Source: Erysipelotrichaceae bacterium (GTDB lineage Bacteria > Bacillota_I > Bacilli_A > Erysipelotrichales > Erysipelotrichaceae). Taken from it: a DNA stretch of 45,512 bases. The notes under the pieces were generated by a model. It had not been told where the DNA came from and did no database searches. It was given only the letters and a program-made list of their open reading frames with translations. The stretch lies in contig JAFULQ010000009.1 of NCBI GenBank assembly GCA_017473265.1, positions 1 to 45,512 of the forward strand, written 5' to 3'. The translations under genes and the position numbers were made by a program. Of this stretch, positions 1 to 45,512 are shown one piece after another (positions within the stretch are counted from its first letter, which is position 1; every line of letters begins with the position of its first letter).

Positions 1-42
1 GAGATGGAGTTAGAAGATCCTTTTAAGGGAACTAAGAAATAA
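1..42 (+). CDS. C-terminal fragment of an IS200/IS605-type transposase (TnpA)
   Basis: The reading frame open at base 1 encodes 13 residues ending in EDPFKGTKK before a TAA stop. The ending resembles the '...EDPFKG' tail that I recall for IS200-like TnpA (Y1 transposase) proteins, which mobilise single-stranded DNA. The short structured tail that follows, ending in a perfect hairpin, fits the right end of such an element. Only the last codons are inside the window, so no catalytic residue can be seen. The family call rests on this short tail plus the hairpin. Confidence 0.55.
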   Translation, partial: EMELEDPFKGTKK

Positions 43-140
43 TGCACGCCGCAGACCACATTTGCGCTGTAAGGCGCTGCTGGTAGGATAGGGCTATGCC
101 CGCATATGAAAAACCACTAGCTATGCTAGTGGATATTTAT
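1..140 (+). mobile_element. Right end of an IS200-like insertion sequence
   Basis: After the truncated transposase end there are about 70 noncoding bases with small hairpins (GGGC-TAT-GCCC near 91-101), then GCATATGAAAAA, then a perfect hairpin CCACTAG-CTATG-CTAGTGG at 114-132. IS200/IS605 elements have no terminal inverted repeats; they end in such subterminal hairpins, which TnpA recognises. The exact outer boundary cannot be fixed from one end; it probably lies within about 15 bases after the hairpin. The left end is outside the window. Confidence 0.6.
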
Positions 141-142
141 TT

Positions 143-170
143 ATAAAGAAAACGAACCACAAGGTTCGTT
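143..170 (-). terminator. Intrinsic terminator of the GNAT-like gene
   Basis: An 8-bp stem, AACGAACC/GGTTCGTT with a 4-base loop (151-170), is followed on the minus strand by TTCTTTATAA. It abuts the stop codon of the minus-strand gene and separates it from the insertion element. Confidence 0.75.
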
Positions 171-724
171 TAGTTTAATTCCAATTTATATTGTTTTCTA
201 GTTTTGCGTTGTTTGCTATATAATGGATGATCTTCTGGAATGTTAATAGATTTATTAAATTTAGCACCTAACATTTCGAATAAACGAATAGAATCATTAT
301 CTTTATTATCACAAACAAAGTAAACATGGTTCATTAAACGTTCTTTTGCTACTTGAATTAATAATGTATAAATAGCAGGTAAGCAATTCGCTTTAGCAGG
401 GTTATTTAATAAAACATGAATATGACCTTCATAATAAGAAGTTTGTTCTTGACCCATATACACTTTACATGTACCTAAGAATTCATTTGTTGCTTTTTCA
501 GTAATTCTAAATTCATGGTACAATTGTGTTGGTTGATCAAGTGGTTGTTCTTGTTCAATTTTATCTAAACGATATAAATCTGAATCATATGATAATTGTT
601 TAAGCTCATAACGTTTGCTTGCTTCGTTTAATTGTGTACCGATGTAAGCAACAATAGCACTACAACCTGAAGCGATGAATAAATTACGAATTGGATGCTT
701 TTTTCTTTTCTTTTTTAAGTTCAT
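170..724 (-). CDS. Membrane-anchored GNAT-like acetyltransferase, putative
   Basis: This encodes 184 residues. The start at 724 is chosen because GGAGG lies 8 bases upstream; a longer frame to 805 would overlap the divergent gene and has no such site. A basic N-terminus (KKKRKKH) precedes one hydrophobic segment at about residues 15-30 (LFIASGCSAIVAYIG). The soluble part ends with a pattern like the GNAT acetyl-CoA fold, 'DNKDNDSIRLFEMLGAKF', resembling the common N-x-x-A-x-x-L-Y-E-x-x-G-F helix. GNAT proteins transfer acetyl groups from acetyl-CoA to amines; the substrate here is unknown. It is transcribed divergently from the DUF1294 gene and stands alone. The fold assignment is moderate, because the classic R/Q-x-x-G-x-G/A loop is not obvious. 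Confidence 0.55.
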   Translation of the reverse strand: MNLKKKRKKHPIRNLFIASGCSAIVAYIGTQLNEASKRYELKQLSYDSDLYRLDKIEQEQPLDQPTQLYHEFRITEKATNEFLGTCKVYMGQEQTSYYEGHIHVLLNNPAKANCLPAIYTLLIQVAKERLMNHVYFVCDNKDNDSIRLFEMLGAKFNKSINIPEDHPLYSKQRKTRKQYKLELN

Positions 725-745
725 AGGAAATACCTCCATGGTGGT

Positions 746-775
746 ATTATACACATAAAAAGATAAGATAGTCAA
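746..775 (-). promoter_or_regulatory. Sigma-A type promoter of the GNAT-like gene
   Basis: On the minus strand, TTGACT (770-775) and TATAAT (746-751) are separated by 18 bases. They lie 22 bases upstream of the start codon at 724. Confidence 0.7.
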
Positions 776-791
776 AATAAGGAGATAAAAT

Positions 792-1043
792 ATGCTATAT
801 TTCATGATAATTAATCTAGTGGGATTTGTGATGATGTGTGTAGATAAGCAATTGGCGATACATCATAAAAATAGAGTTCCAGAGAGAGTTTTATTTTTAA
901 TTGCTATAATCGGTGGAAGTTTTGGTAGTATTTTGGGAATGTATGCTTTTCGACATAAAACGAAGCATTTGTCATTTGTAATAGGTATGCCAGTGATTCT
1001 AATCATTCAATTAGTAGTTTTATATCTTTATATTAGTATTTAA
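792..1043 (+). CDS. DUF1294 family small membrane protein
   Basis: An 83-residue protein with three hydrophobic stretches: residues 2-16, 32-52 and 63-81. The pattern D-K-x-x-A near residue 18 (CVDKQLAIHHKNRVPE) followed by G-G-S-x-G-x-x-x-G and 'FRHKTKH.SF' is typical of the DUF1294 family of small inner membrane proteins, whose function is unknown. The length fits the family. The ribosome binding site is AAGGAG, 7 bases before ATG. It is divergent from the GNAT-like gene; no terminator is evident before the next gene, but that gene has its own promoter. Confidence 0.8.
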   Translation: MLYFMIINLVGFVMMCVDKQLAIHHKNRVPERVLFLIAIIGGSFGSILGMYAFRHKTKHLSFVIGMPVILIIQLVVLYLYISI

Positions 1044-1056
1044 TAAAATAGGCATG

Positions 1057-1085
1057 TTGATATAAAATTATAAAAATGATAAAAT
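1057..1085 (+). promoter_or_regulatory. Promoter of the AAA/DUF4143 ATPase gene
   Basis: TTGATA (1057-1062) and TAAAAT (1080-1085) are spaced by 17 bases, about 45 bases before the ATG at 1131. Confidence 0.6.
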
Positions 1086-1130
1086 AAATCCGTAAAAAGT
1101 GTGTTATCACACAAAAAAGGAGTGTTAAAT

Positions 1131-2456
1131 ATGATGATTCGCAGAGATTCATATATAGAAAAGCTTGTTTCTTTAATGAATAATCAAAGAGTTAAAATAG
1201 TAACAGGAATAAGAAGATGTGGAAAATCATTTTTGCTTAGAGAATTATTTTCCAATTATTTGATGGAACGTGGCGTAGATAAAAAACATATCATCTATTT
1301 AGCATTAGATGATATGACTAACAATCATTTACTAAATCCTTTAGCTTTAGATTCATTTATTAGACAACAAATTCAAGATGATGGAATATATTATATTATG
1401 ATAGATGAAATTCAAAGAGTCTTTTCTATTGTAAATCCACTATTTACAGATGGAAAAATTAAAAAAGCTAAAAAAAATGACGAAGAGACAATTTCGTTTG
1501 TGAATGTCATTTTAGGTCTCATGCAAATTGAAAATGTTGATTTATATATTTCAGGAAGTAATTCAAAGTTTCTTAGTAAAGATATTATGACGGAATTTAG
1601 AGATAGAGGAGATGAAATTTTTATTCAACCATTATCTTTTTCTGAATTTGTGAAAGCATATGATAATGTGAATACGAATGAATTATTTAATGAATATATT
1701 TTACATGGAGGAATGCCTTTAACATTATCGTATGATTCTGATGATAAGAAAGAAGATTATTTAAAAAATTTATTTAAATTAACATATCACAAAGATGTTG
1801 AAGAAAGAAATAAAATAAGAAATGTTAAAGAATTAGAAACATTGACTAAAGTAATGGCTAGTAATGTAGGAAGTTTAACGAATGCAAGTACTATATCAAA
1901 AACATTTAAATCAGTAGAAAAGTCAAATATCACGAATGAGACAGTGGATTTATACTTAAAATACTTAGAAGATGCCTATATTTTGAAAAAAGTAGATAGA
2001 ATTGATATTCGCGGAAGAAAACATATTGGCGCAACATATAAATACTATTTTGCTGATCCTGGACTAAGAAATGCTCGTTTAGATTTTTTGCATAGAGATG
2101 ATGGGCATGTAATGGAAAATATCATCTATAATGAATTAATTAAAAGAGGATATTCAGTTCAAGTAGGAGTAGTGGAAGTATACTCAAAAAATGAGAATGA
2201 TAAAACTATTCGAATAACTTTAGAAACTGATTTTGTGGCAACGATGGGAAGCAAATGTTATTATATTCAATCTGCATATAAGATGGATACTTTAGAAAAA
2301 CAAAATCAAGAAAGAAAATCTCTAGTTCATATTAATGATTCATTTAAAAAGATAATTGTAACAAGAAATTCAGGACCAATTAGAAGAGATGAATATGGGA
2401 TTGTTTATATGGGAATTGAACAATTTTTATTAGATGAAAAAAGTTTAGATTTATAA
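1131..2456 (+). CDS. AAA family ATPase with C-terminal DUF4143 domain
   Basis: Encodes 441 residues; the ATG at 1131 follows AAAGGAG at a good distance, so the upstream in-frame extension is not used. The N-terminal half is an AAA_14 domain with the Walker A motif GIRRCGKSFLL near residues 27-37 and a Walker B region YIMIDEIQRV near residues 87-96. The C-terminal half has the DUF4143 pattern, including DLYLKYLEDAYILKKVDR, a 'YKYYFADPGLRNA' stretch and 'ENIIYNELIKRGYSVQVG', resembling a PD-(D/E)XK-like nuclease fold. Such ATPases are common, often patchily distributed, and their role is unsettled. The gene is visibly more AT-rich and uses more AGA and AAA codons than its neighbours, which suggests lateral acquisition (inference). 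It is a single-gene unit. Confidence 0.85.
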   Translation: MMIRRDSYIEKLVSLMNNQRVKIVTGIRRCGKSFLLRELFSNYLMERGVDKKHIIYLALDDMTNNHLLNPLALDSFIRQQIQDDGIYYIMIDEIQRVFSIVNPLFTDGKIKKAKKNDEETISFVNVILGLMQIENVDLYISGSNSKFLSKDIMTEFRDRGDEIFIQPLSFSEFVKAYDNVNTNELFNEYILHGGMPLTLSYDSDDKKEDYLKNLFKLTYHKDVEERNKIRNVKELETLTKVMASNVGSLTNASTISKTFKSVEKSNITNETVDLYLKYLEDAYILKKVDRIDIRGRKHIGATYKYYFADPGLRNARLDFLHRDDGHVMENIIYNELIKRGYSVQVGVVEVYSKNENDKTIRITLETDFVATMGSKCYYIQSAYKMDTLEKQNQERKSLVHINDSFKKIIVTRNSGPIRRDEYGIVYMGIEQFLLDEKSLDL

Positions 2457-2482
2457 AAGGCTCGAATTTGGGCCTTTTATAG
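2454..2482 (+). terminator. Intrinsic terminator after the ATPase gene
   Basis: AAAAGGC pairs with GCCTTTT across a 10-base interval, directly after the stop codon, and the 3' arm supplies the T-rich tract. Confidence 0.6.
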
Positions 2483-2506
2483 TTTATAACTAATAATTAC
2501 TCATTG

Positions 2507-2535
2507 TGGACAAAAATGATTATTTCCATTATACT
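2507..2535 (+). promoter_or_regulatory. Promoter of the metG T-box transcript
   Basis: TGGACA (2507-2512), 17-base spacer, TATACT (2530-2535). It sits immediately upstream of the T-box leader. Confidence 0.7.
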
Positions 2536-2540
2536 AGTTA

Positions 2541-2752
2541 AGTAAAGGTTATGAAAAGAAGAGTAGTTTAATACAAGATTGTAGAGAGTGGATGATTGGT
2601 GGAAATTCCATATGGAGTATTAGATGAAGATGGTCTTGGAACTGGTTATCTGATAGGTAAGATAACACGTATGGTGGCGTTAACACAAATGAGAAGTAAT
2701 TAAGGTGGTACCACGTAATAGCAAGCGTCCTTTGGGAGGCTTTTTTATTTTG
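2541..2752 (+). promoter_or_regulatory. T-box riboswitch, methionine-type, upstream of metG
   Basis: The leader carries the hallmark T-box sequence AATTAAGGTGGTACCACG (2698-2715). Its TGGT bulge would pair with the acceptor end of an uncharged tRNA. A stem I region follows AGAAGAGTAG and AGAGAGTGG...GGTGGAAATTCC. A terminator hairpin, AGCGTCC/GGAGGCT with one mismatch, is followed by TTTTTT (2722-2747). Because it leads into methionyl-tRNA synthetase, the expected specifier is AUG. One AUG lies at 2630-2632 on the descending side of stem I, but other AUGs exist and I have not folded the RNA. Binding of uncharged tRNA-Met should stabilise the antiterminator and let transcription enter metG. 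This stretch fills the gap of about 315 bases between coding regions. Confidence 0.92.
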
Positions 2753-2771
2753 TTAAAAGGAGGAAATCATA

Positions 2772-4691
2772 ATGGAAAATAAAGGCAAGTATTATATTAC
2801 GACAGCGATTGCATATACTTCAGGAAAACCACATATTGGGAATGTATATGAAATTGTATTAGCTGATGCTATTGCTCGTTATAAACGTGAAACAGGATAC
2901 GATGTTCGTTTCCAAACAGGTACTGATGAACATGGTCAAAAGATTGAAGAAAAAGCAAAAGCAGCTGGTAAAACTCCACAAGAATTTGTTGATGGTGTAG
3001 CAGCAGTTATCAAAGAACAATTTGATACAATGAATGTTTCTTATGATAAGTTCATGAGAACTACAGATCCTTATCATGAAGCACAAGTACAAAAAATGTT
3101 TAAGAAATTGTATGAACAAGGGGATATTTACAAATCTGAATATGAAGGTTGGTATTGTACACCATGTGAATCTTTCTATACAGAATCTCAATTAGTTGAT
3201 GGTAAATGCCCAGACTGTGGTAGAGATGTTCAAAAAGCAAAAGAAGAAGCATATTTCTTCAAGATGAGTAAATATGCTGATCGTTTAATGAAACATATCG
3301 AAGAAAATCCACATTTCATTCAACCAGAATCTCGTAAGAATGAAATGGTAAACAACTTCATTAAACCAGGTTTACAAGATTTATGTGTATCTCGTACATC
3401 ATTTAAATGGGGTATTCCTGTAGACTTTGATCCAAAACATGTTGTATATGTATGGATTGATGCTTTAACTAACTATATTACTGGTTTAGGATTTGATTTA
3501 GGTGGTAACCATGATGAATTATTCAATCATTATTGGCCAGCTGATGTACATCTAATTGGTAAAGATATTTTACGTTTCCACACAATTTATTGGCCAATCA
3601 TGTTGATGGCTTTAGGTGTAGAATTGCCAAAACAAGTATTTGGTCACCCATGGTTATTAGTTGGTGAAGGTAAGATGTCTAAATCTAAAGGTAATGTAAT
3701 TTATGCGGATGAATTAGTAAAATACTTTGGTAGAGATGCTGTTCGTTATATCATGTTACATGAAATGCCTTTTGCTCAAGATGGAACAGTTACTTATGAA
3801 TTAATGATTGAACGTATTAACTCAGATTTAGCTAATATTTTAGGTAACTTAGTAAATCGTACAATTAGTATGACAAATAAATACTTTGGTGGTGTAATTA
3901 CAAATCCACAAGTATCTGAAGAAGTAGATGCTGAATTAATTTCTATGGTTCAAGCATTACCTGCTAGAGTAGAAAAATGCATGAATGACTTAAAAGTACA
4001 AGATGCAATTGATGAAATCATTGCAGTATTACGTAGATGTAATAAATACATTGATGAAACAATGCCTTGGGCTTTAGCTAAAGATGAAGCTAAGAAAGAT
4101 CGTTTGGCTACAGTATTGTATAACTTATTAGAAGGTATTCGTATTGCGGCTATTATCTTACGTTCTTATTTACCAGAAACAGCAGAAAAGATTTTAGATC
4201 AAATTGGAACTCAACAAAGAGATATGGATTCAGCATTAACATTTGGTTCTTTAGAAACAGGTACCCATGTTATCGCAAAACCAGAAATCTTATTTGCTCG
4301 TATTGATGAAAAAGAAATGTTAGAAAAAATTGAAGCAGATAAAGAACCTAAGGTTGTAAAACCTGAAGGTAAACCAGAAATTACAATCGATGATTTTGCA
4401 AAAGTAGAATTACGTGTTGGTACAGTTGTTAAGTGTGAAAAACATCCTAAGGCTGATAAATTATTAGTATCTCAAATTGATTTAGGATATGAAACACGTC
4501 AAATTGTAAGTGGTATTGCTTCTCACTACAAACCAGAAGAAATGATTGGTAAAAAGGTAGTTGTTGTTGTGAACTTAAAACCTGCTAAATTGCGTGGTGT
4601 AGAATCTCAAGGTATGATTCTTGCTGGTGATGATGGCGAAAACTTAGGCTTATTAACAGTTGATTTACCAGATGGTACAGAAATCCACTAA
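2772..4691 (+). CDS. metG: Methionyl-tRNA synthetase
   Basis: A 639-residue class I aminoacyl-tRNA synthetase that charges tRNA-Met in the cytoplasm. The HIGH-like signature PHIGN is near residue 20, the KMSKS loop (GEGKMSKSKGN) near residue 301, and a zinc knuckle with cysteines (CTPCES...CPDCG) near 127-149. The C-terminal 100 residues form an EMAPII/Arc1p-like tRNA-binding OB domain (DFAKVELRVGTV...HPKADKLLVSQID), so this is the long bacterial form with the dimerising C-terminal domain. The start is supported by AAAGGAGG 8 bases upstream. The gene is controlled by the T-box leader just before it and ends in its own terminator, so it is probably monocistronic. Confidence 0.97.
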   Translation: MENKGKYYITTAIAYTSGKPHIGNVYEIVLADAIARYKRETGYDVRFQTGTDEHGQKIEEKAKAAGKTPQEFVDGVAAVIKEQFDTMNVSYDKFMRTTDPYHEAQVQKMFKKLYEQGDIYKSEYEGWYCTPCESFYTESQLVDGKCPDCGRDVQKAKEEAYFFKMSKYADRLMKHIEENPHFIQPESRKNEMVNNFIKPGLQDLCVSRTSFKWGIPVDFDPKHVVYVWIDALTNYITGLGFDLGGNHDELFNHYWPADVHLIGKDILRFHTIYWPIMLMALGVELPKQVFGHPWLLVGEGKMSKSKGNVIYADELVKYFGRDAVRYIMLHEMPFAQDGTVTYELMIERINSDLANILGNLVNRTISMTNKYFGGVITNPQVSEEVDAELISMVQALPARVEKCMNDLKVQDAIDEIIAVLRRCNKYIDETMPWALAKDEAKKDRLATVLYNLLEGIRIAAIILRSYLPETAEKILDQIGTQQRDMDSALTFGSLETGTHVIAKPEILFARIDEKEMLEKIEADKEPKVVKPEGKPEITIDDFAKVELRVGTVVKCEKHPKADKLLVSQIDLGYETRQIVSGIASHYKPEEMIGKKVVVVVNLKPAKLRGVESQGMILAGDDGENLGLLTVDLPDGTEIH

Positions 4692-4724
4692 TGAATAAGT
4701 AAAAACGATTAGATTTATACAAAG

Positions 4725-4752
4725 AAAACATACCGAATGGTATGTTTTTTTA
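4725..4752 (+). terminator. Intrinsic terminator after metG
   Basis: AAAACATACC-GAAT-GGTATGTTTT hairpin with further T residues, 34 bases after the metG stop codon. Confidence 0.85.
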
Positions 4753-4791
4753 TGTAATTCATAATTCGTCTTTCATACGTAAATTCACATC

Positions 4792-4821
4792 TTACATAAC
4801 ATAGTTAAGAAATGGTAGAAT
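4792..4821 (+). promoter_or_regulatory. Promoter of the CoA-disulfide reductase gene
   Basis: TTACAT (4792-4797), 18-base spacer, TAGAAT (4816-4821), about 25 bases before the ATG. Confidence 0.5.
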
Positions 4822-4846
4822 ATAAATAAAGAAAGAGGTATATGTT

Positions 4847-6547
4847 ATGAAATTAGTTGTAGTTGGTGGTGTTGCAGGTGGTGCGAGTGCAGCGGCTCGT
4901 GTAAGAAGATTGGATGCTAAAGCTGAGATTGTTATGTTTGAAAAAGGAGAACATGTGTCTTTTTCAAATTGTTGTCTTCCTTATCATTTAAGTGAAACGG
5001 TTGAAAATAGTGAATCATTAGTATTGATGAATCCAACAAAGTTTAAGAAGTCTCATAATATTATTGCACGTACAAATAGTGAAGTAATCGCAATTAATCG
5101 TGATCGTAAAACGGTTACTGTTAAAGATCTAGTAAATCAAGAAACTTATGAAGAAAGTTATGATAAATTGGTATTAGCTACTGGCGCAAATCCAATTTTG
5201 CCTAAAAATATTACAGGAATTGATAAAGAACATGTTTTTACGCTTCGTAATGTAACAGATGTTAGAATGATTAAAGATTATGTAGACCAAGAGGGAATTG
5301 ATAATATTGCTGTTATTGGTGGTGGCTTTATTGGTGTTGAAGTTGCGGAAAATTTAAAGAAAGCGGGTAAACATGTATCTTTGATTGAAGGCGCAGAACA
5401 AATAATGGCTCCTTTTGATTATGACATGGTTCAAATTTTACATAAAGAAATGTTGGATAATGGGGTTGCTTTGGAAGTAAATACAACTTTAAAGGCAATT
5501 GAAGATGATAGCATTACTGTTGTTAAAAATGGAGTAGAAAAAAGTATTAAGGCAGATGTTGTCATTATGGCAATTGGGGTTATGCCAGAAACAACGCTTG
5601 CTAAACAAGCGAATCTTGCAATTGGAGAAACAAAAGGAATCAAGGTCAATCAACACTATCAAACGAGTGACCCAGATATTTATGCAGTGGGGGATGCTGT
5701 TGAAATTTTTAATGCGTTAACCCATAAAGTAGGTCGTTTAGCTTTGGCTGGACCTGCTCAACGTCAAGCACATGCGGCTGCAGATCATATGTATGGTATT
5801 CCACATAATAATAAAGGATTTATTGGTTCTAGTTGTATTCGTCTATTTAATCAGAATGCTGCTACAACAGGACTTAGTGAGAAAAGTGCAAAAGCAAATG
5901 GATATTCTTATGATAGTGTCTTAATTTTCCCTACGGATAAAGTAGGTCTTATGCCAGGTTCGAATTATATGGCTTTTAAATTAATTTTTGAGGTTCCTAC
6001 TGGAAGAATTTTAGGGGCACAAGCAATTGGAAAAGGTAATGTTGATAAGCGTATTGATGTGATTGCGACCATGATTACGATGCATGGAACATTAGAAGAT
6101 TTAAAAGAATTAGAATTGTGTTATTCTCCTGTTTTTGGTACGGCTAAAGATGTGGTAAATATGGCCGCATTTGTTGGTTTAAATGTTTTATATGGAAGAA
6201 TGAAACAGGTTCATGTAAATGAAGTAAGAGGTTTAGTAGAAAGTAAAGCTTATATTGTAGATGTTCGTGAAGAAAAAGAATTTGCGAATGGTCATTTGAA
6301 TGGGGCATATAATATTCCGCTTAGTCAATTAGAAGAAAGAATGCATGAGATTCCAAAGGATGTTCCTGTATATTTGCATTGTAGATCAAGTCAAAGAAGT
6401 TATTATGCAATTTGTCGATTACAAGGAAATGGATATCATAATGTAACAAATATTAGTGGTTCTTATTTGGGAATTAGTTTATATGAATATTTTAATGATG
6501 TAATTGAAAATAGAACTCCAATTTTAGATAAATACAATTTTAAATAG
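4847..6547 (+). CDS. CoA-disulfide reductase / rhodanese fusion, FAD-dependent
   Basis: 566 residues. The N-terminal flavoprotein part starts with an FAD-binding GGVAGGASAAARVRRL motif. It carries the cysteine pair SNCCLPYH at residues 42-43; Cys43 is the redox-active residue in the CoA-disulfide reductase and NADH oxidase/peroxidase family. A second dinucleotide-binding motif, IGGGFIGVEVAENL, is near residue 160, and the second FAD contact YAVGDAVE near 280. The last 105 residues are a rhodanese domain with the catalytic loop HCRSSQRS near residue 515. This fusion (CoADR-RHD type) reduces CoA disulfides or persulfides with NAD(P)H and is linked to thiol homeostasis and sulfur handling in anaerobes. 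The gene stands alone with its own promoter. Exact substrate preference cannot be told from the sequence. Confidence 0.93.
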   Translation: MKLVVVGGVAGGASAAARVRRLDAKAEIVMFEKGEHVSFSNCCLPYHLSETVENSESLVLMNPTKFKKSHNIIARTNSEVIAINRDRKTVTVKDLVNQETYEESYDKLVLATGANPILPKNITGIDKEHVFTLRNVTDVRMIKDYVDQEGIDNIAVIGGGFIGVEVAENLKKAGKHVSLIEGAEQIMAPFDYDMVQILHKEMLDNGVALEVNTTLKAIEDDSITVVKNGVEKSIKADVVIMAIGVMPETTLAKQANLAIGETKGIKVNQHYQTSDPDIYAVGDAVEIFNALTHKVGRLALAGPAQRQAHAAADHMYGIPHNNKGFIGSSCIRLFNQNAATTGLSEKSAKANGYSYDSVLIFPTDKVGLMPGSNYMAFKLIFEVPTGRILGAQAIGKGNVDKRIDVIATMITMHGTLEDLKELELCYSPVFGTAKDVVNMAAFVGLNVLYGRMKQVHVNEVRGLVESKAYIVDVREEKEFANGHLNGAYNIPLSQLEERMHEIPKDVPVYLHCRSSQRSYYAICRLQGNGYHNVTNISGSYLGISLYEYFNDVIENRTPILDKYNFK

Positions 6548-6583
6548 CTTTCCTTTTTTACTTGAAATGCTAGTAGTGTGTGT

Positions 6584-6612
6584 TTGCATTTTCTATGATA
6601 ACTACATATAAT
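6584..6612 (+). promoter_or_regulatory. Promoter of the hydrolase-like lipoprotein gene
   Basis: TTGCAT (6584-6589), 17-base spacer, TATAAT (6607-6612), 26 bases before the ATG. Confidence 0.75.
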
Positions 6613-6638
6613 AAAATAAAAGTAAAGGATGGATGTAA

Positions 6639-7919
6639 ATGAAGAAATTAAGTATCGTTATATGTGCAATCCTTTTGCTAGTTACAGGATGTGCAAAGAA
6701 TCGCAATTTAGAAAAAGATAAAATAGTTGCTATCAATGCTACAAGTTATTTTCAACAAAGAAAAGACAATGATTTCTATGTATTGTTAGATAGTTATTCT
6801 AAAGATAATATGACTGTGGAAGAATTGAGTTTAGAATTTGATGATTTAATTAAAATCTATGGTGAACCTTTGGAATATGATACAGATGAAGTGGTAGCTT
6901 ATAGACAAGAAAATACGGCTGTTGTTAGTGTGCCTGTTCGTTTTACAACAGGGTGGATGGATTTAACATATACCATTAATTCTACAAGTTCTGTAACAGG
7001 ATTTAAGATTACAGTAAGTGATAAGTTGGATGAGAATGGCTATAATGAAACACAATTTGTTTATAAAGTAGATGATATGGAAGAACATGCGGTATTTACA
7101 AATACCAATAAAACAGAACAATCACCATTGGTTATCTTTGTACATGATAAAGATATGTACGATAAAAATAGTACTGTGGGTGTACGTAAGTTATTTAGAG
7201 ATTTAGCTTATGCTTTAGCGGATAATGGTATTGCAAGTGTTCGTTATAATCGTTTGATTTTAGAAAATGAAAATATAGAAGATTCGATTGCTTTAATGAA
7301 AGCGGAATTAAAGGCTGTTTATGAAGCAAGTCTATCATTAGAAGGTATTGATCCAAATCGTGTGTATGTTTTGGGATATGGTATTGGTGGGTATCTTTTA
7401 CCTAATTTAGTAGATGATTTACCAATTCAAGGAATGATTCTTTCTTCAGCTCCATATGAAAAGATTCATTATTCTATGTATGAAGAAGAGATTTATGAAA
7501 TTGATTGCGATAAAACGATGTTAGAACAGAATAAAAATGTTCGTAAACAAGAAATTGAAAATTCTAAATTGTTAATTGATTCTTTAGTAAACCCAGAGGA
7601 TTTCTATCAAGATATTTTTGGGTATTCATCATCTTTCTGGATTGAATTACAAATATATACAGTTGCGGAAAAATTAAATACATTTGCTAGACCAATTATG
7701 GTTACGCATGGAAGTAATGATTATCATGTAGTTTCTTCGTCTCATAATGTATGGAAACATGAGTTGGCAGATATACAAAATGTTACGTATAAGTATTATA
7801 AAAATATGGATCATTTGTTGTCGATTAATAACAAAACATCACTTCCTAGTGATCAATTAAAAGAGGGAAGTATTGCGTCAGCATATATTTCAGATATTGT
7901 GAAATTTGTGCAAGAATAG
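6639..7919 (+). CDS. Lipoprotein with DUF3887 and alpha/beta-hydrolase-like domains
   Basis: 426 residues with a lipoprotein signal peptide; the lipobox VTGC puts the lipidated cysteine at residue 18, so the protein should sit on the outer face of the membrane. Residues 35-125 resemble DUF3887, the small domain fused to secreted hydrolases. The rest is an alpha/beta-hydrolase fold: the oxyanion-side strand 'LVIFVHDKD', the nucleophile elbow region VYVLGYGIGGYLLPNL near residue 245, the acid region THGSNDYHV near 357, and the histidine region MDHLL near 388. The usual G-x-S-x-G elbow reads G-Y-G-I-G, so the nucleophilic serine is missing; the protein may be a non-catalytic binder or act by another residue. 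A terminator follows. The start is supported by AAAGGATGG upstream. Confidence 0.8.
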   Translation: MKKLSIVICAILLLVTGCAKNRNLEKDKIVAINATSYFQQRKDNDFYVLLDSYSKDNMTVEELSLEFDDLIKIYGEPLEYDTDEVVAYRQENTAVVSVPVRFTTGWMDLTYTINSTSSVTGFKITVSDKLDENGYNETQFVYKVDDMEEHAVFTNTNKTEQSPLVIFVHDKDMYDKNSTVGVRKLFRDLAYALADNGIASVRYNRLILENENIEDSIALMKAELKAVYEASLSLEGIDPNRVYVLGYGIGGYLLPNLVDDLPIQGMILSSAPYEKIHYSMYEEEIYEIDCDKTMLEQNKNVRKQEIENSKLLIDSLVNPEDFYQDIFGYSSSFWIELQIYTVAEKLNTFARPIMVTHGSNDYHVVSSSHNVWKHELADIQNVTYKYYKNMDHLLSINNKTSLPSDQLKEGSIASAYISDIVKFVQE

Positions 7920-7943
7920 AAGAAGTGCATATACTACAGTGTG

Positions 7944-7966
7944 AAGATGTCTAATGACATCTTTTT
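7944..7966 (+). terminator. Intrinsic terminator between the lipoprotein and asnB genes
   Basis: 8-bp stem AAGATGTC/GACATCTT with a TAAT loop and a run of T, 6 bases before the asnB ribosome binding site. Either asnB is fed by read-through or it has a promoter I cannot pick out. Confidence 0.75.
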
Positions 7967-7984
7967 ACTTTGGGAGGAAATGCT

Positions 7985-9787
7985 ATGTGTGGAATGGGTG
8001 GATGGCTTGATTATCAATTGGATATGCATCAAAAGATAAATGATTTAAAAAATATGCAGAGAACTTTAGATAAACGTGGTCCTGATGATGGTGGTATTTT
8101 TGTGCAAGAACATTGTGGTTTAGTGCATTCTCGTTTGGCAATAGTGGATGTGGAAAATGGCAAACAACCGGTTAGTTATGGAAATTATACAATTGTATAT
8201 AATGGTGAATTGTATAATACAAATGAAATGAAAGCTGAATTAATGGAATTAGGTTATAGATTCAATAGTAAGACAGATACTGAAGTTGTATTATTGGCAT
8301 ATATTGCCTGGGGTGTATCGAGTTTTAAGAAGTTGAATGGAATCTATGCTTTTGCAATTTATAATGATAAAACTGAAGAACTTGTCTTAGTGCGTGATTG
8401 TTTTGGAGTTAAACCATTGTATTACTATGAATATGAACAGGGTATTGTATTTGGTTCTTTGATTAAAACCTTATTTGCGTCTACAATTGTGAAACCAATT
8501 GTTACAAAAGAGAGTTTGAAGCAGATATTTTTATTGGGTCCTGGGAAAATACCTGGTTCAGGTGTGTATAAAGATGTGAAAGAAATATTGCCTGGGCAAT
8601 ATATGGTGATAAATCCATATAAGATATATCATAATTTCTATTATCAATTAGAAGCGAAAAAGCATAATGAAACGGTAGAAGAAACGATTGAACATATTCG
8701 TAGGTTGGTGATTGATAGTATAGAAAGACAATTGCCTACTGATATTGGATATGGAACCATGTTAAGTGGTGGGTTGGATTCAAGTATTGTATCGAAAGTT
8801 GCGAGTGTGCATTGTGTAACATTGCCTACTTACTATATTCGTTATCAAGATAATGAAAAATATTTTAAACGGACTTTGTTTCAACCAAATCAAGATGAGG
8901 ATTTTGTTCATGTTATGGTAGAGGATATGGAAAGTGATTTTCATGCAATAACACTAAATGAAGAGCAATTGTTTGATAGTTTATATGAAGCAATGAAAGC
9001 AAGAGATTTGCCAGGAATGGCAGATATTGATAGTTCATTCTATTTATTTTGTAAGAATATTAGTGTATTAGAAAAAGTTGTATTATCAGGTGAATGTGCA
9101 GATGAAATCTTTGGTGGATATCCTTGGTATTATAATGAAGAATATATGTGGAAAGATACATTTCCATGGATGGATTCTATTGAATTTCGTAAACGTTTAT
9201 TAATGGATACAGTTTTAGATGATGAAGAAATGTTTGTTCAGAAATTGTATCAAGAAACGATAAATAATGTATCATATTTAGAAAGTGATGGTTATGAACA
9301 AAGAAGACATCGTGAATTGTTTTATTTAAATATCTATTGGTTTATGCAAACGTTATTGGATCGTTGTGATCGTATGAGTATGGCAAATGGACTAGAAGTG
9401 CGTGTTCCATTTTGCGATAAACGATTAGTTGAGTATTGTTATAATATTCCTGTGGAAATGAAGTTTTTGAATGGGGATGAAAAAGCTTTGCTTAAAGAAG
9501 CGATGAAAGATATATTACCTGATGAAATTGTTCATCGTAAGAAAAGTCCATATCCTAAAACATGGAGTCCTAAATATTATGAAATGTTAGTGCATCGTAT
9601 TCGTGAAGTAATGAATGAAGATGGATTGTTTACGTATTTGGTAAATAAAGAAGTTATTGAAGAAATGATAATGGATGATAAAGAGATTATGTGGTATGGT
9701 CAATTGATGCGTAAACCTCAAGTGTTAGCGTATTTATTACAAGTGGATATGTGGTTAAAGGAGTATCAAGTTATGATTGAATATTAA
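7985..9787 (+). CDS. asnB: Asparagine synthase (glutamine-hydrolysing)
   Basis: 600 residues. It makes asparagine from aspartate, ATP and glutamine. The start is set at 7985, which gives Met-Cys: Cys2 must become the N-terminal nucleophile of the class II glutaminase domain (CGMGGWLDY). The upstream in-frame ATG at 7970 would put residues before it and overlaps the ribosome binding site GGGAGG (7972-7977). The glutaminase domain covers residues 1-190 (RGPDDGG, HSRLAIVD, YNGELYN motifs). The ATP-pyrophosphatase domain follows with the P-loop LSGGLDSSIV near residue 261, then GECADEIFGGYPWY and the DRMSMANGLEVRVPFCDKRLVEY block. The length fits the AsnB family. It is followed by a terminator. 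Confidence 0.95.
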   Translation: MCGMGGWLDYQLDMHQKINDLKNMQRTLDKRGPDDGGIFVQEHCGLVHSRLAIVDVENGKQPVSYGNYTIVYNGELYNTNEMKAELMELGYRFNSKTDTEVVLLAYIAWGVSSFKKLNGIYAFAIYNDKTEELVLVRDCFGVKPLYYYEYEQGIVFGSLIKTLFASTIVKPIVTKESLKQIFLLGPGKIPGSGVYKDVKEILPGQYMVINPYKIYHNFYYQLEAKKHNETVEETIEHIRRLVIDSIERQLPTDIGYGTMLSGGLDSSIVSKVASVHCVTLPTYYIRYQDNEKYFKRTLFQPNQDEDFVHVMVEDMESDFHAITLNEEQLFDSLYEAMKARDLPGMADIDSSFYLFCKNISVLEKVVLSGECADEIFGGYPWYYNEEYMWKDTFPWMDSIEFRKRLLMDTVLDDEEMFVQKLYQETINNVSYLESDGYEQRRHRELFYLNIYWFMQTLLDRCDRMSMANGLEVRVPFCDKRLVEYCYNIPVEMKFLNGDEKALLKEAMKDILPDEIVHRKKSPYPKTWSPKYYEMLVHRIREVMNEDGLFTYLVNKEVIEEMIMDDKEIMWYGQLMRKPQVLAYLLQVDMWLKEYQVMIEY

Positions 9788-9811
9788 TTGCTAGCGATAG
9801 CAATTTTTTTG
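9786..9811 (+). terminator. Intrinsic terminator after asnB
   Basis: AATTGCTA-GCGA-TAGCAATT hairpin plus a T run; the 5' arm begins within the stop codon. Confidence 0.85.
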
Positions 9812-9880
9812 TGTGAATAGAAAAGAATAGTATTCATAATAAAAATAAGGTAAAATGTATTAGCAAGAGAGGTGAATATT

Positions 9881-11737
9881 ATGGCAGAAGTAATTGTTGT
9901 TGGTGGAGGCCATGCGGGTGTTGAAGCAGCGTTGGCTTGTGCTAGAAAAGGTCATGAAACGATTTTGTGTGCCATAAATAAAGATATGATTGCATCAATG
10001 CCTTGTAATCCAAGCATTGGTGGTCCAGCGAAAGGTATTGTTGTTAGAGAAATTGATGCCTTAGGTGGACAAATGGGAAAAACTGCGGATGAAACAGCCT
10101 TGCAGTTTAAAATGTTAAATACAACCAAAGGACCTGGAGTACAATCGTTACGTGTACAATCAGACCGAATTGAATATAGTAAGCGTATGATAGAAATTTG
10201 TGAACAACAAGAACACTTAGAGATTGTTGAAGGGATTGTGGAAGAAATAATTTCACATGATAACAAAATTGAAGGTGTACGTTTTAGTGATGGTAGAGAG
10301 ATTGCTTGTAAAGTATTAATTCTTACAACTGGAACGTATATGTCAAGTTTAGTTATGGTGTCTGATGATGTGAAAGAAAGTGGACCAGATCAACAACCAA
10401 CTACAAATAAATTAAGTGAAAGTATTCGTTCATTAGGTTTGGAAACGTTCCGTTTAAAAACAGGAACACCACCTAGAATTTTAACTTCAAGTATTGATTT
10501 TAGTAAGACAACTGAACAACCGGGCACAACTGAAAAAGTATGTTTTAGTTATGAAACAGAAACGATTAAACCATATGATGAACAAGTGATGTGTTATTTG
10601 ACATATACTGCACCAAAAACTCATGAAGTAATTCATGCGAATATCCATCGTTCAAGTATGTATAGTGGTGTTGTTAAGGGTGTTGGGCCTCGTTATTGTC
10701 CATCTATTGAAGATAAGTTAGTGCGTTTCTCTGATAAAGAAAGACATCAATTGTTCTTAGAACCAGAATCATTGAGTTTACCTACTACTTATGTACAAGG
10801 TTTCTCAACATCATTACCATATGAAGTACAAGAAGAAATGGTACATTCTTTACCAGGTTTAGAAAATGCAGTGATTGTGAAATATGCATATGCAATTGAG
10901 TATGATGCTTTAAATCCATTGCAATTATTACCATCTTTACAAGTAAAAGGTATTGAAGGATTGTTTAGTGCTGGACAAATCAATGGTACAAGTGGTTATG
11001 AAGAAGCTGCTGGTCAAGGGTTGATGGCTGGTATTAATGCGTCTTTATGGTTAGAAGGAAAAGAACCATTAATTTTAAAACGTGATGAAGCATATATTGG
11101 TGTTATGATTGATGATTTAGTAACAAAAGGTACACAAGAACCATATCGTTTATTAACATCAAGAGCAGAATATCGTTTATTATTACGTCATGATAATGCA
11201 GACCAACGTTTAACACAATATGGTTATGATGTAGGATTGATTTCTGATGCTAGATATCAAAAATATCAAGATAAGATGGAATTAATTGCGTCATTAAAAC
11301 AACAATTAAAAGAAGTACGTTTTACACCAAAGCATGATGTAAATGCCTATTTACAAGAAGTGGGCTATGAACCATTGAAAGATGGATTGAGTATCTATGA
11401 ATTATTGAAACGTCCTAAATTGGAACTGTTACGATTAATTGAAGGTACAGATATTCAAATGGATGAGGAAATGGCTCGTCAAATTGAAATTGAAGTCAAA
11501 TATGAAGGGTATATTGATAAAGCGAGAAAAGAAGCCGATCGTTTAGCGGCTATGGAACGCTTATTATTACCTAAAGATATTAATTATGATGATGTGATTC
11601 ATCTATCATTAGAAGCTAGACAAAAATTGAATAAAATTCGTCCATTGAATGTTGGACAAGCTTCTCGTATTTCTGGAGTGAATCCAGCAGATATTGCGGT
11701 TTTAGCCGTATATTTACAACAACGCCGTCAAAAGTAA
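9881..11737 (+). CDS. mnmG: tRNA uridine-5-carboxymethylaminomethyl modification enzyme MnmG (GidA)
   Basis: 618 residues. With MnmE it installs the cmnm5 group on the wobble uridine of several tRNAs, using FAD, NADH, folate-bound carbon and glycine. The FAD-binding motif VVGGGHAGVEAALACAR is at residues 6-22. Family blocks are MPCNPSIGGPAKGIVVREIDALGGQMG (partly quoted), LKTGTPPR, GPRYCPSIEDK and EGLFSAGQINGTSGYEEAAGQG. The C-terminal helical part carries YEGYIDKARKEADR and ends with RISGVNPADIAVL, used for MnmE and tRNA contacts. The ATG at 9881 is chosen because AGAGAGG sits 8 bases upstream; a GTG nine bases earlier overlaps that site. mnmE is not in this window. The next gene starts 12 bases after the stop, so the two are probably co-transcribed. 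Confidence 0.96.
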   Translation: MAEVIVVGGGHAGVEAALACARKGHETILCAINKDMIASMPCNPSIGGPAKGIVVREIDALGGQMGKTADETALQFKMLNTTKGPGVQSLRVQSDRIEYSKRMIEICEQQEHLEIVEGIVEEIISHDNKIEGVRFSDGREIACKVLILTTGTYMSSLVMVSDDVKESGPDQQPTTNKLSESIRSLGLETFRLKTGTPPRILTSSIDFSKTTEQPGTTEKVCFSYETETIKPYDEQVMCYLTYTAPKTHEVIHANIHRSSMYSGVVKGVGPRYCPSIEDKLVRFSDKERHQLFLEPESLSLPTTYVQGFSTSLPYEVQEEMVHSLPGLENAVIVKYAYAIEYDALNPLQLLPSLQVKGIEGLFSAGQINGTSGYEEAAGQGLMAGINASLWLEGKEPLILKRDEAYIGVMIDDLVTKGTQEPYRLLTSRAEYRLLLRHDNADQRLTQYGYDVGLISDARYQKYQDKMELIASLKQQLKEVRFTPKHDVNAYLQEVGYEPLKDGLSIYELLKRPKLELLRLIEGTDIQMDEEMARQIEIEVKYEGYIDKARKEADRLAAMERLLLPKDINYDDVIHLSLEARQKLNKIRPLNVGQASRISGVNPADIAVLAVYLQQRRQK

Positions 11738-11749
11738 GGAGTGATAACC

Positions 11750-12952
11750 ATGAAAAAATTGATGATTCTATTATTGGTTCTTTTGTTGAGTGGTTGTAGT
11801 AATTCTTGGGAAAGAATCTTTGTAGATATGTCATCAACACCAAAAACATATGGTGTTTGGTTATCGTATGTAGATTATGGGGATATGTTGAAAGGAAAAA
11901 GTGAAAGTGAATTTCAACAAAATGTCCAAACTATGATGGCAAATTTGGAATCATTGGGTATGAATCGTATTTATACACATGTATCTATGTTTACTGATTC
12001 TTTGTATGAATCAGAGTATTATCCAATGAGTCGTTATGTGAGTGGTAAAATTGGAAAAACGGTTGATTATGATCCTTTGGAAATCATTATTTCTGAAGCA
12101 AGCTTACGTCAAATTCAAGTGGAAGCTTGGATCAATCCATTACGTTCTTTTACAAAATCAGAAATGGAACAAGTATCCAATAAATATCCAGTTCGCCAAT
12201 GGTATGATGATAATGAATTACGTAAACAAAATTTAATGTTGGTGGATAATCGTTATTATCTAAATCCTGGTTCTCAAGATGTAAAAGAATTAGTTAATAA
12301 TTATGTAAAAGAGTTATGTACAAAGTATAACTTAGCAGGTGTACATATTGATGATTATTTCTATCCAACGGGTATGAAAGATGCCTTTGATGAAAGTACG
12401 TATGTAGCTTATACGCAAGAATATCCAGAAATCAGTGTTGCGGATTATCGTAGAGAGATGACGAATCAATTAGTTTCATCGATGTACCAAACTATTAAGG
12501 GTGTGAATCATTTGATGGTATTCTCTATTAGTCCAAGTGCTAATATTGATACCAATTATAATTCGTATTATGCGGATGTATTAAAATGGACCCAAGAAAA
12601 TGGTTATTGTGATGTCATGATTCCACAGGTATATTTTGGCTTTGAAAATGGAGCTATGCCTTTTAAAGAAGTTGTCGATCAATGGGAAGAATTGGTTGGT
12701 AATAAAGTACGATTGGTGTATGGTTTAGCAGCTTATAAAGTTGGAGAAGAAGATGCTTATGCCAAAGGTGGAAAATATGAATGGCAAGAAAATGTGGACA
12801 TCTTATCTCGACAAATCGAGTATGTACAAGATAAAGAACATTTTGGTGGTATTGCTTTGTATCGTTATTATTCCATGTTTTATCCAAAAACAGAGGTAAA
12901 ACAACAAATGAAAATAGAACTATCAAAAGTAAAAGAAGTATTAGGTGAATAG
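11750..12952 (+). CDS. Lipoprotein of the GHL10 / DUF187 glycoside-hydrolase-like family
   Basis: 400 residues. The signal peptide MKKLMILLLVLLLSGC has a lipobox with Cys16, so the protein is membrane-anchored outside the cell. The rest is a TIM-barrel hydrolase-like domain of the GHL10 type (PF02638, YngK-like). Recognisable pieces are an early 'GVWLSYVDYGD' strand, 'LGMNRIYTHVSMFTDSLYESE', 'VEAWINPLRSF', 'YLNPGSQDVKELV', the strand HIDDYFYP with its paired aspartates, and 'MIPQVYFGFENG'. Family members are predicted cell-wall or polysaccharide hydrolases; I infer cell envelope work, substrate unknown. It starts 12 bases after mnmG with AAGGAGTG as ribosome binding site and is followed by a terminator. 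Confidence 0.85.
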   Translation: MKKLMILLLVLLLSGCSNSWERIFVDMSSTPKTYGVWLSYVDYGDMLKGKSESEFQQNVQTMMANLESLGMNRIYTHVSMFTDSLYESEYYPMSRYVSGKIGKTVDYDPLEIIISEASLRQIQVEAWINPLRSFTKSEMEQVSNKYPVRQWYDDNELRKQNLMLVDNRYYLNPGSQDVKELVNNYVKELCTKYNLAGVHIDDYFYPTGMKDAFDESTYVAYTQEYPEISVADYRREMTNQLVSSMYQTIKGVNHLMVFSISPSANIDTNYNSYYADVLKWTQENGYCDVMIPQVYFGFENGAMPFKEVVDQWEELVGNKVRLVYGLAAYKVGEEDAYAKGGKYEWQENVDILSRQIEYVQDKEHFGGIALYRYYSMFYPKTEVKQQMKIELSKVKEVLGE

Positions 12953-12978
12953 ACAGGTTATAACTTGTCTATTTTTTT
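12951..12978 (+). terminator. Intrinsic terminator before tex
   Basis: A near-perfect 20-base palindrome, AGACAGGTTA-TAACTTGTCT (one G-T wobble), begins at the stop codon of the lipoprotein gene and is followed by TTTTTTT. Confidence 0.85.
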
Positions 12979-12992
12979 GTGAATGATATAAT
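12965..12992 (+). promoter_or_regulatory. Probable tex promoter overlapping the terminator
   Basis: TTGTCT (12965-12970), 16-base spacer, TATAAT (12987-12992). The -35 box lies inside the 3' arm of the terminator of the previous gene. Confidence 0.55.
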
Positions 12993-13020
12993 TAAACTCA
13001 CGGGAAAAGGAGGCAAGGTT

Positions 13021-15165
13021 ATGGAACATACAAAAGATATAGCTGAGCGTTTACATATTCAAGTATCTCAAGTAGAGAATACATTGAAATTATTAGAAGA
13101 AGGAAATACAGTTCCTTTTATTGCACGTTATCGTAAAGAGATGACAAAGGGATTGGATGAAGAACAAATTCGTACGATTCAAGAAGTGTATGAATATGAA
13201 TTAAAGTTAGAAAAACGAAAAGAAGATGTTATTCGTAATATTGAAACAAAAGGAAAATTAACAGAAGAGTTAAAAGGTCAAATTTTAGCTTGTACAAAAT
13301 TATCTGAAGTAGATGATTTATATCGTCCATATCAAGAAAAACGTAAAACAAGAGCAACGGATGCGATTGCGAAGGGTTTAGAACCATTTGCGAAGTGGAT
13401 GTTAACATTGCCTAAAGAAGGAAATGTAGAACAAGAAGCTGCTAAATATCTTAATGAACAAGTAACTTCAGTAGAAGAGGCAATTCAAGGCGCTAAGGAT
13501 ATTATTGCAGAAATTATTAGTGATGATGCGGAAGTTCGTAAGAAAGTTCGTAGTGCAATGGGTGATTATGGAACCATTAAAACGGTAGCGAAAAAGAATC
13601 ATGAAGACACTGAAAAGGTATATCAAATGTATTATGATTACCAAGAAAAAGCGAAGTATATTGCGCCACATAGAGTTATGGCGATTCAAAGAGCTGAAAA
13701 TGAAAAAGTGTTAAAAGTATCGATTGAATTTGATAAACAATATCAAGTAGAGTGGACAAAGCGTCGTTATACACGTAAGAAAGAATCTTGTGCAAATGTA
13801 TATATTTTTGAAGCGATTGAAGATGGATTGAAACGTTTGGTTTTCCCATCTGTGGAAAATGAAATTCGTAAAGAAATGTTAGATAAAGCCCATGAACAAT
13901 CGATTGATATTTTTGCATTGAATGTAGAAAAACTATTATTACAAACACCAATGAAGAATAAGATGATTCTTGGTTTAGACCCAGCCTTTAGAACTGGATG
14001 TAAATTAGCTTTAATTGATGGTACTGGTAAATTGATTGCGATTGATGTTATTTATCCACATGAACCAGTGAAGAAAGTAAAAGAAGCGAAAGAAATTGTT
14101 TTACAATACTTGCGTAAATATCCAATTGATATTATTGCGATTGGTAATGGTACAGCCTCTAGAGAATCTGAAACCTTTATTGCGAATATTATTCGTGAAA
14201 ATAATTTAGATGTAGCATATACAATGGTATCTGAAGCAGGAGCTTCTGTATACTCTGCTAGTGAACTTGCGAAACAAGAGTTCCCTGAATTAACAGTTGA
14301 AAAACGTTCGGCAGTATCCATTGCTAGACGTATTTTAGACCCATTAGCGGAATTGATTAAAATTGATCCAAAATCCATTGGTGTAGGACAATATCAACAT
14401 GATTTACCACAAGCACGTTTAACTGAACGTTTGGATTTCGTGGTATCTAAAGCAGTAAACCGTGTAGGTGTGAATGTAAATACAGCTAGTGAACAGTTGT
14501 TGTATCATATTTCTGGTTTAACAAAAGCGAGTGCTAAAGCGATTGTAAATTATCGTAATGAAAATGGTTTATTTACTGAACGTGAACAATTGAAGTCTGT
14601 TCCTCGTTTGGGTGCGAAATCTTATCAACAAGCTATTGGTTTCTTACGTATTGAAGATGGTAAGAATGCTTTAGATAGAACTTCTATCCACCCAGAAAGT
14701 TATCCATTAGCGTATCAACTTTTAAATGATAAACAAGTAGCTGTATCTGAATTAGGTAGTGATAAATGTCTACAAGCATTCTCTAATTTTGATATGGAAG
14801 CGATGGCTACTAAATACAATACAGATGTGTATACTTTAGAAGATGTCGTTAATGCATTACGCCAACCATTACGTGATTATCGTGATGAGTGTGTAGGACC
14901 TTTACTAAAGAAAGAAATTCTTACAATTGATGATTTAGTTGTTGGAATGGAATTAGAAGGTGTGGTTCGTAATGTGGTTGATTTTGGAGCATTCATTGAT
15001 ATTGGATTAAAGAATGATGCATTAGCACATATCTCTAAAATGAGTCCAACTCGTATTAAGCATCCAAGTGAAGTGGTTCAAGTTGGTGATATTCTTCCAG
15101 TATGGATTTTGAGTGTGGATCATGAAAGAGGAAAAGTACAATTAACATTAGTAGAACCTAAATAA
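13021..15165 (+). CDS. tex: Tex family RNA-binding transcription accessory protein
   Basis: 714 residues, the usual length for Tex (YdcI/YhgF). The order is an N-terminal helical Tex domain, a YqgF/RNase H-like domain (ILGLDPAFRTGCKLALID near residue 318, IAIGNGTASRESE), tandem helix-hairpin-helix motifs (VGVNVNTASEQLLYHISGL and ARLGAKSYQQAIGF-like region) and a C-terminal S1 RNA-binding domain (GMELEGVVRNVVDFGAFIDI). Tex binds RNA and nucleic acids non-specifically and influences transcription and stress survival in several bacteria; its precise role is unsettled. The ATG at 13021 has AAAAGGAGG 8 bases upstream, whereas the longer GTG frame would begin inside the promoter. It is followed by a terminator. 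Confidence 0.95.
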   Translation: MEHTKDIAERLHIQVSQVENTLKLLEEGNTVPFIARYRKEMTKGLDEEQIRTIQEVYEYELKLEKRKEDVIRNIETKGKLTEELKGQILACTKLSEVDDLYRPYQEKRKTRATDAIAKGLEPFAKWMLTLPKEGNVEQEAAKYLNEQVTSVEEAIQGAKDIIAEIISDDAEVRKKVRSAMGDYGTIKTVAKKNHEDTEKVYQMYYDYQEKAKYIAPHRVMAIQRAENEKVLKVSIEFDKQYQVEWTKRRYTRKKESCANVYIFEAIEDGLKRLVFPSVENEIRKEMLDKAHEQSIDIFALNVEKLLLQTPMKNKMILGLDPAFRTGCKLALIDGTGKLIAIDVIYPHEPVKKVKEAKEIVLQYLRKYPIDIIAIGNGTASRESETFIANIIRENNLDVAYTMVSEAGASVYSASELAKQEFPELTVEKRSAVSIARRILDPLAELIKIDPKSIGVGQYQHDLPQARLTERLDFVVSKAVNRVGVNVNTASEQLLYHISGLTKASAKAIVNYRNENGLFTEREQLKSVPRLGAKSYQQAIGFLRIEDGKNALDRTSIHPESYPLAYQLLNDKQVAVSELGSDKCLQAFSNFDMEAMATKYNTDVYTLEDVVNALRQPLRDYRDECVGPLLKKEILTIDDLVVGMELEGVVRNVVDFGAFIDIGLKNDALAHISKMSPTRIKHPSEVVQVGDILPVWILSVDHERGKVQLTLVEPK

Positions 15166-15167
15166 AA

Positions 15168-15194
15168 CTTGAGATTATTTCTCAGGTTTTTTTG
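15168..15194 (+). terminator. Intrinsic terminator after tex
   Basis: CTTGAGA/TCTCAGG hairpin (one wobble pair) followed by TTTTTTT. A TATAAT box at 15196-15201, right after it, is a likely -10 for the next gene. Confidence 0.8.
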
Positions 15195-15228
15195 TTATAA
15201 TGAAATCAACAATAAAGGAGATTTGTTT

Positions 15229-16386
15229 ATGAAACTAGCATATTCAACCATTTGTATTAATCCAAATAGACCAACTAGACAACAAGGGTTCTTATATCAA
15301 ACAAAACCTATTTATAGTTTCCATGATGATTTGCATGCGCGTATAGTCGCTTTTGAAAATGATAGTACAATTGTCTATCTGATTTCTTGTGATAACTTAG
15401 GTTTTCCAGTAACGATTCAAAATAGTTTAGAACATATTTTACAACAGAAAACGGATAAGAAAGTATATGTAACATTGTGTGCTACACATACACATTTTGG
15501 TGCTGAAACAAAGGATCATCGTTATCAAGGTGAGTTTGTGGAAAAGGTTGTATATGCTATTGAGTATTTACAATTTACAGAATATAGTGATTTAGAAATT
15601 AGTTATCAATGTGTACCTTTTGAGAAAGTAGGTACAAGTCGTATTTCAAATCATAAAGCGAATGTGTTGTTACAACTATTTACGATTAGTCAAAATAAAC
15701 AACCATTGGTACAATTGATTGTACATAATTGTCATCCAACGATTCATCATGGGGAAACTCCATATTTTACTAGTGAATATCCTGGATATGTATTACAAGA
15801 GCTTTCTAAAAAGTATCCAAATACGTATTTCTCATTCTTCCAAGGTGCTGCAGGTGATGTGTCTACACGTTTTACACGTAAGTCACAAGATTATACATCT
15901 GTTGTGGAATTGGGTAATCATATGGTGGATGAAGTTTCTCGCTTAATGGAAATTGAAAAGGAATATACACCATTTGATGATTTTGGATATGATTGTGCAT
16001 ATGTAGCGATGTCTCATGAATTCCATCCAATTGATTTATCAAATATTCCAGATAATCTTACGGAACGTGAGTTGTTCACAATTAATGAAGGTGTGATTAT
16101 GCGTGAGCGTTTATCAAAACGTTTGGAAACGTTGGATAAACAAATTAAAGTTTCTAAATTGGATTTAGGAAATAAGACAATGGTGTTTATGCCAAATGAA
16201 GCTTTCTCTAGTTATATTGATTGTGTAGATACAAAGCGTAGTGCTTTGGTGGCTTATTCTAATGGATATTCTCCATATATTACAGGTATCAATGATAACT
16301 TTATTACGTATGAAAAGTTTACGGATACAGTTACAGTAGAAGCTAAACAGGAATTAATGAAAGTGTTAGAAAAATACGGGAAATAA
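15229..16386 (+). CDS. Neutral/alkaline ceramidase N-terminal domain-like hydrolase
   Basis: 385 residues; the start has AAAGGAG 10 bases upstream. The protein has the pattern of the neutral ceramidase N-terminal (PF04734-like) metallohydrolase fold: a His-x-His pair in 'CATHTHFGAET' (about residue 85), then 'VHNCHPTIHHGE' and 'SEYPGYVLQEL', and the conserved 'FFQGAAGDVSTRF' block near residue 205. These provide likely metal ligands. Full neutral ceramidases are longer and secreted; this one has no signal peptide and only the catalytic-like domain. Many Firmicutes encode such cytosolic relatives with unknown substrates, so the ceramidase name is a family label rather than a proved activity. 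It ends in a shared bidirectional terminator. Confidence 0.75.
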   Translation: MKLAYSTICINPNRPTRQQGFLYQTKPIYSFHDDLHARIVAFENDSTIVYLISCDNLGFPVTIQNSLEHILQQKTDKKVYVTLCATHTHFGAETKDHRYQGEFVEKVVYAIEYLQFTEYSDLEISYQCVPFEKVGTSRISNHKANVLLQLFTISQNKQPLVQLIVHNCHPTIHHGETPYFTSEYPGYVLQELSKKYPNTYFSFFQGAAGDVSTRFTRKSQDYTSVVELGNHMVDEVSRLMEIEKEYTPFDDFGYDCAYVAMSHEFHPIDLSNIPDNLTERELFTINEGVIMRERLSKRLETLDKQIKVSKLDLGNKTMVFMPNEAFSSYIDCVDTKRSALVAYSNGYSPYITGINDNFITYEKFTDTVTVEAKQELMKVLEKYGK

Positions 16387-16387
16387 A

Positions 16388-16430
16388 AACCAAAGACTAT
16401 TCTAGTGATTCTAGAATAGTCTTTCTATTT
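16388..16430. terminator. Bidirectional terminator between convergent genes
   Basis: A 13- to 14-bp stem, AAAGACTATTCTAG / CTAGAATAGTCTTT (16392-16424), with a 5-base loop lies between the ceramidase-like gene and the Fic gene. T-rich stretches flank it on both sides, and it overlaps the Fic stop codon. Confidence 0.85.
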
Positions 16431-17497
16431 AGGATTGTGAATTCACTTAATGAGTATGTACGAATTCTTTGGTTTACAATATTTGGAATTGTGAATCCAT
16501 TGCTAGATAATTTGACACAACGGTTTGTGATTGTTTTATTAGTAACATTTAAACGCTTGCTTAGAGAAATTGGTGTAAATTCATAAAGATTATTTTGTAG
16601 AAGAAAAACAAGTAGTTGTTTTTCTTTAGTGTTCAAATATGATAGACTTCCAATTACATCGGATTCTTGAATTCCTTTTGAAATTTCGTATATTTTTTTT
16701 GCATATAATTCAACCATTCTTAAAAAGTAGCAAATCCATATTTCTGGATGTGGTGGATTTTCTCTTCCAAGATAATAAAGAGCAGGCAATCCCATTTGCA
16801 GTGATTGATAGTACTCATCAATGTCATATGAGAAATATTCTTCTAAAGAGCCGATTCCATTAAATCCAAAGCCATAATAATCTAAGATATATCCAGACAT
16901 AAGTCTTGCAGTTCTTCCATTTCCATCTTCAAATGGATGTATGGTAACTAATTGATAATGCACAATTGCTGCAATTATCAGTGGATGATCAGTGGTTGTA
17001 TTTACGTAATCTACAAGTTCATCTAGTAGTTGAGGGATTTCTGAATACTCTGGAGGTATATAATCAGGTCTTCCGGTAACTGAGTCATAAACTGCAAATA
17101 ATACTCCAGGAGGCATTGGCCCACGAAGACCTATTTTTTCTTTAGATGCTCCTTTTTCTACTAATGATTGTACTTCTAAAATCATTTCTTTAGAAAAGGG
17201 TTCTTTTTGTATGAGTTTATCTTCTAATAGGCTAAGGGCAAGAAAATAGTTGCGAATTTCTTGTTCTGGTTTTAAAAGGTGTCGATGATTATCCTTTTCA
17301 ATAGCTTCGTCAGATTGAGCTTCTGTAAGAGGGTTTCCTTCAATTTTGTTTGAGGCAAATGCACTTTTTTTCTTAGAATTTTTGCGCAAACGGTTTGTTT
17401 CTAGTAGAGGCAATTCGATAGTGTTTACTGAAAAACGAACTTTCTCAATAGTTAAAATACGATTTACAATTTCATTTGTCAATTTAACTTTTATCAT
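16397..17497 (-). CDS. Fic family protein with C-terminal winged helix
   Basis: 366 residues. The start at 17497 follows GGAGG by 7 bases; an upstream in-frame ATG is ignored. The Fic core motif HPFEDGNGRTAR is near residue 191, with all residues for AMP transfer from ATP to a protein hydroxyl. An N-terminal inhibitory helix motif of the S-x-x-x-E-G type, SNKIEGN, is near residue 50; its glutamate would block ATP, making this a self-inhibited class II Fic. The last 70 residues look like a winged helix-turn-helix (ISLSKRLNVTNKTITNRCVKL). Such stand-alone Fic-wHTH proteins are common in Firmicutes; targets are unknown. No FicT/antitoxin partner gene is adjacent. A promoter-proximal inverted repeat suggests autoregulation. 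Confidence 0.9.
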   Translation of the reverse strand: MIKVKLTNEIVNRILTIEKVRFSVNTIELPLLETNRLRKNSKKKSAFASNKIEGNPLTEAQSDEAIEKDNHRHLLKPEQEIRNYFLALSLLEDKLIQKEPFSKEMILEVQSLVEKGASKEKIGLRGPMPPGVLFAVYDSVTGRPDYIPPEYSEIPQLLDELVDYVNTTTDHPLIIAAIVHYQLVTIHPFEDGNGRTARLMSGYILDYYGFGFNGIGSLEEYFSYDIDEYYQSLQMGLPALYYLGRENPPHPEIWICYFLRMVELYAKKIYEISKGIQESDVIGSLSYLNTKEKQLLVFLLQNNLYEFTPISLSKRLNVTNKTITNRCVKLSSNGFTIPNIVNQRIRTYSLSEFTILNRKTILESLE

Positions 17498-17498
17498 A

Positions 17499-17530
17499 TG
17501 TATACCTCCGTATTTGGTATACATAGTATA
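17499..17530 (-). promoter_or_regulatory. Fic promoter -10 and overlapping inverted repeat (candidate operator)
   Basis: The minus-strand -10 box TATACT (17525-17530) is followed at once by an 8-bp inverted repeat, TGTATACC-N9-GGTATACA (17499-17523), covering the expected transcription start and the ribosome binding site. The Fic protein carries a winged helix, so binding to this site is a reasonable guess. Confidence 0.5.
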
Positions 17531-17562
17531 TTGCATAAAATAGATAAATTCTATGAAAATTT

Positions 17563-17592
17563 CACTATTTTTACACTATTTTTACACTATTT
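17563..17592. repeat. Short tandem repeat TTTTTACACTA, about 2.5 copies
   Basis: CACTATTTTTACACTATTTTTACACTATTTAC: an 11-base unit is repeated in the intergenic stretch between the Fic promoter and the SIS gene terminator. No function is evident; it could be replication slippage. Confidence 0.7.
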
Positions 17593-17632
17593 ACTAAAAA
17601 AGGGATGGAAACGTAAGTTTCTATCCCTTTAA
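17592..17632 (-). terminator. Intrinsic terminator of the SIS-domain gene
   Basis: A 13-bp stem, AAGGGATGGAAAC/GTTTCTATCCCTT (one wobble pair), with a GTAA loop is followed on the minus strand by TTTTTTAG. Confidence 0.85.
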
Positions 17633-17635
17633 AAA

Positions 17636-18757
17636 TTAATGTTCAAACAATTCCTTATGATGATCTACATAATTTTCAGATTTATTATCAATCTTTGTAT
17701 GGAAGTATTCAGCAAATAATGGGTGTCTAGGCATTGTACGTAATTCTGTAGAAACGGTATGCGCTAGTAATTGGAAGAATACTACGTGGTGTAATGGTGT
17801 TAATAGTTCACTTACACATGATGGAATGCGGATTGCATGATCTTCATCAACTCTTGGATCATTAGTAATAATGAAACAACGATCGGTTACAGTACGTGTA
17901 GCATGATATGCTTGTACAGCACGTTTACCAGCTTCATCACCGCCATCTACTAGAATAACTGTGTAGTTAGGTGTTAATTGTAAGTTTGGTCCATGAATAT
18001 ATTCATCTACTTCATAGCAACATGATGGAATGTGAACAGTTTCTCCAACTTTTAAAGCACCTTCCATAACTGTACCGATATTTGATCCACAACCTACTGT
18101 GTATAAATTTGTCATACTAGTAAATGCTTTGCGATGTTTATTATAAAGCACATCGAATGAATCTACCATTTCTTTATGTGCATCCATAGCTTTTGTCATT
18201 TCTGCTTTTACTAAAGCATAGCCTCCCTCAGTAATTGTGTTTTTAGCTAAAGCTACTTCAAGAGCAAATAACATTAAATATAAAGCTAAAGTAACAACAC
18301 CTTTCGTTACATAACCAACTAATTCAATGCCTACACCATAGTCAACAACTAAGTCGGCTTCTGTTTTGAAATCGCTATTTACATTACCAGTTAATCCAAT
18401 TGCTAGAATGCCAAGTTCTCTACATTTTCTTAAGGCTTTAATTGTGTTTGTACTGCATCCGCTTTGTGAAATACAGAATACGAAGTCTTCACCTGTTACA
18501 TTGTGTTCATAGTTTGTGAATGTAAATGGAGTAACTACTTTAACTTCTAAATTTAAGTATTTCATCATAAATAGACGTGCTAAATGTGTAGCATTACAAC
18601 TTGAACCAGAAGCTACAACAATGATGCGTTTGTAGTCTTTTTCTAGAAATGCTGAAACTAATGATTGTGTTAGGGCTTTAGAACGGTTGATGTTTTCTAA
18701 AACGGTTTTTGGTGTTTCAAGAATATAGTCTTTCATTGTAACGTTTAATTTTTCCAT
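17636..18757 (-). CDS. SIS-domain sugar-phosphate isomerase/deglycase-like protein
   Basis: 373 residues with two SIS domains, as in the isomerase half of GlmS and in the FrlB/GfrE/GfrF deglycases. The first SIS domain has VASGSSCNATHLARLF near residue 48 and FCISQSGCSTNT near 95; the second has VGCGSNIGTVMEG near 218. The catalytic region EYIHGPNLQLTP near 246 keeps the HGP motif seen in this family. Such enzymes act on phosphorylated amino sugars or on fructoselysine-6-phosphate-like Amadori compounds. It has no GATase domain, so it is not a glucosamine synthase. It is monocistronic, away from any transporter, with GAGG as ribosome binding site. It is paralogous to the SIS protein in the PTS operon at 43757-44839. 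The substrate is unknown. Confidence 0.8.
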   Translation of the reverse strand: MEKLNVTMKDYILETPKTVLENINRSKALTQSLVSAFLEKDYKRIIVVASGSSCNATHLARLFMMKYLNLEVKVVTPFTFTNYEHNVTGEDFVFCISQSGCSTNTIKALRKCRELGILAIGLTGNVNSDFKTEADLVVDYGVGIELVGYVTKGVVTLALYLMLFALEVALAKNTITEGGYALVKAEMTKAMDAHKEMVDSFDVLYNKHRKAFTSMTNLYTVGCGSNIGTVMEGALKVGETVHIPSCCYEVDEYIHGPNLQLTPNYTVILVDGGDEAGKRAVQAYHATRTVTDRCFIITNDPRVDEDHAIRIPSCVSELLTPLHHVVFFQLLAHTVSTELRTMPRHPLFAEYFHTKIDNKSENYVDHHKELFEH

Positions 18758-18862
18758 AGGGTAAATCCTCGTCTTTCTTTTTTTATTATAACACTAAATA
18801 ATGAAGTCAAGTATTTATTTAAAGTATATATTCGACTATAATTAAAGGGCAGAGGTGAAGTT

Positions 18863-19561
18863 ATGACTGAAAAACAATTTATAGAAAAATTAGCTCAAGA
18901 GGGTATTGTGCTAAGTGAGCGTCAAATTCAACAATTTGCGGATTATGCGAGATTGTTAGTTGAATGGAATGAAAAAATGAATTTAACGGCAATTACTGCA
19001 TTGGAAGAAATTTATGAAAAGCATTTTTATGATTGCTTGTTGCTTCACCGTCTTGTAAAACTTGAAGGTAGTTTGTGTGATGTTGGTGCTGGGGCTGGTT
19101 TCCCTAGTATTCCTTGTAAGATTGCATTCCCACAATTGCAAGTTACGATTATTGAACCATTAGGAAAACGTTGTGTGTTCTTACGTGAGTTGTGTAAAGA
19201 ATTACAATTAGAAAATGTAACGATTTTAAATGAAAGAGCGGAAGATGTTGCGAAAAATAGTATGCAACGTTATGATATCGTAACTGCTAGAGCGGTAGCG
19301 AATTTGCGTGTGTTATCTGAATTGTGTGTGCCATTAGTCAAAGTGAATGGATATTTTGCGACGATGAAGGGTGCTAATGGTTTAGAAGAAAAACAAGATG
19401 CTACAAAGGCTATGAATATTTTAGGAGCGAAGTTTGAGAAAGAGGATATTGTGTGTTTGTCTGATGGGGCAAATCGTGTGAATATCTTATATAAGAAAGT
19501 GAAAGAAACACCTAAGGGTTATCCTAGAATGTATGCGAAAATAAAGAAGAACCCTTTATAG
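18863..19561 (+). CDS. rsmG: 16S rRNA (guanine527-N7)-methyltransferase RsmG (GidB)
   Basis: 232 residues, normal for the family. It methylates N7 of G527 of 16S rRNA with S-adenosylmethionine. The SAM-binding loop DVGAGAGFPSIP is near residue 72. Further family motifs are the N-terminal LLVEWNEKMNLTAI stretch, 'IIEPLGKRCVFLREL' near 95 and 'VTARAVANL' near 140. The ribosome binding site AGAGGTG is 7 bases upstream; a TATAAT at 18836-18841 is a probable -10. The stop is 8 bases from noc, so it heads the segregation operon, the usual arrangement in Bacilli and relatives. Confidence 0.96.
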   Translation: MTEKQFIEKLAQEGIVLSERQIQQFADYARLLVEWNEKMNLTAITALEEIYEKHFYDCLLLHRLVKLEGSLCDVGAGAGFPSIPCKIAFPQLQVTIIEPLGKRCVFLRELCKELQLENVTILNERAEDVAKNSMQRYDIVTARAVANLRVLSELCVPLVKVNGYFATMKGANGLEEKQDATKAMNILGAKFEKEDIVCLSDGANRVNILYKKVKETPKGYPRMYAKIKKNPL

Positions 19562-19569
19562 GAGGAAGT

Positions 19570-20334
19570 ATGAATACAGTTGATTTAGATATTTCGTTAA
19601 TTCATCCAAATCCATATCAGCCAAGATTGGAGTTTGAATTAGCGGCGTTAGAAGAGTTGTCATTATCGATTCAGGAGAATGGCTTGTTACAACCGATTGT
19701 GGTTCGTGAAGTATATAATGGTTATGAAATTATTGCTGGGGAAAGACGCTTTAGAGCGTGTCGTATGGCAGGATTAGAAACTGTTCCTTGTCGTATTATG
19801 GAAGCGAATGAAATGCAAACAGCAACAATGGCATTGGTTGAAAATATTCAGCGTGAAGATTTGAATGCGATTGAAGAGGCGAAAGCCTATATTCAAATGA
19901 TGCGTTTAAATAATTTAACACAAGAAGAATTGGCGAAAAAAGTGGGTAAGAAACAATCAACAATTGCCAATAAAATTCGTTTGATAAATTTAACAGAAGA
20001 AGTGCAAAATGAAGTAATTTCTAAAAATATTAGTGAAAGACATGCTAGAGCGTTGCTTTCACTAACAAGTGATCAACAAAGAAAAGCTTTACAAGAAATT
20101 ACGAAGAATAATTATACTGTGCAACAAACTGAATTATTTGTGCAAGAAACATTTAAACCAGAGAAGAAGCGTAAGATTAAAGTTAAAGGAAAAGGTTTTT
20201 CTAGAAATGTGCAAATTGCTAGAAATACGATTTTACAGGCGATTGGTTTAATTGAAAAAACGAATATGGAAGTATCTTATAAAGAAGATGATAAAGAAAA
20301 TGAATATGTGATCACAATTCGTATCAAAAAATAA
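19570..20334 (+). CDS. noc: Nucleoid occlusion protein Noc (ParB family)
   Basis: 254 residues. Noc is a CTP-dependent ParB-like DNA-binding protein that coats chromosomal sites and keeps the division ring from closing over the nucleoid. The N-terminal ParB/Srx CTPase motifs are visible: NPYQPR near residue 14, GERRFRACR near 60 and ENIQRED near 94. The HTH lies at [26 protein letters not shown] (about 118-143, partly quoted), and a C-terminal dimer domain follows. The assignment as Noc rather than a second Spo0J rests on position (directly after rsmG and before parA-parB, as in Bacillus) and on the absence of the N-terminal 'LGTGLGAIF' leader typical of Spo0J. The ribosome binding site is AGGAGG. 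Confidence 0.9.
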
Positions 20335-20375
20335 TAGGAAGTGTGTTAAAATTAATTGCAAAGGAAGTGAATAGA

Positions 20376-21140
20376 ATGGGTAAAATCATAGCGGTTGCCA
20401 ACCAAAAGGGTGGCGTTGGAAAAACGACTACGAGTGTTAATTTAGCTGCTGGATTAGCATATTGCCATAAAAAAGTGTTGCTTGTTGATTTTGATCCGCA
20501 AGCGAATGCTACACAAGGATTAGGTGAAAGAAAAAATATTAGATATAGTTCATATGATTTAATATTGCGTGATAAAGAGGTTGGGGATTGCGTTAAGAAG
20601 TTAACTCGTCCACCGTTGGATTTGATTCCTTCTACGATTGATTTATCTGGTGCAGATTTAGAAATGGTAGAGTATAAAGTTGGAAGAGAACGTTTGTTGA
20701 AATCTAAATTGGATAAGGTTAAAAATGATTATGATTTTATCATTCTTGATTGTCCTCCTTCTTTGGGGTTGTTGAATACAAATGCTTTAACGGCTGCGGA
20801 TTCTGTTATTATTCCGGTGCAATGTGAATATTATGCATTGGAAGGGTTAACTCAATTGTTGGCTACAATTCGTTTAGTTAAGAAGTTATTTAATAATGAT
20901 TTATTTATTGAAGGTGTATTGTTAACGATGTTTGATGCGCGTACAAAGTTGAGTTTTGAGGTGCAATCTGAAGTTCGTAAGTATTTTAAAGATAGTGTCT
21001 ATAAAGTATATATTCCTAGAAATGTTAAGTTGTCTGAATCTCCTTCTGTTGGAAAGTCTATTTTTGAGCATGATGTGTATTCAGAGGGTGCTAAGGCTTA
21101 TGCCTTATTAGCAAAAGAAGTCATTGCTAAAAATTCTTAG
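20376..21140 (+). CDS. parA: Chromosome partitioning ATPase ParA (Soj)
   Basis: 254 residues. This Walker-type ATPase binds DNA non-specifically, works with ParB to segregate origins and modulates DnaA in Bacillus. The deviant Walker A motif KGGVGKTT is at residues 10-17, with the signature lysine. Walker A' [13 protein letters not shown] is near 40 and Walker [12 protein letters not shown] near 114. The start at 20376 follows AAAGGAAG; an in-frame upstream alternative lacks a site. It sits 42 bases after noc and 11 before parB, in one operon. Confidence 0.96.
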
Positions 21141-21151
21141 GAGGTATGTAG

Positions 21152-22024
21152 ATGAAGAATGATAAAAGATTGGGTACTGGTTTAGGTGCGATTTTTGGTG
21201 ATGATTTATCGTTTGCGATTGAGTCTATTCAAAATGATGCGCAAAATCATGGTGGTGCTACGGATATTTTAGTAGATAAGATTGTAGTAAATCCATATCA
21301 GCCTAGAAAAGAATTTGATCCAAAAGCTTTGGAGGAGTTGGCGGAGTCTATTCGTGAACATGGTGTGTTTACTCCTATCTTAGTTAAAGAGATGGATTCT
21401 AATTATGTATTGATTGCTGGGGAACGTCGTTTGCGTGCTGCTAAGATGGCAAATTTAGAAAGAATTCCTGCGATTATTAAAGAGTTTACTGATGAACAAA
21501 TGATGGAGATTTCTTTGCTTGAGAATATTCAACGTGAAGATTTAACAGCTATTGAAGAGGCTTCATCTTATGAACAGTTGATTAAAAAATTAGGTTATAC
21601 ACAAGAACAATTAGCAAAACGTGTTGGTAAGTCTCGTGAACATGTTGCGAACTTATTGCGTTTGTTAAAGTTGCCTAAGGAAATTCAATTGATGGTTTCA
21701 GATAAGGTGTTATCTATGGGGCAAGTTAGACCGTTGATTACATTGGATTCTGAACAAGAAATGTTAGAGTTGGCGTATAAGATTCAAAAAGAGGGATTAT
21801 CTGTAAGACAAGTGGAAAAGCTTGTAAAACAAATGAAGAAGCCTGAGTTTAAAAAAGCGAAGTCTGAGGTGTTGGTTGATACAGGATTATTGAATGTACA
21901 ACGTATTATGCAAGATCGTTTACAAACTACGGTTAAGGTTACGGATTCTGAGATTCGCATTAAGTATGTTGATGTGAATGATTTGAATCGTATCTTGGAA
22001 ATTATAGATTGTTTGGATGATTAA
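21152..22024 (+). CDS. parB: Chromosome partitioning protein ParB (Spo0J)
   Basis: 290 residues. It begins with KRLGTGLGAIFGDD, the ParA-stimulating N-terminus (basic plus LGxGLxALF) of Spo0J proteins. The ParB/Srx CTP-binding fold follows with NPYQPRKEF near 49, AGERRLRAAKMA near 90 and [14 protein letters not shown] near 128. The HTH is YTQEQLAKRVGKSREHVANL near 149-168. The C-terminal 50 residues form the dimerisation domain. It loads at parS sites and slides along DNA; I found no clear parS (TGTTNCACGTGAAACA) in this window. The ribosome binding site is AGGAGG, and a strong terminator follows. Confidence 0.95.
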   Translation: MKNDKRLGTGLGAIFGDDLSFAIESIQNDAQNHGGATDILVDKIVVNPYQPRKEFDPKALEELAESIREHGVFTPILVKEMDSNYVLIAGERRLRAAKMANLERIPAIIKEFTDEQMMEISLLENIQREDLTAIEEASSYEQLIKKLGYTQEQLAKRVGKSREHVANLLRLLKLPKEIQLMVSDKVLSMGQVRPLITLDSEQEMLELAYKIQKEGLSVRQVEKLVKQMKKPEFKKAKSEVLVDTGLLNVQRIMQDRLQTTVKVTDSEIRIKYVDVNDLNRILEIIDCLDD

Positions 22025-22031
22025 CTTTAAG

Positions 22032-22052
22032 CCGACCCTTGGGTCGGTTTTT
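22032..22052 (+). terminator. Intrinsic terminator after parB
   Basis: CCGACCC-TT-GGGTCGG followed by TTTTTG. The next gene starts only 20 bases later, so its expression may depend partly on read-through. Confidence 0.85.
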
Positions 22053-22071
22053 GTATAGAAAGGGTGATGGT

Positions 22072-23679
22072 ATGGCAAAACTGAATATTAAGAAAATCTT
22101 GTTATGGTGTTATTTTATAATCAATTTTTGTTTTGTTTCCCTTTTTATTTATATGGGTGTTAATGAAGATGTTAATGTTTATAATCCTAGAAATATTGAA
22201 GGAGTCACTACTATTGAAAACTATAATGTAGATTATATTCATGATGATACGGCTCCGGCAAATATTCGCAAAGTATATAGTTGGACGATTGAAACATCTG
22301 AAATGACAGAAAAGTGTCTTCGTTTCTATACATCTCATCATTATGTAGATGTCTTTATTGATGGTGAATTGGTTTATAGTATTCATACAGATGAAGATAA
22401 TATGTTTGGTGATTCAATTAGTAGTGTTTGGACGAATGTGCATCTTTATCCAAAGGATGAGGGTAAAGAAATTCGAGTGATTTTAACTCCGGTGTATGAT
22501 TCGGTAATTAATAATTCAGTGGAATTTGTATATGGTACATTGTATGAAATGTTGTTACAAGAGTTGAAGGCTGAATTGATTGATATGTCGTTGGCTGTGT
22601 TGGCGATTATTGTTGGTGTTATTATTTTGGGTTATCATGTGTATGCATATTTCTCTAAGAATTTCAAAAATATTAATGCTCTATATTTGGGTATTGTGTC
22701 TATGATTCTTGGTGTTTGGAGACTTATGGATTTACGTTTTACTAGTATGTTGTTTGATAATTTCTTGGCTATGGGGTATGTAGCGAATGGATTACTGTTC
22801 TTAATCTGCCCACCAATTATTTTTCACTTTAAAACGGATTTAAAGGAAAAGGAAACAAAAGTTTTAGATTTTGTTTTATTTGTTTCTATCTCAGTTGCAG
22901 TATATGCATTTGGTTGTCAAGTATTGGGTATCGCTGATTTGCGTGCAAATTTGTATTTGACACATATTGTTATGATTTTAACGATTGTTGCGATTGTTTT
23001 AAATATCATTCAATATAAAGATTATTTTATTCGTAAAGATTTTATTCATCCAACATTGATTATGGTGATTTCTTTAACAGCAGGAACATTACTTGATTTA
23101 TTATTGTTCTATACAACAAATGATACAGTTGGTATGGTGTTTACTTTATCAGCATTCTTGTTACATGCGTTGTATCAATTCTATAACAATATTCGTGAAA
23201 TGAATTATAAAGCGAATGTGGATCCATTAACAGGATTGATGAATAAACGTAGATGGGAATCCTTGTTAAAGAGTACGAAGAGTGATAAACCAATTGGTAT
23301 TGTAGTTATTGATATTAATAACTTGAAATATATCAATGATACTTTTGGACATGAAGCTGGTGATGTTATTATTTATCGTCTTGCTCATATTATGAAGAGT
23401 ATTCTTCCACTTCACTGTCATGTTTGTCGATGGGGTGGAGATGAATTTGTAATCATGATGGAAGATTGTACACAAGAAACGATTGATAAATATGTGCACA
23501 ATATTCAAGCGGGTGTTGATACGTATAATCGGTTAAAGAAACCGCAAAGCATATCGTTTGCGACAGGTTCTGCAATAACATCAGAATTTAAAAAAATCAC
23601 ATTAAGTGAGTTGTTTAAAATTGCTGATGAACGCATGTTAGAGAATAAAAAAGAATGGAAATTACAGCAAAAGTCATAG
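22072..23679 (+). CDS. Membrane diguanylate cyclase (GGDEF) with extracellular sensor domain
   Basis: 535 residues; the start at 22072 uses AAAGGGTG, and the longer frame is rejected because it starts inside the terminator. A TM helix (residues 9-28) leads to an extracytoplasmic beta-rich domain of about 145 residues, then about seven TM helices (residues 175-370), a layout like the 7TMR-DISM receptors. The GGDEF domain starts near 390: DPLTGLMNKR, then DINNLKYINDTFGHEAGD and the complete active site RWGGDEF near residue 455. It should make c-di-GMP from two GTP. The product-inhibition I-site (RxxD five residues before GGDEF) is absent: that stretch reads LHCHVCR. It lies just downstream of the par operon and just upstream of a c-di-GMP riboswitch. 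Confidence 0.92.
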   Translation: MAKLNIKKILLWCYFIINFCFVSLFIYMGVNEDVNVYNPRNIEGVTTIENYNVDYIHDDTAPANIRKVYSWTIETSEMTEKCLRFYTSHHYVDVFIDGELVYSIHTDEDNMFGDSISSVWTNVHLYPKDEGKEIRVILTPVYDSVINNSVEFVYGTLYEMLLQELKAELIDMSLAVLAIIVGVIILGYHVYAYFSKNFKNINALYLGIVSMILGVWRLMDLRFTSMLFDNFLAMGYVANGLLFLICPPIIFHFKTDLKEKETKVLDFVLFVSISVAVYAFGCQVLGIADLRANLYLTHIVMILTIVAIVLNIIQYKDYFIRKDFIHPTLIMVISLTAGTLLDLLLFYTTNDTVGMVFTLSAFLLHALYQFYNNIREMNYKANVDPLTGLMNKRRWESLLKSTKSDKPIGIVVIDINNLKYINDTFGHEAGDVIIYRLAHIMKSILPLHCHVCRWGGDEFVIMMEDCTQETIDKYVHNIQAGVDTYNRLKKPQSISFATGSAITSEFKKITLSELFKIADERMLENKKEWKLQQKS

Positions 23680-23701
23680 TTAAAAACTATGACTTTTTTG
23701 T
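23671..23701 (+). terminator. Intrinsic terminator after the diguanylate cyclase gene
   Basis: An 11-bp perfect stem, AAGTCATAGTT/AACTATGACTT, with an AAA loop plus a T run, starting just before the stop codon. It isolates the cyclase transcript from the riboswitch unit. Confidence 0.9.
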
Positions 23702-23790
23702 TTTTTTATGCTAAAAAATTGTGAATATTTTAACTATAAAAAAAGTTCGATAAAAATGGATAATTTTACTAATTTTTTTAATTAATATTG

Positions 23791-23819
23791 TTGAAAAATA
23801 AGGATACAAGTGTTATAAA
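23791..23819 (+). promoter_or_regulatory. Promoter of the riboswitch-adhesin transcript
   Basis: TTGAAA (23791-23796), 17-base spacer, TATAAA (23814-23819). The expected start (about 23826) falls at the first bases of the aptamer. Confidence 0.7.
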
Positions 23820-23823
23820 TAAA

Positions 23824-23897
23824 GTGGGCAAACTTACCGAAAGGTAAGGACGCAAAGCTAGGTGTCTAAGCAATTTTGTATGATTGACCGGCTGCAA
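23824..23897 (+). promoter_or_regulatory. Class I cyclic di-GMP riboswitch (GEMM-I)
   Basis: The diagnostic core is present: GGGCAAAC, a stem ACTTACC-GAAA-GGTAAG capped by a GNRA tetraloop, then GACGCAAAGC, and downstream GACCGGCTGC closing the second helix. AGC..GGT (23855-23862) can pair with ACC.GCT (23887-23893). GEMM-I aptamers bind c-di-GMP between the two helices. The 3' strand of that helix (ACCGGC) is also the 5' arm of the terminator that follows, so the aptamer and terminator are mutually exclusive. This predicts an ON switch: c-di-GMP binding prevents termination and allows the giant surface protein gene to be transcribed. The ON direction is inferred from the overlap, not measured. 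Confidence 0.93.
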
Positions 23898-23925
23898 CAT
23901 TCTTTTTGTTGTGGCCGGTTTTTAT
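23887..23925 (+). terminator. Expression-platform terminator of the c-di-GMP riboswitch
   Basis: A 13-pair stem from ACCGGCTGCAACA to TGTTGTGGCCGGT (two G-T wobbles) with a 7-base loop is followed by TTTTTATATTTT. Its 5' arm overlaps the aptamer. Confidence 0.9.
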
Positions 23926-24063
23926 ATTTTCTGCCACAAAAAAAGGTAAAAAATATAAAAAAAATCAACACTTTTCATTAAAAAAAACGGTAAATTGAAA
24001 AGTGGTTTTTTGGCGATGTAAGAGATTTACATGTATTGGAATAATATGTGAGGAGGATATATT
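23926..24063 (+). promoter_or_regulatory. Leader between riboswitch terminator and giant adhesin start, with a second terminator-like hairpin
   Basis: About 140 untranslated bases. CACTTTTCA (23969-23977) pairs with TGAAAAGTG (23996-24004) over an A-rich loop and is followed by GTTTTTTGG, which looks like a second intrinsic terminator. A further small hairpin, ATGTAA-GAGAT-TTACAT (about 24015-24032), precedes the ribosome binding site GAGGAGG, which is 5-6 bases before the ATG. No second aptamer was recognised. Confidence 0.5.
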
Positions 24064-27000
24064 ATGAAAAAGGGTTTGATGAAGAAGTTATTAAAAGCAA
24101 CGTTAGCATTTTTGCTGGCTTTTAGCGTTGTAGAGACTAGTGCTTTTACAAGAGTAAGTGCTTTAGAAAAAGAACACTATACAAAGGTATCGGATCCAAA
24201 TACTATGGATACATGGAAACAATACTTTGAAAGTGTTGTTAACGTAAATAATCAACTTGTTACATCAACTGGGCAAGCTGGATATATTTGGAGTGATAAG
24301 ACAGTATTATCTTCAAAAGATGATTTAACTTCTTCTGACTCTGTTTTAAATAAGCTTACTTGGGATGAAGAAAACTTTTTAGTATCTTTATCTGCTTTAT
24401 CAGCAAATAGTGAAGTTGTGGGTTATTCTACAATTCCTACTGATACTATGATTGTTTTAGACTTATCTAATAGTATGACCGAAGATGCGATGTATGCAAT
24501 GGTAGAAGCTGTTAATAAGGCGATTGATTCATTACTTACATTAAATAAATACAATCGTGTAGGAGTTGCTGTATATGATACGGATGCAAGTGTTTTATTA
24601 CCGCTTGATTCATATACAACAACAAAAGTGAATAATAATGGTACTCCTGGTGATACAAGTGATGATTATCTTGTATATTTAGAGCTTGATGATTTTGAAA
24701 AAGATGGAACTAAAAATACAGGAGATCTTCGAGTAGCCCATGGAAATTCGTCACATCAAGTTACTGTTACTGTTGATTATTCAGGTGTTGATTGGAATGA
24801 ATTAAATGATGCAATAAGGAATGCTAACAGTTATAATCGGGATGATAGACTTGAAGAAAGATTGAGTCCATATATTCCTAGTGCTGTAAGCATTGACTGG
24901 TCAGATGTATATAATAACAAACCAGAATACAATATTAATAATATGACTGCGGAGAAATGGAAAACGTACATTGAGACAAATTATAGTTCTTTTACAGTAG
25001 ATACATATAGTGTGGTAAAGAATAGTAAAGATGAGTATGTAATTTCTAGTGTTGAAGTTGGTGGCGGAACTTACATGCAATATGGTATGTGGAATGCTTG
25101 GAATGAATTTAAAGCTGTAACGGATACAACAATTACGGATGGAATTTTAGCTGGAACTGTTCGTATGCCTGTTATGGTATTGATGAGTGATGGTGCTCCT
25201 ACATACAACACTACTTATTATAATGCAGTTACTAGCACATATAATTCTGGTAATGGATCAAACGTTAATAATCGCAATGGATTCCTTACTCAGTTAACTG
25301 GGGCGTGGATTAAGAAAAATATGGCCAATCATTATGGTCGAGATGGATTATTCTATACATTGGGACTTGATGTTGCTGATAATGATGTCGCGACCAGTGT
25401 ATTAAATCCTTCAGCTTCAAATGATACGATTGATGGTTATTGGGAAACATTCTTGAAAGCAAAAGACGGCGATAATGTAATTATTCGAGAAGGCCAAAAT
25501 AATAGCGTTACAGTTATAAAAGACGCGACTATTACTTCACAAGACTTTGTTAATCAATATTACCCTGCAAAAAATGCAACAGGTTTAATCAGTGCGTTCG
25601 CAAGTATTGTAAATCAAATTATTTTACAATCTAAATATTATCCAACAAAGTTAGAACAAGCAGAAGTTAACATGAGTGGATATATGAATTTTGTTGATGA
25701 ACTTGGTGAATATATGGAAGTTAAATCAATTAAAGGTATCGCTAGTGGAGAAGGAGATGCTCGCAAATTGTATACAGGTGATGAATTTGCGCAGGCTTTC
25801 ATTGCAGATGATATTTTTGGTGATATTTCTTCTGGTAATTTAAATAATTTAAATGAAGACGGTCAATTAATGATTAAAGTTATTATGAAGCGTTTGGGTG
25901 TAAATGAAGAGCATGCAAAGGTTGCATTATCTAATGCAATTACAACTGGTCAAATTAGTTATACGAGCGCTACAGAATATAGCAATTATATTGGTTGGTA
26001 TGCTGATGCTGATGGAGATTTTATTGGTGTATGGGATGGCAATGAAAATGCAACACGTCCAGAAAAAGCTGTGTCTTATGTTAAAGATTATGGTTTCTTT
26101 GGCGATGTTGGTAGTGCTGAGACATTTGACTTATCTAATATGAGTTATATTGTTGCTAGAGTAGCTACTAATATTGAAACTAAGCAGCAAACAGTAAATT
26201 GGGCTGTTCCTGCTTCATTAGTACCTGTTATAACGTATTCTGTTGCTTTCGAAGGTATGTCATATGATGAAGCTCAAAATCCAACTATGGAGATTAATCA
26301 TAAATTGCCAATTTGTTTTACATATGAAGTTGGTTTGCGCTCAGATATTAATGAATATAACATATCTGCTTTAGTGGATGATGCTTTCTTAAATGAAGAT
26401 GGTACATACTCATTCTATACAAATATGTTTAATCGTAATGCGGATAGTTCTAGTAATCCAAACACTCATAATACAACGACCGTAGACTTCAAACCATCAG
26501 AAGAAAATGCTCGTTATTACTATATTGCTGATACATTAGTATTAGATGATAATCACGAAATGGTTTCTAAAGATGATTTCTCTAGTAGCGGAACATATTA
26601 TCGCAAAGTGGTAGCGTTTAATAAAAATGCAAATGATGGTACTGTCCAAATGGTTAACTACTATTCGCCATTATCTAAAGAAGTATTACCAAAAGTAAAA
26701 TTCAACGATGATGGCTATGCATATGTTCCTAAGGGAACAGCGTTCAGTAACATTACAGACAATGAAACTGAAAAATCATCAAATAATACAGGAACATTAG
26801 ATTATTTTAATCGCCCTGTAATGACAATTATTAACAATGAACAACAAGCAGTGAATTATTTGGGTAACAACGGTAAAATTGTAGTAACTCCACAACAAGG
26901 TTTACTATTATATAAAGAGATTGAAGGATTAACTGCTGGTAGTGAAACATTCCAATTTACTATTGAAATTCAAAAAGCAGATAAGACACCATTTAGTGGT

Positions 27001-30000
27001 ACATTAAGATTGAAGGATACTAATAAAGGGGATGTTCAGGAAGTAAATATAACAAATGGAAAATTAGAATTATCATTAAAAAATGGTAATGGTGTTTATA
27101 TTGTTGATTTACCAACTGATGCAACATATTCTATTACAGAAGCCAATCATCCTGATTATATGCTAAAAACAGTATCAGTGAATGATGTTGTAACTGGTAA
27201 TATTGCTCAAGGCACAATTAAGAATAAGAAGATTGATAATGTAGTGTTTACAAACGCAGTTAAAGTTCCTACATTATTAGTATCAAAAGAAGTTGAATAT
27301 CCATTTGAACTTGTAAATAGTCAAGTGGATAACCATGAATTTACTGTTTTAGTAGATTTAGGTGCGAATTATAGTAATAAAGAAGTAACTGTATGGGGTT
27401 CTGATGAAACTTATACTGCTAATGCAAACGGTGTAGTTACATTAACATTAAAAGATGGCGAATCTGTAATGTTAAATGTTGCTAAAAATGATACTTATAC
27501 AATTACAGAAACAAATTTACCAGCAGGATATACGATGAATGCTGATAAGAGTGTTAATTTACAAGGTACAATTATTACAAATGATAATATTGCGAAGGTT
27601 GTTAATACATATGCACCTACAAGTGTAAAACCTACAAATGTTACAATTGATGGTACAAAAGGATTAACTGGACGTGAATGGTTAGATACAGATTCATTTA
27701 CATTTATTTTGCAATATTTGAATGGAAATAATTGGGAAACGATGGCAACTGTAGATGCGGATAAAGATGTAGCTACTTTAGCTGATAAGACAGTCACATT
27801 TACAAATACAATTAGAAATGTTGAATATACGCAAGTTGGAGAATATCGTTATAGAGTAATCGAGGTAAATGGTGGTTCATTGATTCAAGGTATTACTTAT
27901 GATTCAACTGTTCATACATTTACAATTAAGGTTACAGATAATGACTTAGATGGTCAATTAGAAGTTTCGTCAGTAACTAGTGAAACAACGACTGTAACAA
28001 CTAATGAAAACACGTTTGCTGTGAGTATGAGTTTTGCTAATACATATGCTGCTTCAGGTAGTGCAACAGCAACTATTGAAATTCAAAAAGAGATTACAAA
28101 CTATGCAGATACAGACCTTTCTTTAGAAGGATATCAGTTTGTATTAAAAGATTTGTTGGGTAATGTTGTTGCAGAATCAACAGTAACAACAAATGAAGGA
28201 ACTGCTAAAATCGTTTTAGAATTAGATATTAGTATGTTAGGTAGTCACCAATACAAATTAAGTGAAATTGTGCCAACTACTACTGTAGATGGTATGGTAT
28301 ATGACTCTACTGTTTATGACATTAATGTTAATGTTGTAGATAAGTTAGATGGTACAATTGGCGCTATATTATCAGTTGACGGGGTAACAACAAATGGAAA
28401 TGAAGCTAATGTTTCATTCAATAATGTTTATGATGAAGAAACACAAGTATTTACAGGTAATAAAGTATTAAGTGGTCGTGATTGGAAAGATGGCGATACA
28501 TTTAGCTTTGAATTATATGAAACTGCTTCTGATTTTGATGAAACAGCGGTTGGCGCTTCAAAATTAGGTACAGAAGTAGTTACTTTTGCGGATGCTAGTA
28601 AAGCATTTACATTTGATGAAATTACATACAAGAATGTGGGAACACATTATTATGTAATTAAAGAAGTTGCTGGTACAATTGGTGGTATTACTTATGATAC
28701 ACAAGAATATCGTGCAACAGTTACATTAACTAGAGATGATAATAATCAATTAGTTAAGACAGTAACATTTGTTGATGGTGAGGTAGAGTTCACAAATACA
28801 TATGAAGCGGCAGATACAACAGCTGAAGCTATCGTAGGAACAAAGACAATGTCTGGTAGAAATATGAGTGCTGGTGAATTCACATTCAATTTATACCAAA
28901 CAGGATCAAATTATAGTATTGAAGGATTAACTCCAGTACAAACAAAACAAAATGTAGCTGGTCAAAATGGAGAAGAAACTAACTTCGCATTTGATACAGT
29001 TAAGTATGATGAAGCTGGAACATATTATTATGTAGTAACTGAAACAAAGGGAACAGCTGGTGGAGTAACATACGATGCTCGTACATATAGAGTAAATGTA
29101 GTTGTAGTTGATAACTTAGATGGAACAATGACAGCTACAGTGAATTATGTAGATGGTGCGGTAGAGTTTACAAATACATATAAAGCATCAGAAACATCTA
29201 TTGAATTAGGTGGTACTAAGACAATGGATGGCAGAGATATGACTGCTGGTGAATTTACATTCAATTTATTCGCAGTTGATGCAGAAGGTAATGTGGCTAC
29301 TACTCCATTGGATACAGTAACGAATGTTGCGGCATTAAATGGTGTAGAAACAAGCTTCAAGTTTGAAGAACAAACATATACACAAGCTGGTACTTACGTT
29401 TATGCAATTACAGAAACAAAGGGAACAGCTGGTGGCGTTACTTATGATGAAACTACATATCTTGTAACAGTTACTGTTACAGATAACAATAAAGGATCAT
29501 TAGTTGCAGAAGTTACATCGATTACTGATGCACAAAAAGTAACAAAGAATAGTGTTGCTTTCTTAAATACATATAAAACTAGTGATACCGAACTAGTGAT
29601 TAAGGGTACTAAGAGATTAAATGGTAGAGATATGAATGCAAATGAATTTACATTCAATCTTTATACAACTAATGAATCTTATGGTATTGATGGATTAAAA
29701 CCTATTCAAACTGTAACAAATGTTGCTGGGGCGAATGGTGAAGAAACTACATTTGCATTTGCTAGTGTTCCATTTAAAGAAGTTGGTGAATACTATTATG
29801 TAGTAACTGAAGAAAAAGGTACTTTGGGTGGTATCACATATGATCAAACAAAGTATGATATTAAAGTTGTTGTTAAGGATAATTTAAATGGTACATTAAC
29901 GGCTAGTGTTGTTAGTGTTAATGGAAAAGAAGCTGGTAAAGTAGCGTTTGTAAATACATATAAAGCTAATGTTAATGCAAGTGTTGTATTAGATGCTCAA

Positions 30001-33000
30001 AAGGATTTACAAGGTCGTGATTGGAAGGATTCTGATCAATTTACATTTGAATTATATACAGCAGATGAAAATTATAACGTAGTAGAAAATGCTGAGGCGT
30101 TTAAAACTTTAACTGTTACTGATGAAACAGTTAAGGCATTTGAAGAAATTACATATGATACTGTTGGTACATATTATTATGTAATGAAAGAAACATACGG
30201 TGGACAAAGAATTAATGGTATTTCTTACTCTACTGAAGTTTATAAGATTGAAGTTACTGTTACTGATAACTATAATGGTACATTAAGTGCTGCTACAGTA
30301 ATTAAAAACAGTAATGATGAAGTAGTTTCTCAAGAAGTGTTTGTTAATACATATACAACTGATTCTGTAACTACAGAAAGAATTAAGGGTACTAAGACTT
30401 TAGTTGGTAGAGATATGAGTGCTAATGAATTTACATTCAATCTATACGAAACTGATGAAACATTTGCTATTCCTTCTAATGCTGTTGCTTATGACACAGT
30501 GAAAAATGAAGCAAGTGCAAATGGTGTTGCGGATGCATTTACATTTAAGTCAATGACATTCGATAAAGTTGGTACATATTATTACGCAGTGGTTGAAGAA
30601 CAAACTGAAATTGCTGGTGTAACAATGGATACGACTAAGTTCATTGTAACAATTAAAGTTGCTGATGATACAAATGGTAAATTATATGTGAAAGAACTAT
30701 TGGTAAATGGTAGTGCTGAAAACAAGATTGCATTTGTGAATAAGTATTCTATTGACCCAACTCCATTTGAATTTGGTGGTTATAAAACATTAAGAGGTCG
30801 TAAACTTGCAGCTGAAGAATTTACATTTAACTTATATGAAAGTGATGTAACTTTCACAAACCGTAATTTTGTTACTTCTGTTAATAATACAGAAGATGGT
30901 TCATTCATGTTTACAGGTTTAGAAAAAGCGGTTGGAACTTACTATTATGTAGTAGAAGAAGCTGCTGGAACAGTTGGTGGTGTTACTTATGATGCAACAC
31001 ATTATCATGTAACTGTTGAAGTTGTAGATAATGGTGTTGGTGGTACAACAGCAAATGTTAAAGAAATTCTAAAGGTTACTAAAAATGAAGAAGGTACAGT
31101 TATTGCTGGTTCTAATGTGATTTCATTTGTAAATAAATATGTTCCAGTTGATAACGATGGTATTGTTATTGGCGGTAATAAGACATTGACAGGACGTCAT
31201 ACAATTGATGGTGAATTTACTTTCGAATTATATGAAGCAGATGAAAACTATACAATTGCAGAAGGTGCTACACCAATTCGTACAGTCAATGAAGCTAATA
31301 CATTTGCATTTGAAGAAGTATATTTTAACAAAGTTGGTAATTACTACTTTGTAGTTAAAGAATTAGATAAGAATGCTGGTGGTATGGCTTATGATACAGC
31401 ATCATTCAATGTACATGTTGCAGTGACTGATGATGGTAAAGGTGAATTACATGCGGCTATCGTATCAATTAATGGTAATGAAAATGGTACGATTACATTT
31501 AACAATACATACACAATTGAAGATAAAGAAGAACTTGTGATTTCTGGTGTTAAGGAATTTACAGGTCGTGAATGGACAGATGAAGATGTATTTACATTTG
31601 AATTGTATGAAACAAATGATGAATATGAAGTAAGTGGTGCTACATTATTAGAAACTAAGACTGCTACTAAGGGTAATGTAAACTTCAGCTTTAGTAAGTT
31701 AGTTTATAAGAGTGAAGAAACTCATTACTATGTAGTAAGAGAAGTTGCTGGTGCTACTGATAATGGTATTACTTATGATACAAAACAATATCAAATTAAA
31801 GTTGTTGTTACAGATAATCATGATGGTACATTAACAATGAACCATAAAACGGTTGTTGCTGGTACTGAAGTAACGAATATTAAGTTTGTGAATACATATG
31901 AAGTATTTGATAACTCTGCAGCTTATGTTGATATTGTAGCAACGAAGGCTTTAACTGGTCGTCCGTTGAAGAATGCAGAATTTACATTCGAATTATATGA
32001 AGCTGTATATGATGAAACTACTGGTAAATATACTAAGGGTACATTAGTTGAAACAGTGAAGAATGCAAATACTGAAGTGAAGTTCACAAGAATTAAGTAT
32101 ACTGAAGAAGGTACACATCACTATATTGTTAAAGAACAAGCTGGTGATTCTACAATTGGTATTACTTATGATTCTAATGAATATCCTGTAACTGTAGTTG
32201 TTTATGATGATGGAAATGGACGTTTAGCTGTTAATAAGACAGTTAATGGTGAAGTTGGATCTATCACAATTAACAATACATATACAGTTACTCCAGATGA
32301 ATTTAAGTTATCTGGTACAAAGACATTGACTGGTCGTGATATGGAAGCTAATGAGTTCGTGTTTGATTTATATCAAGCGACTGATGCTACATTTGCAAAT
32401 CGTACACTAGTTCAATCTGTTAAGAATAATGCTGCAGGTGAATTTGAATTTGTAGGATTATCTGAACAACCTGGTACTTACTATTATGTAATTGAAGAAC
32501 AACAAGGTTCTAAGGGTGGGGTAACATATGATGCATCTCACTACCATGTTGTAGTAACAATCGTTGATAATGGTAACGGTACTACTGAAGTTTCTTCTAC
32601 TACTTATACAAAAGTGGTTGAAGAAGATGGTAAGACATCTACACAAGAAGTAAATAGCGTAGTCTTTAATAATACTTATGTACCTACTGATTCTACTGGA
32701 TTAGTATTGGGTGGTAATAAGGCATTAGCTGGACGCCATACAATTGATGGTGAATTTACATTTGAATTGTATAAGACTGGTGCTGATTTTGAACTTGTTG
32801 AAGGTGTTGCTCCAATTCAAACAGTAAATGAAGATGATAAGTTTGAATTTAAGCCATTAACATATCCTACAACTGGTACTCATTATTATGTAATTAAAGA
32901 GTTAGATAAGAATGCTGGTGGTATGACATACGATACAGCAACTTATAGAATTACTGTTGAAGTTACTGATGACTTGAATGGTGAATTAGTTGCTGAAGTT

Positions 33001-36000
33001 GTATCTATGACAGATGCTGATGGTAAAGCTGTTGAAAAAGTAACATTTAATAACTCTTATGAAATTGAAAAACCAATTACTGTTATTGTTAATGGTAATA
33101 AAGTATTAACTGGTCGTGAATGGTTAGATTCTGATGAATTTACATTCGAGTTATATGAAGCAAATTCTAATTATGAAGTTAGTGAAGGTGCTACACCATT
33201 AGATACACAAACAGCTACTAAGGGTAATACAGCATTTGTATTTGATGAATTCACATATGATGCAGAAGAAACTCATTACTATGTAGTTAAAGAAGTAGTT
33301 GGTACTTTAGGTGGCGTTACATATGATACAACAGTATTTAATGTAAAAGTTGTGGTTACAGATAATCATGATGGTACATTATCTGTTGAAAAGACATACT
33401 ATGTTGGTAACTCAAAAGTTAACAATATTGAGTTTGTTAATACATATGAAGTGTTAGATTCTTCTAAGGCTTATGCGACAATTAGAGGTACTAAGTCTTT
33501 AACTGGTCGTGTATTAGCTAACGGTGAATTTGAATTTGAATTATATGGAGCTATTTATGATGAGGAAACTGAAGAATATGTTTCTACAGAGTTGCTTGAA
33601 ACAGTTAAGAATACTGCTACAGCATTTACATTCTCTGCTATGGAATATAGTGAAGTTGGAACTCATTATTATGTAGTAAAAGAAAAAGCTGGTGAATTAG
33701 GCGGAGTTACATATGATGAAACTGTATATGTAATTGAAGTAACAATCACTGATGGTTATGATGGAAAATTATATTCTTCAGTAGATATTATCAATAGTGA
33801 AGCAACTGTAGTTGCATTCAATAATACATATACTATTTATCCGGATACATTCTCATTTGAAGCAGTTAAGACATTAACTGGTCGTGAAATGACTGAAGGT
33901 GAATTTAGTTTCGAATTATATGAAACAAATAGTTCTTATAAAGATGCTAAATTAATTCAAACAATTAAGAATGACAAAGATGGTAAAGTTGAATTTGCTG
34001 GATTGTCTAAATATCCTGGAACTTACTACTATGTAATTAAAGAAGTAGCTGGTTCTAAGGGTGGTGTATCTTATGATTCATCATACTATCAAGTGAAGAT
34101 TGTGATTGTAGATGAAGGTAATGGTACAACGAAGATTGAAAATACAACAATTACAAAAGTTTCTATTACTGAAGATGGTGCGGTTGGTGAACCTGCTGAT
34201 AAAGTATTGTTTGCTAATACGTACACACCAACAGATAGTGATGGTATCGTAATTGAAGGTGCTAAGAATCTTACTGGTCGTCATATGATCAATGGTGAAT
34301 TTACATTTGAATTATATGATGCTGATGGCAACTTAAAACAAACAGTTGTTAATAAAGACGGTAAGTTCGCATTTAAAGAATTGTTCTTTGATGAAGTAGG
34401 TACATATACTTATGTAGTTAAGGAAAAAGATTTAGGTGCTGGTGGTATGAGTTATGATTCTAAGGAAATTGAAGTTGTAATTAAAGTTACTGATGATTTA
34501 AATGGTGAATTAGATGCAACAATCGTTTCTATTAATGGATCTGCTGATACAGCAATTGAATTCAATAATACGTATGAAATTACTAAACCTAATTCAACAA
34601 TTATTGAAGGATATAAGACATTCACTGGTCGTGAATGGACTGAAGATGATGTATTTACATTTGAATTATATGAAGCTAATGCTGATTATGAAGTTGCTGA
34701 AGGTGCTAAACCATTAGATACACAAAAAGCTACTAAAGATAATGTAACATTTGCATTTGATGAAATTACATATGATGCAGAAGATACTCATTATTATGTA
34801 GTTAAAGAAGTTGTTGGTGATACAACTGTTGGTATTACATATGATACTAGTGTATATAACGTAAAAGTTGTAGTTACTGATAATCATGATGGTACATTAA
34901 GTGTTGCTCAAACAGTGACTAAGAATAATACAGTTGTTGAAGATATTGAGTTTGTAAATACATATGAAGTGTATGAAGGTGCGTATGCTCAAGCTACAAT
35001 TTCTGGTATTAAGACATTGACAACTCGTCCAATTAAGGATGCTGAGTTTACATTTGATTTATATCAAACAGGTAGTGATTTCGCTATTATTGAAGGATCT
35101 ACTCCAATTCAAACTGTAAATGATGGTGTAACATTCACATTTGAAACTATTAAATATGATAAGATTGGTACTTATTATTATGTAGTTAAAGAAATGAATG
35201 CTGGTGAAACACTAAATGGTGTAACTTATGATGAAAGAGAACATAAAGTTCAAGTTGATGTTACTGATGGTGGTAAAGGATACTTAGTATCTAAAGTTAC
35301 AGTTGTTGGTAAAGAAGATAATACTTTAGTTGTAGATAACAAGTATACAATTACTCCTACTGAGTTCTCTCTAGATGTTAATAAAGTATTAACTGGTAGA
35401 GATATGAACGATGGAGAATTTACTTTCGAATTATATGAAAGTGATGCTACATTTGCTAATACAACATTTGTAATGTCTACTACAAATGATGCTGAAGGTA
35501 ATGCTACATTTGAAGGATTGGCTAAACAACCTGGTACATATTACTATGTAATCAGTGAAAAAGCTGGTTCTAAGGGTGGTGTAACATACGATGCTGCTAA
35601 GTATCAAGTAACAGTAACTGTTGCGGATAATGAACTTGGTGGAACAGTTGTTACGAATACAAGTTATGTAAAAGTAACTGCTGATGGTGCAGAAAAAGTA
35701 GAAAACGTTGTATTCAATAATAAATATGAACCTAAAGATACTGATGGAATCGTTCTTGGTGGCATTAAGTTATTAACAGGACGTCAATTAGTAAATGGTG
35801 AATTCGTATTTGAATTATTCGATAAAGATGGTGAATTATTACTTCAAACAACAGTTAATAAAGATGGTAGATTTGAATTTACACCATTAACATTTGAAGA
35901 AACTGGAACATATGTTTATACAATCAAGGAAAGAAATAACGGAATTGGTGGTATTACATATGACCCAACAGTATTCAAAGTAACTATTGAAGTAGAAGAT

Positions 36001-37338
36001 GACTTGAATGGTGAATTGGTTGCTAAGGTATCTGAAATTAAAGCATCTGGATCTAAAGTTGATGCAATGATTTTCGAAAATACATATAAAGCAGAACCAA
36101 TTAAGAATGTAATCAATGGTATTAAAGTACTAACTGGTCGTGATTGGTTAGAAACTGATGAATTCACATTTGAATTATATGAAACTGAAAGTGATTTCGA
36201 AATTAGTGGTGAAGCTATTGATACAGCTATTGCTACTAAGGAACATCAAGAATTCACATTTGATGAAATTACATATGATAAACAAGGTGAATACTATTAT
36301 GTAGTTAAAGAAGTAGCTGGTACTATTGGTGGTGTTACATATGATGTAAGACTATACAATGTAAAAGTTACAGTTACTGACATGTTAGATGGAACATTCA
36401 CATTGAAACAAGAAGTTGTTGTTGATGATGAAGTTGCTGATATGATTGAGTTTGTTAACCCATATAGTGCTAAGGGTACTGGATTAACATTATTTGCTCA
36501 AAAAGAAATTGAAGGTAGAGACTTAGTTGAAAAAGAATTCGTATTTGACTTATTTGAAGCAAGTGCTGAATTTGTAATCAATGGTGCTGCTATTCAATCT
36601 AAAGAAAATGCTATTGATGGTAAGGTAGTATTTGATGAATTAGCATTCGAAGAAGTTGGTACATACTACTACGTAATTGCTGAAAAAGCCGGCAATGCTG
36701 GTGGTGTTACTTATGATGATACTAAGTACTTTGTAACAATTTCTGTTACTGATGATTTAGCTGGTAACTTGGTTGCTGAAATCGCAAGTATTACAACTAA
36801 CAAGTCTAAAGAAGCTGTTGAAGATGTAATGTTCAATAATACATATGCTCCTGCTAAAACGGTAGATGGTATTGTATTAACTGCTAAGAAAGTCTTCAAT
36901 GGTAGAGAATTAGTTGAAGGTCAATTTACATTCAACTTATTCGAAACAGATAAGTCATTTAATGTAGATGCTGTTGCATTACAAACTGCTGTAAATGACG
37001 CATTAGGAAATGTTACATTTGCCGAAATGAACTACGACAAAGTTGGAAGTTACTACTATGTAATTACTGAAGAAATTGGTAATGAAGAAAACATTATCTA
37101 TGATACAGCTAGATACATGGTTGAAGTTCAAGTAACTGATGACAAACTTGGTCAATTACATGCTGAAGTAGTAAGCATCACTAAAGAAGGTGAAAATGCT
37201 GAAGAAGTTGTATTTGAAAATACATATTTCGTAAATACAGCGGATACTACAACTGCTAATGGTTGGTTAGCAAGTATGTTTGTAAGTGTGATCGCATTGA
37301 TCGTGGCTGTTGGTAAGAAAAGAAAATTATCAAAATAG
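24064..37338 (+). CDS. Giant surface adhesin: vWA domain plus about 25 isopeptide (Spy0128/FctA-type) domains
   Basis: 4,424 residues. A signal peptide (about residues 1-36, basic start then LLKATLAFLLAFSVVETSAF) leads to a von Willebrand A domain at about 125-515 with the MIDAS start DLSNSM (near 133) and VMVLMSDGAPTY (near 373). Two CnaB-like domains span about 955-1185 (each ends near a TITE motif). About 25 domains of about 128 residues follow, matching the streptococcal pilin isopeptide linker family: K-x-L-T-G-R, E-F-x-F-x-L-Y, G-T-Y-Y-Y-V-V-K-E, GGVTYD, V-x-V-T-D, F-x-N-T-Y. The Lys, Glu and Asn that form the internal isopeptide bond are kept in all repeats I read. The end is a membrane helix (WLASMFVSVIALIVAVG) and basic tail KKRKLSK with no LPXTG before it. 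It is inferred to be a rigid, protease-resistant fibre with a ligand-binding tip at the N-terminus, expressed under c-di-GMP control. Confidence 0.93.
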   Translation: MKKGLMKKLLKATLAFLLAFSVVETSAFTRVSALEKEHYTKVSDPNTMDTWKQYFESVVNVNNQLVTSTGQAGYIWSDKTVLSSKDDLTSSDSVLNKLTWDEENFLVSLSALSANSEVVGYSTIPTDTMIVLDLSNSMTEDAMYAMVEAVNKAIDSLLTLNKYNRVGVAVYDTDASVLLPLDSYTTTKVNNNGTPGDTSDDYLVYLELDDFEKDGTKNTGDLRVAHGNSSHQVTVTVDYSGVDWNELNDAIRNANSYNRDDRLEERLSPYIPSAVSIDWSDVYNNKPEYNINNMTAEKWKTYIETNYSSFTVDTYSVVKNSKDEYVISSVEVGGGTYMQYGMWNAWNEFKAVTDTTITDGILAGTVRMPVMVLMSDGAPTYNTTYYNAVTSTYNSGNGSNVNNRNGFLTQLTGAWIKKNMANHYGRDGLFYTLGLDVADNDVATSVLNPSASNDTIDGYWETFLKAKDGDNVIIREGQNNSVTVIKDATITSQDFVNQYYPAKNATGLISAFASIVNQIILQSKYYPTKLEQAEVNMSGYMNFVDELGEYMEVKSIKGIASGEGDARKLYTGDEFAQAFIADDIFGDISSGNLNNLNEDGQLMIKVIMKRLGVNEEHAKVALSNAITTGQISYTSATEYSNYIGWYADADGDFIGVWDGNENATRPEKAVSYVKDYGFFGDVGSAETFDLSNMSYIVARVATNIETKQQTVNWAVPASLVPVITYSVAFEGMSYDEAQNPTMEINHKLPICFTYEVGLRSDINEYNISALVDDAFLNEDGTYSFYTNMFNRNADSSSNPNTHNTTTVDFKPSEENARYYYIADTLVLDDNHEMVSKDDFSSSGTYYRKVVAFNKNANDGTVQMVNYYSPLSKEVLPKVKFNDDGYAYVPKGTAFSNITDNETEKSSNNTGTLDYFNRPVMTIINNEQQAVNYLGNNGKIVVTPQQGLLLYKEIEGLTAGSETFQFTIEIQKADKTPFSGTLRLKDTNKGDVQEVNITNGKLELSLKNGNGVYIVDLPTDATYSITEANHPDYMLKTVSVNDVVTGNIAQGTIKNKKIDNVVFTNAVKVPTLLVSKEVEYPFELVNSQVDNHEFTVLVDLGANYSNKEVTVWGSDETYTANANGVVTLTLKDGESVMLNVAKNDTYTITETNLPAGYTMNADKSVNLQGTIITNDNIAKVVNTYAPTSVKPTNVTIDGTKGLTGREWLDTDSFTFILQYLNGNNWETMATVDADKDVATLADKTVTFTNTIRNVEYTQVGEYRYRVIEVNGGSLIQGITYDSTVHTFTIKVTDNDLDGQLEVSSVTSETTTVTTNENTFAVSMSFANTYAASGSATATIEIQKEITNYADTDLSLEGYQFVLKDLLGNVVAESTVTTNEGTAKIVLELDISMLGSHQYKLSEIVPTTTVDGMVYDSTVYDINVNVVDKLDGTIGAILSVDGVTTNGNEANVSFNNVYDEETQVFTGNKVLSGRDWKDGDTFSFELYETASDFDETAVGASKLGTEVVTFADASKAFTFDEITYKNVGTHYYVIKEVAGTIGGITYDTQEYRATVTLTRDDNNQLVKTVTFVDGEVEFTNTYEAADTTAEAIVGTKTMSGRNMSAGEFTFNLYQTGSNYSIEGLTPVQTKQNVAGQNGEETNFAFDTVKYDEAGTYYYVVTETKGTAGGVTYDARTYRVNVVVVDNLDGTMTATVNYVDGAVEFTNTYKASETSIELGGTKTMDGRDMTAGEFTFNLFAVDAEGNVATTPLDTVTNVAALNGVETSFKFEEQTYTQAGTYVYAITETKGTAGGVTYDETTYLVTVTVTDNNKGSLVAEVTSITDAQKVTKNSVAFLNTYKTSDTELVIKGTKRLNGRDMNANEFTFNLYTTNESYGIDGLKPIQTVTNVAGANGEETTFAFASVPFKEVGEYYYVVTEEKGTLGGITYDQTKYDIKVVVKDNLNGTLTASVVSVNGKEAGKVAFVNTYKANVNASVVLDAQKDLQGRDWKDSDQFTFELYTADENYNVVENAEAFKTLTVTDETVKAFEEITYDTVGTYYYVMKETYGGQRINGISYSTEVYKIEVTVTDNYNGTLSAATVIKNSNDEVVSQEVFVNTYTTDSVTTERIKGTKTLVGRDMSANEFTFNLYETDETFAIPSNAVAYDTVKNEASANGVADAFTFKSMTFDKVGTYYYAVVEEQTEIAGVTMDTTKFIVTIKVADDTNGKLYVKELLVNGSAENKIAFVNKYSIDPTPFEFGGYKTLRGRKLAAEEFTFNLYESDVTFTNRNFVTSVNNTEDGSFMFTGLEKAVGTYYYVVEEAAGTVGGVTYDATHYHVTVEVVDNGVGGTTANVKEILKVTKNEEGTVIAGSNVISFVNKYVPVDNDGIVIGGNKTLTGRHTIDGEFTFELYEADENYTIAEGATPIRTVNEANTFAFEEVYFNKVGNYYFVVKELDKNAGGMAYDTASFNVHVAVTDDGKGELHAAIVSINGNENGTITFNNTYTIEDKEELVISGVKEFTGREWTDEDVFTFELYETNDEYEVSGATLLETKTATKGNVNFSFSKLVYKSEETHYYVVREVAGATDNGITYDTKQYQIKVVVTDNHDGTLTMNHKTVVAGTEVTNIKFVNTYEVFDNSAAYVDIVATKALTGRPLKNAEFTFELYEAVYDETTGKYTKGTLVETVKNANTEVKFTRIKYTEEGTHHYIVKEQAGDSTIGITYDSNEYPVTVVVYDDGNGRLAVNKTVNGEVGSITINNTYTVTPDEFKLSGTKTLTGRDMEANEFVFDLYQATDATFANRTLVQSVKNNAAGEFEFVGLSEQPGTYYYVIEEQQGSKGGVTYDASHYHVVVTIVDNGNGTTEVSSTTYTKVVEEDGKTSTQEVNSVVFNNTYVPTDSTGLVLGGNKALAGRHTIDGEFTFELYKTGADFELVEGVAPIQTVNEDDKFEFKPLTYPTTGTHYYVIKELDKNAGGMTYDTATYRITVEVTDDLNGELVAEVVSMTDADGKAVEKVTFNNSYEIEKPITVIVNGNKVLTGREWLDSDEFTFELYEANSNYEVSEGATPLDTQTATKGNTAFVFDEFTYDAEETHYYVVKEVVGTLGGVTYDTTVFNVKVVVTDNHDGTLSVEKTYYVGNSKVNNIEFVNTYEVLDSSKAYATIRGTKSLTGRVLANGEFEFELYGAIYDEETEEYVSTELLETVKNTATAFTFSAMEYSEVGTHYYVVKEKAGELGGVTYDETVYVIEVTITDGYDGKLYSSVDIINSEATVVAFNNTYTIYPDTFSFEAVKTLTGREMTEGEFSFELYETNSSYKDAKLIQTIKNDKDGKVEFAGLSKYPGTYYYVIKEVAGSKGGVSYDSSYYQVKIVIVDEGNGTTKIENTTITKVSITEDGAVGEPADKVLFANTYTPTDSDGIVIEGAKNLTGRHMINGEFTFELYDADGNLKQTVVNKDGKFAFKELFFDEVGTYTYVVKEKDLGAGGMSYDSKEIEVVIKVTDDLNGELDATIVSINGSADTAIEFNNTYEITKPNSTIIEGYKTFTGREWTEDDVFTFELYEANADYEVAEGAKPLDTQKATKDNVTFAFDEITYDAEDTHYYVVKEVVGDTTVGITYDTSVYNVKVVVTDNHDGTLSVAQTVTKNNTVVEDIEFVNTYEVYEGAYAQATISGIKTLTTRPIKDAEFTFDLYQTGSDFAIIEGSTPIQTVNDGVTFTFETIKYDKIGTYYYVVKEMNAGETLNGVTYDEREHKVQVDVTDGGKGYLVSKVTVVGKEDNTLVVDNKYTITPTEFSLDVNKVLTGRDMNDGEFTFELYESDATFANTTFVMSTTNDAEGNATFEGLAKQPGTYYYVISEKAGSKGGVTYDAAKYQVTVTVADNELGGTVVTNTSYVKVTADGAEKVENVVFNNKYEPKDTDGIVLGGIKLLTGRQLVNGEFVFELFDKDGELLLQTTVNKDGRFEFTPLTFEETGTYVYTIKERNNGIGGITYDPTVFKVTIEVEDDLNGELVAKVSEIKASGSKVDAMIFENTYKAEPIKNVINGIKVLTGRDWLETDEFTFELYETESDFEISGEAIDTAIATKEHQEFTFDEITYDKQGEYYYVVKEVAGTIGGVTYDVRLYNVKVTVTDMLDGTFTLKQEVVVDDEVADMIEFVNPYSAKGTGLTLFAQKEIEGRDLVEKEFVFDLFEASAEFVINGAAIQSKENAIDGKVVFDELAFEEVGTYYYVIAEKAGNAGGVTYDDTKYFVTISVTDDLAGNLVAEIASITTNKSKEAVEDVMFNNTYAPAKTVDGIVLTAKKVFNGRELVEGQFTFNLFETDKSFNVDAVALQTAVNDALGNVTFAEMNYDKVGSYYYVITEEIGNEENIIYDTARYMVEVQVTDDKLGQLHAEVVSITKEGENAEEVVFENTYFVNTADTTTANGWLASMFVSVIALIVAVGKKRKLSK
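27640..37227 (+). repeat. Array of about 25 Spy0128-type domain repeats within the giant adhesin
   Basis: Twenty-four repeats keep a G-R or related pair after the bonding lysine (examples: GTKTLTGRDM, GNKVLTGREW, GTKTMSGRNM). One, the second, lacks it (IQKEITNYADTDLSLEGYQF) but keeps Lys, Glu and Asn. The mean period is about 128 residues (384 bases). Copies differ at protein and DNA level, so this is an old, diversified array rather than a recent expansion. Confidence 0.9.
30751..36870 (+). repeat. Four-domain super-repeat (A-B-C-D), about 1.5 kb per unit, four units
   Basis: Equivalent points (the first hydrophobic residue of the A domain) fall at 30766, 32302, 33850, 35365 and 36871, giving units of 1536, 1548, 1515 and 1506 bases. 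A domains start after '(I/V)(D/T/Y)P' and carry PGTYYYVI plus a 'Y-x-K-V' late strand. B domains start DGIV(I/L)GG and have GRH/GRQ and G(I/A)GG(M/I). C domains have GREW(T/L)-(E/D)-(D/E). D domains have R(P/V)-(L/I)-K/A. The D domain of the fourth unit is divergent. Confidence 0.8.
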
Positions 37339-37347
37339 TTGATCTAT

Positions 37348-37382
37348 ATAAGGGGAGTTGCTAGAGCAATTCCTCTTTTATT
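37348..37382 (+). terminator. Probable intrinsic terminator after the giant adhesin gene
   Basis: AGGGGAGTTGC and GCAATTCCTCT form a hairpin with G-T wobbles around a short loop, followed by TTTTAT. Confidence 0.65.
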
Positions 37383-37418
37383 GGTAATTTAAATTAGTTC
37401 AAGTTGATTTTAAAATAT

Positions 37419-37524
37419 AGGGAATTGTAAAAAATGATAAAATCCCACCTCCGTAGAACTTCTGAAATTTGATTATTTCAGTTGTCTACTTTAATGGGAT
37501 TTTATCAAAAAAACACGATTCCCT
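37419..37524. repeat. 106-base nested inverted repeat, MITE-like or structured RNA
   Basis: The outer arms AGGGAATTGT (37419-37428) and ACGATTCCCT (37515-37524) pair with one wobble. The inner arms TGATAAAATCCCA (37435-37447) and TGGGATTTTATCA (37495-37507) pair perfectly. The centre has GTAGA/TCTAC and CTGAAAT/ATTTCAG pairs. The whole unit folds on itself between two convergent genes. T-rich sequence at the right edge could let it end transcription from the left. No clear flanking target duplication was found. Confidence 0.7.
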
Positions 37525-37549
37525 TTTTTGATGATTCAGTTGTTTATAT

Positions 37550-38683
37550 CTAATTATTTACTTGTTTACTATTCCACAATGTAAATAAGATATATCCTAT
37601 GATACAAAAAGTAAATGAAAGTAAATATGCATTGGTTAATGAAGTATTTGATACATAACCAAAGGTATAATTGATAAACATAGACGCAATATTCATGATT
37701 AATGAATAACAAGATAAAGTAGTAGCTCGTGAGGTAGTTACACTATCATTTTGAATAGTTTGTAGGATAGGGAAATATAGAGCTTCTATGCTTGTTAGTA
37801 TCATAAATAATATCACTGTTGATATTGGATCTATTGAGAAATATAGACCCAATGATGCGATTGCGGCTAACAAAAATAAAGTTTTCGCAATTGTTTCTTT
37901 AGTAAAATACGTTGTTAATTTTCCTAATAATCCACTAGTTGTTCCTAGTAATTGTAGTACCATAAAAATCATTCCATAGTATGGTAAAGGAATACCAACT
38001 CTTTCATATTGTAACTGATTATAGAAAATCGTTAGGATATGTGTAGTTTCTGTTAATAATACAGATGCTAATAATACAAGTATGATTGTTTTATAATTGA
38101 AGATATTTCTGGTAATTTGTTTAAGAGTTACTATTTCTTCATTTTGGGTTGGATAGTCTGTAATAAAGAATGTTAAGACTAATTGTATAGCAAATGGGAA
38201 TATGGTCGCAAAAGCAGCTAGTTGCATATTCGATTTAAAAATAAAAGTAAACGTGAAAGATGCAACAACCATACCAATGACACCAAACATTGAACTTTTA
38301 CCAAATACAGCTGTAGAATCTTCTTTATTACATGATAAATATAAAAGAGAAGAATCACATCCAGATAAGCCTGATACCGCAAGTGCTAAAAAGATACGTT
38401 CTAAAAGAAAAAGTACAAATCCATTGGCTTTATAAAATACAATTTTAGATAATAAGTAGAATATATTGGCTATAATCATGGTTTTCTTATATCCAATTTT
38501 GTCACATATCATTCCCCATGGTATTTCAAAGAGAATAATGCATAATGAAAAGCATCCCTCTATAATTCCCATTTGGTATAGTGTTAAACCATTGGAGGTT
38601 CTATATAGGGTTGCGATTGAACTATAAAAAACTAGTCCTTGCAAAAATGCGAGAACATAAAAAAGAATAATGTTCTTTTTCAT
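37550..38683 (-). CDS. Major facilitator superfamily transporter
   Basis: 377 residues, almost entirely hydrophobic, with 11-12 predicted membrane helices. The MFS loop 2-3 motif is visible as 'WGMICDKIGYKKTMIIANIFY' near residue 56 (G-x-x-x-D-x-x-G-x-[RK]-x), marking the superfamily. The charge content is low and no substrate-specific motif was recognised; relatives of this length are drug or metabolite exporters, but the substrate is unknown. It faces the giant adhesin gene and lies downstream of the M28 peptidase on the same strand; a terminator separates the two. The ribosome binding site is a weak GTAGGT, with a TATAAT box about 22-27 bases before the start. Confidence 0.85.
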   Translation of the reverse strand: MKKNIILFYVLAFLQGLVFYSSIATLYRTSNGLTLYQMGIIEGCFSLCIILFEIPWGMICDKIGYKKTMIIANIFYLLSKIVFYKANGFVLFLLERIFLALAVSGLSGCDSSLLYLSCNKEDSTAVFGKSSMFGVIGMVVASFTFTFIFKSNMQLAAFATIFPFAIQLVLTFFITDYPTQNEEIVTLKQITRNIFNYKTIILVLLASVLLTETTHILTIFYNQLQYERVGIPLPYYGMIFMVLQLLGTTSGLLGKLTTYFTKETIAKTLFLLAAIASLGLYFSIDPISTVILFMILTSIEALYFPILQTIQNDSVTTSRATTLSCYSLIMNIASMFINYTFGYVSNTSLTNAYLLSFTFCIIGYILFTLWNSKQVNN

Positions 38684-38732
38684 ATGAATACCTACTTTTC
38701 AATGTATTTATTATATGCTTAATGATGACATA

Positions 38733-38756
38733 AGAAAAGAACCTTGCGGTTCTTAA
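38733..38756 (-). terminator. Intrinsic terminator of the M28 peptidase gene
   Basis: AAGAACC-TTGC-GGTTCTT (38737-38754), overlapping the stop codon, is followed on the minus strand by TTCTT. Confidence 0.8.
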
Positions 38757-40045
38757 TCTTTCTTTTCCTCTTTTGGTTTATTATCCATACCAAACATCTT
38801 CTTAAACTTCTCTAAAGCCTCTGTAATTTCTTTAGGGAATGTTTTAGATATAGGGAATACTTTCGCATTAACTACTGGTTCAGCAAACGTAATCATAAAT
38901 TCTACAGTTTTAATGAATGCTGTAGGATCTAAGAATTCCATTGTATCTCTTCTACAATGAATTTCCATACCACCTTTTGGTGCAAGTCTAGCAAATGTAA
39001 CTGCTGGTACACCTGCTTGTACAAATGAACTAGAATCAGATGGATACATTTCCACTTTAGTAGAAATAGGATAACCTTCTAATTTACTAATAAAATCAAT
39101 ATAATTTGCGACATTATGCTCACAAGAACATACTGCTGTATCATATCCTAATAATACACCTGTCATATCTACATTGATATTGAATAAGTGTTTAGATAAT
39201 TCTTCTTTATGTTGTTCAGTAAATGCTCTAGAACCACATAAGCCAATTTCCTCAGAACCACACCATACAAATTGTAAAGTTCTCTTAGCGGGATTCTTTA
39301 AGAAATGGTGCATAATTTCCATGATTGTTACTGAGCCTGTACCATTATCCCAAGCTCCTGGTGAATACATAACTGAATCAAAGTGTGCAGAGAAAGTAAT
39401 GATTTCTTCTGGTTTTTCTGTTCCTTTGATTGTAGCCACAACATTATGACTTGTGCCTTTTTTATCCGCATCTTGTTTTAATACCATTTTTACTTCTTGC
39501 GTGTTTGCTAGTACCATTTTTTGTGCTTCTGTAATATGAATTGCCACACATGGAATATCAAATTCTTCACCAGGTTTTTTCATCATATTACGAGGACGTA
39601 ATTCATCAATAAGTTCTTGTGGATCATATAAAGAACCAATCGCTTGGATCACACCAGCCACTTCCGCCTTCTTTAACGCTTCTTTTACTTCAGGTTTAAG
39701 TGTACCAGTAAGCAACACAATTTTACCCTTACAATCCATTAAATTCGTTGCTAAACCATCTTCCGCATAAACAAACGGTGCAGTAATACCTTCATCAACA
39801 GTTTGACCACTTTTACCAATTCCAATACATGGGATAGTCATAGGTGTAGGAGCTGTAACTTCTAATGATACTTCTAAAATCTCTGGCATATCAATTTCAA
39901 ATTCTTCAATAACAGCCTCAACTCCAACTTTTTCACATTCTTCTTTCAATATGTTGGCACATTCTAATTCTTTATCAGTACCAGCAATGCGTTCGAAACT
40001 AATTCTTTGTAATAATTCAAACGCTCTGTCTTTACAAATATTCAT
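38753..40045 (-). CDS. M28 family metallopeptidase (aminopeptidase-like)
   Basis: 430 residues; the start at 40045 has GAAGG 8 bases upstream, and a longer in-frame start is less well placed. The zinc-peptidase core is clear: SAHFDS near residue 220 (first His), WDNGTGS near 235 (bridging Asp), CGSEEIGLCGS near 262 (catalytic and metal Glu), NVDMTG near 288 (Asp ligand) and a late EIHCRRDTME (His ligand). A protease-associated (PA-like) insertion lies before it, around GKIVLLTGTLKP. There is no signal peptide, so it should act on peptides in the cytoplasm. The C-terminus is lysine-rich (KPKEEKKD). It is divergent from the UTRA/GntR regulator genes, and the shared gap of about 140 bases holds a putative operator, so it may belong to the same regulon. 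Confidence 0.9.
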   Translation of the reverse strand: MNICKDRAFELLQRISFERIAGTDKELECANILKEECEKVGVEAVIEEFEIDMPEILEVSLEVTAPTPMTIPCIGIGKSGQTVDEGITAPFVYAEDGLATNLMDCKGKIVLLTGTLKPEVKEALKKAEVAGVIQAIGSLYDPQELIDELRPRNMMKKPGEEFDIPCVAIHITEAQKMVLANTQEVKMVLKQDADKKGTSHNVVATIKGTEKPEEIITFSAHFDSVMYSPGAWDNGTGSVTIMEIMHHFLKNPAKRTLQFVWCGSEEIGLCGSRAFTEQHKEELSKHLFNINVDMTGVLLGYDTAVCSCEHNVANYIDFISKLEGYPISTKVEMYPSDSSSFVQAGVPAVTFARLAPKGGMEIHCRRDTMEFLDPTAFIKTVEFMITFAEPVVNAKVFPISKTFPKEITEALEKFKKMFGMDNKPKEEKKD

Positions 40046-40128
40046 ATGTATACCTTCTTTCAATTACTTAGATTATAGAATAATTACTTTTTGGTGTGAA
40101 TAAGTTGGAAGTTTCTTAAATAGTGTTA

Positions 40129-40150
40129 ATTGGATTATGTATGTACCAAT
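40129..40150. promoter_or_regulatory. Candidate UTRA/GntR operator before the regulator genes
   Basis: Inverted repeat ATTGG-N12-CCAAT, 22 bases, with ATGTA in the right half. It has the same length and ends as sites before the PTS operon. It lies just upstream of a TATAAT box (40158-40163), where a bound repressor would cover the -35 region. Confidence 0.65.
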
Positions 40151-40183
40151 TTTATGTTATAATGACAACGGTGGTGGTAGAAA

Positions 40184-40696
40184 ATGGAAAAGCCTGAAGT
40201 ATATTTGATGAGAGAATTACATAAATTTGCATCTATGACAGAATTGTTGAAACAAAAAGGAATTCATTTTGAAAATCGAATTATTGAACAAAGAGTTATT
40301 GAAGCTAATTATTTTATTAGCCGACAATTGGGTATTCCATTGGCTACTCCAGTTTTCCATTTAAAAAGATTACGCATTGTGGAAGGAAAGCCTAAGTCTC
40401 TCGAAAATAACTATATTTGTATGGATAATGCGAAAGAGTTGGAAAATATTAATTTTGAAAATAAATCATTCCGCGAAATGATTGAGAAATGTACGAATCG
40501 TAAAGCTGTAAAGAGTTCAGAATCTATTTCTATAGTAGAAGCGAATGAAGAAGAGAGAAAATGGCTACAATTACCTGATAAAGAAGAGATTGTTTTGATT
40601 CGAGGAACAACATATACAGAAGATGGTAAAACTTTGGAATATTTTGAGTTGGCAAATATACCATCGTTCTATAGATTTAGGAGTGTGGGTAAATAA
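40184..40696 (+). CDS. Stand-alone UTRA-domain protein (no DNA-binding domain)
   Basis: 170 residues that match only the effector-binding UTRA domain of GntR/HutC regulators: 'IEQRVIEANYFISRQLGIPLATPVFHLKRLRI', 'SLENNYICMDNAKEL' and a final 'YFELANIPSFYRFR' strand (quoted in parts). The typical N-terminal winged helix is missing. It is not a frameshift product, because a promoter and operator lie immediately upstream with no room for one. The stop overlaps the start of the next gene (TAATG), so the two are translationally coupled. The next gene encodes a complete GntR-UTRA protein. A plausible role is a partner or antagonist that forms mixed dimers with it, or a spare sensor. The ribosome binding site (GGTGGTGG) is not canonical. 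Confidence 0.75.
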   Translation: MEKPEVYLMRELHKFASMTELLKQKGIHFENRIIEQRVIEANYFISRQLGIPLATPVFHLKRLRIVEGKPKSLENNYICMDNAKELENINFENKSFREMIEKCTNRKAVKSSESISIVEANEEERKWLQLPDKEEIVLIRGTTYTEDGKTLEYFELANIPSFYRFRSVGK

Positions 40697-41424
40697 TGAA
40701 TATTACAGATCCTTTGTATGTGCAATTAATGGAAAATATTAAATATAAAATAGTGAATGGTGATTTAAAGATAGGTGATCGTATTCCTAGTGAAAGGACG
40801 ATGGCTGAACAATATGGGATTAATCGTTTAACGGTAAGAAATGCTTTGAAAAAACTTGAAAAAGAAGGTATTTTGCAGTCGTATAGGGGCAAGGGGACTT
40901 ATGTAATGAAAATGCCTGAGATTGAGGGAAAAATTTCATTAGGAAATGCTGCATCAATGTCTTTAAGTGCGCAAATTCGTCAGAATGGTATGAAGTCTAG
41001 TAGAAGAGTTCTATCTTTTAAAAAGAAAGTGGTAGATAATGAATTACAAATGGTATTTGCTAATGAAACGTTTGTGTATGAAATTATTCGTTTATCAATG
41101 ATTAATGATCATCCATATGCTTTGCAAAAGGCATATTTGCCATGTAGCATATTTAAAGAAGCGGAAAGATTTGATTTTAGTAATTTTTCTTTATATGAAT
41201 ACATGGATGATCAAGGGCATAGACCTAATCAGGTAGAATCTCAATTACGTATTGAACATCTTCCGAAAGAGTATTTAGAAATTATGAATGTAGATGAAAA
41301 TAAGTATATGTTTTTGTTTGATTATTTTGGTTTTGATGAAAATAATCAATTGGTTGAATATACAATTTCGTATCATCATTCAGAGTATACAGTTTTTGAA
41401 TATACAACAAGTGTTGCAAATTAG
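40696..41424 (+). CDS. GntR family transcriptional regulator with UTRA domain
   Basis: 242 residues, typical of the HutC subfamily. The winged helix-turn-helix spans residues 1-70: GDRIPSERTMAEQYGINR and LTVRNALKKLEKEGILQ and the wing RGKGTYV. The UTRA domain covers about 90-240, with 'ETFVYEIIRLSMINDHPYALQKAYLP' (split) and a closing 'VEYTISYHHSEYTVFEY'. Such proteins repress sugar or amino-sugar uptake genes and respond to a phosphorylated sugar. It lies directly before a PTS operon and near multiple TTGGTATATA-type inverted repeats, so repression of that operon is likely. Its ATG overlaps the stop of the UTRA-only gene. A terminator follows. Confidence 0.92.
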   Translation: MNITDPLYVQLMENIKYKIVNGDLKIGDRIPSERTMAEQYGINRLTVRNALKKLEKEGILQSYRGKGTYVMKMPEIEGKISLGNAASMSLSAQIRQNGMKSSRRVLSFKKKVVDNELQMVFANETFVYEIIRLSMINDHPYALQKAYLPCSIFKEAERFDFSNFSLYEYMDDQGHRPNQVESQLRIEHLPKEYLEIMNVDENKYMFLFDYFGFDENNQLVEYTISYHHSEYTVFEYTTSVAN

Positions 41425-41448
41425 AGAGATAGTGATATCTCTCTTTTA
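41423..41448 (+). terminator. Intrinsic terminator after the GntR gene
   Basis: AGAGAGATA-GTGA-TATCTCTCT followed by TTTATA, overlapping the stop codon. Confidence 0.85.
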
Positions 41449-41449
41449 T

Positions 41450-41627
41450 ATTGGTTTTTATATATACCAATTTGTATAATTTAATAATCAATTGGTATAT
41501 ATATGTACTAATATTTTCTACTTTTAATTAAAAACTGGTATATATTGAAGTATGAATTAGTGTTATTTATTGGTAATTGTGACACAAATGTGGTATATAA
41601 TAACTAAGTGGTATATACTATATACCA
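41450..41627 (+). promoter_or_regulatory. Operator cluster and promoter of the PTS operon
   Basis: Several related sites fall in 180 bases: ATTGGT...ACCAAT (41450-41471), a second ATTGG...CTAAT (41491-41512), a half-site ACTGGTATATA (41534-41544), TGGTATATAATAA (41591-41603), and the perfect 19-bp palindrome TGGTATATACTATATACCA (41609-41627). A TATAAT box lies at 41596-41601, between or within the sites. The repeated TGGTATATA motif marks binding of a dimeric regulator, most simply the GntR-UTRA protein just upstream. Confidence 0.75.
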
Positions 41628-41662
41628 ATCGAGATGCTAGAATCTAAAGGAGGAAGAATAAT

Positions 41663-42442
41663 ATGAGTTTGATTCAAGCAATTTTAGTTGGTTGTGTTGC
41701 AGCATTAACACAATTAGAAGGAGACTGGTTAGGTGAATGTAAATTCCGTGAACCAGTAATCACTGGGTTCTTAGTTGGATTAATCATGGGAGATGTAACT
41801 AAGGGTCTTATGATCGGTGGTGCTCTACAACTTATGTGGATGGGTGCTACAAATATTGGTCCTACAGCTGGTTTAGATATCGGTTCTGGTGGAACAATTG
41901 GTGCTGCTGTTGCTTTAATGACAGGTAGTGATTTAGAAGTTGCGGTTGCTTTCGCTATTCCAGTGGCTGTTGTTGTACAAATGATGAATATTTTAAAAAT
42001 GACTGCATTCTCTGGTTTAATGCATAAAGCGGATGCATTTATTGATGAAGGTAAAGAAAGTAGTGTTATTGGAATCCACTTCTTATGTGGTGTTTTCACT
42101 TTCTTAATTTATTGGGGCTTCACATTTGTTGTACTATACTTCGGTGAAGGTGTAATCAATGCTATCGTTAATGGTATTCCAGCATGGGTTAACAGTGGTT
42201 TAAGTGCTGTTGCAGTTGTGTTACCAGCAATGGGATTCGCATTATTATTAAATTTATTATGGGAAATCAAACTTGTTCCATTCTTTGCAATCGGCTTTAT
42301 CGCTGCTGCTTACTTAGGAATGGATATGGTAGGTGTTTGTGCTTTATCAGTAGCTATCGCCGCAATTATGTATATGTTGAAAAAAGATGGTGTAGCTCAA
42401 GAATTAGCACCTGCAGCTGCAGATGATGAATGGGAGGACTAA
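41663..42442 (+). CDS. PTS mannose/fructose/sorbose-family IIC component
   Basis: 259 residues, a membrane channel subunit of a mannose-class PTS permease. The family starts with a long helix followed by Q-L-E-G-D-W (TQLEGDWLG here) and 'REPVITGFLVGLIMGD', and has glycine-rich 'GGALQLMWMGATNIGP' near residue 52. About six to seven helices are apparent, and the C-terminus is acidic. With IID it forms the transmembrane pore for the sugar, which is phosphorylated on entry. Ribosome binding site AAAGGAGG; preceded by the operator cluster and followed by IID 2 bases after its stop. Confidence 0.95.
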   Translation: MSLIQAILVGCVAALTQLEGDWLGECKFREPVITGFLVGLIMGDVTKGLMIGGALQLMWMGATNIGPTAGLDIGSGGTIGAAVALMTGSDLEVAVAFAIPVAVVVQMMNILKMTAFSGLMHKADAFIDEGKESSVIGIHFLCGVFTFLIYWGFTFVVLYFGEGVINAIVNGIPAWVNSGLSAVAVVLPAMGFALLLNLLWEIKLVPFFAIGFIAAAYLGMDMVGVCALSVAIAAIMYMLKKDGVAQELAPAAADDEWED

Positions 42443-42444
42443 TT

Positions 42445-43257
42445 ATGGCTGAAAAACAATTACCTAAGAAAGAATTTAATTCAATTTTCTGGAGATCATT
42501 TACATTATTAGGTTCATTTAACTATGAAAGAATGGAAGGATTGGGTTTCTTATATGCTGTTTTACCAAGTTTAAAACGTATTTATAAGGATGATCCTGAA
42601 GGATTAAAAGAAGCTATGCACCGCCATATGGAAGCATTCAATATGACAGTTGCTCCATCTCCATTTGTCATGGGATTAGCGGTTGCTATGGAAGAAAATG
42701 CAAAAGAAGACAAAAACTTTGATAAGAGCTTAATCAATGCTGTTAAAGTATCATTAATGGGTCCATTAAGTGGTATTGGTGACACATTCTTCTGGGGTAT
42801 TTTCCGTATTTTGGCTTGTTCTTTAGGGGCTAGCTTTGCATTACAAGGAAATGTATTAGGACCAATTATCTTATTATTAGTTTTCAATATTCCAAACGTG
42901 TTAACAAGATACTATGGATTAAAATTAGGTTATGGACAAGGTGCAGGTGTATTAGAATCACTTCAAAAGAGTGGAAAAATGCAATTGTTCACATTCTGCG
43001 CTGGTATTGTAGGTATGGCAGCTATTGGATGCTTAACAGCAGCGTGGATTGGTATTTCATCTCCATTAGCATTTGAAATTTCTGGAAATACAATTGTTAT
43101 TCAAGAATACTTAGATCAATTATGTCCACAATTATTAAGCTTAGCTGCGACATTAGGTGTTTTATCAATGTTAAGAAAAGGTGTGAATACAACAAAGATT
43201 ATGATTACTGTTATCGTAGTTGCATTCGTACTTGGTGTATTCGGAATTATTGCTTAG
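42445..43257 (+). CDS. PTS mannose/fructose/sorbose-family IID component
   Basis: 270 residues. The start at 42445 follows GGGAGG; the upstream in-frame ATG lies inside IIC. Family pieces are the N-terminal 'IFWRSFTLLGSFNYERMEGLGF', 'HMEAFNMTVAPSPFVMGLAVAME', 'VSLMGPLSGIGDTFFWG' near residue 112 and 'RYYGLKLGYGQG' near 157. The IIC/IID pair forms the membrane complex. The sequence ends in two hydrophobic helices. Confidence 0.95.
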   Translation: MAEKQLPKKEFNSIFWRSFTLLGSFNYERMEGLGFLYAVLPSLKRIYKDDPEGLKEAMHRHMEAFNMTVAPSPFVMGLAVAMEENAKEDKNFDKSLINAVKVSLMGPLSGIGDTFFWGIFRILACSLGASFALQGNVLGPIILLLVFNIPNVLTRYYGLKLGYGQGAGVLESLQKSGKMQLFTFCAGIVGMAAIGCLTAAWIGISSPLAFEISGNTIVIQEYLDQLCPQLLSLAATLGVLSMLRKGVNTTKIMITVIVVAFVLGVFGIIA

Positions 43258-43269
43258 TGAGGTTTCCAT

Positions 43270-43749
43270 ATGATTTGTGATGTAAGAATAGACGATAGAC
43301 TTATTCATGGTCAAGTGTGTGGTTTTTGGATTCCACAATATAATCTAGAACGCATTGCAATTGTGGATGATGAAATTGTAAACGACCAAGCAAGAAAAAC
43401 AGCTTTAAAATTTGGCTGCCCAGAAAAATGTAAATTGTCTATTTTCAATGTAGACAGTGCAGTAGATAAATTTAATCGTAATATTGATGCTGGAATTCGT
43501 GTCATGATTCTTGTATCAAGCCCAATTCCACTATTAAAAATGGTGGAAAAAGGATATCAAATCAAAGAAATTACTGTTGGCAATATGTCAACAAAACCAA
43601 ATGCTAAACAAGTTCGCAAAACTATCTTTATTTCTCCGGAAGAAAAAGAAGCATTTATTAAATTAGCTGAACATGGTGTAAATATTGTTTCTCAAATGGT
43701 ACCAAGTGAACCTAGAGAAAATATAATTAACGATATTAGAAAGGTATAA
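43270..43749 (+). CDS. PTS mannose/fructose/sorbose-family IIB component
   Basis: 159 residues, cytoplasmic. The phosphorylated histidine is His13 in DDRLIHGQV, the signature of mannose-class IIB, which passes phosphate from IIA to the sugar. The end VSQMVPSEPRENI is also typical. It starts 12 bases after IID. Confidence 0.95.
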   Translation: MICDVRIDDRLIHGQVCGFWIPQYNLERIAIVDDEIVNDQARKTALKFGCPEKCKLSIFNVDSAVDKFNRNIDAGIRVMILVSSPIPLLKMVEKGYQIKEITVGNMSTKPNAKQVRKTIFISPEEKEAFIKLAEHGVNIVSQMVPSEPRENIINDIRKV

Positions 43750-43756
43750 ATAGTCT

Positions 43757-44839
43757 ATGAGCAAACCAACAGTATTAGGCTACATGCGTGAACAACCAGA
43801 ACGTTTAGCATATGTATTTGATAATCGAGATGTTTTTGTAAAACCGTTTGTAGAAATGTTCAAAAAACATAATATCAAAAAAGTAATTTTCTTTGGTTCA
43901 GGTACTTCATATAATGTTTCACATTTAGCAACTTACTATTTTAAACATTTAGTAAATGTTGCTGCAGAAGCACAATACCCAACAGTATTTGTAAATTATG
44001 AAAAAGCAGATTGGACAAATACATTAAAAGAAGAAGAAATATTATTTGTTGGTATTTCACAATCTGGAACTTCTCGCTCAACTATTGAAATCATGAAACA
44101 CGCTAAAGAAAAAGGGTATCATACATTAGTTATTACCGGAAATCTTGAAAGTGAAATTACAAAACACGTGGAAACTAAAACACATTTGTTAGTTGGAGAT
44201 GAATTAACACCTCCAGAAACAAAAGGATATACAGTATCTGTATTAAGTGTATATTTATGGGCATTAGAATGTGCTAAAGAATTAAATCGTATTTCAAAAG
44301 AAGAATATGAACAAGCATTACTTGAAGTAAAACATGTAGTGGATAACTTCCAAACAGTTGTTGATGAAAGTGAAGCATGGTATGAACGAAACAAAACAAC
44401 TATAGTAAATAGTGATCGTATTTATGCTTTAGGTTATGGAATTGATTACGCAACAGCATTAGAAGCTCAACTTAAGATTGGTGAAATGCTACGTTTACCA
44501 ACAATTGGATTCGAAATAGAAGAATACTCACATGGACCAACAATGGCTTTATGCAAAGATCAAACAGTATTTATGATTGGTTCACAAGAAAAAGAATTTG
44601 ATCGTATGTTCTACTTCTCAAAAGTTTTTAAAAAATATTCAGACCGTATTCATATCGTGACTTGCAGCGATATTGAAGCCGATGAAAGAGATTTAGTATT
44701 TAGTGTAAAAACAAATAAATTCTTGGCACCATTACTATACACAGTTCCATTCCAATTTGTAGCCGCAAAAGGGGCAAAAGATATTGGAATTGATACTGGA
44801 ATTAATCCTTTTAAAGAAAACTTAGCCCACTTAGACTAG
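43757..44839 (+). CDS. SIS-domain sugar-phosphate isomerase/deglycase of the PTS operon
   Basis: 360 residues, two SIS domains like the isomerase half of GlmS. The first has FFGSGTSYNVSHLATYY near residue 46 and VGISQSGTSRST near 98; the second has YALGYGIDYATALEAQLK near 227. The catalytic loop EEYSHGPTMAL is near 258, and the C-terminus ends GIDTGINPFKENLAHLD, like GlmS-type tails. Placement between PTS IIB and IIA genes implies that it acts on the phosphorylated product of the transporter. Fructoselysine/glucoselysine-6-phosphate deglycases (GfrE/GfrF) and amino-sugar-phosphate isomerases are the known enzymes in such operons. Start supported by position, 7 bases after IIB; the ribosome binding site is weak. 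Confidence 0.85.
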   Translation: MSKPTVLGYMREQPERLAYVFDNRDVFVKPFVEMFKKHNIKKVIFFGSGTSYNVSHLATYYFKHLVNVAAEAQYPTVFVNYEKADWTNTLKEEEILFVGISQSGTSRSTIEIMKHAKEKGYHTLVITGNLESEITKHVETKTHLLVGDELTPPETKGYTVSVLSVYLWALECAKELNRISKEEYEQALLEVKHVVDNFQTVVDESEAWYERNKTTIVNSDRIYALGYGIDYATALEAQLKIGEMLRLPTIGFEIEEYSHGPTMALCKDQTVFMIGSQEKEFDRMFYFSKVFKKYSDRIHIVTCSDIEADERDLVFSVKTNKFLAPLLYTVPFQFVAAKGAKDIGIDTGINPFKENLAHLD

Positions 44840-44848
44840 GAGATAAAC

Positions 44849-45268
44849 ATGTTTGGAATCATAATAAGTGGACATGGACACTATGCTAGTGGAGTATATT
44901 CATCCATGGAATTAATACTTGGTGAACAAAAAGATGTTGCTATAGTAGATTTTCCTCAAACAGACACAAAAACAGAATTAGAAAACAATATTCACAATGC
45001 AATTAAGCAATTTGAAAATGAAGAACATATATTAATATGTTGTGATTTGCTAAGTGGTTCTCCATTCAATGTATCTATTATGGAGGCAATGAAGGATAAT
45101 CGAATCAAAGTCTTGTATGGTGTAAATATTGGAATGCTACTAGAAATTTTTGTGAATCGCAATCTAGGTAAAACATTTGAAGAAGTATGCTCAACAATCG
45201 TAGAAACTGGTCAATCAGAAATTGGTTTCTTTGATTGTTCATTAGTGGATGATGACGATGACTTTTAA
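44849..45268 (+). CDS. PTS mannose/fructose/sorbose-family IIA component
   Basis: 139 residues, cytoplasmic. The phosphorylated histidine is His9 in IIISGHGHYASG, the family signature. HPr phosphorylates it and it passes phosphate to the IIB protein. 'LICCDLLSGSPFNVS' near residue 60 is the second conserved block, and the C-terminus is very acidic (DDDDD). It ends the operon, with a ribosome binding site GGAG 7 bases upstream and a terminator after it. Confidence 0.95.
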   Translation: MFGIIISGHGHYASGVYSSMELILGEQKDVAIVDFPQTDTKTELENNIHNAIKQFENEEHILICCDLLSGSPFNVSIMEAMKDNRIKVLYGVNIGMLLEIFVNRNLGKTFEEVCSTIVETGQSEIGFFDCSLVDDDDDF

Positions 45269-45271
45269 AAA

Positions 45272-45305
45272 AGACTCCATATTGGTAAAACAATATGGAG
45301 TTTTC
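45272..45305 (+). terminator. Intrinsic terminator of the PTS operon
   Basis: ACTCCATATTG (45274-45284) pairs perfectly with CAATATGGAGT (45291-45301), followed by TTTTC. Confidence 0.9.
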
Positions 45306-45341
45306 ATTATAAAACAATAATCTGTAGGAATTCCTTCCTAA

Positions 45342-45403
45342 AAAAACCCAGTGCGGCAACACTGGGTTTTCTTTGTAAACAAAACCCCCAGATAGTCTGG
45401 GGG
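45342..45403. terminator. Two further hairpins after the PTS operon
   Basis: AAACCCAGTG/CACTGGGTTT (45344-45369) is followed by TTC; then CCCCCAGA-TAG-TCTGGGGG (45385-45403). The first looks like another intrinsic terminator in either direction. The second is a GC-rich hairpin preceded by AAAA (so T-rich on the minus strand). They make a barrier between the PTS operon and whatever follows. Confidence 0.65.
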
Positions 45404-45512
45404 TCCCTACAAAGTTTACTGGAGTGATAATGAAAATAAAAAATCCTCTGAGTTATAATGAAATCGTGGTCTGCGAAACTACGAAATAAAATAACGAGGA
45501 GGATTTTTATCA
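45404..45512 (+). promoter_or_regulatory. Promoter and leader of an unseen downstream gene, possibly a mobile element end
   Basis: TATAAT at 45454-45459, then a small hairpin CGTGGT/ACTACG (45465-45483), then GAGGAGG at 45496-45502 within 10 bases of the window edge, so a start codon should lie just outside. AAAAATCCTC (45439-45448) is an inverted match to GAGGATTTTT (45499-45508). No coding part is visible. Confidence 0.5.

Follow-up and report, generated by a model that had tools for sequence, protein, structure and literature searches.

In a typical c-di-GMP network, enzymes and receptors are so numerous that it is difficult to assign a given output to one particular enzyme. The closest described counterpart of the locus reported here is Bc2 of Bacillus thuringiensis, a class I c-di-GMP riboswitch ahead of the collagen adhesion protein gene cap; in vitro termination and tests in vivo established it as an ON switch (PMC4933901). 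Another class I switch of this species, Bc1, has a chemotaxis-receptor gene under its control; it possesses two terminators and shows hardly any response to c-di-GMP in vivo (PMC11218506). In C. difficile, which has 18 confirmed or putative cyclases and 17 phosphodiesterases, the ON-controlled adhesins stand under class II switches and the functional class I switches are OFF (PMC6200980, PMC6366702). On the protein side, the giant adhesin of Mobiluncus mulieris, with its isopeptide and ester domains, carries an LPxTG motif and a thioester head (PMC10619420).

Like Bc2/cap (PMC4933901), the locus analyzed here has a surface-adhesin gene whose leader combines a class I aptamer with an intrinsic terminator. 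It differs in that the only detected cyclase lies directly upstream, the adhesin is a giant FctA protein, no sortase was found and the direction of the switch is predicted. In Bc1, too, the class I aptamer is joined by two terminators, one after the other, but the second hairpin is much weaker in our locus. As in C. difficile, where riboswitches govern adhesins and surface proteins and several of the adhesins are turned ON by c-di-GMP (PMC6200980, PMC6366702), the output is a surface protein; in contrast, a class I element serves the predicted ON switch here, with one cyclase and no detected phosphodiesterase. The window, the whole stretch of 45,512 nucleotides that was analyzed, comes from a gut bacterium of the family Erysipelotrichaceae, whose genome (1.80 Mb, 29 contigs) is 95% complete. 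The features of the locus, in coordinates of the window, are as follows.

22072 to 23679, plus strand: predicted membrane-bound GGDEF diguanylate cyclase, 535 aa (Pfam GGDEF, 101.8 bits)
23669 to 23697, plus strand: intrinsic terminator T1 behind the cyclase gene, bidirectional-looking (terminator scan)
23791 to 23819, plus strand: promoter-like TTGAAA, 17 nt and extended -10 TGT-TATAAA, which would start transcription at the aptamer (sequence)
23817 to 23899, plus strand: class I c-di-GMP riboswitch aptamer, GEMM-I (Rfam RF01051)
23886 to 23926, plus strand: intrinsic terminator T2, the expression platform, with 14 pairs (7 G-C) at 23886-23920 and then a U-run
23969 to 24011, plus strand: second hairpin T3, with 9 bp, an 18-nt loop and -9.3 kcal/mol, then a U-run (sequence, folding)
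24050 to 24056, plus strand: ribosome-binding site GAGGAGG (sequence)
24064 to 37338, plus strand: giant surface protein of 4,424 aa, a 13.3-kb open reading frame (Pfam, NCBIfam)
24445 to 24627, plus strand: best vWA stretch of the adhesin head, aa 128-188, with DLSNS, a MIDAS-type DxSxS motif (domain match, sequence)
27625 to 37227, plus strand: stalk of 25 FctA/Spy0128 domains, aa 1188-4388 (domain matches, repeat alignment)

The cyclase gene lies directly downstream of rsmG-noc-parA-parB. Its GGDEF signature is intact (RWGGDEF, and also IDINNLKYIND), and the protein would be expected to make c-di-GMP. An earlier note on this DNA had described a complete GGDEF protein with its own terminator, and the domain match and T1 agree with that description. 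A structure model built from 5 sequences (mean pLDDT 64) yielded the topology and the GGDEF fold: one TM helix, a beta-rich outer domain (about aa 50-156), a multi-TM region and a C-terminal GGDEF domain (aa 381-528). In fold comparison, the modelled GGDEF domain matched PleD and other cyclases, and no structural match was found for the outer domain. The sequence has no inhibitory RxxD I-site ahead of GGDEF. The outer-domain and multi-TM half also occurs, at about 30% identity, on histidine-kinase-like proteins (G192, G213; L097 6867-8657 and L098 8610-10364), which fits a sensor module.

The leader behind the cyclase contains a full-length match to RF01051 (model positions 1-87, E 3e-12, best of its clan), whose score of 71.7 bits against a gathering threshold of 35 is the outcome of the covariance search that the earlier note had proposed. 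It is the same element that the note had placed at about 23824-23897. The GGC, GACGCAAAGC and 3' GC motifs equal the consensus, and the aptamer is therefore expected, on sequence grounds, to bind c-di-GMP. When the Rfam structure was mapped onto the leader, P3 was formed by pairing of 23856-23863 with 23887-23893 and of 23864-23866 with 23882-23884. All seven bases of the P3 3' strand at 23887-23893 (ACCGGCU) also lie inside the 5' arm of T2, GACCGGCUGCAACA, so that the overlap of ACCGGC with an aptamer helix that had been pointed out earlier is exact. Terminator-like sites are enriched in the 2.3-kb region (5, compared with 0.6 +/- 0.8 in shuffles).

The T2 and aptamer folds are mutually exclusive, as in a transcriptional ON riboswitch. 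For the RNA from 23820 to 23925, the terminator fold is the free minimum at -37.6 kcal/mol, compared with -26.3 kcal/mol when the aptamer is enforced. Since T2 is about 11 kcal/mol more stable without ligand, OFF would be the default state; since T2 and P3 use the same seven bases, the riboswitch is predicted to be a transcriptional ON switch, with read-through rising with ligand. The shared bases and the two folding energies thus lend support to the earlier expectation that ligand should favour read-through. Nevertheless, that expectation cannot be generalized to Clostridia, because class I switches there are not generally ON: the functional ones of C. difficile act OFF (PMC6366702, PMC6200980). 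The same precedent would argue for an OFF switch in our leader, but such a switch requires an anti-terminator that is lost once ligand occupies the aptamer, whereas here the 5' arm of T2 is itself the P3 strand, and we consider an OFF switch so improbable that it deserves hardly any weight. Most likely, the c-di-GMP-sensing RNA switches on the 4,424-residue surface adhesin.

Between T2 and the adhesin start lies T3, which the earlier note did not mention. It is A-U rich, is built on the inverted repeat CACTTTTCA..TGAAAAGTG and is weaker than T2; it may act as a weak terminator, or perhaps as a binding site for a protein. If T3 stopped most of the transcripts that pass T2, c-di-GMP alone would have a weak effect and a second factor would be needed. 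T3 may blunt the response in this way and hold transcription off even with ligand, by analogy with Bc1, whose two terminators leave it hardly responsive to c-di-GMP (PMC11218506), and the 88% identity of T3 at the adhesin locus of a second species (L032) speaks for a function of this kind. However, its A-U richness, its 18-nt loop and a stability of just -9.3 kcal/mol speak against this, and T3 is missing ahead of the second target in that species (L033). We regard a damped or decoupled switch as quite unlikely.

The promoter-like sequence is another feature beyond the earlier note. Our promoter pattern scan omitted 23791-23819 owing to its T-at-position-6 rule. The sequence is conserved at both loci of the second species (L032, L033) as TTGAAN-17-TGGTATATA. 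Its position just upstream of the aptamer and its retention at two related loci suggest that the leader is probably transcribed independently of the cyclase.

The gene behind the leader encodes a protein with a signal-peptide-like N-terminus, a vWA head, DUF7601 domains, 25 FctA/Spy0128 domains, a C-terminal TM segment and a basic tail, in keeping with the 13.3-kb surface protein gene that had been noted before. In Spy0128, an isopeptide bond links Lys to Asn next to a catalytic acid. The 25 stretches of our protein match the FctA/Spy0128 isopeptide domain (PF12892, TIGR03786) and carry the Lys/Glu/Asn triad: in the alignment, Lys is present in 24 of the 24 repeats covering the position, and Glu and Asn are each present in 25 of 25. 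The repeats also match Spy0128 (PDB 3b2m) and T-antigen pilin sequences in the PDB. Repeats that stand four or eight domains apart are the most alike (46% identity, compared with 37-39%), which reveals a four-domain super-repeat with DNA spacings of 1509-1551 bp; from these two observations, the stalk probably grew by copying of four-domain blocks. An AlphaFold model of the adhesin head was set aside, its mean pLDDT being 36.

The Mobiluncus adhesin and ours are each a single chain in which many self-crosslinked Ig-like domains follow an adhesion head, with the crosslinks predicted from residues in our case; in contrast to it, our protein has a vWA head and lacks LPxTG, and no sortase was detected. 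Spy0128 pilins (PDB 3b2m) differ in being sortase-polymerised. The C-terminus (37250-37338) reads FVNTADTTTANGW, a TM segment and KKRKLSK, with FVNTAD at the place expected for LPXTG. A search of four genomes of the genus gave no sortase (PF04203) match, and G004 gave seven. With no LPXTG and no sortase match, both a sortase-anchored LPXTG protein and a sortase-built pilus were rejected. Other adhesins of the genus end in a similar way, with FV(N/D)TAD or LPVTAD, then a TM segment and a basic tail, at L095 (gene ending at 3934), L091 (3160-6726, minus strand) and L092 (7809-11063, minus strand). As none of the four genomes gave a sortase match, the motif would be a relic or an unusual sorting signal.

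Genome-wide, the GGDEF family search gave one match, the gene at 22072-23679, and the RF01051 search gave one aptamer, that at 23817-23899; the two lie 138 bp apart. Every "only" for the cyclase and the aptamer is provisional, as it covers those families that were searched, in a genome of 29 contigs that is 95% complete. The chance that a random leader falls directly behind a given gene is about 1 in 1,700, a rough estimate that assumes about one gene per kb. All 25 FctA matches of the genome lie in the adhesin gene. The EAL (PF00563) and HD-GYP (PF13487) phosphodiesterases and the PilZ receptor gave no match in the source genome and did give matches in control genomes; with no EAL or HD-GYP match, the genome does not show a complete c-di-GMP signalling system. 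The class II riboswitch (RF01786) gave no match in the source genome and likewise none in the control genomes. The finding of a single GGDEF match and a single aptamer, which the earlier note did not have, together with the confinement of FctA to this gene, strengthens its picture of a self-contained circuit. Because the cyclase and the class I aptamer are the only ones detected, the cyclase is the likely source of the ligand whatever the gene order.

The same order, parB-cyclase-aptamer-adhesin, was found at L032 of a second species of the genus (G003, the MAG Erysipelotrichaceae bacterium RGIG7674 from water-buffalo rectum), so that the gene-order comparison that had been proposed favours the linkage. 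This genome likewise has one GGDEF match, in a cyclase 91% identical to ours, and its adhesin, whose gene is truncated by a contig end, is about 50% identical across the first 1,600 residues. The gene content from the S1-like gene to rsmG is different at L032. G003 contains a second class I aptamer on another contig (L033 844-926), with the same overlapping terminator; the gene that follows it encodes a large surface protein distinct from the adhesin, in which SpaA and FctA domains occur, and no cyclase lies on this short contig. T2 is 98% identical at L032 and 95% at L033, and identity of the spacers at these two loci is 79% and 51% upstream and 65% and 60% downstream (most flanking stretches, 38-79%). 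A c-di-GMP circuit at this locus is supported by a T2 that stayed near-identical while its flanks diverged, by a promoter-like sequence kept at all three loci and by the order kept in G003.

Two further genomes of the genus were searched. G002 has neither a GGDEF match nor an aptamer; its adhesin homologue (45-54% identical) lies elsewhere in the genome, in a locus without an aptamer match. G001 has 12 GGDEF matches, no aptamer and no homologue of the source cyclase at E 1e-20. In this small sample, the pattern in G001, G002 and G003 suggests that the aptamer travels with this cyclase and not with GGDEF genes generally. Outside the genus, the linkage is rare: a GGDEF gene lies within 400 bp at 2 of the 18 riboswitch loci examined (L036, L049). 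A comparison of expression platforms across relatives, for which a crude terminator finder was used, hints that the exact P3/terminator overlap is not general; outside the genus the overlap calls of this finder are unreliable.

The earlier proposal that the cyclase feeds its own adhesin switch is favoured by the single GGDEF match and aptamer and by the order in G003, although exclusivity does not hold in G003, where L033 is a second switch. The L033 aptamer, standing away from any cyclase, and the mostly unlinked riboswitches and cyclases elsewhere in the family would also fit a working switch that is not privately fed, in which adjacency behind parB is incidental and the cyclase also serves unrecognised receptors, possibly of families outside those searched. 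However, PilZ gave no match in the source genome, and the order was kept in two species while the adhesins diverged to about 50% identity; we judge incidental adjacency unlikely. We propose that the locus is probably a minimal, physically linked c-di-GMP attachment circuit. A stronger version is that the whole c-di-GMP system of the organism consists of a single cyclase, a single RNA sensor and a single giant adhesin, adjoining one another, with no protein receptor or dedicated phosphodiesterase, c-di-GMP being the private signal of a single gene that is cleared by dilution or by a non-specific hydrolase; we offer this version tentatively, as a possibility that we somewhat doubt.

In the proposed circuit, the membrane cyclase would use its extracytoplasmic domain and multi-TM region to sense an outside cue, and would make c-di-GMP. 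The adhesin gene would have a promoter of its own, with transcription beginning just upstream of the aptamer. While c-di-GMP is low, T2 would form in the nascent RNA and transcription would stop; at high c-di-GMP, the bound aptamer would keep the P3 3' strand, block T2 and allow read-through into the 13.3-kb adhesin gene. The adhesin would then present its vWA head on the 25-domain stalk, each domain having the residues needed for a Lys-Asn isopeptide bond within it. Both the attachment role of the adhesin and the in vivo direction of the switch are deduced from the sequence.

The type of switch is already known; what is unusual is the minimal, self-contained layout. In the papers searched, we found no description of a single cyclase linked to a riboswitch or of a c-di-GMP riboswitch module in Erysipelotrichaceae, which is weak evidence, and none of a locus that joins the sole detected cyclase and the sole detected aptamer of a genome to an adhesin of this kind. 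If the circuit is real, its single detected enzyme, with a single RNA sensor and a single target, would provide a clean model for surface attachment set by c-di-GMP in Gram-positive gut bacteria. It would also test whether a riboswitch alone can serve as the only c-di-GMP receptor of a cell, and it would give an example, from outside Bacillus, of an adhesin under a class I ON switch.

Several minor observations were made along the way. At L036 (6864-13666), the only class I aptamer of genome G015 lies between a GGDEF-containing gene and an EAL-like-looking gene, where it may switch c-di-GMP metabolism itself. Other genera of this family have two to three class I aptamers in tandem ahead of secreted CAP-like or large surface proteins (L035, L048, L040, L047, L050). 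Elsewhere in the window, a Fic/DOC-family gene (16397-17536) adjoins an SIS-domain gene, and a T-box leader (2542-2735, 109.5 bits) lies upstream of the open reading frame at 2772-4691.

Follow-up and report, generated by a model that had tools for sequence, protein, structure and literature searches.

Higher-order super-repeats of domains are well known in animal giant proteins, but have seldom been described in bacterial stalks. The textbook example is titin, whose super-repeat units contain 7 or 11 Ig/Fn3 domains. On the bacterial side, the Spy0128/FctA major pilin and the T-antigens of Streptococcus are few-domain subunits that are polymerised by sortase. Duplication of several domains at a time is the usual mode of repeat expansion, and most fibronectin-3 arrays have grown by four domains per step (Bjorklund et al. 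2006, PMC1553488). A search of the open-licence literature for higher-order repeats in bacterial adhesins, whose outcome is weak evidence at that scope, returned no paper describing such a case.

The window analysed here is the whole 45,512-nucleotide stretch of contig JAFULQ010000009.1 (assembly GCA_017473265.1) from an uncultured gut bacterium of the family Erysipelotrichaceae. An ORF on its forward strand (24064-37338) encodes, in a single reading frame, a giant cell-surface protein of 4424 amino acids, in which Pfam and NCBIfam profile searches detect a VWA tip, two DUF7601 domains and 25 FctA/Spy0128 isopeptide domains, numbered D01 to D25 (Table 1). The FctA family PF12892 matches 25 stretches of the ORF with 1421.6 bits, against a curated cut-off of 22.1; the NCBIfam family TIGR03786 likewise matches 25 stretches, and a profile search of the genome found no FctA domains other than these. 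All 25 domains carry the Lys, Glu and Asn triad that is tabulated for FctA (PMC12617251), at alignment columns 16, 87 and 151, and a locking Lys-Asn isopeptide bond is predicted inside each of them.

Table 1. Features of the adhesin gene, in positions of the window
Feature	Position	Strand	Basis or content
Probable signal peptide (MKKGLMKKLLKATLAFLLAFSVVETSAF...)	24064..24165	+	Inferred by reading the sequence
Start of VWA-type domain, MIDAS motif DLSNS intact	24445..24627	+	Pfam; amino acids 128-188, DLSNS at 133-137; putative adhesive tip
Two DUF7601 domains, between tip and stalk	26905..27612	+	Pfam; amino acids 948-1183
FctA domains D01-D08, without regular super-repeat	27613..30747	+	D03 and D07 C-like (GRDW)
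Block 1	30748..32283	+	D09 (A, 30748-31140), D10 (B, 31141-31512), D11 (C, 31513-31899), D12 (D, 31900-32283)
Block 2	32284..33831	+	D13 (A, 32284-32679), D14 (B, 32680-33060), D15 (C, 33061-33447), D16 (D, 33448-33831)
Block 3	33832..35346	+	D17 (A, 33832-34224), D18 (B, 34225-34575), D19 (C, 34576-34965), D20 (D, 34966-35346)
Block 4, incomplete	35347..36465	+	D21 (A, 35347-35727), D22 (B, 35728-36087), D23 (C, 36088-36465)
C-terminal cap pair	36466..37227	+	D24 (36466-36846), D25 (36847-37227); own clade
Membrane tail VNTADTTTANGW, hydrophobic stretch and KKRKLSK, without LPXTG	37228..37338	+	

Fibrillar adhesins combine an adhesive domain with a long repeated stalk. The ORF, in which a VWA domain that retains its MIDAS motif and a 25-domain stalk are both read from sequence, is a putative fibrillar adhesin in which the VWA-type tip would be held off the cell by the 25-domain rod; its adhesive function and its anchoring to the surface are presumed. 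Upstream of the gene lie rsmG, a noc-like parB, parA, parB and, directly upstream (22039-23679), a gene for a GGDEF protein of the diguanylate cyclase family, which is 92% identical in another species of the genus (G003). A regulatory link between this protein and the adhesin gene is possible, as a speculation.

The C-terminal tail, which occurs once in the genome, has a motif [ND]T[AS]D before its hydrophobic stretch that resembles a sorting signal, and that reads VNTAD in the window and VNTAD, VDTAD and PNTSD in three relatives (L111, L109 and L132, respectively). VNTAD stands in place of LPXTG in the window protein, which thus does not qualify as a sortase-anchored LPXTG protein. The sortase family PF04203 had no match in four genomes of the genus (G000-G003), whereas controls and more distant relatives did match, and the exosortase family PF09721 had none in the genome of the window. 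A collagen profile search of the genome gave one match, which falls below the curated cut-off, has a stop inside and carries no meaning here.

The sequence-only reading had proposed that domains 9 to 24 recur with a period of four. We cut D01-D25 at a conserved NTY motif, aligned them and averaged pairwise amino acid identity by lag, and the result confirms that the four-domain super-repeat of the stalk is real. Similarity peaks at lags 4 and 8, and weakly at 12. Among all 25 domains, mean identity is 44.3% at lag 4 and 42.5% at lag 8, with every other lag at 34-38%; for D08-D24 the corresponding values are 48.9% and 47.3%, versus 33-41% at the others. None of 100,000 permutations of domain order reached the observed lag-4 mean (p<=1e-5; permuted mean 36.57, s.d. 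1.19). Within D09-D24, same-phase pairs average 48.3% identity and out-of-phase pairs 36.7%, with a maximum of 45%, and the closest relative lies at a multiple of four domains for 14 of the 16, the exceptions being D20 and D24. The equivalent points previously placed every four domains were borne out, and lie 18-24 bases inside the re-derived domain starts (30748, 32284, 33832, 35347 and 36847), from which periods of 1536, 1548, 1515 and 1500 bp follow.

Each position in the block had been credited with a signature of its own, and most of these hold with single exceptions. All four A domains have a P before the bonding strand and three have PGTYYYVI (VGTYYYVV in D09). DGIV and GRH each occur in three of the four B domains (TGLV in D14, GRQ in D22), and GREW in three of the four C domains (GRDW in D23). 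The RP or RV of class D is found as GRPL, GRVL and TRPI in D12, D16 and D20, but D24 has GRDL and is not of D type. Other class-specific residues include F10, G72 and T119 in A, P4, G9 and E118 in B, and W23 and D27 in C (alignment columns). Loop lengths also differ by class, and net charge differs mildly, with C the most negative.

Neighbouring domains within D09-D24 never exceed 43% identity, whereas domains four apart reach 69-70%. This is what might be seen if selection for divergence between neighbours, acting against misfolding, had favoured the copying of a block of unlike domains over that of single domains, and large multidomain proteins are known to tend towards divergence of neighbours (PMC4660218, PMC8201768). 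However, adjacent pairs (36.8% identity) show no excess of divergence over non-adjacent out-of-phase pairs (36.6%), and active divergence of neighbours was rejected on this comparison. Moreover, two homologous stalks (L015 and L018) contain domain pairs that are 93-95% identical, and their lag profile is highest at lag 1. We regard such selection as a doubtful explanation, although it may have operated together with block duplication.

In a tree of the 25 domains alone, classes A (support 100/98) and B (95/92) are firm, and C is a single clade with weak support (66/71). D12 and D16 group at 99/93 and are joined by D20 at 83/84, whereas D24 joins D25. The expected grouping of A with A, B with B and so on was therefore recovered for A, B, C and three of the D domains, and failed for D24. 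Adjacent domains being closest, the pattern named in advance as contradicting the super-repeat, was not observed. We then extended the tree with two more species of the same genus (G002, represented by L002 and L109, and G003, represented by L110 and L111) and with a second genus (G094, L003/L132). Here A (99/97), B (97/83), C (99/92) and D (90/90) each form a single clade across four species and two genera. The tree requires 4 class changes for 5 groups, the minimum possible, where shuffled labels require 34.4 on average. Class D is the least supported, and its position in the last block is taken by a cap domain: D24 and D25 make up a conserved pair of caps, and both have one-to-one orthologs in G003, G002 and G094. 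The proposed period-four array is accordingly shortened to D09-D23 and, judged from its sequence, the stalk array is (ABCD)x3-ABC-cap1-cap2, that is, three full blocks, a further A-B-C and two caps.

Since every one of the four classes is a single clade across two genera, the block predates the split of those genera. We consider it very probable that the membrane-proximal two thirds of the stalk grew by tandem duplication of an A-B-C-D block before at least two genera separated, with in-register recombination afterwards. Growth by four-domain blocks, as originally suggested, is thus supported by the class clades in four species, but does not extend to D24 or to D01-D08, where changes involved single domains or were irregular.

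Relatives preserve the register of the array and appear to differ in the number of blocks. The ten domains d01-d10 of L111 in G003 match D16-D25 in order, with 68-92% identity, above the identity to their own block paralogs. In G002, the nine domains of L109 read A B C D A B C cap cap, in the register of the window, and an A B pair at the end of another contig implies at least three blocks in a gene that is broken by the contig end. G094 has A B C (D) A B C cap1 cap2, or two blocks. Its D-position FctA domain (L003/L132, ORF amino acids 2355-2480) is interrupted by a Glu/Ala-rich stretch and near-identical repeats containing SASEP; the two halves, compared separately, match D12 best, weakly, and the domain was left out of the tree. 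The number of blocks per gene is therefore two in G094, at least three in G002 and four in the window counting the capped one, where counts for G002 and G003 are bounded by contig breaks. In class B, the domains of block 3 group into one set and those of block 4 into another, both with one domain from every species of the genus, so that these blocks are positionally orthologous.

Mis-assembly could in principle have created or multiplied the repeat: the genome is a draft in 29 contigs, and in G002 and G003 contig ends interrupt this gene. Yet DNA divergence between the blocks is 22-43% in classes A, B and C, too much for an assembler to collapse or multiply them, the same order occurs in independent genomes of three other species, and the ORF remains open over 13 kb. 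An assembly artefact is thus extremely improbable.

The duplications are old. At fourfold-degenerate sites with the same amino acid, agreement is 0.608 within classes and 0.609 between classes, indicating that synonymous sites are saturated. Recent duplication or recent gene conversion was rejected on the pooled sites, with a residual excess in some C pairs: D15/D19, D15/D23 and D19/D23 stand above the saturation level, at 0.72-0.89 agreement, which leaves room for later exchange within class C. Quartet likelihoods favour a different block order for each of A (14|23), B (12|34) and C (13|24), so that these classes do not agree on one order of duplication. Forcing one shared order costs ~5.9 log units; a single shared block history was rejected because the classes disagree, and the history may include exchange between blocks.

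These observations bear on another possibility, in which same-phase domains are kept alike by gene conversion between every fourth domain of a pre-existing array, and not by block duplication. The differing block-order signals of classes B and C are consistent with conversion, as is the identity of D15 and D19 (69%), which exceeds that of other C pairs. However, the pooled fourfold sites bear no mark of recent homogenisation, and, for G003 and most positions of G002, orthologs in matching positions of different species are closer to each other than are the paralogs of one species. Conversion by itself would also leave the number of blocks unchanged. We therefore think it unlikely that gene conversion took the place of block duplication.

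The distal part of the stalk behaves differently. D01-D08 show no lag-4 signal (33.1% versus 33.8%). GR[DE]W is found in D01, D03 and D07 as well as in class C, and D03 and D07 lie four apart, in step with class C, yet form separate clades related to it. The corresponding spacing in G002 is three, between the C-like domains d03 and d06, and the N-terminal phase is therefore not conserved. G003 has three D04-like domains in its distal stalk. Also in G003, several near-identical Cna_B-like repeats that are absent from the window gene follow D03 (L063, amino acids 1600-1796; L110, amino acids 1-175). The idea that GR[DE]W domains mark the phase generally and avoid adjacency was rejected among all homologs (3 adjacent pairs versus 6.2 expected, p=0.075, not significant).

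Comparison with G003 at the DNA level also separates the two ends of the gene. Positions 19689-24678 of the window are 89% identical to L063 over 5 kb comprising upstream genes and the adhesin's first 600 bases, and the noc, parA and parB proteins are 98% identical. Identity drops to ~66% in the VWA-containing tip region, counting matching stretches only, and is 84.5% from D16-D25 to the stop codon. These values suggest that the tip half is fast-changing or replaced, whereas the membrane-proximal half is nearer the pace of the genome. L063 and L111 are presumably the two ends of one G003 gene; their contigs are unjoined, and downstream of L111 lies a different gene from the one in the window.

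We surveyed 40 homologous proteins or fragments, each with at least eight FctA domains, using uncorrected p values, which makes single cases near 0.02-0.05 weak. Only the window protein and two orthologs of the same genus have a lag-4 peak beyond chance (p=0.001, 0.011 and 0.013). Other gut Firmicutes show a peak at lag 3 (L022, L036, L041 and L048, which are one near-orthologous group, as well as L049, L127 and, marginally, L124) or at lag 2 (L126), and most of the 40 proteins have no period. The size of the block is therefore lineage-specific. The lag-1 peak of L015 and L018 is the pattern expected of recent single-domain growth. An initial scan of viral contigs found no relatives.

An AlphaFold2 model of block 3 (D17-D20) has a mean pLDDT of 90.9 and a pTM of 0.53, and thus consists of four confident domains whose relative orientation carries no confidence. 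The best Foldseek match in the PDB is 8f70 (E=9.4e-18), and the leading matches comprise T18.1 and other streptococcal T-antigen pilins, including 3b2m; single domains match FctB (3klq/8k6t) with TMt of 0.73-0.80. The predicted domain fold is a beta-sandwich like that of streptococcal pilins.

The survey and the model both bear on whether four domains make up a module with a structural or functional role, such as a fixed turn of the rod, lateral packing or a ligand site, in which selection besides ancestry keeps the phase. The A-B-C-D order and the cap pair have been kept across two genera despite saturated synonymous sites, and the classes have residues, loop lengths and mild net charge differences of their own, all of which would suit such a module. 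But class-specific residues are expected from descent alone as well, the N-terminal part of the rod lacks a fixed phase, close relatives in the domain family have a period of three, two or none, and the pTM defines no inter-domain geometry. A role of this kind is improbable in our assessment, and the structural turn or alternating surface chemistry that the sequence-only reading had cautiously offered found no support in the homologs or in the model. A functional module, with for example a fixed twist or a lateral-association site every four domains, is highly unlikely; if it did exist, stalk length would change only in whole modules, as a bacterial counterpart of the titin super-repeat ruler.

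Because relatives have a period of three, two or none, we favour ancestry over a structural need for four, and infer unequal recombination that is locked in register by ancestry. In such a mechanism of block duplication, the four domain types would have diverged to below ~45% identity before the first block was copied, and that first copy would have been a rare event involving four already different domains at once. Afterwards, the only usable homology for unequal recombination would lie ~1.5 kb, or one block, away, and later gains and losses would stay in register as whole-block steps, keeping the period without any structural rule. Ordinary purifying selection could hold each domain type in place. 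The distal tip and the first third of the stalk change faster and irregularly. The product would be a metal-binding VWA-fold tip carried on a stiff rod of bonded domains. The stalk also shows that the tip end can diversify while the membrane-proximal blocks keep their register.

Several known systems share features with this stalk. Periscope Proteins (PMC8201768, PMC9704523) also project a tip on a single-chain stalk of tandem domains whose length differs between relatives, but their repeats are at least 80% identical, whereas the stalk domains reach at most ~70% at the amino acid level and 78% in DNA, which places them outside the Periscope identity range. The Spy0128/FctA pilin and Streptococcus T-antigens (3b2m, 8f70) have the same domain fold and Lys-Glu-Asn triad, but the stalk joins 25 domains in a single chain, and a search of four genomes of the genus gave no sortase match. 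Titin A-band super-repeats (PMC7427331, PMC10665226) resemble the stalk in that homologous Ig-like domains follow a fixed higher-order arrangement that is old, diverged and composed of position-specific types. However, titin super-repeats match the spacing of the thick filament, and no such template is known for the stalk, whose unit is four domains of one fold as opposed to an Ig/Fn3 mix. The domain repeats studied in PMC1553488 likewise show autocorrelation that peaks several domains away and at multiples of that lag, but are mainly eukaryotic, whereas the present repeat is in a bacterial isopeptide-domain stalk whose block register can be followed across two genera. Relatives with periods of three and two provide a natural comparison set for asking whether super-repeats arise from ancestry or function. 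Domain periodicity of a higher order, a subject examined mainly in giant proteins of eukaryotes, is documented here for a bacterial isopeptide stalk whose domain order is conserved across genera.
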